Below are positions 1-64,000 of a stretch of 64,000 bases of DNA, piece by piece. Below the pieces are notes generated by a model that was not told where the DNA came from, did not search any database, and saw only the letters and a program-made list of their open reading frames with translations. The DNA is from Candidatus Melainabacteria bacterium (GTDB taxonomy: Bacteria > Cyanobacteriota > Vampirovibrionia > Obscuribacterales > Obscuribacteraceae). The stretch covers positions 141,152 through 205,151 of the forward strand of contig RXJR01000011.1 of assembly GCA_003963305.1 (NCBI GenBank), read 5' to 3'. The translations under genes were made by a program, and so were the position numbers. Every line of letters starts with the position of its first letter. Position 1 is the stretch's first letter.

Positions 1-2453
1 GCAAGCATGCCGGCTTGACGATTGTTATCGTAGGGGTTGAATGTATCAGTCAGTTGCTTGCTAACATCATTTTCGTGACCAGCATCACCGAGCGTAAGGT
101 AGTGCGCTGAACCGGCCGCCAATTCATCTAACATTCCCAAATGTCCGCGGCTCTGACCCAGCTTAGATTGATTGAAGAACTGTCCCTTCGCTGTGTATAG
201 GGCAGCGGCTGCCGCGTGCTCTCCGAGCGTGCGAGGCTGATCCAGGTGTCGAGCAAGAACAGAGCGACGAGCCGCATCCCGTCCACGAGGATTGTTTGCC
301 AGGTCAGTTGCCATAGCAGCAGTGGCGATGGTAAATCCCATCTCTTCTTCGCTTGCACCTTGAGCATATTGGACCATACGAGCGCCCCGCTCGCCCATAT
401 GGATTGTTGACTCGCTACCAGTTCCGTAGTTAGCCATATTTGTTCCATCGTTCAAATCTTGCACCCAAGGTCTCATGCGTGCGTTGGTGTAGAAGTGTGC
501 CAGCACACGAGCTAGACCTTTCGTTGCCGCAGGATGCACTCTTCTGAGATTCTCAGTATCAGCACTTGATTCAACTTCAGCTGGTGTAGAAGTAGCTCTG
601 GAGCTCTCAGAGTCATTTGTGTCTAGATCGGCAAATGGCATTGGAGTTTGCCCTGAGGTTTGGTCCAGAGACTGGGTCGAAGTTTGCTCTAAGGTCTGCT
701 CCAAAGCTTGGGTGGAAGTTTGCCCCGAACCTTGATCTAATGGTTTGTCTATAGCTTCAGGAGCAACGGACGGTAATTGCGTCTCAGTTTTTTCATGACC
801 TGTCAATCCTTCCAATTTCTTCTCCGGAGCTTTCGATGGTGGGACTGGTCGATTAACTGATTGACTCGTATTCACAGTTGATGAATTCCTTACCGCGTTC
901 CCACCAGCACCAGAAGCACTTGCAGCCGAGGAATAAGTTGAATTGATATTGGTGTCGCCGTTCTCCAACCTGCCCGCCTTTTGCCTGGGTGCCTCCAACT
1001 GCTGCGCGTAGGCTTCAGGAGCACGTGCAGTACTGGGTAACTTCAATGTCGTCGCAGTAGTTTCAGGCGTGCCAACAGAAGCATATTTTGCATTCAACTG
1101 ATAATCTGAAATGTCTGTAGCAGCTTTCTTGATCGATTCGGTTACGCCCGTCAGTCCCTTACTTACAAGACCGGTAGCGGCACCTGCTGTCAGAAACTCT
1201 GACACAGGGCTGATCTGCGCACGTCCCATAAAACTCGGCACCTGTATCATTATTTGCAATACGCCAATGATCAGCAAGATTTGCGCACCACTGGCCTGGT
1301 CCGATGCATTCAATACAATGCAAAGCACCTTGAGTAAAACCAACCAAACAAAGGACCAAAGACTTACCTCTATAAAAGACCGCACGAAACCTGTCGCCAT
1401 GTGCTCGGTATCTGGTGAGGCGAAGCAGACCAGGAAGATATAGCCAAAGAGAAATTGAGCAGCCAGAAGCGCTTCTTGAATAGCTTTCAAGACCAGGAAA
1501 TAAACGATTTCGGTGATGATTACGACACCGAAAACGATAAACAAAAGCCAGCCTACTAAAGCGGCAATGGAACCGCCGGCACCACCAATAACCATGCCGG
1601 CAGGTCCGCCAACGATAGACCCTCCAAGCGCGCCCATAAATGGCGCAAACGAAGCCAGTGCCAGTCCAGCAGTACCTGACATTATCGCAACGAACACCTT
1701 CTCAATCGTGTCGACCAAAAGATTGCGCTGCGCAGGATCGTTAAACCAGACAGCTTTGATCATCTCATTTGTCAAATCAAGCTCGAGCGTATACATAGTT
1801 TTCCAGAGAAGAATTACGGCAATAGTAAATATCAATCGTCCGATTGCCGACATCCAGCCGCCTGAACGTCCACGCCATGCCCCATCAGACCAATGTCTCC
1901 AAATTGCCAGAACAAAAAACAGCAAAGACAGATCGATGGCAATGTAAAACATGACATCGGCAGTTTGATTGAATAATTTTTGAACATCGGTCTTAGCGTC
2001 ACGCAACCCATCAGCGGCTATGTTTGGATTTAAAACAAAGAGCAAAAGAAGCGCGCTTAGCTTTCGTGCCAGGGGGCGAACGACGTCTCGGAGCAGTAAT
2101 TTGACCCATCTGGAAAAATACATCCCTGGATCTTGCAAAAACTGCGATACATTGAAATCTTTGTCGTCGAATCGACTGTCATATTCATCGACAAAGTCTG
2201 GATTTGTATCATAGGGATCATCGGCGTTCGCGGTTGGGTCTACGCCTGTACCGCCAGATTGAACTCTATCATAGGTATAAGTCTGTTCGAGAGAAGGAAT
2301 AGGTTGATTCTGCTCAACTCCCTCCTGGACCAACGTTGTGGTAGTCGAACTACTGTCCTGCTGTGCAACCGCACTGCTCGAACTGAAAACGAGAAACGTT
2401 GACGCCAGTATTCCCGAAAAAACGAAGATAACAGTACAACGCGATAATTTCAT
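1..2453 (-). CDS. VirB6/TrbL-like polytopic membrane protein, C-terminus cut by window edge
   Basis: The frame is open from an ATG at 2453 to the first base of the window, so at least 817 codons are present and the C-terminus is missing. Residues 1-29 look like a signal peptide. A short acidic, Asp/Tyr-rich segment follows, then several hydrophobic helices (about residues 120-430). One is a Gly-rich stretch around 1560-1660 (GGSIVGGPAGMVIGGAGG) followed by long membrane segments. The rest is a Gln/Ser/Thr-rich soluble tail with imperfect repeats of the type QTSTQALEQTLEQT, then an Ala/Arg-rich domain. Signal peptide, central membrane core and long polar tail match VirB6/TrbL channel subunits of type IV secretion; the assignment is by topology and residue style, not a decisive motif. 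It is transcribed divergently from the kinase at 2884. Two similar proteins lie at 18643-24515. Confidence 0.75.
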   Translation of the reverse strand, partial: MKLSRCTVIFVFSGILASTFLVFSSSSAVAQQDSSSTTTTLVQEGVEQNQPIPSLEQTYTYDRVQSGGTGVDPTANADDPYDTNPDFVDEYDSRFDDKDFNVSQFLQDPGMYFSRWVKLLLRDVVRPLARKLSALLLLFVLNPNIAADGLRDAKTDVQKLFNQTADVMFYIAIDLSLLFFVLAIWRHWSDGAWRGRSGGWMSAIGRLIFTIAVILLWKTMYTLELDLTNEMIKAVWFNDPAQRNLLVDTIEKVFVAIMSGTAGLALASFAPFMGALGGSIVGGPAGMVIGGAGGSIAALVGWLLFIVFGVVIITEIVYFLVLKAIQEALLAAQFLFGYIFLVCFASPDTEHMATGFVRSFIEVSLWSFVWLVLLKVLCIVLNASDQASGAQILLIIGVLQIMIQVPSFMGRAQISPVSEFLTAGAATGLVSKGLTGVTESIKKAATDISDYQLNAKYASVGTPETTATTLKLPSTARAPEAYAQQLEAPRQKAGRLENGDTNINSTYSSAASASGAGGNAVRNSSTVNTSQSVNRPVPPSKAPEKKLEGLTGHEKTETQLPSVAPEAIDKPLDQGSGQTSTQALEQTLEQTSTQSLDQTSGQTPMPFADLDTNDSESSRATSTPAEVESSADTENLRRVHPAATKGLARVLAHFYTNARMRPWVQDLNDGTNMANYGTGSESTIHMGERGARMVQYAQGASEEEMGFTIATAAMATDLANNPRGRDAARRSVLARHLDQPRTLGEHAAAAALYTAKGQFFNQSKLGQSRGHLGMLDELAAGSAHYLTLGDAGHENDVSKQLTDTFNPYDNNRQAGML

Positions 2454-2526
2454 AAAGCTAGCCGTGTTTGAATCCCAAATGTTGCGTCCAATTTCGCCAT
2501 CTGCAGAATAAAGAGTTTTTTGCGAA

Positions 2527-2544
2527 TACGCACTGGTGTGCGTA
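2527..2544. promoter_or_regulatory. inverted repeat, candidate operator
   Basis: TACGCAC-TGGT-GTGCGTA is a perfect 7-bp inverted repeat about 75-90 bp upstream of the ATG at 2453. No T-run follows it, so an operator is more likely than a terminator. The binding protein is unknown. Confidence 0.35.
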
Positions 2545-2822
2545 CGCCATAGAATTCACATTACGTACTAGCGCAACTTAGCATCAGCGGAGTAAGCAAA
2601 TAGCTTGCACTACATCAATGGATTATTGTCCGGGTTGTACTATACATTTGCTGTAGGGAAGAACTTATCAGAGTAGCGCTAGCACCACACATGAGAGTTA
2701 CCCCAGCAAAACAGCGAATACCAGCTACGCTAGCGCTTCACTAAAATTCAACTTCGTGATCACACCGATCCGAAGTCAGAAAATCTACTCACAATAAATA
2801 CGGCAATGAACTTTGAGAAAAG

Positions 2823-2855
2823 TTCCACCAAATTTACACGGTAATATCCGAATAT
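2823..2855 (+). promoter_or_regulatory. regional TTCCAC-N21 promoter element (variant)
   Basis: TTCCAC at 2823-2828 is followed after exactly 21 bp by GAATAT (2850-2855), 28 bp before the start of the histidine kinase at 2884. The -10-like box differs from the regional TAnnnT pattern only in its first base. Confidence 0.4.
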
Positions 2856-2883
2856 TAGACGGTCCAAAGAAGAGGATTGTTTT

Positions 2884-3630
2884 ATGGAAGTCCATTCCAG
2901 CCCGACTTACCAGGATTTTTCTGTTCCACAAAATCCGATTGATTTCCGCGTTCCAAATCTGTCGCCCTCGCTCAGAGACACACTGGTAGATGCGAGCCAC
3001 GAACTAAAGACACCACTTTCATCCATTCGCAACTCACTCACTCTATTAAAAATCGGGGCTGCCGGTCCTATTCCAAAAGATGCTCAAGAAGTACTGGATG
3101 TGGTCGAGCGGAGCACCATCAGATTGATCGGTTTAGTGGAAGAACTTCTCAGCGTGCAGAGAATAGCACTCAAACTTGAGGCACTTGCGGTGGGCAAACT
3201 AACAACTACGGCAGCGGAAATGCTGGCTGGCGAAGCTCGAGCAGCTAACATCGATATTCAATTGCCGCAATCACAAGCTTTGGTCTATGGTGATGCAAAA
3301 CGACTTCTTCAAGTACTCGTAAACCTGCTATCTAACGCAATCAAATTCTCACCTCCGGGTAGCACAATCAGGGTTCATACCCGGGACGAAGTCCAATACG
3401 TAACAATACTGGTATCAGATCAAGGGGTCGGACTTTGCGACGGCGATCAAGATAGAATCTTCAATCGCTATCATCAAGGGACCTATAAGAATGACCAGGG
3501 AAGTGGACTAGGGCTGGCAATTTCAAAGCAGATTGCCGATGACCACAACGCGCAAATCGGTGCCTATAACAATATGGGTGAAAGCGGAGCAACATTCTGG
3601 ATTCGCCTCAATCGAATCCCCCCTGCGTGA
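2884..3630 (+). CDS. soluble sensor histidine kinase (HisKA-HATPase only)
   Basis: This 248-aa protein has no membrane segment and only about 35 residues before the catalytic core. The H-box reads DASHELKTPLSSI, so the phospho-accepting His is present. The ATP-binding domain has an N-box (LLSNAIKFS), a G1 box (DQGVGL) and a G2 box (GSGLGLAISK). With no sensor domain of its own it must receive its signal through a partner or through the short N-terminus. The ATG is preceded by GAGG at about 9-nt spacing. The core resembles that of the membrane kinase at 25417-27648. No cognate regulator is adjacent; the nearest on the window is the OmpR-type protein at 7914-8585, and pairing is only a guess. 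Confidence 0.9.
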   Translation: MEVHSSPTYQDFSVPQNPIDFRVPNLSPSLRDTLVDASHELKTPLSSIRNSLTLLKIGAAGPIPKDAQEVLDVVERSTIRLIGLVEELLSVQRIALKLEALAVGKLTTTAAEMLAGEARAANIDIQLPQSQALVYGDAKRLLQVLVNLLSNAIKFSPPGSTIRVHTRDEVQYVTILVSDQGVGLCDGDQDRIFNRYHQGTYKNDQGSGLGLAISKQIADDHNAQIGAYNNMGESGATFWIRLNRIPPA

Positions 3631-3734
3631 TGCACTATTCATTCAGTTAGTTCAGAATCAATAAATTCGAATCAGAGCGGATAGGAAATAGCGAATTAGC
3701 TTCAGAACTCAGCGCAGGATCAATCCGCACACAC

Positions 3735-4724
3735 TCAATTTCTAGCCGACTCATAATTACGGATCAACCACGTACGCGCAGCCTCCAGACCATTATTAGC
3801 CGCCACCGTACACCAGAAGAGTGCCGCATCGAAGTCGCGCCTGGTTCCGCGTCCAAAGAAGAAAAGCTGAGCCATGAGAAACTGGGCTTCCGCATCTGCA
3901 TCTGCTTTCATGGCCAATTTCACACAATCACCAAATGCTCGAGACTCATCGTAAAACAGACCGTCAGTATCCAGTTGCATCTGCACCAGAGCCAGACGCG
4001 CTGCCATATACCCCTGTTCGGCGGCAAGAGAAAAATACTTGTACGCCAGGCGATCATTCTTGCGCACAAAACAACCTGTCAAATACAGCTCAGCGAGCTT
4101 GTATTGCGCGGGAGCAAATTTTGCAAATGCAAGCTGTTCCAGCAGCTTAAAACTGGCAATGACATTACAATCTGGTGCTGTTCCATCAAAATGCATGAGC
4201 AGCAAATTAAACTGAGCAAGCCGATAACCACCAGAAGCAGCACGTTCCAGGTGTCTGTATGCTTCCTTATACCGCCCCTGTTGAGCCAAATGCAAGCCCA
4301 GGTTATTTATAGACGGCAAATAGCCGCACCTTGATGCCCGCTTGTAGAGCAGAATAATTTGGTCGTGGTTGTTCTCGGTCGCTTCCATTGTCAACCGAAC
4401 AGCCGCCTGATGCCAGCCTTCCGGAACTACGCAGTTATCGGCATGCACAAACCAATCAAGCGATGACTGAAAGAATGGATTAGAGCTATCCGAACGTTCA
4501 ACTATGGTTTTAAGTGTCATCTGAGCCTGGATATATCCCTTTGTCGCTGCTCGTCTACAAAGTCCCCAGGCTCTATGGATGTTTCTCGGTACCAGATACC
4601 CAGTCTGGTACATTACAGACAAAAGAAAATCGGCTCCAGCTCGAAGTTCTGGAACTGGGCAAGCCGTGATTGCTAAAGTTCTCATCATCAACTCATGCTC
4701 TCCATTTACATAGCGATATTGCAT
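3735..4724 (-). CDS. Sel1-like/TPR repeat protein
   Basis: This 329-aa soluble protein consists largely of alpha-helical repeats of the Sel1 type. Clear units include GYIQAQMTLK, FAPAQYKLAELYLTG, GYMAARLALVQM and AEAQFLMAQLFFFGRG, each followed by a helix of the form A-x-x-W/Y-x-x-x-A-A. A TPR-like unit (YKEAYRHLERAASGGY) sits mid-protein. Such repeats bind other proteins, often as adaptors in signalling or secretion. No signal peptide is seen. It is divergent from the small genes at 4870 onward, and the shared upstream region has mirror-image promoter-like elements (4766-4793). No enzymatic domain is recognised. Confidence 0.85.
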   Translation of the reverse strand: MQYRYVNGEHELMMRTLAITACPVPELRAGADFLLSVMYQTGYLVPRNIHRAWGLCRRAATKGYIQAQMTLKTIVERSDSSNPFFQSSLDWFVHADNCVVPEGWHQAAVRLTMEATENNHDQIILLYKRASRCGYLPSINNLGLHLAQQGRYKEAYRHLERAASGGYRLAQFNLLLMHFDGTAPDCNVIASFKLLEQLAFAKFAPAQYKLAELYLTGCFVRKNDRLAYKYFSLAAEQGYMAARLALVQMQLDTDGLFYDESRAFGDCVKLAMKADADAEAQFLMAQLFFFGRGTRRDFDAALFWCTVAANNGLEAARTWLIRNYESARN

Positions 4725-4785
4725 TCAGTCGCGTGAAAAAAAGCTCGAAAGAACGAGGATTTTTTGTGAACACCACATCTGGTGA

Positions 4786-4818
4786 TTCCACAAAAATTAT
4801 CGATTCCCTCAATACAAT
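4786..4818 (+). promoter_or_regulatory. regional TTCCAC-N21-TAnnnT promoter
   Basis: TTCCAC (4786-4791), a 21-bp spacer and TACAAT (4813-4818) lie about 50 bp before the TTG start at 4870. A near mirror copy, GTTCACAAAAA read on the minus strand from 4771 downward, faces the Sel1-repeat gene, with ACCACATCTGGT between the two. Confidence 0.5.
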
Positions 4819-4869
4819 TTCAACCTGCGATTCCTAACATGGCAAGAGCCATACAAGGAGTCACTGAAA

Positions 4870-5082
4870 TTGAAGACAGCCAATCAATTGAATGATTTTG
4901 AAATGCAGCAAGAAGAGTCTGGCGGCGGTATTCAAAGAACCGCTTCAGGCGCACCCGAACTTTCAATAAGAGAGTGGTACGAAGGCACCAAATACATTAT
5001 CAGAGATCGCTCTAGCTACAAACACAGGATAGAAATGATGATTCTGGTTGGAGCGGAGCCGATACTTGATTTCGGAGTTTAA
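4870..5082 (+). CDS. small hypothetical protein (70 aa)
   Basis: The start is a TTG with AAGGAG about 9 nt upstream. The product is polar, with no signal peptide or membrane helix, and no family is recognised. It ends 3 nt before the ATG of the next gene, which suggests one transcript. A regional promoter element (4786-4818) lies upstream. Confidence 0.6.
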   Translation: MKTANQLNDFEMQQEESGGGIQRTASGAPELSIREWYEGTKYIIRDRSSYKHRIEMMILVGAEPILDFGV

Positions 5083-5085
5083 AAG

Positions 5086-5628
5086 ATGACAGTACAAACG
5101 ATGGTAACAGCGGTGGTGCCGGTCGATCAGAGCAAAAATCTGTCTCCCGGACAATCGGCAAATAAAGCCGATTTAGAGCAGATTCTAAACGTTGGAGCGC
5201 TCAGAGCGGACAGCATTGCGAACGAGGACTTTTCGCCCGCACCTATGTGCATGACCAGAGGAACATATTCAGTCCACAACGATGAGTGTTATTCCGTTCC
5301 AGACTTTTACGAAAGCGCCTATGCCAAACGTCACCCCTGGCAGGAATACAACCACAAATTCAGTGCCGGCATCAGTCAGCGTGGACACTACCGCTCCCTC
5401 TTTACACCTGGCGGCAACTACAAAAATTTCTACGACATTTTTGCCATGTCACGGGCACCATCATTCCATGAAGGGAGCGTCGTACCAACATTCTACGCAC
5501 CAGACGAGAATTGCACGGAAACTACGATATCGCTACCCCGCAAAGGCAGGGAATTTGAAAACTATCGCCCATTTGCGATTGAACCAAGAGGGTACACACG
5601 TTCATATTTCTACGGAGCAGCGAGATGA
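5086..5628 (+). CDS. hypothetical protein rich in aromatic residues (180 aa)
   Basis: The ATG follows the previous stop by 3 nt and has GGAG roughly 11 nt upstream. The first 70 residues are polar. From about residue 60 the chain is rich in Tyr, Phe, His and Arg (for example WQEYNHKFSAG, GGNYKNFYDIF and GYTRSYFYG), without a hydrophobic helix or signal peptide. No family is recognised. The aromatic/basic composition would suit binding to a surface, polymer or other protein, but that is a guess. It is probably co-transcribed with 4870-5082. Confidence 0.65.
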   Translation: MTVQTMVTAVVPVDQSKNLSPGQSANKADLEQILNVGALRADSIANEDFSPAPMCMTRGTYSVHNDECYSVPDFYESAYAKRHPWQEYNHKFSAGISQRGHYRSLFTPGGNYKNFYDIFAMSRAPSFHEGSVVPTFYAPDENCTETTISLPRKGREFENYRPFAIEPRGYTRSYFYGAAR

Positions 5629-5648
5629 TGCCTGAAAATCCAGGTACT

Positions 5649-5681
5649 TTCCACAAACAGCACATAGTATTCAGCCAGAGT
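5649..5681 (+). promoter_or_regulatory. regional promoter element (weak copy)
   Basis: TTCCAC (5649-5654) followed after 21 bp by CAGAGT (5676-5681), ahead of the gene at 5704. The -35-like half is perfect; the -10-like half is poor. Confidence 0.3.
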
Positions 5682-5703
5682 CGGCTAGAAGAGGAACTCA
5701 AGA

Positions 5704-5994
5704 ATGAATCTCGAGAATTTCAAAACAAAAATTCCTTCCGACAATACCCAAAAGAACGAAGTAGTTTTGTTGGACGCAAATAACGCCATCACGCTGACCG
5801 AGTGGCGAGCATTTCAGAGTTGGTTTGATCAGCATATGGCAGAACTACAAAAGTATGTCGACAACACCTTTGGCCGATTAACGATTGACGGACTGTCAGC
5901 GGAAGATCATCCTCTAAATACAATCGACTCACACCGAATGCGAAGAATAGAAACCGTTGTTATAACGACACCGATAGCGACAATAAGTGCGTAG
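5704..5994 (+). CDS. hypothetical protein (96 aa)
   Basis: AGAGGA lies about 9 nt before the ATG. The product is mostly polar, with an amphipathic helical stretch in the middle (WFDQHMAELQKYVDNTFG) and a Thr/Ile-rich end. No signal peptide or family is recognised. It lies downstream of the two small genes at 4870-5628 and ends just before a strong terminator hairpin (6048-6079) shared with the convergent gene. Confidence 0.6.
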   Translation: MNLENFKTKIPSDNTQKNEVVLLDANNAITLTEWRAFQSWFDQHMAELQKYVDNTFGRLTIDGLSAEDHPLNTIDSHRMRRIETVVITTPIATISA

Positions 5995-6047
5995 AAACAC
6001 AACGCCTGAGATCGCTCGTAACAGATAAGAATGCTATTGCTGAAGGG

Positions 6048-6079
6048 AAAGAACTCACCAAATATGGTGAGTTCTTTTT
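6048..6079. terminator. bidirectional intrinsic terminator
   Basis: A perfect 13-bp stem (AAAGAACTCACCA / TGGTGAGTTCTTT) with a 4-nt loop. It has T residues on the plus-strand side and A residues on the other. It sits between convergent genes ending at 5994 (+) and 6115 (-). Confidence 0.85.
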
Positions 6080-6114
6080 GTGCAATCTTGGTATCGAAGA
6101 CTGAACCTCCTGAA

Positions 6115-7251
6115 CTAACCGCTCGTGGTAGGAACAGGTTCCATAAATGCATGCATTGGGTTAACTGGCGTAGCTGTCGGTTGCGCAGTTTGAGCTAAGG
6201 GACTAGTTGTTCCCGCAAGCGTTGCCGGTACACCCGAAGACGACGCGGAGTCAAGCACAGGCTGTCGACCGGCAAGCAAAAAAGTCGTAGTGTTGAGATT
6301 TCGATCTGCAGGCGTCAGAGTGGCGGCTAATGTCTGGTTGTCGATCACGTAGCTGCCGGAGGAATCAGACAAAATGAATTTAGCCGGCAACGTTTCAAAC
6401 AAAGGCATTCCCAAAGCATCATGCGCAGAAACCAATTTCTCATCGCCGCTTTCCTGATAGTAGATGCGGCGTTGAGCATTGCTGTCTATCACTGAGTATG
6501 TGGTAACGGCAGAATAAGGTCCGTTATCAACAGAACCCGTAAAATCGTAAGTGACGGATATCGTGCTCTGGTCTGGATAAGTGATCACATACTGTAAGGG
6601 CTTTCCATTGCTCTCAGTTAGACTGATTCGCAAACCATTAGCTTTCATGGTATCTGTTTTCTCGTAGCCATCGTAATCAGTCGTTGTTGTAACGTCACCA
6701 TTGCTGGCATAAGTCACGGTAGTAGTCGAGTGATCATTTTGGGAAAGATTCAAGTTGCGTCTGTCGAGAACCATTAGTGATTGCTCTGCCGCACCAGTTG
6801 GATTCTCAACCAATCGAAAGGCATATTTGGGATCTGAACCGATATATGTTCCGCTAACTGGGTCAAAGCTATAGGAATTAGTCTGGGTAGTTTCGGGATC
6901 GCGCACCTGCAAAATTTGTCTGTCAGCACTGACGTTATAAGCCCAACCGGATGGCAGTATCACGTCCGTCGAACCATTCGACTCAGTAATCTTGAGTTCG
7001 GGGAAATCAGGTTGGATTGCGGTTCCGTCTGGACTGATTTCGAAAGGAGGCAGAATTAAGGAATCAGGTCCTGACTGGGAATGTGCCTTATTAAGCTCAT
7101 TAACCAGTTGTGTCGCACGCTCTTTCCAACCATTAGACTGAATAGGGTCAAGCGGATTGCCGTAGATGTAAGATCTAGCTTCCTGAAAAGCGGCTACATA
7201 ATTCCCATCTCGTTCATCCCTTTCAATCTTATCTAACACCGAATCAGGCAT
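6115..7251 (-). CDS. hypothetical protein with RHS/YD-like beta repeats (378 aa)
   Basis: The start chosen is the ATG at 7251 because GGAGGT precedes it by 6 nt; the frame is open further upstream without such a signal. The N-terminus (MPDSVLDKIERDERDGNY) is a charged helical segment like that of the protein at 17571-18293. From about residue 70 the chain has short beta-strand repeats with Asn-Gly and Tyr-Asp turns, such as TYASNGDVTTTTDYDGY and YPDQSTISVTYDF, reminiscent of RHS/YD-repeat proteins and of the middle of the 1383-aa protein at 18643. It ends in a Pro/Thr-rich tail. No signal peptide is seen. Function is unknown. Confidence 0.75.
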   Translation of the reverse strand: MPDSVLDKIERDERDGNYVAAFQEARSYIYGNPLDPIQSNGWKERATQLVNELNKAHSQSGPDSLILPPFEISPDGTAIQPDFPELKITESNGSTDVILPSGWAYNVSADRQILQVRDPETTQTNSYSFDPVSGTYIGSDPKYAFRLVENPTGAAEQSLMVLDRRNLNLSQNDHSTTTVTYASNGDVTTTTDYDGYEKTDTMKANGLRISLTESNGKPLQYVITYPDQSTISVTYDFTGSVDNGPYSAVTTYSVIDSNAQRRIYYQESGDEKLVSAHDALGMPLFETLPAKFILSDSSGSYVIDNQTLAATLTPADRNLNTTTFLLAGRQPVLDSASSSGVPATLAGTTSPLAQTAQPTATPVNPMHAFMEPVPTTSG

Positions 7252-7279
7252 GGTTGAACCTCCAAATGACAGTGCAGAA

Positions 7280-7313
7280 ATACTACTTGCAAGAATCGAT
7301 AAATGTTGTGGAA
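7280..7313 (-). promoter_or_regulatory. regional TTCCAC promoter (22-bp spacer)
   Basis: Read on the minus strand, TTCCAC (7313-7308) is followed after 22 bp by TAGTAT (7285-7280), about 30 bp before the start at 7251. Bases after TTCCAC (AACATTTATCGATTC) closely match those at 4792 on the plus strand (AAAAATTATCGATTC). Confidence 0.5.
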
Positions 7314-7471
7314 CCAATTTCGTATTCACCACACCCGGCTGCAAATAAATTTGGTTATCCGGTCACTCATGAGAAATTGATGCGCCGCAAGGCGAATCTC
7401 ATTACATAGAATTTCCACACCATGGATTTAGCATTCCCTCATTACTTCTTCGTTCGACAGGGGAATTCAAA

Positions 7472-7801
7472 ATGCAAACATATGCAGATGCAACAACGAT
7501 TACAGCCAAAACAAACCTTACTACGCCTGACGAAACAGCTTCGATAAAAGCAGGTACAGCAGTCATTCTAATGTCATGCCTGACCGCAGCAATCGCAATT
7601 GAGGCTGTTAAATTGTTTGGATTAGCGCACGCCATGAACGAGCACACCCGTATAGTGCTTTCATACATCGGACTCAGCATCTGTTTTGTATCGGCTCCTA
7701 CGTTCTTCATCTTTGGTCGAAATCTGTCACTCAAAGCAGGACTTGTCTGGACGGCAGCGATCATCTTTTGTACGAGCGTAATTGCATCGATGGTCTCGTG
7801 A
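7472..7801 (+). CDS. small membrane protein with three helices (109 aa)
   Basis: GGGGA lies about 9 nt before the ATG. After a polar first 25 residues there are three hydrophobic helices: about 27-48 (AVILMSCLTAAIAIEAV), 60-82 (VLSYIGLSICFVSAPTFFIF) and 88-108 (GLVWTAAIIFCTSVIASMV). No family is recognised. TTCCAC occurs at 7413-7418, but its -10 match is weak. An overlapping minus-strand ORF exists, but it lacks a ribosome site and reads less like a protein. Confidence 0.6.
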   Translation: MQTYADATTITAKTNLTTPDETASIKAGTAVILMSCLTAAIAIEAVKLFGLAHAMNEHTRIVLSYIGLSICFVSAPTFFIFGRNLSLKAGLVWTAAIIFCTSVIASMVS

Positions 7802-7827
7802 CACCCATCGTCAGTACGTTCATAATG

Positions 7828-7841
7828 CACTGTATACAGTG
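7828..7841. promoter_or_regulatory. perfect 14-bp palindrome
   Basis: CACTGTATACAGTG is a perfect palindrome in the gap between the small membrane gene and the convergent response regulator. A further GTGCAC half-like sequence follows at about 7850. There is no T-run, so a protein-binding site is more likely than a terminator. Confidence 0.35.
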
Positions 7842-7894
7842 TTAACTGAGTGCACCGGAAAACAAACAGCCGCAGAAACCTTTCGAGAGAGAGA

Positions 7895-7922
7895 GTGGTT
7901 CAAAATTTGTGGTTCAAACTTT
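7895..7922. repeat. 14-bp tandem duplication
   Basis: GTGGTTCAAAATTT is followed immediately by GTGGTTCAAACTTT (one mismatch). The second copy contains the stop codon of the response regulator, so the duplication may have set or moved its C-terminus. Confidence 0.6.
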
Positions 7923-8585
7923 GAGCTTGTAACCAACTCCATGAACAGTCTCGAACCATTCTCTCTGACCTTGAGCAGTAAGCTTTTTTCGAAGTCTATT
8001 CATATGAGTTCGAACGACTTCAGGCGATGTTTCTGAAGTCGAGGGCCACACTCGCTCCAACAGGGATTCCGTGTTGAAAACTTGATTTGGATGCCGCATA
8101 AAAAATTCGAGCAGATCAAATTCCTTAGGCAAGAGGGAAATTTCATTGCCGCCACATTTCACGACATGGCTTTTTCGATCCAACTCAATATCACCCGCGA
8201 CCAGTACATCGCCAGCAAAGCCTGCCGGGCGCCGCAACAATGCGCGAAGTCTCGCCATCAGCTCTCGTCCATCAAATGGCTTCGTTAAGTAGTCATCTGC
8301 ACCCGCATCGAGACCGGCTGTTTTCTCATCGATCATATTTTTGCCGGTGAGAATCAACACAGGCGTTTTTCCGCCACGACTTCGAAAAGTCCTCAGTACT
8401 TCCAGACCGCTTATGTCGGGCAATCGCAGATCTAAAACAATCGCATCGTAGTTGTTGAAGCGAAGATCTTGAAGAGCATCCTGCCCGTTATCTTTAAGAT
8501 CGAAGACATAATTTTCCAACTTCATCCATCGTCCAAGAGTGGCTCCAAGATCGGCGTCGTCTTCGACTATCAGAATTTTTGTCAT
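7914..8585 (-). CDS. OmpR/PhoB-family response regulator
   Basis: This 223-aa protein has the standard two-domain layout. The receiver (about 1-118) has the acidic pair in LIVEDD, the phospho-accepting Asp in IVLDLRLPD, Thr in LTGK and Lys in YLTKPFDG. The C-terminal winged helix (about 128-222) ends with the usual recognition helix and wing (VVRTHMNRLRKKL and VHGVGYKL). It should bind DNA on phosphorylation. No kinase gene is adjacent. A near-palindromic stretch upstream (CTGTGC...GCACAG around 8610-8645) could be its own operator. No clear ribosome site precedes the ATG. Confidence 0.93.
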   Translation of the reverse strand: MTKILIVEDDADLGATLGRWMKLENYVFDLKDNGQDALQDLRFNNYDAIVLDLRLPDISGLEVLRTFRSRGGKTPVLILTGKNMIDEKTAGLDAGADDYLTKPFDGRELMARLRALLRRPAGFAGDVLVAGDIELDRKSHVVKCGGNEISLLPKEFDLLEFFMRHPNQVFNTESLLERVWPSTSETSPEVVRTHMNRLRKKLTAQGQREWFETVHGVGYKLKV

Positions 8586-8790
8586 AGGAACAAATTGGAT
8601 ATTAGCTAGCTGTGCACTTTCTCATTATCTCAGATAGCACAGTTTTTGCGACCGCTAATTCCAATCGGCGCGCCAGGCTTATCACTCGACTTTGTCAGGA
8701 GAACTTTTCGAAGTTCAGCAGTTCGATACGGAAAGGATTCAAAGAGGCTCTGCGACAACAGTACGGCTCAAAATTTAACTCGCAGACTCG

Positions 8791-10296
8791 CTAGCTCACT
8801 TTGCGGTTTTGATGCCAATTGCTAAAAGATTGCATCCACTGGACGACTCTCAAAGAAGGATCCGCATTATCCAAAATGTCACGAACAACAGCAATTCCGT
8901 TTGCACCAGAATCTAACGCGGACGCAGCGACACCTAGTGTAATACCACCGATAGCGACGAGTGGATAATTCAACATTGTTGCCCACTTTGATAATCCACT
9001 TAAGCCCTGCGGCGCAAATTTCATTTCCTTTGTGGTTGTAGGAAATACGGGACCGATTGCAATATATGAAGGTCGCACCGATAACGCTCTTGCCACTTCC
9101 TGATAGCAATGAGTACTGACACCAAGTTTCAGACCCGAAGCAGCGATAGCGTTTACATCGGCGTCTTCCAGATCCTCTTGGCCCAGATGCACACCATAAG
9201 CTTGATACTTTAGAGCCAACTGCCAAAAATCATTTATGTACAAATTGCAGCAATAGCGTCGAGCAATCTCAATTGCACGAGCAATTTCTTGCTCAACGAA
9301 TGATTCGGATTGATTTTTGATGCGCAACTGCACTGTTTTAGCACCGGCAGCTGCCACTTTTTCGACCCAGGCTGAATCCGGAACAATCGGATAAAATCCC
9401 AGCGAAGAATCACGCGCAAAATCGGGACGTTTACGTCCTTCACCTGCCGATAGAGTCAGCCAGGGAAGATCCTGCTCCCGAAACATAAGGTCCAGATGAG
9501 CCAATGGACCTTTCCCGCATCCAATTGCAGGCGCAAGGCGGAGGGCTTGGTTGACATAAGCTTTTGCCATTACGACCGCATCTAAGATATCCAGTCCATT
9601 GGCTAGCGAGGCCGCGAGTGCCGAGGATAAGGTGCAGCCCGTACCATGGGTATTCTTTACGACCTGACGCGGACTGGAGAGCCAGGCCTTTGCTCTACCA
9701 TCTGTCCAAAAATCCTGCACATATTCACCTGTCAGATGGCCGCCTTTTACTAAAACGGACCGAGCCCCTCGAGACAAAATTGCGCGCGCCAACGACTCAA
9801 TATATTGATCAAGCTCCTCACCTTCAAGATCGCAAGGCACGCTGTGGGACAATCCGGCTAGAACATGAGCTTCAGCCCAATTTGGCGTGACAAGATCGGC
9901 GAGAGGTACCAGTCTGTTTAACACAATGTCTAATGCATCATCGTCCAAAAGCACATCGCCACTAGTGGCAACCATTACCGGATCATAAATGATCGGGTAA
10001 TTTGCGCCTCCCAAAAGTTGCACAAGCTTCTCCGCAACTTCGGCAGATCCTACCATTCCAATTTTCACTGCAGACGGTATCATATCGGACTGCAGAGCAT
10101 TAAGCTGTGCGCCGACAAGAGCGGCGGATAGATGCGAAACCTCCATAACCTTTTGCGTGTTCTGTGCGGTGACTGAAGTCACTACAGAAGCACAATAGAC
10201 AGAAAAGCTCTGCATTGTTTTGATATCGGCTTGAATGCCGGCTCCAGCACAACTATCTGAACCTGCGATTGTCCAGGCAATGGGAACTGAACTCAT
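8791..10296 (-). CDS. thiDE: ThiD-ThiE fusion: HMP-P kinase / thiamine phosphate synthase
   Basis: The 501-aa protein joins two thiamine enzymes. Residues 1 to about 265 are ThiD (TIAGSDSCAGAGIQADIKT at the start, KGGHLTGE, and NTHGTGCTLSSALAA near the active site), which phosphorylates hydroxymethylpyrimidine phosphate. Residues about 290-495 are ThiE (YPIVPD, QLRIKN, GVHLGQEDL, GPVFPTTTKE, AIGGI), which joins the pyrimidine to the thiazole phosphate. ThiD-ThiE fusions are known in several phyla. The ATG overlaps the stop of thiG by 4 nt (ATGA). It is the last gene of the operon controlled by the TPP riboswitch at 14315-14399. The two Rossmann/TIM-type halves look complete. Confidence 0.95.
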   Translation of the reverse strand: MSSVPIAWTIAGSDSCAGAGIQADIKTMQSFSVYCASVVTSVTAQNTQKVMEVSHLSAALVGAQLNALQSDMIPSAVKIGMVGSAEVAEKLVQLLGGANYPIIYDPVMVATSGDVLLDDDALDIVLNRLVPLADLVTPNWAEAHVLAGLSHSVPCDLEGEELDQYIESLARAILSRGARSVLVKGGHLTGEYVQDFWTDGRAKAWLSSPRQVVKNTHGTGCTLSSALAASLANGLDILDAVVMAKAYVNQALRLAPAIGCGKGPLAHLDLMFREQDLPWLTLSAGEGRKRPDFARDSSLGFYPIVPDSAWVEKVAAAGAKTVQLRIKNQSESFVEQEIARAIEIARRYCCNLYINDFWQLALKYQAYGVHLGQEDLEDADVNAIAASGLKLGVSTHCYQEVARALSVRPSYIAIGPVFPTTTKEMKFAPQGLSGLSKWATMLNYPLVAIGGITLGVAASALDSGANGIAVVRDILDNADPSLRVVQWMQSFSNWHQNRKVS

Positions 10297-11096
10297 GATT
10301 CAACCACCGAAACGGTTTGTGACTGCTGCCAGAATGGTGTGCCGATCACAGGCGTACTCGCAGAAGCAGATTTCCTCGGTTTCATCAGCCCAGCTTCAAA
10401 ACCAAGTCTTCCAGACACTACAGCTGTTTTAAAAGCCCTGGCCATTTTGACTGCATCATCAGCTAGCGCAACAGCTGAATTTAACAAAATCCCATCGTAA
10501 CCCAGTTCCATAACCTGAGCTGCATGAGAAGGTTTGCCTAAACCCGCATCAACTATTAAGGTAACTTTCGGGAGCCTTTCCCTTAGGGTTTCAAGTGAAC
10601 GCAAATCAGTGATCCCCAACCCGGTGCCAATCGGTGCTGCAAGAGGCATCAAAATATTGCAGCCTGCATCCACTAGACGCTGCGCAACAACGAGATCTGC
10701 AGTGCAATATGGAAATATCTCAAATCCTTGCGCTATGAGAGTTTTTGCCGTGCTCAAAAGCTGAAAAGGATCCGGATGCAATGCGTAATCATCACCGATA
10801 ACTTCCAACTTAATCCAGTTTGTTCCGAATATTTCTCGCGCTAGATTCGCAGTCGTGACAGCTTCCTGCTCTGTACGACAACCGGCTGTGTTTGGCAATA
10901 TTCTCAAATTCAATTCACGCAAAAATTGCCAAAATCCATTTGCAGTTTTCGCATCAGAGCCCTGCCTACGCAAAGAGACAGTGACAACATCAGCACCAGA
11001 GGCGATCAATGCCTCCTGCATAACAGCCGGCGATTCATACAAGGCCGAGCCTATAAACATACGACTTTTAAGAGATTGTCCAGCTACGGTCCACAT
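10293..11096 (-). CDS. thiG: ThiG thiazole synthase
   Basis: This 267-aa TIM-barrel protein makes the thiazole ring of thiamine from deoxyxylulose phosphate, dehydroglycine and the sulfur carried by ThiS thiocarboxylate. The N-terminus is typical (SRMFIGSALYESP), followed by SGADVVTVSLRR. The Schiff-base Lys lies in NWIKLEVIGD, and the phosphate-binding segments VDAGLGKPSHA and GILLNSAVA are present. The gene starts 1 nt after thiS stops and overlaps thiDE by 4 nt. Length is normal for the family. Confidence 0.95.
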   Translation of the reverse strand: MWTVAGQSLKSRMFIGSALYESPAVMQEALIASGADVVTVSLRRQGSDAKTANGFWQFLRELNLRILPNTAGCRTEQEAVTTANLAREIFGTNWIKLEVIGDDYALHPDPFQLLSTAKTLIAQGFEIFPYCTADLVVAQRLVDAGCNILMPLAAPIGTGLGITDLRSLETLRERLPKVTLIVDAGLGKPSHAAQVMELGYDGILLNSAVALADDAVKMARAFKTAVVSGRLGFEAGLMKPRKSASASTPVIGTPFWQQSQTVSVVES

Positions 11097-11097
11097 A

Positions 11098-11295
11098 TCA
11101 GCCTCCTTGCATCGGCGAAAGTATTTCTACAGCCTGGAACTCACGCAGTTCGGTATGACTCCAGACATCTCTGGGAATATGCATTCCATCCAGGGCTACT
11201 GCAAACCATCTGTCAGTGTGCCCGAGAAGCAGTAACAGTTCATCCAGTGTTTTTGCAGGGACGTCAGCCTGCTGCCCATTAATCGTCAGTTGCAC
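11098..11295 (-). CDS. thiS: ThiS sulfur carrier protein
   Basis: This 65-aa ubiquitin-like protein ends in Gly-Gly (SPMQGG), the tail that is adenylated and thiocarboxylated before donating sulfur to ThiG. The beta-grasp start (MQLTINGQQADVPAKTLDEL) is typical. It overlaps the end of thiO by 10 nt. The activating enzyme ThiF is not in the window and must be encoded elsewhere or replaced by a MoeB-like enzyme. Confidence 0.93.
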   Translation of the reverse strand: MQLTINGQQADVPAKTLDELLLLLGHTDRWFAVALDGMHIPRDVWSHTELREFQAVEILSPMQGG

Positions 11296-12493
11296 AAGTA
11301 CTCCAGTTGGTCAATTTGAGAGGGTGCTATTACGCTTCGTGTATCGAACAGTTCTTCTAAACCGGAATCGCATGAGCGTCCCTCAAAAAATCCAATAACT
11401 GAAGAGACTATAGAGGGAGTGATTAAGAATCCGTGTCGATACAAACCGTTAACCTCAAGAAGCCGACCCGTAACACGAATAGACGGTGAATTGGCAGGCA
11501 AGGCTGGTCGACAATTGACACGCGTCTCCAGGATGCGCGCATTCGCGAAAGAGGGGTTCAGACTGAACGCAGCAGTCAACAGTTCCAGGGTCGATAGAAC
11601 TGTAATTTCCGAATAATCTTCACACTCAATTGAAGTAGCACCAATCAAGAATTGATGATTGGCTCTTGGAACAACATAAATAGAATATCGTGGATGCAAA
11701 ACGCGAACGGGGCGATAGAGCAACACTTCCGGCGTGCTGACGACTATGATCTCGCCTCTAACGCCGCGTAGATTCCGATACTGCAATTTAGCACCCATCC
11801 CCCGGCAATCAACAACAAAATCAAAATGGTAGGCTCGGGAGTCATTCGCGAGGGCAGACTCTTTAACGGTAATACAACCAGTTCCTTCAGTGGAGAGCAC
11901 TTCTACGTTTTGCATCCAGCGACAATCACTTTCTCGCAAATATTCTTCAAGTGCTCCAAGCAGTTCTCGATTATCAATCTGGCCTTCGCCTCTAGCAAAA
12001 TATCCGCTCTCGAATCGGGTTCCTAACGAAGGCTCCAGTTCCATCAGCTGGTCAGAAGTCATGCGCACTACAGGTTCGCTATCACACCCACCATTACTAC
12101 AGCGGCTCTCGCTATCGTGTGACAGCGATTCTTGTTGAGCATCGAGAAGCAATTTACGATTCAACTTCAAAATAAACTGCTCTAGCAGAACTTCGTCACC
12201 GCTGTGCGCAATGACAAGTGTGCCGGACTCTTGCATAAACACGGGACTGGATAGCGAATCGACAATAGCGGACCACTGCCTGACTGCATGCTTACCGAGG
12301 CGAAAAACCAGTTCGCTGCTAACAGGAAGTTCGCAATAGGGTGCAAGCATGCCTGCACCTGTATAGGCACAACTTCGCTGACCGGCAACAGTATCTCGGT
12401 CGAAAAGTGTAACTCTGCAGCCCCTTTTAATCAGTTCAAAGGCAAGAGTTCGACCCAGTAAACCAGCACCGGCTATACCAACTGAAATCGTCA

Positions 12494-12494
<1 letters not shown>
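11286..12494 (-). CDS. thiO: ThiO glycine oxidase
   Basis: This 402-aa FAD-dependent oxidase of the DAO family makes dehydroglycine from glycine for ThiG, using oxygen, in place of the radical enzyme ThiH. The dinucleotide-binding start is GIAGAGLLGRTLAFEL, with the following acidic strand end in TLFDRD. Further FAD/substrate segments are YTGAGMLAPY, DCRGMGA and NGLYRHGFLITP. A short charged insert around residues 120-140 is not typical. The start overlaps the thiC stop by 1 nt (TGATG), so translation is probably coupled. Use of ThiO suggests oxygen is available to the organism. Confidence 0.93.
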
Positions 12495-14491
<1,997 letters not shown>

Positions 14492-14514
14492 TCAATCTTC
14501 GTGCATCGCATTCA

Positions 14515-14547
14515 TTCCACAAAATTTCCAACTCGCGCAGCTACTGT
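14515..14547 (+). promoter_or_regulatory. regional TTCCAC-N21-TAnnnT promoter
   Basis: TTCCAC (14515-14520), a 21-bp spacer and TACTGT (14542-14547) lie 30 bp before the ATG at 14577. This is divergent from the thi operon promoter. Confidence 0.5.
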
Positions 14548-14576
14548 TGATCGTGTATCGCAGCTGTCGCGGAGGC

Positions 14577-15527
14577 ATGATTAACGTGTACGAAGCAGAG
14601 ATTTCAAGGCACACTGAAACGGTTTCTGAAAGACAAAATCCCCTGATGTTCAGCGATGTTCTTACAAATGACAAGAATTTGCTCAGCAAGCACCACTATA
14701 GTGGCAATAGCGACCAGGTACTTGCACTCTTTGGTACCGTCGAGATTACCGACCTTCACATGGCGCAACAGCTCGATCAATATTCAGCTTCAGACGCTGC
14801 ACAAGCTGCTGCTGAACGCATCAGACAAAGAATCGTGGATGCATCAAAATTAGATGGTGCGAGCAGTGCGGCAGGGCAAAATGATATCGCTAACGAAATT
14901 GCAGGTTTAACAACACTGCCAGAATCGGGTTTAGACTTCGATCAATTCTATGTCAGTATAAAACAACAATTGACTAACTCAGGCGACCGCGAATTTCGCG
15001 AGGCCTTCTCAAAACTTGATCAAGGCAACATCATTAGTGACGAATTGGACAGTGCCTATTTGAAAAAGCACGGAAGCACCAAAGCCTCCGATATTTATTC
15101 CAGCGTAGACAACATAGTGGAGCAACTACTGACAATTTCAGCACAGTCAACAGCACCTGCCAATGCTGATTTCAGCGCGATCGCAGAAAAGGTACAAGCA
15201 GACTTGAGCACATTAACAGCTGCAGAACAGCGCGTGTATAACTACAACCTTGCATACAAAATACAGGCTCAACCAACTTTGAAACCACTGCTAGACAACC
15301 CGTTGACTGAATTCGGATTCTCTCTATATTTTGGTAGTTTCCTTGTTCCTCCCATAGACCAATCACCGGATGCTGAACGTCCGATGATACCATTCGCGTT
15401 CCCCCCTCCCATGCCATACACACCACAACCATTCGGGCTCCCACCATCCAAACAGGAACCGTCGGTGCCGCCCCCGTTCTTTACACCTACGGTACCGGGT
15501 CCGCTAGACGATGCAAAACCAGTCTGA
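14577..15527 (+). CDS. hypothetical protein with proline-rich tail (316 aa)
   Basis: The ATG at 14577 is preferred because the regional promoter lies 30 bp upstream, although GGAGG sits unusually close to it (1 nt). A TTG at 14547 and an ATG at 14646 are alternatives. Residues to about 240 are helical and polar, with an EF-hand-like or dimer-forming segment FSKLDQGNIISDELDS. The last 60 residues are very rich in proline (PFAFPPPMPYTPQPFG, PSVPPPFFTPTVPG). No signal peptide or membrane helix is seen and no family is recognised. The tail may be a binding surface. It converges with the gene at 15619. Confidence 0.65.
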   Translation: MINVYEAEISRHTETVSERQNPLMFSDVLTNDKNLLSKHHYSGNSDQVLALFGTVEITDLHMAQQLDQYSASDAAQAAAERIRQRIVDASKLDGASSAAGQNDIANEIAGLTTLPESGLDFDQFYVSIKQQLTNSGDREFREAFSKLDQGNIISDELDSAYLKKHGSTKASDIYSSVDNIVEQLLTISAQSTAPANADFSAIAEKVQADLSTLTAAEQRVYNYNLAYKIQAQPTLKPLLDNPLTEFGFSLYFGSFLVPPIDQSPDAERPMIPFAFPPPMPYTPQPFGLPPSKQEPSVPPPFFTPTVPGPLDDAKPV

Positions 15528-15618
15528 TCTGGATGGCAACTCGTTCGCCGCACGCATCCAAAAACACTCTCGAAAAGACGACATCTTATAATAGCCATCT
15601 GTACTACTAAACAGAACG

Positions 15619-16554
15619 TCAGATTGTCTCAGAAGCTATATCGTATTCCACAATATAGGCAAGTGTTTCGGATGCAGCTTCCAAGCAAAGGTCGCCACAG
15701 TTCACGGCTTCCTGTAGTTCGAGCGCAACGTTCAGCAGAGACTCAGATACGAGACCAGAATCGATGAAGATTTCCTCAAGAGATTTGACGGAGTCAAAAC
15801 TCAAATCCAGGGCTCTCTGCGCATCTTGCTCGGTTAGAACGCCCGACACCAGGAAGAGTTCCGATACGTTCACCGCACTAACACTGCTGCTATTATGAGA
15901 AATCGAAGACGAAGAAGAGGCACTCCCAGTAGAAGCTGCGGAATGAGTTGTCGACGCAACAGGTTGAACAGGTCCGCGTTCGGCCTTAAAAATCGCCCTG
16001 GCGTTGCTGGCATTTCTAGTGCTTCCCAGCGCTGTCAAAGCTTCGTCTTTAGTTATACTTCGATCACGCATCCGTCGCTGAAGTTCGAGCGCCAGCATCA
16101 ACTGGTCATCGGAAATGACACCGTGCATGGTGAGCATTTTCCCGAGAGGTAATTTAGTCTCATAAGCCAGCTTCTGGCATTCATCCAACTGAGCCTTTGT
16201 AATTAACTTCGAATCTACAAGAATCGTCCCGAGTCTGCTATAGCTGACAACTTGAGCGATCACTCCGGCTTTTGCCAATGCCTGCTCGACCGTCAAACCT
16301 TCTGTGATTGAAAACTTGTATGCGTCCAGAACCACTTGTACGGGTATCTTGCAGCCCTGGTATATGGCGTGCAGTTTAAGTAGTCGCTCCAGGTCATGCT
16401 CGTTAATGACGCCAGACAAAATGAGAGCTCTTCCTAGTGGTAAGCCTAGTTGTTTTGACTGGGAAATAAGCTCATCCAACCCCCTCGCCGAAAACAGTTC
16501 AAGGGCAAGTAATAATGCTTCAAAAGAAAGAGGAGGATGCGATTTCGGACGCAT
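15619..16554 (-). CDS. tandem MshEN/GspE_N-like repeat protein without ATPase
   Basis: This 311-aa protein repeats the motif seen at the N-terminus of type II secretion/type IV pilus ATPases. Examples are LGLPLGRALILSGVINEHDL, RLGTILVDSKLITKAQLDE with LPLGKMLTMHGVISDDQL directly after it, and LFLVSGVLTEQDA with LEEIFIDSGLVSESLL. In MshE such pairs bind cyclic di-GMP. Here no Walker motifs or ATPase domain follow; the C-terminus ends after the last repeat. A Ser-rich linker (about residues 200-225) separates the second and third pair. It could be a c-di-GMP sensor or an adaptor for a secretion apparatus. Whether c-di-GMP binds cannot be judged here. Confidence 0.75.
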   Translation of the reverse strand: MRPKSHPPLSFEALLLALELFSARGLDELISQSKQLGLPLGRALILSGVINEHDLERLLKLHAIYQGCKIPVQVVLDAYKFSITEGLTVEQALAKAGVIAQVVSYSRLGTILVDSKLITKAQLDECQKLAYETKLPLGKMLTMHGVISDDQLMLALELQRRMRDRSITKDEALTALGSTRNASNARAIFKAERGPVQPVASTTHSAASTGSASSSSSISHNSSSVSAVNVSELFLVSGVLTEQDAQRALDLSFDSVKSLEEIFIDSGLVSESLLNVALELQEAVNCGDLCLEAASETLAYIVEYDIASETI

Positions 16555-16722
16555 ATTGGGGGCAACTGCCTTTGTTCGGACACGGTCTAAACAATTTATG
16601 CCACAAAAGACCTACTTTGTGACGAAAGAAACTAATACCCGTCCCCAAAGCTATCTGTGTTTGTCATCCAGGATAGTGCGACCTCGATCAGACGGCGAAA
16701 TGAGCAGGAGCGGAGCAACTAG

Positions 16723-16750
16723 AAAAAGACGCTCCCAGGGAGCGCATTTT
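16723..16750 (-). terminator. intrinsic terminator after 16762 gene
   Basis: Stem CGCTCCC/GGGAGCG with AAAAA on the plus-strand left flank (Ts on the minus transcript) and TTTTTTT on the right. It lies about 15 nt past the minus-strand stop at 16762. Confidence 0.7.
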
Positions 16751-16761
16751 TTTCTCTTGTC

Positions 16762-17415
16762 TCATTTGCTATTGGTCATTATTCGCATCATCTCGTCGAA
16801 CACCTGGGCTGCATTTGGAGCGGTATTACCATTTGCTTGAAGACTAGAGCGAGCGCAGTCCAGCAATGCTGCTTTCCGCTGCTGTAGAATCATTGCCGTT
16901 GTAGATATGTCTTGCGACGTCGATTTTTCACTCTGCTTAGGTTCAGCAAGTGTTATCTTTTCAACGGTCTTCGTATCCTCCGATGCGCCAGTTTTAGCCA
17001 CGTGGATATTGTTATTCGATTGTTGTTTCGCCTCGTTCCACATCTCGCCGAGTTCAACGGTATTAAGTCTGCGATAAGCGGTCGGTTCGAAGTATCGAGG
17101 TAAGTTTGAATCCTTGCAAATCTGGCTCATCATGATGTCGCCCGATAGGGCTCCAGACTGCCTCTGCGCTTTTAGCCACCTTACGATGTGGAGCTGCGTG
17201 TCTTGCTCGGCTGTGCGGCTCTGTACGCTTTGTAAATATCGAACCAGTTGACTCACTTCAAAGAAGTCGAGGCGACCATCGCGAAACATGAGCCTTCGTC
17301 TAAATGCAGCTCTTTTATTCAATTCCAAAATAATCAAAGCTGAGCCCCCCGCATAGCTAATTGGACCCTGAGCTTCAACTGCAATCGATTGGGCACTGCC
17401 AGTAGTGGTAATCAT
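16762..17415 (-). CDS. hypothetical protein (217 aa)
   Basis: The ATG at 17415 follows GAGGG by 6 nt; the frame extends 5 codons further to 17430. The product is polar and mostly helical. A segment near residues 35-70 (RRRLMFRDGRLDFFEV) is followed by helices rich in Gln, Arg and Lys, and a Lys/Thr-rich linker near 150-170. No signal peptide, membrane helix or known domain is seen. It lies in the accessory region with its own promoter-like element and terminator. Confidence 0.65.
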   Translation of the reverse strand: MITTTGSAQSIAVEAQGPISYAGGSALIILELNKRAAFRRRLMFRDGRLDFFEVSQLVRYLQSVQSRTAEQDTQLHIVRWLKAQRQSGALSGDIMMSQICKDSNLPRYFEPTAYRRLNTVELGEMWNEAKQQSNNNIHVAKTGASEDTKTVEKITLAEPKQSEKSTSQDISTTAMILQQRKAALLDCARSSLQANGNTAPNAAQVFDEMMRIMTNSK

Positions 17416-17438
17416 GTTAAACCCTCTCACTCACAATA

Positions 17439-17470
17439 CGACTAATGTATTAACGAGAATTTTCGTGTAA
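17439..17470 (-). promoter_or_regulatory. regional promoter element (variant)
   Basis: On the minus strand TTACAC (17470-17465) followed by GAAAATT and, after 20 bp, TAGTCG (17444-17439), about 24 bp before the start at 17415. It differs from the TTCCAC form in one base and one spacer position. Confidence 0.3.
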
Positions 17471-17517
17471 TCTCCGTGTAAGCAGTTTTGTCTCTCTTAA
17501 CTGGTGGTGACACCAAA

Positions 17518-17554
17518 CAAAGAAGCGGAGAACTAGATGCACTCCGCTTCTTTG
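17518..17554. terminator. intrinsic terminator after 17571 gene
   Basis: A perfect 13-bp stem CAAAGAAGCGGAG / CTCCGCTTCTTTG with an 11-nt loop, 17 nt beyond the minus-strand stop at 17571. The transcript reads TTTG TTTGG after the stem. Confidence 0.75.
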
Positions 17555-17570
17555 AGGATAGGAAATACTA

Positions 17571-18293
17571 CTATGGACTTTCGAATGGACGCTCGACACT
17601 GGTCTGCAGCGCACCAGCAAGATCACCTGTGATTCCTAGACCTACCATGGTGGCGCTTTCGATAGGGTTTTCAGGAAAACCTAGAACGCCTTCCTGATTT
17701 GCCGGGAAACTACCATCAAAATGCACAACATATGGACGTCCATCAGATCTATCTTCTCGCCATATCTTTTGAAGTATTCCACCTGACTGATTTGCTGCAT
17801 CCAAATATCCATCAATGAGAGTGACTATGTCAGCATTATTATGCGTTTTGAAAAAGTTAAAAGCCTCTCTAAACTTTTCATGATCGCACGGTTGCATTCC
17901 ATACGCCTCTAGTGTAGTCAACTCGTCAATCAAGTCGGGATGAGCCTTTGCAAATGTATCGTTAAAAGTTTTGAGCGCGTTGACGTTGTCAGCGTTAAAG
18001 ACATCGACAGGTCCAAAGACGGCTCCATCGCCTGTGCCGGTATCGATTTTCGCAGATTGTACAAAATCATTATTACCACCGGCTACTGTGTCGCCATCAT
18101 GATCATCGTATGTTATCTGCAGTTGCGGCAGAGAATCTGTTTGTGCCTGTTTGTTATACCCTTCAAGGATACTTCTATACTCTGCTGGAGGAACCGACAT
18201 TGCGATAGCTGCCAGGTCGTGGCGCAAACCATCCATGTTATTGGATCTCACGTCATTTTCTAATTTTGCGATTCTTGATGGATCATCTGGCAT
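17571..18293 (-). CDS. hypothetical acidic protein (240 aa)
   Basis: The ATG at 18293 has GGAGA about 8 nt upstream; the longer frame to 18374 has no ribosome site. The N-terminus (MPDDPSRIAKLENDVRS) resembles that of the protein at 6115-7251, suggesting a shared N-terminal feature. The middle carries Asp/Gly-rich runs (YDDHDGDTVAGG, DTGTGDGAVFG) and the end is Gly/Leu-rich. No signal peptide or known domain is seen. A strong regional promoter element is found at 18390-18422. Confidence 0.7.
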   Translation of the reverse strand: MPDDPSRIAKLENDVRSNNMDGLRHDLAAIAMSVPPAEYRSILEGYNKQAQTDSLPQLQITYDDHDGDTVAGGNNDFVQSAKIDTGTGDGAVFGPVDVFNADNVNALKTFNDTFAKAHPDLIDELTTLEAYGMQPCDHEKFREAFNFFKTHNNADIVTLIDGYLDAANQSGGILQKIWREDRSDGRPYVVHFDGSFPANQEGVLGFPENPIESATMVGLGITGDLAGALQTSVERPFESP

Positions 18294-18389
18294 TGCGATT
18301 TTCTCCTTAAATAGAAACAGATGTGCAACTAAGCCGGAGGCACCTCTGGCACAGCTACTCGGGTTGAGGAACAAACTTGTTATGTTCGT

Positions 18390-18422
18390 ATATTACGCAG
18401 CGATTGTGGATGAGTCGTGGAA
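18390..18422 (-). promoter_or_regulatory. regional TTCCAC-N21-TAnnnT promoter
   Basis: On the minus strand TTCCAC (18422-18417), a 21-bp spacer and TAATAT (18395-18390), 97 bp before the start at 18293. A second ATCCACAA occurs inside the spacer (18411-18404). Confidence 0.5.
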
Positions 18423-18497
18423 TTATTTTCATTCTTCAAGTACTAAATATGGTGCGCGCTTACTTCAATTCAGTGTCGCAGTCCCCAAAACAGAAAT

Positions 18498-18517
18498 AGG
18501 GCGTTTCAGCACGCCCT
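18498..18517 (-). terminator. hairpin, probable terminator of the 24756-18643 operon
   Basis: AGGGCGT-6 nt-ACGCCCT forms a 7-bp stem; on the minus transcript TATTTCTGTTTT follows. It is 125 nt past the stop at 18643, in a 349-bp gene-free stretch. Confidence 0.5.
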
Positions 18518-18642
18518 CGCCCTATTGTTTCTCGACAATTGCACTACTAGTATTTCTGGGCATTCAAGATGCTGTTTCTGACCAGACGAAATGCTGCAGA
18601 TGTGCTGCTCGCAAAAGAAAACTCGCCGGGCTCTTCGTGGAT

Positions 18643-21600
18643 TCACCAGCTCACTAACGATTGAACGGAAGATCCGCAAATCATGGCACGATAGGCATCA
18701 GCTTCGGCAATGCGGCCCTGTCTATCGAGGAAGTTGGCATAAGTCTCAATCAACACAAAATATTCCGGAGCATCCTGATAAGTATCCATCATTTTCAGGG
18801 CGTTCTTGTAGAGCTCCTCGGCTTGACCATATTTACCCTGACCGCAATAAATAGTGGCAATATTCTGGTCCACAGTCGCAGCAACGATGGCTTCCGGCCG
18901 ACTGTTACCAGCATAAGACTTGCGCAAAACAGAATTAATCGTACTTGTATTACGAACGTGAGAGGCGGAAGCAATCATCTGATCTTGCAAGCTGGAATTC
19001 GTAAACTCGTCGATAGCGAAAGTTTGGTCCAACTCGTCAGAACCATCTCTAAACAGGTCCGACTCTCTGTCGCTGATGTCTGAGTTATTTCCGTCGTTAA
19101 CTGTGCCACTACTTAAATTAGTGTTGCCGAAGTTTCCGCTGCTATTACCAGTGTTTAGACCGCCTTTGCCGCTGCCGTCGCCGACGTTACTTACGAACTT
19201 TGAACTCTGACGGGCAGTAGGCTTCGACAGGAACCCGGTCGGAACGAATTTTGTGGCGAGACTTGGTAATGCTCCTTGAGGAGTCTGGCTCGCACTCCAT
19301 CTTGGGTCACTGGCAGGAGCGTTCACCTGATTCGTATTGCCCCCCGGAAAAGTAAACTGCTCAACGGCTTGAGAATGACCACCCAAAGTGCTACCAGAAA
19401 CAGTGGCAACATATCCATCGGCGGCATCGCCGCGAATGACAACGACTTCACTGCCGTTGTTAACGCTGACAGTATTGTTTGTCGAATCATAGCTGGCACT
19501 ATCGGAAACACGCTGTCCAGCACTGTCCAGATGATATGCGCTATATTGACCATTTGCAGACTGTGCGATGGTTTCAACCTGCCCACCAGAGTGAATTTCG
19601 AATTGAGGCGAACTTGTGCCAGCCGCGTAAGAAATAGTCACCGAAGTGTTTTCGTCAGACGCTGAGCCACCAGTTCCAATGCTGTAGTGAGTGCTGGTAT
19701 CGTAAACGGTGCCATCCGCCCCCACAGAAGTGCTTTCACTTGCTATAAGATGCCCGACGGGATTAGCGGCATCAACGCGCGCGTCGTATTGCTTAACGTC
19801 GTATCCGCCTTGTTGGTTCTGCTCGACAGTTGTGTATCCAATTGAGGCGCCGCCTGCATCAAAGCTCGTGGAGCAACTGTGCATCAGTGTACTATTTGCA
19901 TCTACAAGAGACGAGGTCACCACATAGCTTCCATCGGCACCATATGTAGTTTGAGAGCATTCAACATTTCCATTGGCAGCATATGAATATTGAGCATCAG
20001 AAATGACTGTCGTACCATCAGCAGCAACAATCTTGTCCTCCAATAATTTGCCATCGGTATAGGTCTTGTTCTCAACCGTGCCATCAGCTCTCACTTGGGC
20101 TGATGCGATGGCATTGAGCGGTACAAAATTCTGGTCAACAGAAGCGTACGTAGTTTGCAACCAGTCAGATCCCTTGCCGGAGGGGTCCGAGACTTGAGAA
20201 TTCAAAGTCACAGTACCATCAGCATTTAACATCATGCCGGAAACGATCTGGTTGTTGCCGGCATCATCGATCAGCTGCCCGATTTGCTTGCCTGTCGAAT
20301 CAAACTGTCCAATCGTGTCTGTCAAAACACCGCTAGCAGAATTAGCAATTGTGTCGACTTGCGAACCCAATGCGTTATGGTTGCTATCGAAAAACGTGGT
20401 TGTCATCGACGATGTGTCATTTCCGCTTGAAAGGAGCGACGACACCGTTTCAAAGGCGGCTATTTGACCATCAACTCCGGTATAACTAATACTGCGACTG
20501 CCGTCGGTATTATTTGTGACCGCAAACGATTCTAAACCGCCTGCAATACCTGGCGTATGATCCAGAGAGATGCTGACAGGATTTCCGTTCGCATCAGTTA
20601 AAACATCGACCCTCGTGCCATCACTCGCGAATCCAGAGAGAGGCTCGCCGACGCTACCAACAAAGGTATCAACTGAACCGGTAGCACCTATAACCGTAAT
20701 AGCTTCCAATCCATTTCCGAGATTACTGACGTATACCAGATCCCCGTTCTGTCCAGCAAATTGCAAGGTCGCTTGCCCAGCTGCACCAAAGGTGTCTTGC
20801 GCGATCATGGCACCAGAAGATGTTTGAGTAAATTCTACAGTTGCACCGCCGATGCTATTTGGAGAAACCGTTAAAGTCTCTCCATTCGGCAGATCGAGCT
20901 TGAAACCTCCACTTCCATCAGAGACCATCGACATCGGCGTGCCGATCAACTTACCGTTTTCGTCAACCAATTGCCCTGTAAATCCACCCTTACCATCAGA
21001 ACCGATCTGCAGATGGTAATCGCTGTTTGGAATTGGAGTACTGAATATGCCGGAAGCACCACTCAACGGAGGAGGAACGTGATTTACACCGACAGGCACA
21101 ACGCTGCCTGCATAAGAGCTGGAAAGGTTCAGTCCGCCCCCTTCGCTCCCGCTGCCAGCGCCACCTTCTCCTCCAGCTCCGCTGCTGTTGCCAGAGCCAT
21201 TTCCCGTAGTATCAGATACCCAGGTTCCACTCTTGCTGTCAAAAGTGAGCATGTGTCCGTTGGCATCTACTGCATGCATTTTGCCGTCCGCCATGCCTGG
21301 AAGCAAATGTGCGCCTGGGGGTAACTTTCCGGCACTAGCGCTCGCGCCTGAACCTTTGCCGGCAGCGCTGCCACCACCCGCACTACCGCTCCCCTGGGGC
21401 TGAGTTGCCTTTTGTGCAGCATCTTGTCCAGCCGCCGCTACCAGCCCCGCAAAGTCAAAAGCATATTTCACGCAGGATGTAGACAGGAAATTCAACGCAG
21501 TAAAAATATATGTCCCCGTCGTTCCATAGTCTTTGAAACACGCCATCAACAAAATTGTCGTATTCCAGAACATAGACCAGAAGCAAAGCGTGATCACGCC

Positions 21601-22794
21601 TTCAATCCAATTTGGCAGGGCTTCGCGCAACTGCTTCACTGGCCATACCCAGAGAGCGGCAACGATTGGACCGACCAAGTACAGGTAACAGAGATAAGCC
21701 ATCTGAAATGCACACAAAATATTCCAGCCTGTAGTCGAAGCGGCATTAGCGCCATAAACGGCGAGGCGAGAATAGACAACGTTAGCAGGCATTGCTTCGT
21801 TGACATGACCGGGTGCCGCAGGTGCACCGCCACAGGGATCCGGACTGCCGTTCCCGAAGTTTTGCGACTCCAGATCTGACCCCTGTGGCCACGGTGGCAC
21901 AGAGCCGTTTCCAGCCGATGCGCTGGCGCCATTTGTCGGCATGGCACGCAACTCGCCGCAAAGCGCATCTTTATACATATTGGAGCCAAACATGCGAGTA
22001 TATTGGTCGCTGATGGTAAATGTAATGCAGTTCGAGAAATCAATGCCATAGCTGATCACAAGATAAGTTGCCGGTATCAGAAAAACGGCCACAATTGCCC
22101 GCAAGATTCCATCGAATGGATTTACGTTTCCGAGCACCGGATTACCCGCCGACGCAATCGCCTTTACTTGAGCCAGAACTGCGCCTGGTAGCAAAAGCAA
22201 AACAGCGATAGGTATGAAGATCGAATCACGAATTCTGTTCCAACGGCTGCCCCCATCGTTGGCAAAGTTCTGCATAAACCTTGAACAAAAATCGATCGCA
22301 CCAGCTGCATTATCCTTAGCAGCCCCACCTGCGGAATCGCCAGCTTGCTGCCCAGCGGCAGCCTGAGCGGCTTGAGCAGCAGGTGGCTGCTTGGCCGGAT
22401 CCATTGCATTCATGCTTGCAGATACGGCACTCTGAACAGCAGCTTGTATCAATTGATTGATTGTTGGATAACCACCATCAAGCCCCATAGTGGCAAATAC
22501 TTTGTCGAGAATTGACTTAAGTAATGGAGTAACCATGAAAGGTGGTGGCAATGTGCCGTCAGGATTCTTTATCTTGGGCTGATACAGCACCATAGGTCCG
22601 TCTTTGACCTGTCCACCGTATTCGGTGCTAAGAACGCTGAGACGATCAGGATTAGTGCCCGCCCAGTGTTTTGCCAGAGAAGCGACCGATCCATCATCAC
22701 TGCGATCCGGTCCTAAGGCTCGAGCCGGTGCTGCTGTACTCGCACATAAACAAATCAATAGAAAAAGCGAGGCTATCAGTTTCAATGTATTCAC
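18643..22794 (-). CDS. giant VirB6-like membrane protein fused to RHS-like beta repeats and a TPR (1383 aa)
   Basis: Residues 1-26 are a signal peptide (LFLLICLCASTAAPARA). Residues about 195-275 and 355-455 contain the membrane core: FIPIAVLLLLPGAVLAQVKA, AIVAVFLIPATYLVISYGID, YLCYLYLVGPIVAALWVWP and a Trp-rich helix region. The 542-aa neighbour has the same segments in the same order, so the two are paralogous there. A Gly/Ser-rich linker (about 465-570) leads into some 600 residues of beta-rich repeats with Asp-Gly turns, such as ADGTVENKTYTDGK and YGADGSYVVTSSLVD, resembling RHS/YD repeats. The C-terminus (about 1300-1370) is a TPR pair (YGQAEELYKNALKMM). VirB6-type function is inferred from topology. 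No RHS core cleavage motif was recognised. Confidence 0.8.
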   Translation of the reverse strand: MNTLKLIASLFLLICLCASTAAPARALGPDRSDDGSVASLAKHWAGTNPDRLSVLSTEYGGQVKDGPMVLYQPKIKNPDGTLPPPFMVTPLLKSILDKVFATMGLDGGYPTINQLIQAAVQSAVSASMNAMDPAKQPPAAQAAQAAAGQQAGDSAGGAAKDNAAGAIDFCSRFMQNFANDGGSRWNRIRDSIFIPIAVLLLLPGAVLAQVKAIASAGNPVLGNVNPFDGILRAIVAVFLIPATYLVISYGIDFSNCITFTISDQYTRMFGSNMYKDALCGELRAMPTNGASASAGNGSVPPWPQGSDLESQNFGNGSPDPCGGAPAAPGHVNEAMPANVVYSRLAVYGANAASTTGWNILCAFQMAYLCYLYLVGPIVAALWVWPVKQLREALPNWIEGVITLCFWSMFWNTTILLMACFKDYGTTGTYIFTALNFLSTSCVKYAFDFAGLVAAAGQDAAQKATQPQGSGSAGGGSAAGKGSGASASAGKLPPGAHLLPGMADGKMHAVDANGHMLTFDSKSGTWVSDTTGNGSGNSSGAGGEGGAGSGSEGGGLNLSSSYAGSVVPVGVNHVPPPLSGASGIFSTPIPNSDYHLQIGSDGKGGFTGQLVDENGKLIGTPMSMVSDGSGGFKLDLPNGETLTVSPNSIGGATVEFTQTSSGAMIAQDTFGAAGQATLQFAGQNGDLVYVSNLGNGLEAITVIGATGSVDTFVGSVGEPLSGFASDGTRVDVLTDANGNPVSISLDHTPGIAGGLESFAVTNNTDGSRSISYTGVDGQIAAFETVSSLLSSGNDTSSMTTTFFDSNHNALGSQVDTIANSASGVLTDTIGQFDSTGKQIGQLIDDAGNNQIVSGMMLNADGTVTLNSQVSDPSGKGSDWLQTTYASVDQNFVPLNAIASAQVRADGTVENKTYTDGKLLEDKIVAADGTTVISDAQYSYAANGNVECSQTTYGADGSYVVTSSLVDANSTLMHSCSTSFDAGGASIGYTTVEQNQQGGYDVKQYDARVDAANPVGHLIASESTSVGADGTVYDTSTHYSIGTGGSASDENTSVTISYAAGTSSPQFEIHSGGQVETIAQSANGQYSAYHLDSAGQRVSDSASYDSTNNTVSVNNGSEVVVIRGDAADGYVATVSGSTLGGHSQAVEQFTFPGGNTNQVNAPASDPRWSASQTPQGALPSLATKFVPTGFLSKPTARQSSKFVSNVGDGSGKGGLNTGNSSGNFGNTNLSSGTVNDGNNSDISDRESDLFRDGSDELDQTFAIDEFTNSSLQDQMIASASHVRNTSTINSVLRKSYAGNSRPEAIVAATVDQNIATIYCGQGKYGQAEELYKNALKMMDTYQDAPEYFVLIETYANFLDRQGRIAEADAYRAMICGSSVQSLVSW

Positions 22795-22850
22795 CTGTTC
22801 TAACTTAGGATATTGACCGGTATGCGAGTTGGCTCATCTGGCATACGAGG

Positions 22851-22883
22851 AGGATAGTCAACAGAAATGGAATGTTCGTGGAA
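22851..22883 (-). promoter_or_regulatory. regional TTCCAC-N21-TAnnnT promoter (internal)
   Basis: On the minus strand TTCCAC (22883-22878), a 21-bp spacer and TATCCT (22856-22851), in the 92-bp gap before the giant gene. It would allow that gene to be expressed apart from the genes upstream. Confidence 0.45.
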
Positions 22884-22886
22884 ATA

Positions 22887-24515
22887 TTATGTGACAGCGG
22901 GCATAGCCGCAGGTTGACTGGCACTGCGTCCAGGGTCAGTTACACCAGCCGAGCCACCGCTCGAACTACCGCCTTGACCAGCCTTATCCAACAAAGCTGA
23001 AACCAGAGATCCTGGCTTGTATTCGAATGGCATGAAAGGCACGTAAGTCAACATCACCACGAATGCGGTGTAAACAACGCCTTCCCAGGGGCTATTTGGA
23101 TTGTACTGACCTATGTCCTTCAGCCATTGGATACGAACACACATACACAAGATAATCAACGACCACCAAAACCTCCACAAGGTCAAGCAAACCAATCCGT
23201 TAATCCAATTGGTAAATACATTTTTGAAAAGGGTATTCGTAGTTGATGGCCAGGCGTAAAAGGCTGCAGCAATCGGACCGAGCAAGTACAGATAACACAT
23301 CATAACGACTTGATATGCAATAAGAATAACCAGTGCTCCAGTGAAAAGAGAATTGATAAAGCCGAAGGCCGCTCGCTTAAAAGCGCTCTTTCCACTCTGC
23401 TGTGCCTCCAGTTTTGCTTGCTCTGCAGGGGTTGCAGCTTTCGGTTTCGAAGTTTGGGCATCAGCCCAGTTCTGCACATCTTGAATTTGAACCTGCTGCA
23501 CCATCACCTCGGTCATGCTGTTACCAATGTCAATTGCATAGCTGACAATTAACTGAGTCGCGGGAATCAGAAACAGAGCAATCGCAGTGCGCAAGAATCC
23601 AGTGAAGGGACTTAAAGCATCTTCGTCATTAGAGTCATTAATGACGCCGAATTTGACCACTCCTTTGATCTGCGTAATAAGAGCACCAGGAAGAATCAGC
23701 AGGATCGCGACAGGAACAAAGGTTGTGCGGTACATTGTCTGAACCATGCCTACTGCGCGCCCGTAGGCACCGCTGGCAGTTTCATTAGCAACATTGACAA
23801 GACTTTTGATAGCGGAACTCATCGCCGATTGAAGATTCGAATTCGAAGCATCGTTCGATGCATCTCCAAATTGTTGCGTCTGCGCCTGCGTTGTCGCCTG
23901 TGTATTGTCGTAATTGACCAGTACACTCGACTCGGAAGTAATCATTGCAGAGGTAGTCGCTGCCATTCCTGCATAGAAATCATTCGATGGAACACCGGTC
24001 GTCTGAGCGGGAAACCATTGCTGCGGACCATTAACAGGCGCAACAACTTGCGGCTGCGTAAACCAGAAAGGCGCACCAGGGGGACCCGGCAAAACCACCC
24101 AACCTGCCGGCGACGTGGTACTCCCATAGGCAGTGAGATTGCGCTTTATCTCGGACGGCGTGAGAAATTGATTTACCAGCGGATTTTTAGTGTTATTCGC
24201 GGAATTGGGTTCAGTAATCGAAAGATCACCACTGGACATGCCACCAATTTGACCCCAATCACTGTGAACTCGTGGCATCTGCGGTAAACTCGCTGGCACA
24301 ACAATGGTCATAGCTTCATTGCGTGCAGTGAACGGAGTCCAGCGAAGTTGTTGGTGATGGAAGTCTGCAAAAGATGGACCGGCCGTCAGCGAGAGTTGTG
24401 CTTGTCCATGAGAGTTGTTTGCAGCTTCGGCTCGCGAAGGATCGCCAAGCACTAAAGCAAAAAACACCATCAAAATAGCCCAACGCGCCTGTCGAATATT
24501 CCGCGTGTTTTTCAA
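22887..24515 (-). CDS. VirB6/TrbL-like polytopic membrane protein (542 aa)
   Basis: Residues 1-32 form a signal peptide. About 220 periplasmic-type residues rich in Pro, Gln and Asn follow. The membrane core from about residue 255 has five or six helices: FVPVAILLILPGALITQIKG, TAIALFLIPATQLIVSYAID, VMMCYLYLLGPIAAAFYAWP, NWINGLVCLTLWRFWW and AFVVMLTYVPFMPF. The tail is Gly/Ser-rich. The motif GPIAAAFYAWP followed by a W-rich helix resembles the conserved region of VirB6/TrbL inner-membrane channel proteins. It is paralogous to the N-terminal half of the 1383-aa protein directly downstream. It starts 19 nt after the 73-aa gene, so the three probably share an operon. Confidence 0.8.
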   Translation of the reverse strand: MKNTRNIRQARWAILMVFFALVLGDPSRAEAANNSHGQAQLSLTAGPSFADFHHQQLRWTPFTARNEAMTIVVPASLPQMPRVHSDWGQIGGMSSGDLSITEPNSANNTKNPLVNQFLTPSEIKRNLTAYGSTTSPAGWVVLPGPPGAPFWFTQPQVVAPVNGPQQWFPAQTTGVPSNDFYAGMAATTSAMITSESSVLVNYDNTQATTQAQTQQFGDASNDASNSNLQSAMSSAIKSLVNVANETASGAYGRAVGMVQTMYRTTFVPVAILLILPGALITQIKGVVKFGVINDSNDEDALSPFTGFLRTAIALFLIPATQLIVSYAIDIGNSMTEVMVQQVQIQDVQNWADAQTSKPKAATPAEQAKLEAQQSGKSAFKRAAFGFINSLFTGALVILIAYQVVMMCYLYLLGPIAAAFYAWPSTTNTLFKNVFTNWINGLVCLTLWRFWWSLIILCMCVRIQWLKDIGQYNPNSPWEGVVYTAFVVMLTYVPFMPFEYKPGSLVSALLDKAGQGGSSSGGSAGVTDPGRSASQPAAMPAVT

Positions 24516-24534
24516 GACTTAAACCTCAGCGCGC

Positions 24535-24756
24535 TTAGTAATCGTCCTGTGACACCAGCGGTGGCAGTCCGACACCAAAATCGGACGGATATGTCTCACC
24601 TTTGTTATTAGTAATTTGCCGAACAGAAAAAGAGAATTCGGGCCAATTCGATCCCATAGAAAAAGATGATGTACCAGCGGAGACCGCTAGAGCAGACTGG
24701 TTTAGCTGCTGCATTGCAGCGAAAAAATCAGAAGCAGTGTTAAATTCGTTTCGCAT
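24535..24756 (-). CDS. small hypothetical protein (73 aa), first gene of the membrane operon
   Basis: The product is polar, with a helical start (SDFFAAMQQLNQSALAVSAG) and a Gly/Pro-rich end. There is no signal peptide or membrane helix. GAGG lies 11 nt upstream of the ATG, a long spacing. It ends 19 nt before the 542-aa gene and follows a strong regional promoter element, so it is likely the leader gene of this operon. No family is recognised. Confidence 0.55.
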   Translation of the reverse strand: MRNEFNTASDFFAAMQQLNQSALAVSAGTSSFSMGSNWPEFSFSVRQITNNKGETYPSDFGVGLPPLVSQDDY

Positions 24757-24824
24757 CTTAGAATCATCCTCAATCTGTTTAATTGTTCAGACACTGTAGT
24801 ATTCAGTGCTCTTGGATGTTCGTA

Positions 24825-24857
24825 AGATTACGGTGCGATTGTATAAAAGTTGTGGAA
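24825..24857 (-). promoter_or_regulatory. regional TTCCAC-N21-TAnnnT promoter
   Basis: On the minus strand TTCCAC (24857-24852), a 21-bp spacer and TAATCT (24830-24825), 68 bp before the start at 24756. The bases after TTCCAC (AACTTTTAT) match the copy at 7308 (AACATTTAT). Confidence 0.5.
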
Positions 24858-24932
24858 GAAATTCGGAGCGTAGCAAGCTTCGCTAAGGAATAAAGTTAGC
24901 ATTCAGACGGTTTTTAAGTGTGAACCAGGAAA

Positions 24933-24965
24933 TTACACGAACTTTCCACAAACTCACTTTAGAGG
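24933..24965 (+). promoter_or_regulatory. regional promoter element (variant)
   Basis: TTACAC (24933-24938) followed after 21 bp by TAGAGG (24960-24965). A full TTCCACAA also lies inside the spacer (24944-24951). It is oriented toward the small gene at 25057. Confidence 0.35.
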
Positions 24966-25056
24966 CTCGCGCTGGCGCACTAGCATTAGCGCCGATCAAA
25001 TACAAAAACTTCATGACAGAAAAGAAATAGACAGCATTCAATTACATCATTTTTCC

Positions 25057-25383
25057 ATGACCACTCTTTTATTGTTCTTCTCTGACGACGTACAAACAAA
25101 AAAATCTTCAGAGAGTGTGAGAAAAAAATCGATGGACTTTCTAAATCAAATTAGCACTATATCAATGACCTTGGCCAACTACATGGATTTGACATGCGAC
25201 GCGCCCACTACGAAGTTGCCTGATGGATCGCAGATGTGCACTAACGAAGCAGGTGCAATCATATTCATGCATTATTCCTCTGGTATAAAACTCAGAAGAC
25301 ACAGCGATTTTGTCATTTGCTTGAACCAATTCGGTGAGCACTGGGTCGGAGACAGCCGCACGGCTTGGTATCGATTTAACTGA
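25057..25383 (+). CDS. small hypothetical protein (108 aa)
   Basis: No good ribosome site precedes the ATG at 25057; an internal ATG at 25132 (83 aa) is an alternative start. The mature part is polar, with four Cys and a hydrophobic/aromatic end (HYSSGIKLRRHSDFVICL, FGEHWVGDSRTAWYRF). No family is recognised. A promoter-like element upstream and its place within the accessory region are the main support. Confidence 0.45.
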   Translation: MTTLLLFFSDDVQTKKSSESVRKKSMDFLNQISTISMTLANYMDLTCDAPTTKLPDGSQMCTNEAGAIIFMHYSSGIKLRRHSDFVICLNQFGEHWVGDSRTAWYRFN

Positions 25384-25416
25384 CAGCCCCAGGAAAGCTG
25401 AGGAAATCAGAAAGAA

Positions 25417-27648
25417 TCACAAAATCTCAGGTTGTCGCCGGGAATCCATCATCAAGCTTGATTCACTGGCAACGGCCGATGCATCTCGATTTGGCAATTT
25501 AAACCAAAAGGTAGAACCATGCCCCAACTCGCTCTCCACACCTATTGAGCCCATATGCTGCTCGATGATTGCTTTACAAATTACAAGTCCCAAACCGGTT
25601 CCACCCTTTGCTGTAGCATCGGTTCGCTCCACTTGCTTGAATCTCTGAAACAATGAATTAACATGGGAAGGTGGAATCCCCCGTCCCTGGTCTGTAATTC
25701 TAACTTCATCCATATCGGTACCAGGAACGACGTCTATAAGAACCGTGGATCCTTTCGGTGAATACTTAATTGCGTTCGAAAGAAGATTGATCAAAACCTG
25801 TACGATGCGATGATCATCGGCATAAACCTGGCTGGCAGTTTGCTGATATTGAACCGACACATTGTGCTCATCAGCGAACGCTTTGACTGACTCCACCGAC
25901 ATTTCAAGAATCGGATAAAGCGGACGCAATTCAAACTGCATATCGAGTTTTCCTGCTTCCAACTTTTCTGCATCAAGAAGATCATTTACCAGACCTATCA
26001 ATCTAGTAGCACTTCGTTCAGCAATCGTAATTGCTTTCTGTGCTTGCTCAGTTTGTTGACCCAACGCACCCACCATCATCATCTTCAGTGATCCGCGGAT
26101 GGCGGTAAGTGGATTACGCAATTCGTGACTGACGACGCCCAGAAATTCGTTTTTGAACCGCTCGATTTCATGACGTTCAGTGACATCCGTAATTATGCCC
26201 AGAAGCCGTCCTGAACCAGGACCACCAAATGGAGTGACAAGCACTTCGGCGGGAAACTCGCTTGAGTCCGCTCGAACTGCTGTCACTTCATGAAATCGCC
26301 CTGATGCCTTTTCGAACAATTCGTCGAGTTTTTTGTCTGAATTAGGGGCTGGTGTCAAATAAAGATCAGTCAGTTTTGAGCCGAGCAATTCATCACTGCG
26401 ATGCCTTCGAAACATTTTTCGCATCATCGGATTAACCAGTTCGACAGTGCCGCTACGATCGAATAGAATCAAACCGACTGGCATAGTATCTATGATTGAG
26501 CGAGTTCTGGCCTCGCTCTCCTTTAGAGCCTCTTCATTTCTTTTACGCTCAGTAATATCATGAGCAACGCAAAACAATGCATTCTCCGCTCTCGACCACT
26601 GAACGGACCAAAGAATGTGCTGCTGATTACCGTCGGGCAGTTGCATAAGAGTCTCAAATTCCGATTTGTGAGGAGATGAAACAAGTGATTTCAAAGTTTG
26701 CGCAAACGACTCACGTTGCTCCGGTACGCACAACTGAATAACACGCTGCCCAATCAAGTCTTCTGGCTGAATTTGCCACACTGTCGCTGAAGCGGGACTG
26801 ACTCTGAGAAACTTCCCGTCAGCATCGAGTGAACAGATTACGTCTACAGCGTTCTCGACTATTGCTCGCTCTTTCTGTTCCGCTTCACGCAATACCGCGG
26901 CCATTTTGTGAAATACCTCATCCAGATCACTTATTTCGTCAGACCCTTTGCTGGGTGGAAGCAACTCTTTCCCCATTGCAAGCAAAGCCGTATTCTGCAT
27001 AAGAACACCTAACCGGGCTGCCGTACCCATGTTGAACCACACAGCAAGACAAACGACGACCAAAACATTTGCTGACATACTGAGCAAAATCAGCGTGATG
27101 ATTTGATCGCTCAGTTCTTTTTGAATATTAGGTCGCTTATTGTCTTCGTTCTTCAGTTCAACCACGAAACTGCGTATCAGTTTAACGTCGTCTATTTCAA
27201 TAGGAATTAGAGTCTGCTTTAAGTCACTAAATTTGCCCAAAACATCAGTTTTGTCCGTTTGCATTAACGCCATAAAGTCGTCAACACTGCGAAGTCCGTC
27301 GGTAATGTCTCTATCCAGTCGCTTGATCAGAGACAACTGACTCGCTTCAGATTGAGTCATCTTCAGAAGCTTATCAATGTCGCTGCGCATTTGTTGCCGT
27401 GCTCTTTCGTATTCTGACAAATCAGCATCATTGGAAGTCGCAACATAGTTGGTCGCAGCATTTCGCATTTGAACCGGCAAGGAGTACAAATCTTCGAGTG
27501 TCGAAATCTTTTCCTTGAGCTCTGCCTGTATCAGAGTCTTTTCGTTAGCTGCATTCACCAGCCAGATTAAGACTGAAACAAAGCAAATCTGAAGAATCAG
27601 CGGAATGCAAATCAACAAGTAAACTTGGCGAGAAAGAGTAAATTTCAA
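25417..27648 (-). CDS. membrane sensor histidine kinase with HAMP-like and two PAS domains
   Basis: The 743-aa protein begins with a membrane helix (about 8-32), a helical periplasmic sensor of about 150 residues of the CHASE3/four-helix type, and a second helix (about 183-208). A HAMP-like coil and two PAS domains follow (about 265-370 and 380-490; both end in the typical DITERK/DVTERH). The HisKA H-box is VVSHELRNPLTAI, with His present. The ATPase domain has LLSNAIKYSPKG, DQGRGIP and GGTGLGLVICK. The start is a TTG without a strong ribosome site. No response regulator is adjacent. Its core is close to that of the soluble kinase at 2884. Confidence 0.92.
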   Translation of the reverse strand: MKFTLSRQVYLLICIPLILQICFVSVLIWLVNAANEKTLIQAELKEKISTLEDLYSLPVQMRNAATNYVATSNDADLSEYERARQQMRSDIDKLLKMTQSEASQLSLIKRLDRDITDGLRSVDDFMALMQTDKTDVLGKFSDLKQTLIPIEIDDVKLIRSFVVELKNEDNKRPNIQKELSDQIITLILLSMSANVLVVVCLAVWFNMGTAARLGVLMQNTALLAMGKELLPPSKGSDEISDLDEVFHKMAAVLREAEQKERAIVENAVDVICSLDADGKFLRVSPASATVWQIQPEDLIGQRVIQLCVPEQRESFAQTLKSLVSSPHKSEFETLMQLPDGNQQHILWSVQWSRAENALFCVAHDITERKRNEEALKESEARTRSIIDTMPVGLILFDRSGTVELVNPMMRKMFRRHRSDELLGSKLTDLYLTPAPNSDKKLDELFEKASGRFHEVTAVRADSSEFPAEVLVTPFGGPGSGRLLGIITDVTERHEIERFKNEFLGVVSHELRNPLTAIRGSLKMMMVGALGQQTEQAQKAITIAERSATRLIGLVNDLLDAEKLEAGKLDMQFELRPLYPILEMSVESVKAFADEHNVSVQYQQTASQVYADDHRIVQVLINLLSNAIKYSPKGSTVLIDVVPGTDMDEVRITDQGRGIPPSHVNSLFQRFKQVERTDATAKGGTGLGLVICKAIIEQHMGSIGVESELGHGSTFWFKLPNRDASAVASESSLMMDSRRQPEIL

Positions 27649-28110
27649 AACAGGTCTCTGCAGTCACAGCCGAAGAAAGTCATTCAAGATCTATGAACAA
27701 GAAAGTCGAAATCATAACACTGCAAAAATTTCGCCGTTTCCGCCCAGTGAAATTAGACCCTGGTATAAAAACATCAAACCATTTAGGCTTTGCAAGGTCA
27801 GGTTAAATCAGGTCCGCCAAGGTCCGCCGAGCTCTGCCACGCAGGTTTAATCTACGCCGAAAATCCAGCTGTCATGCCTGTTTTCGACACTCATAAGGCT
27901 CCCGCTCCACCTGACAAGCTTGAACTATATAAATGGATAGTCTAAATTAGGATTAAGCCGATCTCATAATAACCAAGCGTAGGAATAGTTCTACAAAAAG
28001 CGGCCCGGTATCACTTTCGAAAGCAGAGTGCATCGGCGTCATTCACCCCTCTTGGCGCAGAGCACTCCACAAACAGTTACTAGTGAATCGCAGACTGACG
28101 AGGAATCGTT
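27649..28110. other. 462-bp intergenic region
   Basis: This lies between the divergent kinase and TadG-like genes. It has no convincing ORF. It contains a direct repeat of AGGTCCGCC near 27810-27828, a sigma70-like promoter (27920-27948), and CTCCACAA at 28075-28082, which is too close to the start to act like the regional promoter. Confidence 0.5.
27920..27948 (+). promoter_or_regulatory. candidate sigma70-type promoter of the TadG-like gene
   Basis: TTGAAC (27920-27925) and TAAATT (27943-27948) are separated by 17 bp, with an AT-rich spacer. It would leave a leader of about 155 nt before the ATG at 28111. Confidence 0.45.
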
Positions 28111-30309
28111 ATGACACGTCGCCGTAGAAAGGGTGCCACGCTTGGTTTGGTGGCAATATGCGTCCTTGTAGTTATTGTCATCGGTACCGCGGTGTTTTTC
28201 CTCATCAAAATCCTTGGCGGAGGCCGAGAAATAGCCAATGCCACCGATGCAGGCGCGCTGAACGTGGCAAAGCACATCATACGTGATGCAAGAGTCAACA
28301 CCCCGGCGCAGTTTCAAGATTGCGAATATCCACTCGGATGTGGATACATCAATCTGCTCACCTACAACCGTTGCGTAGCCAAAGCGATCATGATTGCCGG
28401 TAATGCCTCAAACATGACGGGACCAGGTGCTTATAAAGCAAATGCCAACGCGCTCATCGATCAATTAGAGTCAATGGGAAGTGAACTAGCAGGCAAAATT
28501 ACCAGTTCGAACAATTATTTCAATGACGTAAACAACACCGTCCGAATGGCATCTTTTATAGGCATCAAAAACGAGACCCCCTGCGAAATCGCGTATATGA
28601 AGCCAGCCGGACCAACGAACGTTTTTTTTAACGGGCAGCAATTAGCTAACGGTTTGACAATTCCTGTTTCAACAACAACTGTAGGTCCCAAAAATCAAAA
28701 TAGCTATGTTGCTGTTGGAACCGGACAAGGCTACATGGCTGGTTATTCACCGATCACTGTGATGGGACGAACAATTTATGGAGTTCCCGTTTTTCCACAA
28801 CAAAATCCGCACTTGGTTTCATTTTTCGATTTCAGCAGTTCTGGAAAACCTTTTGGTTCGGCGCCACCAAATGCAGTGAAACTCGGCTCCAGCACAACAG
28901 AAATGAAGACACAAATGCTAACCGGAGCAATGGCGTGCGCAATTGTCGGAGCAGTTGAAAATGGTTCACCTGGTGCCGGCGGCTCAAACATAGGCACATC
29001 ACTTCTCGGAAGCGGTTTCCAATTTCCTGCAGCCGCCTCCTACGGTTACATCGAATTTGGTAATTTCCCGGCCAATCAGACGCCACCTGGCTATGACCCA
29101 AAGGACTATAGCGACAATATATTTAACAACGAATTGATGTCTCCAGGATTTACCGCATACGGTGAAAATCAGTCGACCCAGTTGAGCAATTTCGTCACAT
29201 ACAGTGCAACGGCGGGCGCCGCACAGGCTTGGGTAGAGTGGGCTAAAGGTGTCAAGAAAGGGCAACAATTACAACAAGACACGGGTCAGACAGTAACGAT
29301 TCCAGACGCCCCGAACATCGACGGTTACACTTACGTCGGTCCATCAAATGAGGACTTGAGCGGTAGTCCATTGAAACCAGGCACTAAGCCGAGTCAAAAA
29401 CAGATTGACTGGCTGGCAAGCATGGTCGACAAAAGCGAGAATTGCTTTGCCGACCTGGCGTTCAGAGAGGGCTTGATGGGTGCTTGCGTAGCGGCACTGC
29501 CTTCCATGCAACTTACGTACGGTCACAAAGTGCCAGACTTGAATCCAGGTGGTTCGCAAAAGTTCTCCCAGGCAGATTGGGCAAAAGCAGAATTGCTTAC
29601 TTTGTTTGAGGGATTGAATCCACAAAACGGCAATTACAATAACTATGCAACAGTAAATCTGACATCGGGAGCGCCAAGTTCCGGATTAGGCATCTATCCG
29701 TCAAGCCTTATAAGCGGGAAAGTTCCGAGTAAACCGCCAAATATGCCGACACCTGAATACACCTTGCCTCTACAGGGACCAGGCACTATAAAACAGTTGA
29801 TACAAGCCGTGCAAGATCCAGGCTGCGCCAATGACACAATAGCTGCAATCGCCAACCGTTGCAAACAGATCCAACCGCAGACAACGGATGCTGATATAGA
29901 CAAGCTTCTCAACACGACTCTGGAGATGGCACCACCGAATACACCTAAGTGGGAGAATGCGCACAAAATATATATCTATCTTCCCGGAGGCGATTTGAGC
30001 GCGAAGCTTATCATCAGTGAATCTCCGCCCCCGAAGTTGACCGGCAATCCTCCTGACGGCTGCTGTTCTTATCCAAATACAAATAATGCTTGCTACACGA
30101 ACACTTATTACCTGGACGGATCAATTGTCGATTCAGAACACGACCAGAAAGTGCACATTAGACCGTACCTGGAAATCGACGATACGAATCCATTAAGATG
30201 CATCGATCACGCCGACTGGCAGCCAGGCTCAGGAGCAGACAACAATTTTGGTAGAATGACCTTCACCGAAATTGGCTTAGGTACTACGACTTTCACACAT
30301 ATCAACTAA
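28111..30309 (+). CDS. TadG-like (Flp pilus TadE/G-type N-terminus) large exported protein (732 aa)
   Basis: GAGGAATC lies before the ATG. The start MTRRRRKGATLGL, a hydrophobic helix (about 12-34) and then IANATDAGALNVAKHI match the N-terminal helix of TadG-like proteins, where AADAAALAGA is usual. The rest (about 690 residues) is a large extracytoplasmic domain rich in Asn, Gly, Pro and Thr with scattered Cys, ending in a Thr-rich strand. It lacks an evident VWA MIDAS motif, which many TadG proteins carry. No tad ATPase, secretin or prepilin peptidase lies nearby. A small secreted protein follows after 9 nt. Confidence 0.7.
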   Translation: MTRRRRKGATLGLVAICVLVVIVIGTAVFFLIKILGGGREIANATDAGALNVAKHIIRDARVNTPAQFQDCEYPLGCGYINLLTYNRCVAKAIMIAGNASNMTGPGAYKANANALIDQLESMGSELAGKITSSNNYFNDVNNTVRMASFIGIKNETPCEIAYMKPAGPTNVFFNGQQLANGLTIPVSTTTVGPKNQNSYVAVGTGQGYMAGYSPITVMGRTIYGVPVFPQQNPHLVSFFDFSSSGKPFGSAPPNAVKLGSSTTEMKTQMLTGAMACAIVGAVENGSPGAGGSNIGTSLLGSGFQFPAAASYGYIEFGNFPANQTPPGYDPKDYSDNIFNNELMSPGFTAYGENQSTQLSNFVTYSATAGAAQAWVEWAKGVKKGQQLQQDTGQTVTIPDAPNIDGYTYVGPSNEDLSGSPLKPGTKPSQKQIDWLASMVDKSENCFADLAFREGLMGACVAALPSMQLTYGHKVPDLNPGGSQKFSQADWAKAELLTLFEGLNPQNGNYNNYATVNLTSGAPSSGLGIYPSSLISGKVPSKPPNMPTPEYTLPLQGPGTIKQLIQAVQDPGCANDTIAAIANRCKQIQPQTTDADIDKLLNTTLEMAPPNTPKWENAHKIYIYLPGGDLSAKLIISESPPPKLTGNPPDGCCSYPNTNNACYTNTYYLDGSIVDSEHDQKVHIRPYLEIDDTNPLRCIDHADWQPGSGADNNFGRMTFTEIGLGTTTFTHIN

Positions 30310-30318
30310 CGGAATTGT

Positions 30319-30750
30319 ATGATTAGCCGCGCCAGCGCATCAATTGTCGTCGCTCTAGGTTTCGCACTTTTACTCCACGCGAGTTCTGCTAGCGCGCAAC
30401 AAAACAAACCTAAAAAGGTTTTGCCCCCAATCCGCACAAAACCGTTAGCAGCACCGCTAGCGCTGCCGGATGTGCCTCAATACGGTGGTCAAGCGCGTTT
30501 CATCAGCGGAGAGAAAGTGGATGTGGCAGGTGAAAATCTTCGCCAGACCTGGCACATCCGCGAACACCGCGCAGAAGTCGTTAATTGGTACAAACAAGCA
30601 TTAGCAAATGCAGGATGGACTATCGCCGCTGCAACCAAGGGCAGCGTAACCGGCATCAAAAAAGATGGATTGATAATGATCGTCGTTAACGAATTGCCTC
30701 TGGCTGACAATTATCGCTCCGAATTGATGATTCAATACTCAAGAAAGTAA
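30319..30750 (+). CDS. secreted hypothetical protein (143 aa)
   Basis: Residues 1-26 are a signal peptide (FALLLHASSASA-QQ). A basic Pro-rich segment follows, then a compact domain of about 85 residues with the pattern VVNWYKQALANAGWTIAAAT, typical of small periplasmic sensor-like or DUF domains that recur in lipoproteins. It is 9 nt downstream of the TadG-like gene and likely co-transcribed. Confidence 0.75.
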   Translation: MISRASASIVVALGFALLLHASSASAQQNKPKKVLPPIRTKPLAAPLALPDVPQYGGQARFISGEKVDVAGENLRQTWHIREHRAEVVNWYKQALANAGWTIAAATKGSVTGIKKDGLIMIVVNELPLADNYRSELMIQYSRK

Positions 30751-30773
30751 CTGTGCATTAACCTGCTCGAGAA

Positions 30774-31370
30774 TCAGCTTTCTGTCGCAGCCTCATCCTG
30801 GTCGACAGCTGCCACCAAATGCGGTGGGATAATCGAAGCACCACGACCGCTCAATAACAAGTGCGAAGACAACGCCATCTTGAGAGCTTGAACGATGTGT
30901 TCGCGTTGCACCTTATACACATCTCTCTCGGTTTCGTTTAAGCCATCCGGAAGGTATGCTCCAAAAACTTCTATGGCTTCGTTGTAGAGCGGAACAACCT
31001 GCGGATAGAACTTCAGCTCTTCGGCGTTTGTAATTCCAGCTGCCACCCCCATGTCATCAGACATGCCATCTGCAATATTCAAAATTTCATCAACAAGAAC
31101 GGCAAAAGCAAAAATGCCAGGTTTAGTCTTATATAGAAGGTCGTTTAACCAGCCAGTGGTAGGAAAAGCAATGGACGGCATTGAAGCGTATTCTGGCCTG
31201 GCTTCAGCTATCATGGCTCGGATTTCGGACAGAGACCAACGACGCTCGAGCAAACCAATAGCTAGCCGATTCTGGTCCCAGGGCACGTTCCACGCCTCGA
31301 GAACAGCAAAGAGATCGACCTTCATTCGATCGAGCGCCAGCGCTTCTTCTTCTTCAGCTTCGGTCGTCAT
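30774..31370 (-). CDS. hypothetical soluble protein (198 aa)
   Basis: The ATG at 31370 is preferred over a TTG at 31385. The product starts with an acidic helix ([19 protein letters not shown]) and is helical throughout, with no signal peptide or membrane helix. Segments such as [20 protein letters not shown] suggest a small helical domain. No family is recognised. It converges with the secreted gene ending at 30750. Confidence 0.7.
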
Positions 31371-31463
31371 ATCGATGGATTCCAACCTGCAAATACGAGA
31401 ACAGTCTCAAGCACAATTCTTGCATCGATTATAGAATATGCCTGCTGAGACCCTGGAGGACAT

Positions 31464-31841
31464 ATGAATTTCAGACCAATCTTAATGATCGTAGCTATTT
31501 GCAGCTCTGTCGCAAGCTCCGCTTATGCTGCCACAAAAGCGGTGGACAAAGATTTTTTGGAATTCTGGAAAGGTTTCAAAGTAGCACTGCAGAAAAACGA
31601 TAAAAAAGCACTGGCATCAATGACCAAACTGCCTTACCTTCAGGATGAGAAGAAGCTGAATGAGGCGGCATTCATCGCCCAGTCGGAAAAGATTTTTCCG
31701 CTCGCGACAAGAAAGTGTCTACTGAAAGAAAAGCCGATAGCAGATAAAGACTCGGTGATGATCTTTTGTGGTGAGGAGATTTTTGTATTTTCGAAAGACA
31801 AGGGCAAGTACAAATTTATTGAAATTGGTGTGAACGACTAA
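31464..31841 (+). CDS. secreted hypothetical protein (125 aa)
   Basis: GGAGGA precedes the ATG by 4-5 nt. Residues 1-22 are a signal peptide (ICSSVASSAYA-AT). The mature part is a Lys-rich domain of about 100 residues with two Cys (KCLLKE, FCGEE) that could form a disulfide. The pattern FWKGFKVALQKNDKKALASM resembles small DUF4440/NTF2-like or stress-type exported proteins, but no family can be named. Confidence 0.75.
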   Translation: MNFRPILMIVAICSSVASSAYAATKAVDKDFLEFWKGFKVALQKNDKKALASMTKLPYLQDEKKLNEAAFIAQSEKIFPLATRKCLLKEKPIADKDSVMIFCGEEIFVFSKDKGKYKFIEIGVND

Positions 31842-31844
31842 CAG

Positions 31845-31913
31845 CGGTGCAGCCGGGACGGCTGCGCTCCATGACTTACGTTATCGGTGCAGCCGGGACG
31901 GCTGCGCTCCATG
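31845..31913. repeat. two REP-like hairpin repeats
   Basis: A 29-bp sequence occurs twice, at 31845-31873 and 31885-31913, 40 bp apart. Each copy contains a perfect hairpin, GCAGCC-GGGAC-GGCTGC. They lie between convergent genes directly after the stop at 31841, so they may end transcription or protect mRNA ends. The form resembles repetitive extragenic palindromes. Confidence 0.8.
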
Positions 31914-31926
31914 GGCAAATAGAAGG

Positions 31927-32397
31927 CTAGTGAAGGTTTTTGAAAAGACCTACACCCAGGCCGATAGCGCCGCCGATTGCTGCGCCCTTGAAGGCACGGC
32001 TGCCTCCTCTGCCGCCTGCCCAGCCTATCCCCAGACCGGCAGCCGTTCCTGTTGCCACATCGCGTGCGATCGGGTGCCGCTTCAGAGTGCGACTGGAGCG
32101 AATCAAGCCAACACCGGCTCCGGTGCCGGCGCCGATTGCTGCACCACGTACGACACCATGCCCGGTCAGTCCACCGACCAGTGCACCGCCGGCGGCACCA
32201 ACACCGCCTCCGATTGCAGCCGCTTTCACTTTAGGATGTCGCTGCCAATACGTCGTCTTCTGAGCAACCCTGACTTTCGTGGTACCAGCTTTGTAAGTTG
32301 TCGTTGTTGCACCGGCAATCTGCATGGTCCCTAACTGCAACGCGCAAACAAGAGATACTGCCGTTGCTGCGTTCTTCGCATATCCATTCAACATCAT
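31927..32397 (-). CDS. glycine-zipper protein with signal peptide (156 aa)
   Basis: The ATG at 32397 has GAGG 5 nt upstream; a GTG lies two codons earlier. A signal peptide (about 1-30) is followed by a short basic stretch and then Gly/Ala-rich repeats of the form AAIGGGVGAAGGALVGGLTG and GAAIGAGTGAGVGL. These are glycine zippers that pack as membrane-embedded helices, as in OmpA-like lipoproteins and YMGG-type families. Role unknown; outer-membrane or pore-like association is likely. Confidence 0.8.
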   Translation of the reverse strand: MMLNGYAKNAATAVSLVCALQLGTMQIAGATTTTYKAGTTKVRVAQKTTYWQRHPKVKAAAIGGGVGAAGGALVGGLTGHGVVRGAAIGAGTGAGVGLIRSSRTLKRHPIARDVATGTAAGLGIGWAGGRGGSRAFKGAAIGGAIGLGVGLFKNLH

Positions 32398-32497
32398 CTT
32401 CACCTCAGCCGATTACTTCTGTCACTCATCAGCGCAAGCCGGAATGACATCAATATACACGCTGACGATCATGCAAACCGAACAGTTCCCGAAATCC

Positions 32498-35400
32498 TCA
32501 CCTGGTGGGAGTGTAAGTGTCTAATAACTCTTTGCAATAGCTCTGCACCTGCTCGTATATACTGTGCAATTGCATGTAAAGAGTTGGTGCCAGATCCCAA
32601 TTTTGTGCGACTGCTGTTTGTTCGAGTTCCTTGCAAAGCACCGCCATATCGGAAGACCCCATCGATCCACACGATCCTTTCAGCTCATGAGCAGCGGATT
32701 TCAACTTGCTCGAATCTTTAGCAGTGACAGCGTCGTATATGCGCGTCAACAAAGTATCAGTGGATGACGTGAAAACACCGATCAACTCAATGGCACCATC
32801 TATACCGCAAGTCTCTTTCAAGGATTCAAAATTCAACAACCCCGGCGGTCGCACATATACACTGGCCGGAGACTCGTTCTTCTGAGCAGGCTGCACGCCT
32901 CGCCATGCGGCCGAATCTGTTTTAAACCAGCGCAATAAGACCTCTTTGAGCTTGGCGGCAGTGACGGGCTTGCTCACATAATCATCCATGCCGGCTGCGA
33001 TACATTTTTCTCGATCACCTTGCATAGCGTGAGCAGTCATGGCGATAATCGGAATGTGTCGCCCGGTCAGAACCTCAGCCTTGCGAATTGCGCCTGTCGC
33101 CTCGAATCCATCCATATCGGGCATCTGACAGTCCATCAGGATAAGAGAGTAGGGCGTATGATTGACGACTTCAACCGCTTCTCGCCCGCTGCCGACAACA
33201 TGCGCTGAAAATCCAAGTTCTTTGAGCAGCATCATTGCCACTTTCTGATTTACCGGATTATCCTCGGCAACCAGCACCATACCTGTCTTCTGAAAAACTG
33301 TCATTTCGGCTGTCGTGTTCAATCGTGGCGGCATGTACGATGCTAACGATTCTTTCTCGGCCCTGTCTTCAGCGCTCAGAACGAGAGCGATGCAATCAAA
33401 AAGTCGCGACTGCTTGAGCGGCTTGATCAGGTATGCAGAGAAACCAGCTTGCAGAGCGCCTTCGCCAAGCCTACCTTTATCTTCAGCAGTGCATAGAATC
33501 AATTTAGTCTTGCTCAAAATTGGATCTGCCTGCACGGTTTGAGCAAAAGCAAGCCCAGCCGAATTCGGCATAGTGAGCTCAACAATGGCGAGGTCAAACG
33601 GCTTTCCACTCTCAACCGCCGCTCGCATCGACGTCAGCGCATCGTTCAGACCCGGTACAGTCTCGCAAATCATGCCCCAATTGGCAGTGTAATCTTGAAT
33701 AATTTTGGCGGTGCCTTCCAACGTTTCGACAAGCAATACGCGCGTATTTTCAAGATCGAATTTGCCTCGATCGATGGGCTGCTCCGGAGCCGCTTGAGAG
33801 CGCTCCAGCGGCACGGAGAACCAGAAAGTCGAGCCCCTACCTTCAGTGCTGCGCACACCGATTCTGCCACCGAGCAATTCCACCAGCAACTTCGCAATTG
33901 ACAGCCCCAGACCTGTGCCACCATAACGACGCGTAATTGAACCATCAGCCTGAGTGAAAGGTTGAAACAACCTGTAAACGGCTTCCTGAGGCATGCCAAT
34001 GCCGGTATCGCGAACCGAAAACTTGACGCGGCAACGTTTCTCGTCCATGGCATCTAACGTTGCTTCAACAACAACTTCACCGCTTTCAGTAAACTTGATC
34101 GCATTGCTCAATAAATTGAGAAGAATTTGACGCAAACGCCCAGGGTCCCCACGCAACGATGTAGGCACATCCGGGGCGACATAGGTCATCAAGGAGAGTT
34201 TCTTCTGTCGCGCTTGACCGGCGATCAACTCCGCCGTACCCTCGACGACGTGTAAAAGCTCGAAGTCGACAATTTCCAACTCCAACTTGCCTGCTTCGAT
34301 TTTGGAAAAATCAAGGATATCGTTGATGATATCCAGAAGCGCTCTGGCGGAATCTTGAATGATGTTCGCCACCTCGACCTGCTCGTCGGTCAGTCTCGTG
34401 CGCATCAACATATCGCTCATGCTGATTACACCATTAATCGGTGTACGAATCTCGTGACTCATATTGGCGAGAAAAACAGATTTAAACCGCGACGCTTCTA
34501 AAGCCTGATCGCGAGCCTGTTCCAGCTTAGAGGCAAGCGACTTGAGCTCGCGATTGGCGTTGGCCAGCTCAATCACTCTTTTCTCCAGCGCTTCATTCAA
34601 TCGCTCAATCTGCTCTTGAGCGCGCTTCCGTTGCTGCACACTGCGCAGCAATGATCGTACACGAGTGACCAGCTCAGCCGGATGGAATGGCTTGAAGAGA
34701 TACTCGTCAGCACCAGCCTCCCAGCCCTGCAACATGGCTTCGCGCTGTGTGAGCGGCGTCAATAGCACAACTGGAATAACAGCACTTTCAGGTCGAGATT
34801 TAACTTCGCGACAAAAACTCAAACCGTCTCGTTTCGGCAACATAACTGCAGCCAGAATCAAGTCAGGATGCCACTCATTAGCAAGAGCAAGCGCTTCTTC
34901 TCCGTCAGCAGCAAGCTTGGTCATGCACATTTCATTGAGCAATCCCTGAATGTATGTTGCCAACTCCGCATTATTTTCAGCGATTAGCACTCGCGGCAGA
35001 TGCTTTCCAACTTCAGTCTTATGCGGCTGCGGAGCGACGGTTACAGACTGCATAACCGGTGACTCGACCCGAGGCAACAACGCGGCTGGAAGTTCAGTCA
35101 CGGGCGCGAAGACATCGACAGTAAAAAGACTTCCCTGCCCGGTGCCGCTACGCACTGAAACCGTGCCATTCAATAGATCTGCGTACTCTTTAACAAGGGA
35201 GAGCCCCAGTCCGACACCTTCAACGTGACGTGATGAGACTTCGTTCAACTGTTTAAATTCCTGAAACAGCGACTTCAACGTTTCATCAGGAATGCCGACG
35301 CCGGTATCGAGAACTGACAACTCGAGCCGATCGTCCTTGTGGCGTAACGAGACTTTAACCTGCCCGCCGGCCATAGTAAACTTCACCGCATTTGATATCA

Positions 35401-35977
35401 AATTGGATACTATGCGTTCGTACATATAGCGATCGATCATGACAAACAAATTTGCTTGCTGAGGATCATAGGTCAAGGTTATGTTTCTCGAAGCAATGAT
35501 TGACTGGAAATCTGAAACTACAGCCCCAGTTAAAACTGCAACATCTACCGGCTGCCGACTGACCTGAATCGAGCCGGATTGCACTACAGAAAAATCCAAG
35601 AGCCCGGATACCATTTGCAGCAAACGCACGGAATTGTTGTGGATTGTGCGAAGCAGAGCACTTTGATCAGCGGTAAGTGCGCCATGATTGCCCATCAGCA
35701 ACGACTCGAGCGGCGCGAGAATCAAAGTGAGCGGCGTACGCAACTCAGTTGAAACATTAGCCAGCAGGGTAGCTCTACGGTCGTTTGCACTCTGCTTAGA
35801 TTTGTCACCGCCAAGAAAGCCGACTTTTAGCTGCCTGGTTCGCTCCGATTTATCCCTATTGGAGTCGTTGTTGGACGACTCGCCTTCATCGGACGACTCA
35901 GAAGACTCCTTTGACGAGGAGCCCAATCGCCTTAAAACTTTCCAGGAGCTCTTGAAAAACCCGCTCATTCCGACCAC
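32498..35977 (-). CDS. hybrid histidine kinase with an inactive first kinase and receivers (1159 aa)
   Basis: Numbered from the GTG at 35977 (an ATG at 35968 is an alternative). After a Ser-rich start come six modules. First, HisKA-HATPase 1 (about 68-290) has Thr77 where the phospho-His should be (NVSTELRTPLT), but an intact N-box and G-boxes. Receiver 1 (about 328-446) has Ala377 instead of the phospho-Asp. A coiled coil leads to HisKA-HATPase 2 (about 500-725) with His508 present (MSHEIRTPING). Receiver 2 (about 745-865) has Glu800 in place of Asp. Receiver 3 (about 900-1018) is complete (Asp949). The Hpt domain has His1097 (AAHELKGSCGSMG). The working relay is therefore His508-Asp949-His1097, while the front half is probably regulatory. 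No membrane segment is seen. Confidence 0.93.
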   Translation of the reverse strand: MVGMSGFFKSSWKVLRRLGSSSKESSESSDEGESSNNDSNRDKSERTRQLKVGFLGGDKSKQSANDRRATLLANVSTELRTPLTLILAPLESLLMGNHGALTADQSALLRTIHNNSVRLLQMVSGLLDFSVVQSGSIQVSRQPVDVAVLTGAVVSDFQSIIASRNITLTYDPQQANLFVMIDRYMYERIVSNLISNAVKFTMAGGQVKVSLRHKDDRLELSVLDTGVGIPDETLKSLFQEFKQLNEVSSRHVEGVGLGLSLVKEYADLLNGTVSVRSGTGQGSLFTVDVFAPVTELPAALLPRVESPVMQSVTVAPQPHKTEVGKHLPRVLIAENNAELATYIQGLLNEMCMTKLAADGEEALALANEWHPDLILAAVMLPKRDGLSFCREVKSRPESAVIPVVLLTPLTQREAMLQGWEAGADEYLFKPFHPAELVTRVRSLLRSVQQRKRAQEQIERLNEALEKRVIELANANRELKSLASKLEQARDQALEASRFKSVFLANMSHEIRTPINGVISMSDMLMRTRLTDEQVEVANIIQDSARALLDIINDILDFSKIEAGKLELEIVDFELLHVVEGTAELIAGQARQKKLSLMTYVAPDVPTSLRGDPGRLRQILLNLLSNAIKFTESGEVVVEATLDAMDEKRCRVKFSVRDTGIGMPQEAVYRLFQPFTQADGSITRRYGGTGLGLSIAKLLVELLGGRIGVRSTEGRGSTFWFSVPLERSQAAPEQPIDRGKFDLENTRVLLVETLEGTAKIIQDYTANWGMICETVPGLNDALTSMRAAVESGKPFDLAIVELTMPNSAGLAFAQTVQADPILSKTKLILCTAEDKGRLGEGALQAGFSAYLIKPLKQSRLFDCIALVLSAEDRAEKESLASYMPPRLNTTAEMTVFQKTGMVLVAEDNPVNQKVAMMLLKELGFSAHVVGSGREAVEVVNHTPYSLILMDCQMPDMDGFEATGAIRKAEVLTGRHIPIIAMTAHAMQGDREKCIAAGMDDYVSKPVTAAKLKEVLLRWFKTDSAAWRGVQPAQKNESPASVYVRPPGLLNFESLKETCGIDGAIELIGVFTSSTDTLLTRIYDAVTAKDSSKLKSAAHELKGSCGSMGSSDMAVLCKELEQTAVAQNWDLAPTLYMQLHSIYEQVQSYCKELLDTYTPTR

Positions 35978-36382
35978 CGTTGTTGCGGCTCAATCTATTG
36001 AACATCAAACGCTTATTGCCGAGTCACCACCTCTATTATGACTAAACAGTGTGTTTTGGAACCTAGGAAGGGGGATAAATACCAACACTCAAACCTATAA
36101 CCCTAATAAAGTTATACAGCAGAGATGACAAAACTAGATGTCGAGAAGGTTTCTTGAAAGACTTGCATTGCCCTCCATGTTCACCATATCTGATACCGCA
36201 AGGACGGATGGGGGATTTAAAAGTCTTAGCCTATTATACTACATTAGCCACAGGTGAACGTCCAGACCTCGCTCCAAACAGCCGGCATCAGGCTCCAACA
36301 GCCAGGTTCAGACGAAGAATTGGAAACGCAGCCAGCCGATCCAAAAACTCTTCAAGCAACAATAATTTTTGCGAGAATTGAA
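35978..36382. other. 405-bp intergenic region
   Basis: This lies between the hybrid kinase and the TPR gene, both on the minus strand. No convincing ORF, RNA gene or clear promoter was recognised. It is somewhat AT-rich in the kinase-proximal half. Confidence 0.5.
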
Positions 36383-38422
36383 TCACAGCGTAGAAAGACG
36401 CCCTAGTAGACTCGGTTTAGGCTGGCCAGGCTGGGATGCTGATTCTTCAATTTTCTGCGCCTTCGATTCCAATTTGGCAACGCGCTTCTGCAATTTGTCT
36501 TGTGTAGCAGCCGGAACTCCCGGCGCAAGCTCAAGATATGCTTTGTATTGAGCGATTGTTTCACGCATAGTTTTGCTCGTCTGTTCCGACAACTTTTCAA
36601 TTGTCTGAGCAAGGAACAAATGAGTGTCAGCCACTTTTGGATCCTGATAGGCCGAGAGCCTGTACTTATCGATTGCGCTCTGCAACTGCCGACTGCGCGC
36701 CAGATCATTGGCCAGATTCAAGTTCTGCTTCGCTTCCTCTCGCTCCTTGAAGATCAGATCCATGCCACGGTTGGCCCGCTCTGCATTTCCAACAAAACTG
36801 GCTGCGCGTTTATATGCAAGCTCAGCGGAGGGAAGATCTTTTATCATCAATGCCAGATCGGCGATAGCGAATAGTTTCGTCGAATCGTTAGTGGAGTTGA
36901 TCGCTCTATACATCTGTTCTGTGGCTTCATTGTACTTGCCCTGGGCCATCAAGCACTCGGCATAGGCAGGACGTTCTGCGTCAGATTGCGGCAGAGGCAT
37001 TTTTGCCACACTGACAGGTTGACCGGACAATGCACGCAGTTTGGCATCGACCAGTCGCAACTGCACACTGGTTGGATTCAGCTTCAAAGCCTTTTGAACA
37101 AGAATATTAGCCTTAGCGAGATCATTGCTGGCAAAATATGCACCTGATGCTTCCTTTTGAGCCTTCAAATAAAGAGCTCTCGTCACCCCCTCAAGAGGTG
37201 CTGCAGTACCCGGAGCAGCAGCATCCGCCAGCTCGAAGTTCTTGATTGCATCATCAAATTTATCAATACGCAATGAGTCGTTGGCAATTCGAATCAGCAG
37301 CTCAGGCTCATTTGGCATGATTTCCAGACCCGAATGCAGTTCTGCAATAGCCATCTCCATATCGCCGCGTGATTCGGCAACACCTGCAAGACTCAGATAA
37401 GGAGCAGCTTGTTCAGGTTTGATGCGTATTGCCTCTTTGAACTCTTTGATTGCCGCGTTGGTATTACCCTGAGCTTCATAAACTTTGCCCAGCAGTTGAT
37501 GCACAGGCGAACTGTTTGGATTCTGATAGAGCGAAATATTCAACTCCGCCACCGCGGCTTCGAGCCGATTTTGCTTGAAAGCAACTTGCGCCATACCGAA
37601 ATGCGCAGTCGAATTGCCCGAGTTAATCGAGATTGCTTTCTTGAAACTTTCAGTAGCTTCACTCAACTTATTCGACAAAACTTGCACGAGTCCAAGTTGC
37701 GCATAAGCATTCGAGTAATGCGGATCAAGTTTAATAGCCCCCTGGAAGGCTTGTGCAGCGCGATCATAGCGCCCTTCTTCTTTGTAGACACGTCCAAGTA
37801 AAAAGTGAGCTTCCACTACACGAGGATCAGCGTCAAGAGCCAAGTTACATTCTTTTCCGGCTTCTTTCAAAATCTGTGTGCGGCTCTTAATGACAGAGTT
37901 GTTGGAGGACTGCAATCGATTGAGCAACACCATCGCTTTTCCGCAATGCGCCACGGCGTTATTCGGGTCGATCTGAAGTAATTTCTCAAACTGCTCATCT
38001 GCGGCATCAAGCTTGAACTGTCGTCCCAGCGCCATTCCAAGACCAGCCAGAGCGTTAGTCTCTTTGGCATTCGTGTTCAAAATCGAACGATACAAGTCAG
38101 CGGCTTCGGAATATTTTCCATCAAGCATTAAATCAGCAGCAGCTGATAAATCGCGACGGATATTGCTTTTCGCCTCTGGAGAGGCAACCGGCGCAGATGC
38201 TTCGGTTTCACCAGCTCCCGTTGGTCTTGCAGCTGCTGGTCGAGTTTCTCCCTGAGAACCAGTCGCGGACTCCGCAGGCTCAGGACTCTGAGCGAAGGAC
38301 GAATTTAAAAAGAGGTTGCCCGACAAACAAAGAGAAAGTGCCAGTGTGACAGCGCCAACGCGATTAAAACTGCTGATAACGCGTTTTCGATGTGTACGGG
38401 ACGCCTCTGAACACCTGAACAT
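36383..38422 (-). CDS. exported TPR-repeat protein (679 aa)
   Basis: The ATG at 38422 has GAGAGG 7 nt upstream; a GTG seven codons earlier is less likely. After a basic N-terminus there is a signal peptide or anchor (about 25-50, ending NSSFAQS). A Pro/Ala-rich linker leads to at least ten consecutive TPR units from about residue 90 to 440, for example ALAGLGMALGRQFKLDAADE, AQAFQGAIKLDPHYSNAYAQ and AIKEFKEAIRIKPEQAAPYL. More TPR-like units extend to about residue 640. Such proteins scaffold periplasmic or envelope complexes. No catalytic domain is seen. Confidence 0.88.
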   Translation of the reverse strand: MFRCSEASRTHRKRVISSFNRVGAVTLALSLCLSGNLFLNSSFAQSPEPAESATGSQGETRPAAARPTGAGETEASAPVASPEAKSNIRRDLSAAADLMLDGKYSEAADLYRSILNTNAKETNALAGLGMALGRQFKLDAADEQFEKLLQIDPNNAVAHCGKAMVLLNRLQSSNNSVIKSRTQILKEAGKECNLALDADPRVVEAHFLLGRVYKEEGRYDRAAQAFQGAIKLDPHYSNAYAQLGLVQVLSNKLSEATESFKKAISINSGNSTAHFGMAQVAFKQNRLEAAVAELNISLYQNPNSSPVHQLLGKVYEAQGNTNAAIKEFKEAIRIKPEQAAPYLSLAGVAESRGDMEMAIAELHSGLEIMPNEPELLIRIANDSLRIDKFDDAIKNFELADAAAPGTAAPLEGVTRALYLKAQKEASGAYFASNDLAKANILVQKALKLNPTSVQLRLVDAKLRALSGQPVSVAKMPLPQSDAERPAYAECLMAQGKYNEATEQMYRAINSTNDSTKLFAIADLALMIKDLPSAELAYKRAASFVGNAERANRGMDLIFKEREEAKQNLNLANDLARSRQLQSAIDKYRLSAYQDPKVADTHLFLAQTIEKLSEQTSKTMRETIAQYKAYLELAPGVPAATQDKLQKRVAKLESKAQKIEESASQPGQPKPSLLGRLSTL

Positions 38423-38869
38423 CTTGTTGCCTCTCACCGACACTGAACATAGTAACTGAACATAGTAATGGTAGTCGGATCGACGCCCCTGGGGGGCCTA
38501 TGTTCCGCCATCCACATTATGAATCTTAAATCATCGGCTCCTGTGGCGCGTTTGCACAATTGCAAAGGGATCAATTGAATAGGCATCCCTGTCCGTTAAA
38601 GATTAACCGTAGGAGTTTCATTAAATGCCGGAAAGCGCCACGGGAAAGGTCAACCGGCATTTGTGTAGTGACTACACGAAATGCGCACAAAGGCTACTTA
38701 AGATAAGTCATGAGCATTGCTCAAACGCGCTGTGCAACCGCAGCTCCGAAGTCAACACGACAACTGCTGTGACCCACAGAATCCGACCGAGCCTCAGGTT
38801 CCCACGAGGCGACTGATTCGGAAAGACTGAAGACCCTCCGTAGCCCATCAAAGCCCAAGGTACATAAAC
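38423..38869. other. 447-bp intergenic region
   Basis: This lies between the divergent TPR and zinc-ribbon genes. A 63-codon frame at 38625-38816 (+) has TAGGAGT nine bases before its ATG, but its composition is not convincing, so it is not called. Nothing else was recognised. Confidence 0.45.
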
Positions 38870-39208
38870 ATGGAAAAATCTACCACCGTCGATAAGCAGT
38901 TGACATGCCGTGACTGCCGAAACACGTTCGTGTTCTCCGGAGCCGAACAGGATTTTTTCAAAGACAAAGGTCTTAGCAACGAACCTAAACGTTGCCCTAA
39001 CTGTCGATTATTGTCTCGCAGCCAGCGCCCGGGCAGCACAGTCCAACAAACAGCCGAAGTGCCATGCAGCGGTTGCGGACGAGCCACTCGTGTGCCGTTT
39101 CTGCCAAACGGACACAAACCAGTGATATGCAATACCTGTTTTTACTCCCAAAAAAAGAGTCACTCGCCGACAGATGACGACGGTCACGTCATGTCGGCAG
39201 CGAGTTAA
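38870..39208 (+). CDS. double zinc-ribbon protein (112 aa)
   Basis: Two Cys4 modules are present. The first is a CxxC_CxxC_SSSS-type ribbon (LTCRDC ... KRCPNCR, about residues 12-48). The second is the CxxC-x17-CxxC module (CSGCG ... ICNTC, about 65-89). Both are thought to bind zinc. Proteins with this pair are common in Cyanobacteria relatives, Chloroflexi and Firmicutes, with unknown role, often proposed as nucleic-acid or ribosome-associated. It is cytoplasmic. A strong terminator follows at 39300-39328. Confidence 0.85.
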   Translation: MEKSTTVDKQLTCRDCRNTFVFSGAEQDFFKDKGLSNEPKRCPNCRLLSRSQRPGSTVQQTAEVPCSGCGRATRVPFLPNGHKPVICNTCFYSQKKSHSPTDDDGHVMSAAS

Positions 39209-39299
39209 CGACCAGTAGCAGCCAGCAGGCTGAGGTATTGAGAGGCACGCCAGGGCGCAAACCCAATAAGCCACGGACTTAACAAGAAAACAGCAAAAG

Positions 39300-39328
39300 C
39301 GGCGGTCGCGATTACCGCCGTTTTTTTT
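39300..39328 (+). terminator. intrinsic terminator
   Basis: CGGCGGT-7 nt-ACCGCCG stem followed by eight Ts. It ends the zinc-ribbon transcript ahead of the ligase gene. Confidence 0.9.
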
Positions 39329-39403
39329 GCCATGTTATATCCTGTGGGCACCGATCGACGGTTACCTACGTCTCTAATCCATCGCCATGTCCGGGAGGAT
39401 TTA

Positions 39404-40429
39404 ATGCTGCCTGTTCCGAAAGACTATGAACCGATGGAGGCAACTCTCACAAGTGAACTGCCGAGAGGCGAAGGCTGGCAGTATGAGCCCAAATGGGATG
39501 GATTTCGTTGCCTGGCTTTCAAGGAAGGAAAAGATATTCAGCTGCAATCTAAAAGCGGCCGCGAACTCGGCAGATACTTTCCAGAAATAATCGAATATTT
39601 ACAGAATCTTGATGCGCCCTGCTTCGTTCTAGACAGTGAAATCGTAGTGCCGTCAGGAAATGAATTTTCCTTTGATGACCTTCTACAGCGCATTCACCCG
39701 GCAGCCAGCCGAATAAAGAAACTGGCCCGGGAGACACCGGCAGTAATGATTGTCTTCGACATTCTCACAGACGAAAGGAATGAGTCACTGGTGATGGAAC
39801 CGCTGAGCAGCAGGCGCGTGAACCTGGAAAAATTCGCAGCGAAATATCTGACCGGCAATTTGAATGTCGTGCTGTCTCCTGCCACCACAAACGCTACCGT
39901 CACAGATGATTGGTTGGCAAAGATGGGCAATCGCCTCGATGGCATCGTCGCCAAAAGACTGGATTTGCCATATCAGTCAGGCAACAGAAAAGGCATGCAA
40001 AAAGTCAAAAAACTGCGCACTGCTGACTGTGTGGTTGGCGGCTTCCGCTACGCCACAGGCACTAAAAAAGCTATTGGCTCGCTTCTACTTGGTCTGCATG
40101 ACGAGAAAGGGCTTCTCAATCACGTGGGGTTCAGCTCATCGTTTACCGCGAAGGAGCGGGTTCAACTGGTAGAAAAGCTCGAACCATTGATCGCAAAGCC
40201 AGGTTTTACAGGAGACGCTCCGGGCGGTCCAAGCCGCTGGAGCACAGAACGAAGCACTGAATGGGAACCGCTCAAAAATACTTTGATTGCTGAGGTGACA
40301 TACGATCACTTCACCAATGGGCGATTCAGGCACGGTACACGCTTCGTTCGCTGGAGACCGGACAAAGCGCCTGAACAGTGCACCTACGAGCAGATTCACG
40401 GATACAGAGCGCCATCGGTTAAGTCCTGA
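39404..40429 (+). CDS. ATP-dependent DNA ligase, LigC/LigB type (341 aa)
   Basis: The ATG at 39404 has GGGAGGA 5-6 nt upstream. The nucleotidyl-transfer motif EPKWDGFR carries the lysine (Lys30) that becomes adenylated. Other motifs are LDSEIVV (III), the motif IV region LDGIVAKRLD, and MQKVKKLRTADCVVGG (V). An OB-fold follows, ending in FVRWRPDKAPEQC. It is a stand-alone ligase of the kind found next to LigD in bacteria with NHEJ. It lies 9 nt upstream of the LigD gene and is probably co-transcribed. Confidence 0.93.
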   Translation: MLPVPKDYEPMEATLTSELPRGEGWQYEPKWDGFRCLAFKEGKDIQLQSKSGRELGRYFPEIIEYLQNLDAPCFVLDSEIVVPSGNEFSFDDLLQRIHPAASRIKKLARETPAVMIVFDILTDERNESLVMEPLSSRRVNLEKFAAKYLTGNLNVVLSPATTNATVTDDWLAKMGNRLDGIVAKRLDLPYQSGNRKGMQKVKKLRTADCVVGGFRYATGTKKAIGSLLLGLHDEKGLLNHVGFSSSFTAKERVQLVEKLEPLIAKPGFTGDAPGGPSRWSTERSTEWEPLKNTLIAEVTYDHFTNGRFRHGTRFVRWRPDKAPEQCTYEQIHGYRAPSVKS

Positions 40430-40438
40430 GGAGACGAC

Positions 40439-43312
40439 ATGCTCAAAGAGTACAACCGAAAGCGTGACTTTAAAAAGACGCCAGAACCCAGCGGTAAAGC
40501 ACCCGCTCAGGCGGACGGCGCTCTCAAATTTGTTATACAGAAGCATGCCGCACGGCGACTCCACTATGATTTTCGCCTCGAGATAGACGGGGTCTTAGTA
40601 TCCTGGGCGGTACCAAAAGGTCCAGCACTCGATCCCGCCGAAAAGCGACTGGCTGTGCAGACAGAAGACCACCCCATGGATTACGGCAGCTTCGAAGGTA
40701 TCATCCCGAAAGGCCAGTACGGCGGCGGGGAAGTGATTGTCTGGGATAGTGGCACATACACACCAGATGAAGGCGGCATCCTGTCATGGAACGATAGAGA
40801 AGAAGCCCAAGAACGCATGCGTGAAGGTCTTAAGAAAGGAAAAATTTCCATCTTCCTGGAAGGCTCGAAGTTACAAGGCTCCTGGACACTGGTCAAGATC
40901 AAAAAGACGGAAAAGGAGTGGCTTTTGATCAAGCACTCCGATGCATTTGTCCGAACAGACAAAGATCCAACCGAAGAGGAAGAATCTGTGCTGACTGGAC
41001 GCACACTGGCAGATGTGAAGGCGGGGAAAAAAGGAAAGTCCATCAAGGCACCCAGGGTTGAGATAGGCAAAGCAAAACGCTTTCCCCGCACCATAAAGCC
41101 TATGACGGCAAGTCTTGCCGAAAGACCATTCAGCAAAGCGGGCTGGGTTTTCGAACCAAAAATGGATGGCATCAGGGCAATCGCATTTATCGAAAACGGA
41201 CAGGTGACACTTAAATCCAGAAACGACCTTGATTTAACATCGCAGTTTCCGGCGATCGCAGCGAGCCTTAGCAAGTATCCGGGAGATCTGATTTTGGACG
41301 GCGAGATAGTCGCTCTAAATGAAAAGGGTCGTCCATCCTTCCAACATCTGCAACAACGCGGCAAACCAACCAAGACGAAATCAGGCGGCAGCGCGCCGAT
41401 CATTTACTACCTGTTTGACGTCATCCACTGCCAGGGGCGCAGCCTCGAAGACGAACCTCTATCTGAGAGACGCAGAATTCTTGTCGAACAAATCAGACCA
41501 ACTCACGACATCCGCATCATCGAACAATTCCCAACAGAGGGAGAGTCAGCCTATGAAGCTTGTGTCGCCAATGAGCTCGAAGGCGTAGTAGGCAAGCGCA
41601 TCGACAGCACATATGAAGTGGGGCATCGATCAAAAAACTGGCTCAAGATCAAATCAACTGCCAGCGCAGAATTCTTGATTTGCGGATACACCGAGGGCAC
41701 CGGAGCGCGAAATCACACATTCGGTTCTCTTATTCTTGGTACTCACGACGAGCAGGGCAAGCTCGTCTATGTAGGCGGCGTAGGAACGGGCTTTGACGAC
41801 AAGAAACTAAAAGCACTGATGAAACTGATGAAGCCACTCGTGGTCACCAGGTGCCCATTCAGCAAAAAGCCGCCGGGTAAACTGAACCCAACCTGGGTAA
41901 AACCAGAATTAATTGCCGAAATAAAATTCGCCGAATGGACTCAAGATAAAATCCTCCGCGCTCCAGTATTCCTGCGCCTCAGAGAGGACATTGAGCAAGA
42001 CGAAGTCAAATCAACACCGATGGTACAGATTAGCGATTTGAAGGCAGTCAAGTCGACAAAAGGCACCATCAAGAATGATCAAATTGACGAGAAGAACGAG
42101 CGCTCCACTTCTAAAACTGCAACCGGGGCAGGCTACAGCAAGAAGCAATCAAAGCATGCGAAGCAACTGGAGAACAGCGAGGAGGATTCCATGACCGCGG
42201 AAATTCTAGAGCAGCTAGACACGGACGGGGAAAAACTCGAGCTGGAAGTGGAAGGAAACAAGATTGCCTTCTCCAATCTGAACAAGGTTTTCTGGCCGGC
42301 GACTCCGGATATGGAAGCCGTAACGAAACGCGATTATGCTAAATATCTGACCAGAGTAGCACCATATTTGCTACCACATCTGCGCGACCGGCTCATTACA
42401 ATGGTGCGGTTCCCCAACGGCATCGGTCAGGGTAAGTTCTATCAGAAGCATTGGGAGCACAAGCTGCCACCATTTGTAGAAACAGTCAGACACTTCACAG
42501 AACACGCGGGAGTAGATCAAGATTTTCTCGTCTGCAACAATCTGTCGACCCTGCTGTGGCTGGCGCAGATTGCAGATTTAGAACTGCATACATCGCACAC
42601 ACGCAACAATCCACAGCCCGAAGGCTCGACACTTCCACGAAAGTATACGGGCGATGCAGAGACCCTGGAAGCATCTCTGATGAACTACCCGGATTACATG
42701 GTCATCGATCTCGACCCATACACCTACAGTGGCAAGGAAAAGAAGGGAGAAGAGCCCGAGCTGCACGAAAAAGGCTTTAAGCAAGCATGTCAGGTTGCTC
42801 TCTGGGTGAAGGAGCTGCTCGACAGCCTTAAAATCGCTGCCTTCATCAAAACCTCGGGCCGAACCGGGCTCCACATCTATGTGCCAATTGTAAGAACTAT
42901 TGACTATCCAACAGTGCGGATGCTCGCCGAGATTATCGGCAAACAGGTAATGAAACAGCACCCTGAAGATGTGACGATGGATTGGGCGATTGTCAAACGC
43001 ACAGGCAAAGTTTTCTTCGATCACAACATGAATGCGCGCAGCAAAACACTGGGGTCAATTTACTCGCCACGAATTGCCCCGGAAGCGACTATTTCGACAC
43101 CAATCGAATGGAGTGAATTAGGCCACGTATACCCGCACGACTTTACGATGCGCACTGTACCAGAGCGCTTGAAAGAAAAAGGCGATCTCTGGGCCGATAT
43201 TCTAGATCACAAAAATGACCTGGAGAAAATCCTGATCAACACCGATAAGGCACCATCTGCCATGGAAACACAAGTGGCAGCCAAGAAACGCAAACGCAAG
43301 TCAGCTGGTTAA
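40439..43312 (+). CDS. ligD: LigD multifunctional NHEJ protein (phosphoesterase-ligase-polymerase, 957 aa)
   Basis: The domains come in Pseudomonas-type order. Residues about 25-150 are the 3'-phosphoesterase (HAARRLHYDFRLE, DHPMDYGSFEGIIPKG). Residues about 215-550 are the ATP-dependent ligase with the adenylated Lys241 in FEPKMDGIRA, then DGEIVAL and LEGVVGKRID. A Lys/Ser-rich linker follows (about 555-600). Residues about 615-930 are the primase-polymerase (MVRFPNGIGQGKFYQKH, MVIDLDPYTY with metal-binding Asp, TSGRTGLHIYVPI). It trims, fills and seals double-strand breaks. No Ku gene, its usual partner, lies in the window. It is 9 nt downstream of the single ligase gene. Confidence 0.96.
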   Translation: MLKEYNRKRDFKKTPEPSGKAPAQADGALKFVIQKHAARRLHYDFRLEIDGVLVSWAVPKGPALDPAEKRLAVQTEDHPMDYGSFEGIIPKGQYGGGEVIVWDSGTYTPDEGGILSWNDREEAQERMREGLKKGKISIFLEGSKLQGSWTLVKIKKTEKEWLLIKHSDAFVRTDKDPTEEEESVLTGRTLADVKAGKKGKSIKAPRVEIGKAKRFPRTIKPMTASLAERPFSKAGWVFEPKMDGIRAIAFIENGQVTLKSRNDLDLTSQFPAIAASLSKYPGDLILDGEIVALNEKGRPSFQHLQQRGKPTKTKSGGSAPIIYYLFDVIHCQGRSLEDEPLSERRRILVEQIRPTHDIRIIEQFPTEGESAYEACVANELEGVVGKRIDSTYEVGHRSKNWLKIKSTASAEFLICGYTEGTGARNHTFGSLILGTHDEQGKLVYVGGVGTGFDDKKLKALMKLMKPLVVTRCPFSKKPPGKLNPTWVKPELIAEIKFAEWTQDKILRAPVFLRLREDIEQDEVKSTPMVQISDLKAVKSTKGTIKNDQIDEKNERSTSKTATGAGYSKKQSKHAKQLENSEEDSMTAEILEQLDTDGEKLELEVEGNKIAFSNLNKVFWPATPDMEAVTKRDYAKYLTRVAPYLLPHLRDRLITMVRFPNGIGQGKFYQKHWEHKLPPFVETVRHFTEHAGVDQDFLVCNNLSTLLWLAQIADLELHTSHTRNNPQPEGSTLPRKYTGDAETLEASLMNYPDYMVIDLDPYTYSGKEKKGEEPELHEKGFKQACQVALWVKELLDSLKIAAFIKTSGRTGLHIYVPIVRTIDYPTVRMLAEIIGKQVMKQHPEDVTMDWAIVKRTGKVFFDHNMNARSKTLGSIYSPRIAPEATISTPIEWSELGHVYPHDFTMRTVPERLKEKGDLWADILDHKNDLEKILINTDKAPSAMETQVAAKKRKRKSAG

Positions 43313-43331
43313 GACTGTTTGGATACTCAGA

Positions 43332-43441
43332 ATTCGTCAGATCGCAGGATTCGTCAGATCGCAGGATTCGTCAGATCGCAGGATTCGTCAGATCGCAGGA
43401 TTCGTCAGATCGCAGGATTCGTCAGGTCAGGATTGATCAGA
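43332..43441. repeat. 17-bp tandem repeats
   Basis: ATTCGTCAGATCGCAGG is repeated five times without mismatch (43332-43416) and then decays to ATTCGTCAGG and related pieces up to the end of the next gene. It fills the whole gap between convergent genes. Confidence 0.95.
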
Positions 43442-43442
43442 T

Positions 43443-45410
43443 TTAGGATTTGACAGCCGTCTCAGTTTTGTTCCCTGCACCGGGCCCGAAGACCAGATAA
43501 CTACCGACAATTGCGCTGACTACAGCCGCTCCAAGTGTTGCCGGGGTGTTCCATCTTGATTCCGGAACCGATGTGGCGATGATTGCAAGAGCATTGTGCG
43601 AAGCGTGGAAGAGCATAGAAGGAAATATCGAGCCGCCGCGAAAGACCATTAGTGTCAGAATGATTCCAAGAAAAGTGGTCGGCAAAAGCCGATAGCCACT
43701 CAAATGAAAAAATCCGAACAAAACTCCGACCAGAATGCAACATCCAACGGTATTGAACCTGCGTCTCAGCAAACCAAAGATCGCCCCACGAAAGAGCACT
43801 TCTTCACAAATACCAGGCATCACAGCCATGGCAAAAAGAATCATCCACATGGGCTGATCTCTGGTACTCATCATGTCAGTCAAAGCTTTAGCAAAGGTTT
43901 CCGACATCGGTAAAACGCTACTTTGCAGATTCACCAGTACTTCCGTGAGAAGCACCGTTCCTGGTGCCATTAGCGGAGCGCCCAAGAGATCTCGCCAACG
44001 CGGCTTGTTAAAACTGAATACCTCTTTGAACGGCAACCTGAGCCAGGCTACCAGCGCAAACGACGGCAGACAAATAACAAACAGTTGAGTCATTATCATG
44101 CCGTAAACTTTGTCTAGAACCTGTGCGATCTGACCGATATAGAACATGGCGATAAAAGTACAGGCATACAAAATGGCTACAATTCGGTCGTAATCTTTCC
44201 GGCGTGCGGGCGAGACCTGAATTTTGAAAAGAGTTTCCTCCTTGCTCAAAAGATCAATTGCAATGCGGCTCACATACAGTCCGTAGCAACTCGAGCTGAC
44301 AAAAGTAACGAGAACGGCAGTCCAATTGATTTCACCACGCAAAATTTCGGTCATACAAACACAGACATTCGAAACCGGCACAATATAAATGGCAGCCGGC
44401 AGGTGCTTTACAGGAAACAGCGACACTGCCGACAAAAACATTGCCGCCATCAGGTACGGAATGCTGTAACCCTGCCCTTGCTGAAAGTTACGAGCATAAG
44501 CTGAAATCCACACACCAATTGAACCGAAGAGCAAAATAAGCGGAAAAGCAAGTGGAACAGTCAAAAATATATTTGTTGGAGAAAGAGAGAGAACAAAAGC
44601 GCCCGAGCCATCTTCAATTTTGCTCAAGCTCGTACTGAGCATGAGAATCAGACTCGTTAGCAGCAAGACAACTGTGACGAGTCCGATTGAAAAAACGACG
44701 AGAAGTTTTCCGTAAACGATACTCTCACGCCGAATTGCAGACACCAGCAGCACAGGCAGCGTGCCACGCTCTCGCTCGCCGGTGATCAAATCGATGGCGG
44801 GAAATAACGTTCCTGTCAAAATCAAAAGCACAAGCGTCAAAGGCAGGGTCAAGCTCAACCAGGCGCCAGTTCGCCTGGACGGATCTTCGACGTTGACGGA
44901 ATTGAAGTGCAACCGTTTCAACCAGGGTGTTTCAATGCCTGCATCCGTCATTCTCTTTTCAGAGATCTGCAAACGCATTTCTCTAAGCAAATTGCAAACG
45001 CGAAGAAACGCACCATTGCTATCTTTCAGTTCATCAACCTGAACTGTGATCGCAGGTGTTGCACTGGCTTTGACATAAGGCGTCGTAATATCACACGGCA
45101 CATTCACAACCACTTCTGTTTTGCCGCTCTTAAGCATTTCCGTGGAATCGGATGCTTCGTCCAACAGTCTTATCTGCTTGTCTCTAGCAAACTGCTCCTT
45201 GACCCAGGCAGCACCTGGTCCCGTAACAATCACACGTGCCACACCGGCGTCATTCTTAGCGCGTCTTTCAACCATGATTTTCGACGCAACAACGAGGCTG
45301 ACGGGATAAAGAATCAACGGCACCAGAATGCCGACGCACAAAGTACGCCAGTCTCTGACTGTTTCCTTAAACTCCTTGCGGAAGACTGTAAAAATTTCAG
45401 ACGAATTCAC
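43443..45410 (-). CDS. ABC-2 type permease fused to a CPBP-family membrane protease (655 aa)
   Basis: Residues 1 to about 400 form a NatB-like exporter subunit: one helix at 20-42, a periplasmic domain of about 140 residues, then six helices (for example LTLPLTLVLLILTGTLF and SIVYGKLLVVFSIGLVTVVL). Residues about 500-640 form a CPBP/Abi domain with the glutamate pair in CEEVLFRGAIFG and His in FGFFHLSGY and FHASHNALA. The family cuts membrane proteins, as in prenyl-protein proteolysis. This fusion architecture is known in several phyla. It overlaps the ATPase gene by 14 nt and is the last of a three-gene operon. Confidence 0.9.
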   Translation of the reverse strand: MNSSEIFTVFRKEFKETVRDWRTLCVGILVPLILYPVSLVVASKIMVERRAKNDAGVARVIVTGPGAAWVKEQFARDKQIRLLDEASDSTEMLKSGKTEVVVNVPCDITTPYVKASATPAITVQVDELKDSNGAFLRVCNLLREMRLQISEKRMTDAGIETPWLKRLHFNSVNVEDPSRRTGAWLSLTLPLTLVLLILTGTLFPAIDLITGERERGTLPVLLVSAIRRESIVYGKLLVVFSIGLVTVVLLLTSLILMLSTSLSKIEDGSGAFVLSLSPTNIFLTVPLAFPLILLFGSIGVWISAYARNFQQGQGYSIPYLMAAMFLSAVSLFPVKHLPAAIYIVPVSNVCVCMTEILRGEINWTAVLVTFVSSSCYGLYVSRIAIDLLSKEETLFKIQVSPARRKDYDRIVAILYACTFIAMFYIGQIAQVLDKVYGMIMTQLFVICLPSFALVAWLRLPFKEVFSFNKPRWRDLLGAPLMAPGTVLLTEVLVNLQSSVLPMSETFAKALTDMMSTRDQPMWMILFAMAVMPGICEEVLFRGAIFGLLRRRFNTVGCCILVGVLFGFFHLSGYRLLPTTFLGIILTLMVFRGGSIFPSMLFHASHNALAIIATSVPESRWNTPATLGAAVVSAIVGSYLVFGPGAGNKTETAVKS

Positions 45411-46149
45411 TGCCGGCGTCCTGAACTATTGCGAGAAATATGTCTTCCAAATAATGCTTGCCGGTTTTCTCACGGAGCTCATCGAGACGCCCGAGTGCAA
45501 AAATCTTGCCCTTATAAACAATGGCGATGCGGTCACATAACTTTTCAGCTTCACTCATAATGTGCGTCGACAGCAGAACACATTTTCCACTTTCTTTACA
45601 GCCTTGAATAAACTGATGCATCGATTGAATGGCCAGCACATCCAGTCCACTTGTAGGTTCATCCAGAACCACAACTGGCGGATCGTGAACTACGGCTCTT
45701 GCGATCGAGACCTTTTGTTTCATGCCGGTTGAGAGCTTCTCGCAGCGTGTATCTGCAAACGATTCGATGTGAAGCATTTTGATCACCTGGTCAACCCGGC
45801 TATTAACAGCTTGCGCGGGATATTTACTGAGCTGGGCAAAGTAAACCAGTATCTCTCTCGGGGTCAGACGTTCATACAGTCCCGACTCAGCAGAAAGAAA
45901 ACCGAGACAACGACGCACCTCTGTTGGTGCTTCCGCGGCATCAAAACCCTCTACTTTCACTGTGCCGGAATCTGGTGTCAGAATTGTGCCGATCATCCGC
46001 ATCGTTGTAGTTTTACCAGCGCCGTTTGGACCTAAAAGACCAAGAATTTCTCCGTGATCACAGGAGAAGCTGATGTCATCAACGGCTGCGAAGTCGCCGC
46101 GCTTTGGATCGTAAAAATGCTTCGTCAGATGGCTCACTTCTACAGTCAT
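45397..46149 (-). CDS. ABC transporter ATP-binding protein (NatA-like)
   Basis: This 250-aa ATPase has all motifs: Walker A GLLGPNGAGKTTT, signature LSTGMKQKVSIARA, Walker B VVVLDEPTSGLD and the switch His in LSTHIMSEAE. It powers the two permease subunits on either side (46146-47528 and 43443-45410), probably exporting sodium, a drug or a peptide; substrate cannot be told. The ATG overlaps the stop of the upstream permease (ATGA). Confidence 0.95.
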   Translation of the reverse strand: MTVEVSHLTKHFYDPKRGDFAAVDDISFSCDHGEILGLLGPNGAGKTTTMRMIGTILTPDSGTVKVEGFDAAEAPTEVRRCLGFLSAESGLYERLTPREILVYFAQLSKYPAQAVNSRVDQVIKMLHIESFADTRCEKLSTGMKQKVSIARAVVHDPPVVVLDEPTSGLDVLAIQSMHQFIQGCKESGKCVLLSTHIMSEAEKLCDRIAIVYKGKIFALGRLDELREKTGKHYLEDIFLAIVQDAGSEFV

Positions 46150-47528
46150 GCTGTTTTCACCGTTTCGCCCTTCTTTTTTCTTCCACCCTCAACCTGAGTT
46201 TCAAAGTTACGACGTACAAAAAAGAGAATTAGAACTACAATTAGCCATGGTTCGAGAATTGCAATCGCAGCGGGGAGTATCGCCGGATTGTCAAATTTCC
46301 GCATGATCAAGAGATTGGCAATCGGAATCAGTGCTGTTTTTATGTTGAATTGAATACCTGGGATCATCGCAATCGTGGGCAGTGCCATCAGAAAGATCAT
46401 GGGCAGGCTGACCAGCATTTGTGCAGATTTTATAGTCTTCCCGTAGCCGGCGACGCACAAGTAGATAGCCGATAGCAATGCACCGGTACTGCAGAAAAAT
46501 GCCACCATCAACAGTACTTCCGGAAGGGTCGGGATCTGTATCATCTGTCTAATTCGATGAACCATGATCGCACCCATTGTCAGGTAATAACTGCCGGTAG
46601 TGATTGTCAGATGCTGAAAATCGCTTACCACCTGAGTCAGACTAAATGAATGACCGAGCATACTGCCAAACAAAAAGAGAACAAACAGACCCAGACAAAA
46701 CAGATTGAATGCTGCCCCGCCGATACAGATGGCAGCCACGGTGACAAATTTCGCGACAATTACAACCAGTCGATCGATAGGCAGCAGAAGCGTTGTAAGA
46801 AATGTTTTCTTCTCATGCTCTTCCGCCATCATACAAACGCTTGCTGGTCCACCAATTACTGTCATCATTAAAATCGTGAAGGTGACAAGCAATGCCACCA
46901 ACTTATCCAGCAATTCCTTGACTTCGCCATCTGTCGGTCCTGCCGTTTTAGGCTTCTTTAAACCCTTACGTTCGACAGTGAACACATTGAGAATATCGGT
47001 CGAAAGTCCCTTCTCCTGCAGCTTTGCCTTTAATCCTTTGAATCGAGCTTCGCGGATTTCCGTTTCAATCATCTCGGCAACCGTCCCTAGATGACTCGAC
47101 GTCTCGTGAGCTTGAATCGAAATCTCATTCGTAGCGGCATCGACTTGTACTACTGCAATGGCGTTCCGTTTCAGTTCAGCTAATTTTGGAGAGTCTGTCG
47201 CAACCAAACTTGCATCGCGCGAACGCTCATCAACCGCCGAACTGCCTGGCAAAGAACCGGCAGATGAAGCATTGTCTTCAATGACAGTAAAGTGCTTCTT
47301 CAGCCGCAGTCCTTCGGCTATTGCGGCTGAAAGCGGTGAGACACCTTTGACATACACGACATCTCTGTTTTTCTCTTGCATGCTGGCGTACCAGAGCGAT
47401 GCTTCATTCACAAAAACAGCCGACAATGGATAAAGCACTAGCGGCAGCAAGAACGCATAGATCAATACATCCGGGTCACGGGCGCAACAGGTCAATTCTT
47501 TGCGTAAAACCAACCAGAAGTTATTCAT
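46146..47528 (-). CDS. ABC-2 type permease (NatB-like, 460 aa)
   Basis: The N-terminal helix (about 22-45) is followed by an extracytoplasmic domain of about 185 residues, then six hydrophobic segments. These include LLVTFTILMMTVIGGPASVC, FVTVAAICIGGAAFNLFCLG, MLVSLPMIFLMALPTIAMI and AIAILEPWLIVVLILFFV. The C-terminus is basic. The layout is that of NatB/ABC-2 family subunits. It overlaps the ATPase gene by 4 nt and pairs with it and the CPBP-fused permease. Confidence 0.88.
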   Translation of the reverse strand: MNNFWLVLRKELTCCARDPDVLIYAFLLPLVLYPLSAVFVNEASLWYASMQEKNRDVVYVKGVSPLSAAIAEGLRLKKHFTVIEDNASSAGSLPGSSAVDERSRDASLVATDSPKLAELKRNAIAVVQVDAATNEISIQAHETSSHLGTVAEMIETEIREARFKGLKAKLQEKGLSTDILNVFTVERKGLKKPKTAGPTDGEVKELLDKLVALLVTFTILMMTVIGGPASVCMMAEEHEKKTFLTTLLLPIDRLVVIVAKFVTVAAICIGGAAFNLFCLGLFVLFLFGSMLGHSFSLTQVVSDFQHLTITTGSYYLTMGAIMVHRIRQMIQIPTLPEVLLMVAFFCSTGALLSAIYLCVAGYGKTIKSAQMLVSLPMIFLMALPTIAMIPGIQFNIKTALIPIANLLIMRKFDNPAILPAAIAILEPWLIVVLILFFVRRNFETQVEGGRKKKGETVKTA

Positions 47529-47579
47529 TGATTTCGAGGATCACGATAGTAAACGGACGAAAGCTTTGAGCAAAATTCG

Positions 47580-48689
47580 TTAATAGCGTGCCCTATAATC
47601 GAAAGTTTTGATTGCATCCGCCAAACCTTGCGCCAAACCAACCTTTCGAAGATGCTCGAAAGATACAGTCTGCACTATATCAAAATGGGCCCCATTAGCC
47701 ACCAGATTATTGTCGATCTCGGCTAGAAATTGTTGACCCATGAAATCTCGTCCACCAATCTGAAAGAAAACAACAGTCAGCTCACGTGGGTCCTGAATCA
47801 TGTTGCTCGCATGAATCAAAACATCTTTGACCATCTGCACCTGCTCCCGAGGATGGGGCACTCCGTCAGTGATCACGGCGATCAAGCGCGGTTTAGCGCC
47901 ATCACTGCGACTGTTCATCAAATAGTCGTTAAGTCTGTCAGCCAGGGGTTCAGCAAGCCTGGTGTTAAGAGCAAGCGGCGTGCGCGCGAATAAGGTTGTA
48001 ATCTGCTGTGGACTCTGATGCTCATACACAACAAAATTGCGATTGAAAGAGGTGAGCGTTATTCCCTGCCCTGCAAAGGGAGCCAATTGGCGGGCCAGGT
48101 CAACAGACTGAGCACCGCACCAGCCCCATCGAGACATCAATCCGGGGCAATCGGGTCGGCGCATAGACATTGACGCATCAACGATCAACTCCACATCATA
48201 CCGAGAGAGCACGCGAGCAGTTTCAGAAACCTTAGCCGCAAACATCTGCTCCTGATTTTGCTCAACGAAGTCTGACAGGCGCTCAGCATTCATCTGGAAG
48301 GGCGTTTTCGATTGCAACGCAGTATCAGGCCGCGGCAGCCTCAGTTTAAGGTCGATTGACCCAGATTGAACGCCTGCCTGAGCGGATGAGTTGTCTTGTT
48401 CAGCGCCCGTTAACACCTTAGAAAACCCAGCCTGACCATACAGCAGCTTACCTTTTCCCGGACTATTGTCTGTCGGCTGAGCAGGGTCCGAGACCGGAGA
48501 CGGAGCGGAGACCGGAGAGGGAGCGGAGACCGGAGAGGGAGCAGAGTTTGCCCGGCGAAAAGACGGTGCAGGCATCGGAGTCTGTGCATTAACAGGCTGA
48601 ATTAAAAAGCTGTCGCATTTGAATGCTAAAAAAACGGCGCAAAAGAGAAGCGACAGCAAGGAAAAAGCGGCTGTGGATTTCGTACTCAT
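47580..48689 (-). CDS. exported von Willebrand factor A domain protein (369 aa)
   Basis: The ATG at 48689 (MSTKSTAAF) gives a signal peptide or anchor (about 6-30); a GTG at 48731, 3 nt after the upstream stop, is an alternative. A Pro/Ser-rich tandem linker (SAPSPV repeated) follows. The VWA domain spans about 165-360 and has the metal-binding MIDAS pattern: DASMSMR (DxSxS) and VITDGVPHP. Such domains bind other proteins through a metal ion. It is directly downstream of the methyltransferase gene. Confidence 0.85.
   Translation of the reverse strand: MSTKSTAAFSLLSLLFCAVFLAFKCDSFLIQPVNAQTPMPAPSFRRANSAPSPVSAPSPVSAPSPVSDPAQPTDNSPGKGKLLYGQAGFSKVLTGAEQDNSSAQAGVQSGSIDLKLRLPRPDTALQSKTPFQMNAERLSDFVEQNQEQMFAAKVSETARVLSRYDVELIVDASMSMRRPDCPGLMSRWGWCGAQSVDLARQLAPFAGQGITLTSFNRNFVVYEHQSPQQITTLFARTPLALNTRLAEPLADRLNDYLMNSRSDGAKPRLIAVITDGVPHPREQVQMVKDVLIHASNMIQDPRELTVVFFQIGGRDFMGQQFLAEIDNNLVANGAHFDIVQTVSFEHLRKVGLAQGLADAIKTFDYRARY
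48488..48541. repeat. 18-bp tandem repeat inside the VWA gene
   Basis: Three in-frame units of CGGAGACCGGAGAGGGAG (first unit diverged) encode the SAPSPV linker. Copy number probably changes by slippage without breaking the frame. Confidence 0.85.
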
Positions 48690-48734
48690 ACATCTATAAA
48701 CGTCGAATCCGACCAAAAAGTTCAAAACCACAGA

Positions 48735-51512
48735 TTAAATATGAGTGGAAACAGCCCTCGTCAAACGCCAACCAGGCAGGCCATCTTCATTGCCGAGAAG
48801 TTCGCTTCGCCCGCCTGTTTTCAAGGTTCTAAAGGCATCCAATGTCAGTACAGTCTGCCTTGCCTCAGGAGGCTTTTCTTTGTCGACTCTCCAGAACCCG
48901 CGCGGGCTCGCTTTTAGCTCCGAAGTCCCGCCGCGTTTCGCCCTTCTGCCCGGCTGCACACTATCACAGCCCCGCAAAATATACTCCAGATCGTCGACGT
49001 CCAGCCCGTATATATCGGCGATCAAGGCATCAAGCGCACAACGGAGCCGAAGTCGTTCGGTCTCCTCAAGTTTTGAACTATTCTCAGCCGGAGACATAAA
49101 TGCTTTGAGCGCCGGGGCAAAGTGCCTTTCATTCCAATTCAGGCGCGCCGCAATTTCTAAGATCGCGACATCTGAAAAAAGCAGTTCCGGTCGAGGCAGA
49201 AAACACTCCTGCAAAATGAAGTAATTGAGATTATTTCCAACCAGTCGCAAACGCAACAAATAATCGAAAACAAAACTGTTTAAACAAGCTGACAGAGCTA
49301 AAACAACCTTCGGGTCCGAACAGTGGAAAGTGGGTACGGAGTTGCCGCATGGGTACTGTCCCAGGCAAGCAGCGATCATTGAACGCATGTTCGTCGCAGA
49401 ACCCACACCGAGAAATCCGAGTTTGAGAGCACCAATATCGGTACCAGATTCAGCGACAAGCCGGCTGCCAGAATCGGCACCAGGCTCCCTGCCGGACAGT
49501 CCACTCGTCGCCAGTCCATTCGCAGCCAATCCCTTCGCAGCCAACTCCTTGACCGATACCAGATACTGAGGCAAAACTCTTCCATCCGGAACCGGCAACC
49601 AGAGTGCCTGTCGTCCCTTTCCCCGGACCCAGCCCTTTTGCGACACATCGAACTGCCCGATCATCCGTCCCTCATAAAGAGGCAAAGCGATCTCAACAAT
49701 ATCTTCCTCAGCAATTACAAAGCCACCACATGCAGAGGCAAACCATTCACAACTATCACCGGCACGGGCAACGGGTACACTATCAGTCCCGGATCCTTTC
49801 CAGTGACCCAAAAGCCACCTGCCCCGAACATCAGCCTTATAGCCGCGATGCTCGGCATCGTCACGCAAAATAAATTTGCTCGAATCGTTTGTCATATCAA
49901 ACTCACGGCGAAATTTCAGATCGAAAGTCGTCGCAAATTCCTCGAACCGAATATTGTTATTCGCAAGTTTTTCGACCAACTGCAAGTCGCGCACACTGTC
50001 AACTTCCGGTACAGACAGCCAATTGGGACTGATCAATTTCAACTGTGCCAGCGTCAATTTGATCGGTTGACACTCTTTAGCATGTTCGATACTGCGAAGG
50101 TCAAAACTGGCAGTCAACTCTTTTGTTTCGCCGCTTTTTCGAACATGAAGCAAGCAAAATTTAAAAGAGCGATGGATTTCGAAAATTCCTTCTGAATTTT
50201 GAAAAGCCCGTAAATAGCGCCACTCATGGTCTCTCAAAAGAGCTTGCCTGAGCTCGGATGATCCTTTATCAGAGTACAAACTGGACGGAACAATCAAAGA
50301 CACGACTCCGCCCGACCTGACAATCATCAACGACAATTCAACAAATAATTTGTAGGCGTTGATATCAGATGTACCTTGCATTCTGAAGCAACCGCTGTTT
50401 AGAATCCACTGACTGAACAGCTTATAGTTGTTCCGATATCGCATCCATTCATCATCTACATCAGCCTCAGCCCGCAGTTCATCTTGTTTTCGCAAAGCTT
50501 CCTGCTTACCGAGCGTCCAGAACCGTTCATGTTTTTGCTGAAAGAACTCACGCGAATTCGGCTTGATTATCTCCCAGGGCGGATTGCCCAGAACAGCATC
50601 AAATCCCGAATCACTTGAACTAAAAAGAGCAGGAAATTGCAGCGGCCAGTGGAAGTACTTAAAGGGATTGATATCACCATCTGCGCTTCCCAACAGATCA
50701 TTACAGAGAGAATCACTCTCAGCCTGTCCAAAATCTTTGCTCTTCTGCAGTTCTTCAACGAGACGTGAACCGGGCAAGATTCCTACAAGCGAATTGCCGC
50801 ATTTCAACTTCTGCTCAAGCGCAATCTCAATCTCCTCATGCGGCGTGATACCACACTGCAAAGCAAGTAAATGTCGAGCAACACGCACCGCCGCAAAGTC
50901 GAGGTCGACTCCATATAGACAATTGACGGCAACATCTCGGCGACATTCAACAAGAGTAGATGTGGCATCACCTGCAAAAGAACGACTCTCGAAGAGACGC
51001 TCCGATAGATAAGAAAGCGCTGCGCTCAGAAAGATTCCACAGCCCATAGAAGGGTCGACAATTTTCAGCGCTAGAATTCTCTCAGGGCTCAAGAGTTGGC
51101 CTGATGGAGTGAAAACCAGTTCTTTCAGTGCATCTTCCACTGTTAAGGAAGCCAGATTTAACGGCGTGTAGAAATTGCCGAGCTGTTTTTTACTCTTTTC
51201 AATAGCTACTACGGAGCACTGTCCTGATTTCCCGCCTTTCACCGTATAGAGCAAGAGATGCTCATAAGCGCAGCCAAGCAACGTGCACAACTCATCCGTA
51301 GACACTGTGATCTTGGCTGACTGCAAATAACCGGGCAAAAACTTGACGGCGTCAACAAACAAGTCGGGAAGAATTTCAGCACAATTGCAAATTTCGCTTT
51401 TGCAATTTTCAACCAGGCGCTGCCGCACAAAAGCGATCGCTACCTCTTTCAGTTGATCGAGGAGCCGCTCATCCAATTTTTCATGCTGCAACAATTTGCT
51501 TTGCCCGGACAT
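48735..51512 (-). CDS. Eco57I-like N6-adenine DNA methyltransferase (925 aa)
   Basis: SAM-binding motif I is IVDPSMGCGIFL (about 151-162) and the catalytic motif IV is AVLGNPPWEIIKP (NPPW at 310-313). Before them lies LGNFYTPLNLASLTVEDAL, typical of type IIG/BREX-PglX-like methylases. The C-terminal half is a TaqI/Eco57I-type specificity region. It contains a low-complexity insert near residues 655-690 (LAAKGLAANGLATSGLSG) built of in-frame 15-bp repeats. No nuclease motif was seen in the N-terminal 110 residues, and no separate restriction gene is adjacent, so it may be an orphan methylase. It ends 3 nt before an alternative start of the VWA gene. Confidence 0.85.
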   Translation of the reverse strand: MSGQSKLLQHEKLDERLLDQLKEVAIAFVRQRLVENCKSEICNCAEILPDLFVDAVKFLPGYLQSAKITVSTDELCTLLGCAYEHLLLYTVKGGKSGQCSVVAIEKSKKQLGNFYTPLNLASLTVEDALKELVFTPSGQLLSPERILALKIVDPSMGCGIFLSAALSYLSERLFESRSFAGDATSTLVECRRDVAVNCLYGVDLDFAAVRVARHLLALQCGITPHEEIEIALEQKLKCGNSLVGILPGSRLVEELQKSKDFGQAESDSLCNDLLGSADGDINPFKYFHWPLQFPALFSSSDSGFDAVLGNPPWEIIKPNSREFFQQKHERFWTLGKQEALRKQDELRAEADVDDEWMRYRNNYKLFSQWILNSGCFRMQGTSDINAYKLFVELSLMIVRSGGVVSLIVPSSLYSDKGSSELRQALLRDHEWRYLRAFQNSEGIFEIHRSFKFCLLHVRKSGETKELTASFDLRSIEHAKECQPIKLTLAQLKLISPNWLSVPEVDSVRDLQLVEKLANNNIRFEEFATTFDLKFRREFDMTNDSSKFILRDDAEHRGYKADVRGRWLLGHWKGSGTDSVPVARAGDSCEWFASACGGFVIAEEDIVEIALPLYEGRMIGQFDVSQKGWVRGKGRQALWLPVPDGRVLPQYLVSVKELAAKGLAANGLATSGLSGREPGADSGSRLVAESGTDIGALKLGFLGVGSATNMRSMIAACLGQYPCGNSVPTFHCSDPKVVLALSACLNSFVFDYLLRLRLVGNNLNYFILQECFLPRPELLFSDVAILEIAARLNWNERHFAPALKAFMSPAENSSKLEETERLRLRCALDALIADIYGLDVDDLEYILRGCDSVQPGRRAKRGGTSELKASPRGFWRVDKEKPPEARQTVLTLDAFRTLKTGGRSELLGNEDGLPGWRLTRAVSTHI

Positions 51513-51586
51513 GCCGACATTGTATGCCCTGCGCCAGACAGCGAGCGAGTGAATTTTTTATCTGAAAGCGCAGCGAGAGCGATGGT

Positions 51587-53287
51587 TTATGCGGGCTTGC
51601 CCCAATACCAACCCTGTCCGAATTCTATGCCGATCTCCAAAAGCAGATCCAGTTCGTCTTTTCTTTCGATGCCTTCGGCAATGAGCTCAGCACCCAGTGC
51701 GTTCACAACTTTCACAAGTCGGCGCAACAACCGAGCCTTCGCTGGTTCATCTGCTATTCCCGACACATACTTACGGTCAATCTTGACGATGTCCGGCTCG
51801 AGAATGATCAAACTTTCAAGCGAAGAACGCCCGAACCCAACGTCATCGATAGCCACCAAAATTCCGTTTTCCTTCAAGGCGGCAACGTGATCTCTCAAAT
51901 ATGCAGGGTCGCCTATAAACTGTTGTTCGCTGATTTCAATGCAGAAATTGCCCGGTTTTCGATTCGGCGGAAACAAGGTCAACAGCCTGTCTATTGGCGT
52001 GTCGATGATCGTCGAAGGGAATAAATTGACGTGGAAGCGAGTATTTTGATCAAATTTGGGATCAAGACTGGCATTCAGACACGTTTTCAGACATCGCAAA
52101 TCAACAATGGTAAGCAAATTATATTCACAACTGACCCGGAAGAGGTCGTCAGGCATCTCGAAAGCGCCAGCAGGACCGCGGCTGAGGATCTCATGTCCGA
52201 AAATCGACTGATCTTTCAAGCGATACAGCGGCATAGAGACGGCTCTGAAGCAATCGCCCTTACGCAGCTTTTCGGTTAGCTCGGCAAGCGCCTCTTTATC
52301 AGCATTCTCGACGTTGTTCTTGTGCTTTTCGCCTGACGAGACGCGATTTTTTCCAAGCAATTTGCTTTCGCGAATAGCCAGTCGTGCCAGGGACAACACT
52401 TCTTCAATCGAACAGAACTCATACGGAAGCGCGAGCACTCCTAAACTGGCAGTCACGCGAATCGTCTCGGAGGCCAGGCGCAGTGGACTTTCAGCCACAG
52501 ACAGACGAATCTTCTCGGCAACCAACATGCCTTCAGCCAGCCTGGTGTCAGGCAGGAGCAACAAAAATTCATCGCCGCCAATGCGGGCAATATGATCGGT
52601 AGGTCGCACCGTTTCACGCAGCCGACCAGAGATCTCCTTGAGAACAACATCACCGACTGCGTGACCAAGCGACGCATTGATGCGATCAAAATCGTCGCAA
52701 TCGAGCATTACCGCAACCAGGTTCCAGCCCTGGCGTTGAGCACGATTGAATTCGCTTTGCAGTGCTCTCTCCAACCCGATGCGATTTAATACCTCTGTCA
52801 GCGCATCGATATTGGCCAGGGTTTCCAATCGACTGGTAGCCGCTTCGAGCCTGAAGGTCGCATCCTTCAAAGCCTCTTCAGTTTTCTTCAGCTCAACTGC
52901 ATGGCGCATCGATTGAAGCAAGGCGCGATGGTCGATTCCCTGCTTCATCAGGTAATCGTGAGCTCCATTGCGAACCGCTTCGACCGCGACTTTTTCTTCC
53001 TCCGAGTTACTGAGAACCAGCACAGGCACTCGGCCCGCCTGCTCCTTCACACGCAAAAACGCGTCTAATCCGTTCTCAGTCGATAACGACAGTAATACTA
53101 AGTCGACACCACCTTCCCCTAACCTCGTCAAGCCTTTGCTGAGGCGGTCGGTGAATTCCATTGCGAAGTTGGCCCCTGCCGCTTCGCGAAGCACCTCTCG
53201 AAGCGAGCTGGCTTCCCGAGTGTTCTCTTCAATCAGCAGGACCTTTGTTTTTTCCAGTTCCATCTGTGCCGTACCAGTTGATTCCAT
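51587..53287 (-). CDS. pseudo-receiver-GGDEF-EAL cyclic di-GMP protein (566 aa)
   Basis: The receiver-like domain (about 14-130) has Ser67 where the phospho-Asp should be (VDLVLLSLS), so it is probably not phosphorylated. A coiled linker follows. The GGDEF domain (about 160-320) has an intact GGDEF at 237-241 and the inhibitory RxxD site (RPTD 228-231). The EAL domain (about 345-566) has E366 in HEILSRG, Asn in HVNLFPS, EISEQQF, IDDVGFGRSSL, KIDRKY and AEGIE; these match active phosphodiesterases, though the first motif is EIL rather than EAL. It may both make and break c-di-GMP. Confidence 0.93.
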   Translation of the reverse strand: MESTGTAQMELEKTKVLLIEENTREASSLREVLREAAGANFAMEFTDRLSKGLTRLGEGGVDLVLLSLSTENGLDAFLRVKEQAGRVPVLVLSNSEEEKVAVEAVRNGAHDYLMKQGIDHRALLQSMRHAVELKKTEEALKDATFRLEAATSRLETLANIDALTEVLNRIGLERALQSEFNRAQRQGWNLVAVMLDCDDFDRINASLGHAVGDVVLKEISGRLRETVRPTDHIARIGGDEFLLLLPDTRLAEGMLVAEKIRLSVAESPLRLASETIRVTASLGVLALPYEFCSIEEVLSLARLAIRESKLLGKNRVSSGEKHKNNVENADKEALAELTEKLRKGDCFRAVSMPLYRLKDQSIFGHEILSRGPAGAFEMPDDLFRVSCEYNLLTIVDLRCLKTCLNASLDPKFDQNTRFHVNLFPSTIIDTPIDRLLTLFPPNRKPGNFCIEISEQQFIGDPAYLRDHVAALKENGILVAIDDVGFGRSSLESLIILEPDIVKIDRKYVSGIADEPAKARLLRRLVKVVNALGAELIAEGIERKDELDLLLEIGIEFGQGWYWGKPA

Positions 53288-53475
53288 TTTGATTTGCTCG
53301 AAAACCCGTTTATACCAGGAAGTTGTAAATAGTAATTGTTGCCAAGCGCGGATCGGCTAAGATCGCCCTCCAATTTCTTGCCATTCCCGGAAAGAGGAAA
53401 GTCATATCGCATTTCCTTTCTAATTGTTCCCAACATGTGCTCGATTTAGTAGTCGATTTCATCAGTCCATGTAAC

Positions 53476-54513
53476 ATGAACAAGATTATGAATGGCGCCG
53501 AAGAGCAAAAAGCACCGCCGTCACGCGGCTCAAATATAGCAAAACAGTTAATGGCGCTGGCTATTGCGGCTCTATTCCTGTGGTTGTCATTTAAAGATGC
53601 AAACTTTGGAAAAATCTGGGAGCTTGCCAAACAAGCCAAGCCAGAATTTCTATTCTGGGTTTTCGCCACAGCAGTTATCAGCCACCTGCTCAGGGCATGG
53701 CGCTGGATTTTTCTGCTGAAACCTCTGACCGATAAAAAAATCAGCCTTTTCAACTCATTTTGTGCCGTCATTTATGGATATGCAATCAACATTGTCATTC
53801 CGCGTGGCGGCGAAGTAGCCAGACTGATCTCCATCAGCAAGAGCGAGAACCTGCCATGGATGGGCGTCTTGCCCACAATGTTCATCGACCGATTGCTCGA
53901 TATTGCCATGCTGGGCTGCCTTTTGGGCATGACTCTGACCCAGCTGCCGAAACAAATTCTGGACAAAGCGCCCCTCCTTATTCCAGGCGGTATTGCCATT
54001 ACGATTTGCAGCATAGCGGGTCTGTTGTCACTGCCCCTTGCTTCGCAGATGATCCGCTGGTTCGCCAATTTACCTGCGATTAAGCAGCGGCTTTCGCCTA
54101 AACTGGCTCAGACATTTGAAAATCTTGCCACTCAATTCAGTGTCGGCACTAAGTCATTGACAGATCCGGCAGCCTATCCAGCCATTGCCATCATGACGGT
54201 GCTTATCTGGTTTTTCTATTGGGTCAACTACTACTGCATGGTCTTTGCGCTTGGTCTAGAGTCTCGCGTTTCGGCTATGCAATGCCTGGTCGTTTTCACA
54301 ATCGGCTCATTTGGTGTGCTGATTCCAACCCCGGGCAATGTTGGCAGCTTTCACTACCTGGTCAGCCAGGCCATGCAATTCACATGCGGGCTGGACGAGA
54401 ATCAATCACTGGCGTTTGCCACCGTGCTGCACTTCTTCTGCGCCATCCTGGCTATCTGCGCTACGGCCGCGGCATGCTGGATATGGCAACAGTCCCGTCC
54501 GAAGAACCGATAA
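53476..54513 (+). CDS. UPF0104/LPG-synthase-type (AglD/MprF-like) integral membrane protein
   Basis: About eight membrane helices and no soluble catalytic domain. Conserved spots are FRxWRW-like LLRAWRWIFLL, PRGGEVARL, FIDRLLDIAML and LIPTPGNVGSFHYLVSQA near the end. The family covers the flippase half of MprF and AglD-like lipid carriers; the substrate is unknown. No strong ribosome site; ATGs at 53476 and 53488 are both possible. It is divergent from the c-di-GMP gene. Confidence 0.85.
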   Translation: MNKIMNGAEEQKAPPSRGSNIAKQLMALAIAALFLWLSFKDANFGKIWELAKQAKPEFLFWVFATAVISHLLRAWRWIFLLKPLTDKKISLFNSFCAVIYGYAINIVIPRGGEVARLISISKSENLPWMGVLPTMFIDRLLDIAMLGCLLGMTLTQLPKQILDKAPLLIPGGIAITICSIAGLLSLPLASQMIRWFANLPAIKQRLSPKLAQTFENLATQFSVGTKSLTDPAAYPAIAIMTVLIWFFYWVNYYCMVFALGLESRVSAMQCLVVFTIGSFGVLIPTPGNVGSFHYLVSQAMQFTCGLDENQSLAFATVLHFFCAILAICATAAACWIWQQSRPKNR

Positions 54514-54642
54514 CTTAACACCAAACCGGCGAACCGCATCAATTCATATTGCACTTTCCGGTCGAGCCGAATTGCACCTTTCCAAACCTACTTTCTAAGT
54601 TAGAGTAGGTAAGGAGAGCACACTCATTACCAGGGTCACTGA

Positions 54643-55551
54643 TTGTCTGGGATCAACGAAACGCTTAAGGAAATAGAGCGCCCCAAGCGTGCGCTTGTAT
54701 TGTCTGGCGGCGGAGCACGCGGCGCCTACGAAGTTGGCGTGCTCAAGGCGTTGCGCGAGCAGGGGATAGAATACGATCTAGCCTTTGGCACTAGCATTGG
54801 TGGCATCAACGCTGCTTTCTACGTGCAGGGAAAAATCGACCGCATGGAGGAATTGTGGACCTCTCTCAAAGCAACAGACATCTTTCGATTTCCAAACATC
54901 GAGCAAATCAGAAGCATCATACGAGGCAGTCGCTGGGGGTTGTTTGACACAAACCCGCTAGAAGAATTGCTTTACCGCGAAATGAACCTGGATCAATTCA
55001 AAAATAGCCCGACCAGGGTAGGCTTTCTCACAACTGATTTGTGCACGCTTGAGACGCGGATGGTGACAAGCGATGATATCAATTCGCACAAAGAATTGAT
55101 CGATATACTGATGGCATCTTCAGCATTGCCGATTCTGTTCCCGGCTCGCACTCTCTTTGGAGAGGGATTTTGGATTGATGGCGGTCTGGTGCGTAACACG
55201 CCCATTCAAACCGCGATCAACATGGGGGCGAAGGAGATACACATCGTCCTTGTCGAGGCGGAAAATGACGGGGTCTGCCCGAGCAACATGGTGCAAGTGC
55301 TGGCTCGCTGCGCCGATATTCTTCTTTATGCGTCGGCTCGCGACGGTATCAGACTGGTGCATGAATACAACAAACTCGTGCATTCAGGACAGTTCGACAA
55401 TGCAGAAGCAGAAATAGAACCGCTCGTTATCAAAGTTTTCCAACCAAGCGGCAAAGTAAATACGGGAATCCTGGGAATCGATCCTCTACGCTCAGTGCGA
55501 TTGATTGAACAGGGATATTTCGAAGCGATGTCACTTCTGGCGCTTGTCTGA
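54643..55551 (+). CDS. patatin-like phospholipase (302 aa)
   Basis: The serine/aspartate dyad is clear: oxyanion loop LSGGGARGAYEVG, nucleophile elbow GTSIGG, and catalytic Asp in WIDGGLVRNTP. The family (RssA/NTE) cuts fatty acids from phospholipids or lysophospholipids. The start is a TTG right after an in-frame stop. AAGGAG at 54611 is too far, so initiation is uncertain. It is 19 nt ahead of a secreted protein, probably one operon. Confidence 0.92.
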   Translation: MSGINETLKEIERPKRALVLSGGGARGAYEVGVLKALREQGIEYDLAFGTSIGGINAAFYVQGKIDRMEELWTSLKATDIFRFPNIEQIRSIIRGSRWGLFDTNPLEELLYREMNLDQFKNSPTRVGFLTTDLCTLETRMVTSDDINSHKELIDILMASSALPILFPARTLFGEGFWIDGGLVRNTPIQTAINMGAKEIHIVLVEAENDGVCPSNMVQVLARCADILLYASARDGIRLVHEYNKLVHSGQFDNAEAEIEPLVIKVFQPSGKVNTGILGIDPLRSVRLIEQGYFEAMSLLALV

Positions 55552-55570
55552 TGCTTTGCAGGAGAACAGT

Positions 55571-56752
55571 TTGAGTTGTTTCCAGGCAAAAACTGATTCC
55601 TATGTTGACGCAAAATGGCTTTCAACAAAATTCATCGCATCACTTCTGGCTGGCGCTCTTGTAGTGGCGGCGTCAGCAACAAATGTACAGGGCAAGCCAG
55701 TTTCAGCCCCTGGAGAAAAGCCCACAACGCAGACAAACAAGGACAAATTACAAACGAAATCACAAAAGCGAACCTACGGGCTGGGCATACAATTGCAATG
55801 CACCGAAAGAACAGAGCCTGTCGACAAGTCTTACGACCGCATCAAAGAAATCGCTGAAATATCTTACACACAAAGATCGTGGGATGAATGGCTCAATAAG
55901 CGCTCCATCAGCTTTGAAGAAGTTCCGCTGGCTCGCTCTAAAGGCTTGAAGATTTATGCGGCACTGGATCTTCTCTCGTACGACGATCCCCGCGCTCACC
56001 TGATTTTAGCCAACAAGAAATTCGGTCTATTTGCAGATCCGAAAGTCAAGGCGGACTATCTGGCGCTGGTCCAGGAGATTGCGGTCAGATGCAAACCAGA
56101 ATACTTCATCCTGCTTGTAGAAGCCAATCTCTACAAAGACAAGAATCCGGCTGATTATGAGGCTTTTCGAAAGATATACCCCGAGGCTGTAGCGCTTGTA
56201 AAAAGATACAGTCCTGCTACTCAAGTTGGAGTCAGTATCACATATGGTGACCACAACAACCGCGATCGAATCGATGCCGAGGACGATCTCTACTTTCAAA
56301 AGTGCGTTACTGACTTCGACGAGAGAAGTGACCTGCTGCCGGTTTCTACCTATCCATTTTTCTATTTAAGCCCTGAGCAAATTCCGCTCGATTTTCTAAG
56401 CCGCATGGCCAGCTTCTCCAGGAAACCACTCTTTCTAACCGAAACGAGTTGGGTTAGTGAATCGTTCGACCTGACAGCGCCAAAAGGGATCAACGTGACA
56501 TTCAAAAGCAGCCCCGATGCCCAATGCCGGTACTATCAAAAGATAGCCGCCTGTGCCGACTATGCTCTTTCACAAAAGCGAAAAATAGAGGCAATCAACT
56601 TCATTTCGTTGAACGATCCACGCCCGCTCTCAGTCGCTATTTTCAAAGTTGTAAACAGACAGTTCGCCTGGTTTTGCTCCCTGGCTGTCAGCGAAAATTC
56701 AGGCAAGCCAAAACCAGCCTTCCAGTTCATGAAAGCGTGGAAGGCGCAGTGA
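55571..56752 (+). CDS. exported glycoside-hydrolase-like TIM-barrel protein (393 aa)
   Basis: The TTG at 55571 has GGAG 6 nt upstream. A signal peptide (about 16-42, FIASLLAGALVVAASA) is followed by a domain of about 330 residues. Spaced strands end in acidic residues, as in GLKIYAALDL, FILLVEANLY, VGVSITYGD and KPLFLTETSW. The Glu in VEAN and in TETSW sit where retaining clan GH-A hydrolases carry the acid and nucleophile. No exact family is recognised and no substrate is implied. Genetic pairing with the patatin suggests an envelope role. Confidence 0.75.
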   Translation: MSCFQAKTDSYVDAKWLSTKFIASLLAGALVVAASATNVQGKPVSAPGEKPTTQTNKDKLQTKSQKRTYGLGIQLQCTERTEPVDKSYDRIKEIAEISYTQRSWDEWLNKRSISFEEVPLARSKGLKIYAALDLLSYDDPRAHLILANKKFGLFADPKVKADYLALVQEIAVRCKPEYFILLVEANLYKDKNPADYEAFRKIYPEAVALVKRYSPATQVGVSITYGDHNNRDRIDAEDDLYFQKCVTDFDERSDLLPVSTYPFFYLSPEQIPLDFLSRMASFSRKPLFLTETSWVSESFDLTAPKGINVTFKSSPDAQCRYYQKIAACADYALSQKRKIEAINFISLNDPRPLSVAIFKVVNRQFAWFCSLAVSENSGKPKPAFQFMKAWKAQ

Positions 56753-56774
56753 GTTCAGCTCGACAGCAATCGAG

Positions 56775-56820
56775 AATGACCAACTCCGAAACTAATATAA
56801 AGATAAAAGTTGGTCATTTT
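56775..56820 (+). terminator. intrinsic terminator, long loop
   Basis: AATGACCAACT and AGTTGGTCATT form an 11-bp stem with a 22-nt AT-rich loop, then TTTT. It follows the stop at 56752. Confidence 0.7.
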
Positions 56821-56944
56821 AGACCGTAAAGCAGCGCTGGATAAGCTTTTGCCGTGAACAAACGACTATTCTTTCCGTCTAAAAAAGGGGTACATTGGAA
56901 TAGTAGGCATTCACTGGGCGAATGACCAAGGAGTAAGAAAAAAT

Positions 56945-57688
56945 ATGAAAACCAGCAATCCAGCATTCAGGGAAAAAACCTGGACGAGTGCGGAGCCTGA
57001 TTCAAGCGGAGCAGTGATGACGCTGAACGGCACGGCAATCAAAGGTGGCGTTCTCGGCGCACTGCTGGTCGCAAGCGCGGCTTATCCATGGCACATGTTC
57101 TTCACGAGCAACGCTTCCACTTCGGCCCTCATGCCGTTCATCTTGATTGGCGGTATCGGCGGCTTTATCACCGCCATGATCACAATCTTCAATCAGAAAG
57201 CGGCACCAATTACGGCACCAATCTACGCCATACTCGAAGGTCTTGCACTGGGTGGCATCTCAGCGATGTATGAGTATCAATATCCGGGAGTGGCTATTCA
57301 GGGCATCGCACTCAGCTTCGCAGTTCTGGGTGCATTCTTGCTTGCCTTTTCAACCAAACTGGTGAGACCGTCTCAGAACTTCATGCAAGCCGTCGTCATG
57401 GCGACTTTCGGCATCGCTCTCTATTACCTGGTGGCAATGGTAATGTCGATGTTCGGCATGCACGCTCCGATGATGTGGGATTCAGGTTGGCTGAGCATCG
57501 GATTCAGCTTGTTCGTTGTAACTATCGCCGCATTGAACCTCTTTATCGACTTCAACTTCATTGAAGCAAATGTTGAAAACGGTGCTCCAAAATACATGGA
57601 GTGGTATGGTGCTTTCGGTTTGATGCTGACAATGGTTTGGCTCTATCTGGAAGTCTTGAGACTGCTGTCGAAATTGCGTAGTCGCTAA
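56945..57688 (+). CDS. Bax inhibitor-1/YccA family membrane protein (247 aa)
   Basis: After a polar N-terminus of about 30 residues beginning KTSNPAF, there are seven hydrophobic helices, with the family's pattern YAILEGLALGGISAMYE and LNLFIDFNFIEANVENGAPKYMEWYGAFGL. The Asp/Glu residues in the last helices are typical of this family of calcium-leak or protease-modulating proteins. Role in bacteria is uncertain. GGAG lies about 10 nt upstream of the ATG. Confidence 0.9.
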   Translation: MKTSNPAFREKTWTSAEPDSSGAVMTLNGTAIKGGVLGALLVASAAYPWHMFFTSNASTSALMPFILIGGIGGFITAMITIFNQKAAPITAPIYAILEGLALGGISAMYEYQYPGVAIQGIALSFAVLGAFLLAFSTKLVRPSQNFMQAVVMATFGIALYYLVAMVMSMFGMHAPMMWDSGWLSIGFSLFVVTIAALNLFIDFNFIEANVENGAPKYMEWYGAFGLMLTMVWLYLEVLRLLSKLRSR

Positions 57689-57743
57689 GCAAGAGCCATC
57701 TATACACGAGCCATCTATACGATGGACCAAAGCCTGAAAGTAT

Positions 57744-57766
57744 AAGCCTGTGGACCTCACAGGCTT
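57744..57766. terminator. bidirectional hairpin between convergent genes
   Basis: AAGCCTGTG-GACCT-CACAGGCTT is a perfect 9-bp stem between the Bax-inhibitor gene and fpg. The tails are only weakly T-rich. Confidence 0.55.
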
Positions 57767-57957
57767 TGCCATATCCGGTCAACTTCGAGTTTAGTGTCTG
57801 AATCCAGCAGTGGAAGCCATTCCTGGCGTGCTTATCTTTCGATCGGCCTTACTTGAAGGTAATTGAATAGATGCGGGTCGAGTGCCAACTGGTGAGGGGT
57901 CATTGTCACTGAATTAATTACATCGGAGTAAGGGGTGGAGAATTAGTAAGGCTCCTT

Positions 57958-58812
57958 TTACTTTCTGGACTTTCTGACAGCTTTGATCGGCTGGCAAACC
58001 AGACAGAAGTGCGACGAACGACCGGCAATTTTCACTCTTTCAATCTCACTCTTACAGACCCGGCAAGGCAGCCCCTCGCGCCCGTAAACACCGGCTTTGT
58101 TTTGATAATTTCCGTTCACGCCTTCGCTGTCTCGATAATCTGAGAGCGTAGAACCGCGATGCTTAATGGCTCGCTTAAGCACTTTTTGAATTTCATTGGC
58201 GAGTTTGTCCAGCTCAGCGCGCTTCACTGTTCCTGCAGGTCTGAGCGGGTTGATACCAGCCTGATAGAGCGACTCGTCTGCATAAATGTTGCCGATACCG
58301 GCAATTAAACGCTGATCTAACAAGGCAGTCTTGACCGGTTGTTTCTTACCGTCAAAGAGACTGGCTAGAATCTCCCCCGACATCTGATCAAGCGGCTCTA
58401 CGCCCAACTCACCGAGTGTAGGAATAACATCAACGAACGTTTTTCCAGGCGGAACATACCAGAGCCTTCCAAACACTCGCATATCTTCAAAACGAAGTTC
58501 TCTGCCGTCTTTCAAACCCATGCGTACGCGCAAGAAACGACTCGGCTGCTGCAAATCTTTGACCACCATGAGCCGACCGGACATGCGCAGATGACAGGCC
58601 AGACCGGCGCCTCGGTCAAGGTTGATGAGAATATATTTGCCGCGCCTGGTCACACTTTCGAAGCGGTGCCCGGCAAGCTGATCGATAAATTCTTCAACTT
58701 CAGGATAGCCAATCGAGTCGTCGCGAAGCACGTCCACTTCTGACACAAAGGAGCCGGGCAATTGCAGTTGCAACCCGCGACAAACAGTCTCGACCTCAGG
58801 CAACTCAGGCAA
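57958..58812 (-). CDS. mutM: Formamidopyrimidine-DNA glycosylase (MutM/Fpg)
   Basis: The N-terminus MPELPEVETVCRGL provides the catalytic Pro2 and Glu3. The mid-protein helix-two-turn-helix (RLIAGIGNIYADESLYQAGI) and C-terminal zinc finger (CRVC ... FCLVC) are complete. It removes oxidised purines such as 8-oxoguanine and cuts the abasic site. Length (284 aa) is normal. It lies 12 nt downstream of the antiporter gene on the same strand. Confidence 0.97.
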   Translation of the reverse strand: MPELPEVETVCRGLQLQLPGSFVSEVDVLRDDSIGYPEVEEFIDQLAGHRFESVTRRGKYILINLDRGAGLACHLRMSGRLMVVKDLQQPSRFLRVRMGLKDGRELRFEDMRVFGRLWYVPPGKTFVDVIPTLGELGVEPLDQMSGEILASLFDGKKQPVKTALLDQRLIAGIGNIYADESLYQAGINPLRPAGTVKRAELDKLANEIQKVLKRAIKHRGSTLSDYRDSEGVNGNYQNKAGVYGREGLPCRVCKSEIERVKIAGRSSHFCLVCQPIKAVRKSRK

Positions 58813-58824
58813 ATCGTCACCTCG

Positions 58825-59892
58825 TCAAGCGTAAAAGAATGCCACAGCAAGAATGCAGTATACGGCTAAAAGTTGAACGCCTTCCAACCAATTGCACTCA
58901 CCGTCTGTCGCAACGAAGGACAAAATAATCACCGAGATTACAACCGACAGCACTTCGAATTCGCTAAAGCGCAAATCCATAGGCTGCCCAATCAATACAC
59001 TGAGAAAAACGATCACTGGCGCAACGAAAAGAGCTATCTGTGCGCCCGAACCAAGAGCAATGTTGATGGACAGATCCATCTTATTTTTAAGAGCCATAAT
59101 CACAGCTGTACTGTGTTCGGCGGCGTTGCCCACAATGGCGACAAGAATAATTCCAACAAAAAGTCGTGAGATGTGAAGTGAGTGAGCCGCTTCCTCAACA
59201 GCGTGCACCAGGTATTCGCTCAAGACTGCCACCAACACTGTAGCAACCAGCAGTACCACGATCGATTTATTGACGCTCCAGGGATTTTCGCCCTCATCCA
59301 TGGCGTCCAGATTGGCGGAAGCAGTGTAAAGACTGGCATGAGTCTTCAAACTGAAAACAAGACTCAATATGTATGTCGTGAACAAAATCAAAGAGATGGC
59401 CATGGCGAGATTTACTTCATCGCCTGGATCGATATGCGCGGCGAAGTGAAAAACCGCCGGAACAACAAGACTGATTGCGCCAAGAGCGAGCAACGTCGCA
59501 GACGTAGTGGCTGCGGTGCGATTGAAGGTTTGATTGTTGTACTTCAGCCCGCCTGCCAAGATGCTACCGCCCAGCACGAGCAAAATGTTTCCGATAATCG
59601 ATCCGGTGATCGATGCCTTCACTACATCAACAAGACCGTGTCGCAAACCGGCAAAGGCAATAATAAGTTCGCAGGCGTTGCCAAAGGTGGCATTTAAAAG
59701 CCCGCCCAGACCGGTGCCAACTCTGTCACTCAAATACTCAGTGGCCTTACCCATAAGACCGGCAAGCGGAATAATTCCCAGACAGGCCGTGACAAATATG
59801 ATGGTCGGCGGCATGCCCATATGAGCCCCGATAATGGGCACGGGAATGAAGATAATGAACACGTTCAAGATCGTGTCAGCTGTGAGTTTCAT
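58825..59892 (-). CDS. cax: Ca2+/H+ antiporter (CaxA/ChaA family)
   Basis: This 355-aa protein has about eleven helices in two halves. Each half carries the family's alpha motif with ion-binding Glu: GNACELIIAF in the first and GNAAEHSTAV in the second, each followed by a Gly-rich helix (SIIGNILLVLGGSI and ALGSGAQIALFV). It exchanges cytoplasmic Ca2+ for protons. It is upstream of mutM in the same direction. Confidence 0.94.
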   Translation of the reverse strand: MKLTADTILNVFIIFIPVPIIGAHMGMPPTIIFVTACLGIIPLAGLMGKATEYLSDRVGTGLGGLLNATFGNACELIIAFAGLRHGLVDVVKASITGSIIGNILLVLGGSILAGGLKYNNQTFNRTAATTSATLLALGAISLVVPAVFHFAAHIDPGDEVNLAMAISLILFTTYILSLVFSLKTHASLYTASANLDAMDEGENPWSVNKSIVVLLVATVLVAVLSEYLVHAVEEAAHSLHISRLFVGIILVAIVGNAAEHSTAVIMALKNKMDLSINIALGSGAQIALFVAPVIVFLSVLIGQPMDLRFSEFEVLSVVISVIILSFVATDGECNWLEGVQLLAVYCILAVAFFYA

Positions 59893-60156
59893 TGATTCCT
59901 AGTCTAAGCACCGCATGCTTTCGCTACCCTTGAATGGTTCGATTGCTGTCTTTTCTACTTGCCCATTTAGCTCAGCAACTTACGCGCTGTTTTTGAAAAG
60001 CATCGCTTCAAATTCCAGCTAAGTTTAATGCATTGCATATATCCAAATTGTGCTTCAAAGTTTTTCCGCAAAAACTAATCACCCGCAAGAGGTGTAATTA
60101 AAGCGCCGCCAAGTTAGGATCAGTACTCTATAGCCAGAAGCACAGCGGACCCCTCA

Positions 60157-60582
60157 GTGAAACAGACAGCAGGCACACTTCTTTATCGATTCAAGAAGAA
60201 AAATCTTGAAGTCCTGCTCGTTCATCCCTCCGGCAACTACAACAAAAAGTCTCCCTGGAGCATTCCGAAAGGACTGCCTGATGAGGGTGAAGATCTGGAA
60301 GATGCCGCTCGCCGCGAAACTGAAGAAGAAACTGGTGTCACGCCTGGTGACCTGGAAACACTTGGCTACGTCGAATACACCAAGAGCCGCAAGCGAGTGC
60401 ATTGTTTTGCCGGACCATCGCCGAAAGACGCAGCTCCCAGTTGCACCTCATGGGAAGTAGATCGCGCTGAATTCGTGGTCATGGAAGACGCAAAAAAGAT
60501 CATTCATCCAGACCAGTTTCCGCTTCTCTTGCGTCTAGAGGATCTGCTTAATGAGGAACGTCCTCGGAAGTCGAAAAAGTAG
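60157..60582 (+). CDS. Nudix hydrolase (141 aa)
   Basis: The Nudix box GLPDEGEDLEDAARRETEEE followed by TGV fits the Gx5Ex7REUxEExGU pattern, except Thr at the U position. The start is a GTG. The substrate (a nucleoside diphosphate linked to another group) cannot be told; the lead-in WSIPKG resembles Ap4A-type hydrolases. Confidence 0.9.
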   Translation: MKQTAGTLLYRFKKKNLEVLLVHPSGNYNKKSPWSIPKGLPDEGEDLEDAARRETEEETGVTPGDLETLGYVEYTKSRKRVHCFAGPSPKDAAPSCTSWEVDRAEFVVMEDAKKIIHPDQFPLLLRLEDLLNEERPRKSKK

Positions 60583-60743
60583 CTAAACGACGCGCCTTTC
60601 AGCAGTTCTAAACAGCGTTTTTGTTGTAAGAAAAAATTTACCGCGATTGCAGTGTATCTACCCAAGATATACAGAGGATGACTCGGTTACCATTACACCA
60701 ACAGTTAAGTTTTGTACTGGCCCTAGAGGCCCAAGGAGGAACG

Positions 60744-62027
60744 ATGATGGCTGTAAAGTCGGTTGAAAAACCGACCATGGAGTGTGAAACAGAGCACTTC
60801 CTGATGGCGCAACGTCAGTTGGACGAGATCGCTTTAGAAATGGGTCTAGACCCAGAGTTGCATGAAAGACTGCGTTATCCGAAAAGAGCGCTGATTGTTA
60901 CCGTGCCGGTCCGCATGGACGACGGAACAGTTAAGTCGTTTACGGGTTACAGAGTTCACCATGACGTCACTCTAGGACCAGCCAAAGGCGGTCTCAGATA
61001 TCATCCTGAGGTCAATTTGGGCGAAGTTTCCTGCCTGGCCATGTTGATGACATGGAAGTGTGCGCTGATGGGGCTGCCTTATGGTGGCGCCAAAGGTGGC
61101 ATCCGCGTCGAGCCATGGAAACTGTCGCAAGGTGAGTTAGAAAGACTGACCCGCCGGTACACTTCCGAAATCATCAATCTGCTCGGACCAGACAAAGACA
61201 TTCCAGCACCTGATATGTACACGAACGAGCAGACGATGGCTTGGATCATGGATACATACAGCATCAACGTCGGTCACACGGTGCCCAGCGTGGTGACCGG
61301 GAAACCAGTTTCAATCGGCGGTTCCTTCGGACGCCATGAGGCAACCGGCCGCGGAGTCGCTTTCTGCGTGCGTCGCGCCGTTGACCACTTCGGCATCAAA
61401 GCCAAAACCCCTTCAGTAGTAGTGCAGGGCTTCGGTAATGTCGGCGCTATAACCGCCAAACTGCTCCATGCATCAGGTTACAAAGTCATCGCCGTCTCCG
61501 ATGTGCATGGTGGCATCTATAATCCTGATGGATTGGACATTCCGCGACTGCTCGCCTATGTCACAGAGATGGGCAAGGTGGAAGGATTCACAGGCAGCAA
61601 GACAATCAGCAACACCGATATGCTCGAACTCGAGTGCGATGTGCTGGTGCCTGCGGCTCTGGGAAATCAAATCACCAAAGCCAATGTCGACCGCCTGCGC
61701 TGCAAGATTGTCGTTGAAGGCGCCAACGGTCCAACCAGCCCTGAAGCCGACCTTGCTCTGCACCAGAAAGGCATTCCCGTTATACCCGACATTCTCGCCA
61801 ATGCCGGCGGCGTAACCGTCAGCTATTTCGAGTGGGTACAGGGGTTGATGCACTTGTTCTGGACCGAAGACGAAGTCAACAGCCGCCTCGAACAAATCAT
61901 GGGCAGAGCTTGTGACCAGGTTCTCGAGCTCAGCACAAAATCAGGCTTACGCCCGAGAATGGCAGCGCTGAGAATCGGCGTGTCAAAATTGGCAGAAGCG
62001 AAAAAACTTCGCGGACTCTATCCGTAG
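60744..62027 (+). CDS. gdhA: Glutamate dehydrogenase (Glu/Leu/Phe/Val family)
   Basis: The ATG at 60744 has AAGGAGG 5 nt upstream, giving 427 aa; the frame is open earlier without such a site. The catalytic Lys lies in YGGAKGGIR, the substrate region is GPAKGGLRYHP, and the NAD(P) fold starts at VVQGFGNVG. It interconverts glutamate with 2-oxoglutarate and ammonia. A strong terminator follows at 62041. Confidence 0.96.
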   Translation: MMAVKSVEKPTMECETEHFLMAQRQLDEIALEMGLDPELHERLRYPKRALIVTVPVRMDDGTVKSFTGYRVHHDVTLGPAKGGLRYHPEVNLGEVSCLAMLMTWKCALMGLPYGGAKGGIRVEPWKLSQGELERLTRRYTSEIINLLGPDKDIPAPDMYTNEQTMAWIMDTYSINVGHTVPSVVTGKPVSIGGSFGRHEATGRGVAFCVRRAVDHFGIKAKTPSVVVQGFGNVGAITAKLLHASGYKVIAVSDVHGGIYNPDGLDIPRLLAYVTEMGKVEGFTGSKTISNTDMLELECDVLVPAALGNQITKANVDRLRCKIVVEGANGPTSPEADLALHQKGIPVIPDILANAGGVTVSYFEWVQGLMHLFWTEDEVNSRLEQIMGRACDQVLELSTKSGLRPRMAALRIGVSKLAEAKKLRGLYP

Positions 62028-62040
62028 AGAACATCAGAAA

Positions 62041-62068
62041 ACGGGGGCAAACAAGCCCCCGTTTTTTT
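62041..62068 (+). terminator. strong intrinsic terminator of gdhA
   Basis: ACGGGGGC-AAACAA-GCCCCCGT stem-loop followed by seven Ts, 14 nt after the gdhA stop. Confidence 0.95.
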
Positions 62069-62171
62069 CTCTATGGAGCTGCCGATAAATGCGGTAGAGA
62101 ATTGCTCTGGCGTGGAAGAGTGTATTAGCCCAATTTAATGGGCGACTGGCAGAATCGGAAGACAGCAAAAC

Positions 62172-63785
62172 ATGTTTAATACCGGCAAATCATCTCAATC
62201 TCCAAGAAACGTACGTCTTCCAAAGCAATCGGCGATGCCGAGCTATGGCGACATCCAATTTTTGATGCAAGAGGCAAACAAGATCCTTGGTCGTTGGGTG
62301 GAACTGCCTTATTCGGCCAGTGACCGCAAACAGGAATACATTCTCTCGGTCAAATATGACAATCGAGAAGAAGACCCGAACTGGTCATTGTTCCAGGTCA
62401 CTAATGCCGGTCAATCAGCAATCTGGAATTACGCCAGCCGCGACTTGAGTCTGATTGCCAACTTGATCATGACCAGTTCAGGCGGCGACCAACTGGAAGA
62501 TGTAATTCCCTCCAGCGCACTTATGGGGAAAGCCGGCGAGTCGCAAATGAGCGGAACAACCGGCGGCATGGGACAGACCCCTACACAAGTGAGCAGCGGT
62601 AGCGGCATCACTTTCGACCCACCCCGACCCGGTGCTAAAGCTACTCTGGAAGGAGATCTGAAAAATCTCCAGGTACCGAACTTGCTGCAATCAATCAATC
62701 TCGCCAAAATGACAGGCCGACTTGATGTACGCAGTCGCACAGAGAATTCAGAGATTTACTTTCAAGACGGCATTCCCCTGCATGGTGTGCTCAAAGATTT
62801 GAAAGGTGACAACGCCCTGATTGAATTGATCACATGGGCAAACGGAGAGTTTCGCTTCTGGCCGGATGAGCGAACCAACGAGCGAACCATCAACAAACGA
62901 CTGGATTCGATGCTGATGGAAGGCGTTGCTCTGCTCGACCAGAACAAATACCTGGAAACTGCTGGTCTGAAACTGGAATCATGCCTGGTGAAAAAGAACG
63001 CCATGATTTCTGAAGAAGAATTTGCAGCGCGCGTCGCCAAAGGCGCTCCCATCGGTCTTGAGCAACAGCTCGATTTCTATGAATTGATAGACAACCGCAA
63101 TACACTGTTCGATCTGTTGCGCAATCGGCCGATGAGCAAAGTTGACTGGGTGCCAATTCTCTTCAATCTTGTCAGCTGCGGACTGGTGCAAATCACTGAC
63201 CAGGCGCCACAACAAAACCGATTGGCTACATTGAAGGCTCTCGGCGTTGACGAAGCAGCTGTTCAGGGCGTACTGAAAAACCTGCTGCGACCTGAAACAG
63301 GAATCCTCAGCTATCCTGCCTTCATTTACTTGTTGGACCAGGAGTATCTACGATACGAATACTTCAACCTGCCCTTCTCACTTTTGGTCTTCTCTATTGG
63401 CCAGCGAAAAGGCGGGCCGGATGGACTTGTAGAAGCGTTACAAATGTTGGCAGTGCGCCGAGCAATGCAAAGAATTTCTCTCGTTAAGAGACAAGTCGAT
63501 ATGCTCGGACATTACGAAACATTCGACTACGCGATGCTTCTGCCCAACACCAACTCCACCGCCGCAAGCGCACTGGCAAATAGAATTGCTGACGTTTTAC
63601 GCGAAGCACCTCTATCGTCAGATATGGACTCACGCAGTCTGGCACTGGCATTCGGGGTAGCTACAGTTCCTGAAGACTGTCAGGAATTAGATAAAGTTCT
63701 AATTGCCGCCCGTAAAGCACGAGACAAAGCAAAATTCTCCCAGCAGCGAGTTGTGCTTGCCCGCGAAATCATGGCGCAGTCTTGA
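62172..63785 (+). CDS. DUF4388 protein with a degenerate GGDEF-like domain (537 aa)
   Basis: Residues about 155-260 form a DUF4388 (PATAN-like) domain (LEGDLKNLQVPNLLQSINLA, then SEIYFQDGIPLHGVLKD, WANGEFRFW), known in two-component and gliding/motility networks. The C-terminal region (about 365-535) has the length and order of a GGDEF domain, but the signature reads GHYETF in place of GGDEF, so cyclase activity is unlikely. The N-terminal 130 residues are unassigned. It may act as a signalling adaptor. Confidence 0.82.
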   Translation: MFNTGKSSQSPRNVRLPKQSAMPSYGDIQFLMQEANKILGRWVELPYSASDRKQEYILSVKYDNREEDPNWSLFQVTNAGQSAIWNYASRDLSLIANLIMTSSGGDQLEDVIPSSALMGKAGESQMSGTTGGMGQTPTQVSSGSGITFDPPRPGAKATLEGDLKNLQVPNLLQSINLAKMTGRLDVRSRTENSEIYFQDGIPLHGVLKDLKGDNALIELITWANGEFRFWPDERTNERTINKRLDSMLMEGVALLDQNKYLETAGLKLESCLVKKNAMISEEEFAARVAKGAPIGLEQQLDFYELIDNRNTLFDLLRNRPMSKVDWVPILFNLVSCGLVQITDQAPQQNRLATLKALGVDEAAVQGVLKNLLRPETGILSYPAFIYLLDQEYLRYEYFNLPFSLLVFSIGQRKGGPDGLVEALQMLAVRRAMQRISLVKRQVDMLGHYETFDYAMLLPNTNSTAASALANRIADVLREAPLSSDMDSRSLALAFGVATVPEDCQELDKVLIAARKARDKAKFSQQRVVLAREIMAQS

Positions 63786-63795
63786 TAAAATCTGC

Positions 63796-63823
63796 TTGAC
63801 ATTAGGGTCAGCACAATTAGAAT
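63796..63823 (+). promoter_or_regulatory. sigma70-type promoter near the right edge
   Basis: TTGACA (63796-63801) and TAGAAT (63818-63823) with a 16-bp spacer are close to consensus. They point to a gene beginning near or past the right edge. An ATG at 63952 opens a frame running off the end, but too little is visible to call it. Confidence 0.6.
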
Positions 63824-64000
63824 ATTATTCGCGCATGACTTCAGCATGCCTCCAGATTTCTAGTGCCCGGGGTAAATGCCCTGAGACAAACTATTGCAAT
63901 GATGGAAAAACGAATGCAAAATGCATTTGGTAGCCGAACGCATGGGTGGCAATGAGCGTTAATCCGTTTCACAGCGTAATGACATCGAGAGCAGCATTTG

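Follow-up and report, generated by a model that had tools for sequence, protein, structure and literature searches.

An orphan pair of VirB6-like proteins, one of them extended, in Obscuribacterales and its possible exchange for the resident pair of a T4SS-like machine

The locus and its features

The window analyzed here is a stretch of 64,000 nucleotides from a draft genome of the order Obscuribacterales, a group of relatives of cyanobacteria that do not photosynthesize. An open reading frame of 1383 codons, beginning with GTG, occupies positions 18643-22794 of its minus strand, and the gene of a 542-aa protein lies 92 bp upstream in the same orientation. The first-pass annotation had described the 1383-aa product as a signal peptide, a VirB6-like channel core also present in the neighbor, some 600 residues of RHS-like beta repeats and a C-terminal TPR pair, brought together in a single and unusual fusion. 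The reading frame is real and its N-terminus does look like a signal peptide. Neither the core nor the beta part belongs to any curated Pfam family, and sub-threshold TPR models are found at the C-terminus alone. The following elements can be delimited:

18643..22794, minus strand: long pair member, an extended VirB6-like protein of the orphan type (ORF list, genome paralogues, tree clade)
22714..22794, minus strand: signal-peptide-like N-terminus, residues 1-27 (basic start, hydrophobic stretch 6-24, APARALG)
21400..22452, minus strand: VirB6-like membrane core, residues ~115-465 (alignments, AlphaFold2, hhalign, PDB fold match)
21607..21672, minus strand: VirB6 hallmark GP-x19-W, residues 375-396, invariant within the family
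21055..21402, minus strand: Gly/Ser/Ala-rich linker, residues ~465-580, mostly disordered (sequence; pLDDT 24-53)
19390..21045, minus strand: beta-strand-rich segment with DG/NG turns, residues 584-1135, not RHS by profile (profiles, AlphaFold2, shuffles)
18925..19389, minus strand: low-complexity stretch, residues 1136-1290, probably disordered (AlphaFold2)
18676..18900, minus strand: probable C-terminal TPR pair, residues 1299-1373, common to orphan-type paralogues (TPR_12 match, AlphaFold2 helices)
22887..24515, minus strand: short pair member, the 542-aa VirB6-like protein, co-directional and just upstream of the 1383-aa gene

A VirB6-type membrane core

Five hydrophobic helical segments extend over residues 184-443, three of them at 192-210, 229-247 and 359-386 and two weaker ones reaching to about residue 443. 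The resemblance of this region to the 542-aa neighbor is detected by tblastn (38% identity over residues 139-264, E 2e-16) and, at the level of the two families, by an hhalign comparison of the short and long profiles (E 1e-62), which describe one common core. In 64 long cores a GP dipeptide followed by a Trp is invariant (G276, P277 and W297 of the core alignment), and in 31 short cores the P and the W are equally invariant, with a spacer longer than that of the long cores. An alignment of R388 TrwI with seven VirB6 proteins from plasmids leaves few positions invariant, G180, P181 and W199 among them, and it is precisely this GP..W region of the VirB6 alignment that hhalign matches to both of our profiles (E 1.8e-4 for the short one, 3.6e-4 for the long one). 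The real scores, 40.1 and 37.5 respectively, lie above all 60 block-shuffled VirB6 controls run for each profile (means of 18.5 and 17.3, maxima of 34.0 and 26.9).

The structural prediction points in the same direction. AlphaFold2 renders residues 100-475 as all helical (pLDDT 76, pTM 0.71), and a Foldseek comparison of this model with 350,542 PDB chains placed R388 VirB6 in rank 1 (E 0.73), while VIA-align gave R388 VirB6 the top three places (Z 6.3-6.7, with 216-234 residues aligned), each of these rankings being weak on its own for a helical protein. The Pfam TrbL HMM did not match the core, and the 542-aa protein showed a weak match to TIGR03782 TraJ (E 0.008). Altogether, the hallmark, the profile match above the shuffles and the rank of the PDB fold support the assignment of the membrane core (residues ~115-465) as VirB6-like, and both the VirB6-like identity and the kinship with the neighbor proposed on first reading are supported. 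Extended VirB6 proteins have been defined by a large central or C-proximal hydrophilic domain (PMC12857230), and here about 900 residues of this kind come after the core.

In the PDB, the core profile hit nothing but proteins of the Get1/WRB type (E 1.8e-4); these hits were judged to be chance similarities among helical membrane segments and were rejected because the remaining evidence favors VirB6.

A beta-rich tail that evolves faster than the core

The beta-rich part of the tail contains 20 DG or NG pairs, against 10.0 +/- 2.6 in shuffled sequences, and AlphaFold2 places about 40 strands at residues 584-1132 with fairly regular spacing, at a mean pLDDT of 41 for which no three-dimensional fold can be claimed. 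Since residues 528-582 and 1133-1269 look disordered, the beta part amounts to some 550 residues; its turn-rich beta character is confirmed, at a shorter length than the some 600 residues announced. A C-terminal TPR pair (residues 1299-1373) is also supported: TPR_12 matches it with E 1.6e-4 in the whole protein and 8e-6 in the isolated segment, both under the Pfam cut-off, and four helices are predicted there with pLDDT values of 63-80.

The RHS-like label, on the other hand, had to be abandoned. A fusion of the channel to a beta cage or shell of the RHS type would agree with the strand-alternating sequence and its DG turns, as well as with a single weak YD unit in the paralogue L012 (19.6 bits, for an NCBIfam cut-off of 15.8). 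Nevertheless, no Pfam or NCBIfam RHS/YD profile matches the window protein even at E 10, the 42 tails that were scanned contain no convincingly recurring RHS, toxin or enzyme family (the YD unit of L012 being the one weak RHS-type match), and the tail yields no confident fold, all of which makes such a shell extremely improbable.

The tail could also be an effector, either cleaved off, passed into a target cell by way of the machine, or acting as a polymorphic toxin. These tails are indeed large and variable, and a proposal of this sort has been made for the VirB6 tails of Anaplasma (PMC3556328). Yet none of the 42 tails shows the domain of an enzyme or toxin, conservation is higher in the C-terminal TPR than in the middle of the tail, which is the opposite of what polymorphic toxins display, and no Pfam-recognized partner gene exists downstream of the 1383-aa gene. 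We therefore consider a delivered or released tail very unlikely.

The cores are 84-99% identical and the tails 35-77%. The dN/dS ratios, estimated with dS near saturation in most comparisons, are about 0.09-0.15 for tails versus 0.01-0.05 for cores (0.02-0.05 for those of the orphan type). The tail changes several times faster than the core and is nonetheless under purifying selection, a ratio near 0.1 indicating that tails are constrained and not decaying.

As a separate observation, a Trp lies 14 residues or fewer from the C-terminus in 25 of the 66 long proteins, most often third from the end, where about 5% would be expected; these sequences are related and not independent, and the count is a lead only.

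Seven pairs and a single VirB4 operon

Far from being a one-off fusion, as had been supposed, the 1383-aa protein counts among at least seven paralogues of its genome and belongs to a family present throughout the order. A search of the whole 7.48-Mb draft genome recovered seven loci, each with a long protein beside a short one, and the same kind of short and long pairs is present in most relatives. The pair of the C1 locus forms part of a conserved T4SS-like operon; the remaining six, including that of the window, are orphans. Two-component regulators are found near many orphan pairs; their proximity was weighed as a sign of separate regulation, but for want of a background rate no such claim is made.

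The order of the operon, conserved across Obscuribacterales, is F4-F3-F2-short-long-(F7)-F1-VirB4-F8-F10, in which F7, of the DUF2225 type, is often present. The assignment of VirB4 is secure, with NCBIfam matches to the CD1110 type (E 6.9e-59) and to the TraC-F type (E 4.6e-49). F1, encoded directly before VirB4, is small and has two hydrophobic segments; it would be VirB3-like by its position and form. Profile searches gave no support for F1 as VirB3; comparison of the F2, F1 and F10 profiles with the PDB returned no T4SS relative, and no match to VirB7-VirB10 appeared among F2 and F10 (profile searches) or F3, F4 and F8 (Pfam alone).

The operon loci showed no gene for VirD4, VirB11 or a relaxase, and the relaxase/VirD4 modules of the genome sit elsewhere, away from the operon. 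A reading of this machine as conjugative was dropped, given that VirD4 and relaxase do not accompany it. The genome also carries a second, diverged VirB4 together with VirD4 and without a VirB6 pair (C15, L156), which might be an alternative partner of the orphan pairs.

Distribution and natural replacement of pairs

Of 194 genomes of the class that were sampled, 50 contain the VirB6 family and 51 the cognate VirB4, usually as one copy; all of them are Obscuribacterales, and both are absent from the other families of the class. Matches to the VirB6 family reach 13 per genome when both subunits and split hits are counted, and wherever pairs occur VirB4 is nearly always there too. A tree of 60 long cores, built with IQ-TREE, gathers the operon-linked ones in one group (22 rows, 100/99) and the orphan-type ones in the other (100/99). 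The one exception is L056 of the genome G016, an orphan-type pair that sits in the operon.

In two other genomes the operon is devoid of its pair. That of G007 reads F4-F3-F2-F1-VirB4-F8-F10, with 5 bp between F2 and F1, and the VirB6 genes found in this genome are all of the orphan type and lie on another contig. In G086 the operon reads F4-F3-F2-F1-VirB4, and three orphan-type pairs exist elsewhere. In both, the pair has gone from the operon, and the orphan-type pairs would supply VirB6 unless the machines are dead. Together with the replacement inside the G016 operon, these losses suggest that orphan pairs probably serve the same machine. It must be considered that the genomes are incomplete MAGs, so that an operon-type pair of G007 or G086 could be missing from the assembly; these cases are the main argument for the exchangeability of pairs, and the argument is a comparative one.

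Alternatively, the orphans could be duplicated VirB6 pairs that have acquired a new function without any T4SS, for instance as an adhesin or an envelope scaffold. Only one of the seven pairs lies near VirB4 and the orphan cores form their own clade, as would be expected in such a case. However, these cores are still strongly constrained (dN/dS 0.02-0.05), three genomes have an orphan-type pair inside their VirB4 operon (G016) or depend on such pairs alongside it (G007 and G086), and across the 194 genomes there are no pairs outside the order, VirB4 being their nearly constant companion. On balance, an independent role of this sort appears quite unlikely.

Orientation of the tail and a proposed role

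In R388, VirB6 is a pentameric stalk, periplasmic except for two helices that lie in the membrane (PMC9259494, PMC12857230). The membrane is crossed in that structure by alpha1 and alpha2 alone, the other hydrophobic helices being periplasmic (PMC9259494), a topology that would leave the C-terminus, and hence the tail, outside the cytoplasm. By analogy with R388 VirB6 and with the tails of Anaplasma VirB6-3 and VirB6-4, an extracytoplasmic tail is the likelier reading.

The opposite orientation deserves attention. In that case, a core with five transmembrane segments would hold the tail in the cytoplasm, where the TPR would bring chaperones or substrates to the channel. A cytoplasmic role is common among TPRs, and the positive TM1-TM2 and TM3-TM4 loops, together with a possible short fifth helix at 428-443, fit an N-out/C-in arrangement. 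A C-in topology has moreover been reported for VirB6 of A. tumefaciens, Brucella and H. pylori (PMC7648143). Against it stand the R388 structure, crossed only by its first two helices (PMC9259494), the surface exposure of the extended VirB6 tails of Anaplasma (PMC7648143), and the Ser/Thr/Asn/Gly-rich beta composition of the tail, which resembles that of exported proteins. We regard a cytoplasmic scaffold as unlikely, albeit worth bearing in mind. As to the first suggestion that the channel might carry the beta part as a surface domain or one that is delivered, exposure outside the cytoplasm may well hold, whereas delivery found no support.

Four elements are well supported: the VirB6-type core, its pairing with a second VirB6-type protein, the presence of seven pairs for one cognate VirB4, and the two pair-less operons in genomes with orphan-type pairs only. 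On these grounds we think it probable, with some reserve, that the 1383-aa protein is the long subunit in an orphan VirB6 pair able to replace the resident pair in the single chromosomal T4SS-like machine of Obscuribacterales. Each pair would build an inner-membrane and periplasmic stalk, as an alternative for one machine. The tail would leave the core on the periplasmic side, to lie in or beyond the envelope, and would combine a fast-evolving spacer with a beta-hairpin and TPR interaction module, offering a pair-specific surface; different pairs would then provide the machine with different tips or partner specificities.

A more general proposal, which we advance tentatively as one possibility, is that of a modular T4SS, in which one single-VirB4 chassis would have its VirB6 stalk exchanged among up to about eight short and long pairs, each with a different exposed tail, re-tipping the machine for different partners. 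If this were true, the tails of extended VirB6 proteins would be specificity determinants.

It was stated in a 2025 review that the contribution of extended VirB6 domains to their T4SSs is not yet known (PMC12857230). In the order-wide system described here, genomes hold many natural variants of extended VirB6 for one VirB4, and the resident pair is sometimes lost or replaced, so that the question can be put to the test by a comparison or a swap of pairs, in hosts that are environmental organisms and not known pathogens. Almost no secretion machinery of Obscuribacterales has been described in the literature that we searched, and the order now gains a conserved T4SS-like machine; in the genome studied here, the seven interchangeable-looking pairs, with their different fast-evolving tails, may re-tip it for different jobs.

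Comparison with known systems

The closest parallel is found in Rickettsiales (RvhB6a-e; VirB6-1 to VirB6-4 of Anaplasma), where VirB6 is also duplicated and bears large C-terminal tails that are hydrophilic and vary fast, a virB3-virB4-virB6 cluster exists, and the tails of Anaplasma VirB6-3 and VirB6-4 are surface exposed (PMC7648143, PMC2653234, PMC3556328). In Rickettsiales, however, the copies are in tandem in the machine operon, whereas in Obscuribacterales they are mostly orphan short and long pairs dispersed around the chromosome, and their tails consist of beta/DG-turn sequence and a TPR, unlike the rickettsial ones by their description.

R388 TrwI/VirB6, the stalk of a P-type T4SS, has in common with our family the GP..W hallmark, an all-helical core and a VirB4-linked gene, and it is the best, though not a decisive, PDB fold match. 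It is nevertheless a protein of 342 aa with no large tail and one gene per system, and the similarity is at the profile level only.

TraG of the F plasmid can be likened, by its description, to the long proteins, since it joins a channel core to a large C-terminal hydrophilic domain, and the TraC-F-type match of the Obscuribacterales VirB4 (E 4.6e-49) is a further likeness to the F system. To our knowledge, TraG occurs once per plasmid and is neither paired nor duplicated. Its N-terminus is VirB6-like. The large C-terminal domain serves mating-pair stabilization and entry exclusion (PMC7648143). The MPF_C conjugation systems of cyanobacteria (pCC7120alpha type) come from a related phylum and are based on VirB4, as here, but they are described as plasmid-borne and associated with a relaxase and VirD4 (PMC8600333), which sets them apart from the Obscuribacterales machine.

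Extended and duplicated VirB6 proteins are, in sum, already known from Rickettsiales and F TraG; what is new here is the lineage, the pairing of a short and a long protein, the dispersal of orphan pairs around one VirB4 machine, and the cases of natural replacement.

Long VirB6-type proteins and the genes beside them

Among the long proteins of orphan-type pairs, i.e., short and long VirB6-type genes mostly located away from the VirB4 operon, a Trp recurs at the third-last residue, in the form [NS]-x-W-x-x (e.g., at loci L012, L040 and L045); the window protein ends in SW. The long protein can lose the tail that follows its VirB6-like core, since short and tail-poor long VirB6-type genes are arrayed in tandem at L180:5175-17465 and L064:4096-13348.

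A family of ~1000-1330 aa proteins repeatedly adjoins orphan pairs (L012:983-4978, L034, L041), and its L012 member presents an annexin match (E 9e-6) that lies at Pfam's cut-off. Near the VirB6 pair of the window are found:

window:25417-27648, histidine kinase
window:32498-35977, histidine kinase

Several other orphan pairs likewise have response regulators or kinases nearby.

The window also encodes a 732-aa protein (28111-30309) with a hydrophobic N-terminal segment akin to Tad-type pilus proteins; the protein falls into one cluster with two L037 genes. Two ATP-dependent DNA ligase genes lie side by side at 39332-43312; the second encodes a LigD of bacterial NHEJ that also carries polymerase and phosphoesterase domains.

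Other secretion and possible mobilisation loci of the genome

A second, diverged VirB3-like/VirB4 pair exists at L156 (G000:C15:207000-226000), accompanied by a DUF2225-type gene and a 1024-aa VirD4-like protein (PF02534, E 2.2e-16); no VirB6 pair lies near this VirB4. On another contig, VirD4-type ATPase genes adjoin a relaxase (PF03432) at L159 and L161 (G000:C26), with no VirB4 near them. Possibly, these two loci are mobilisable elements able to use a resident T4SS.
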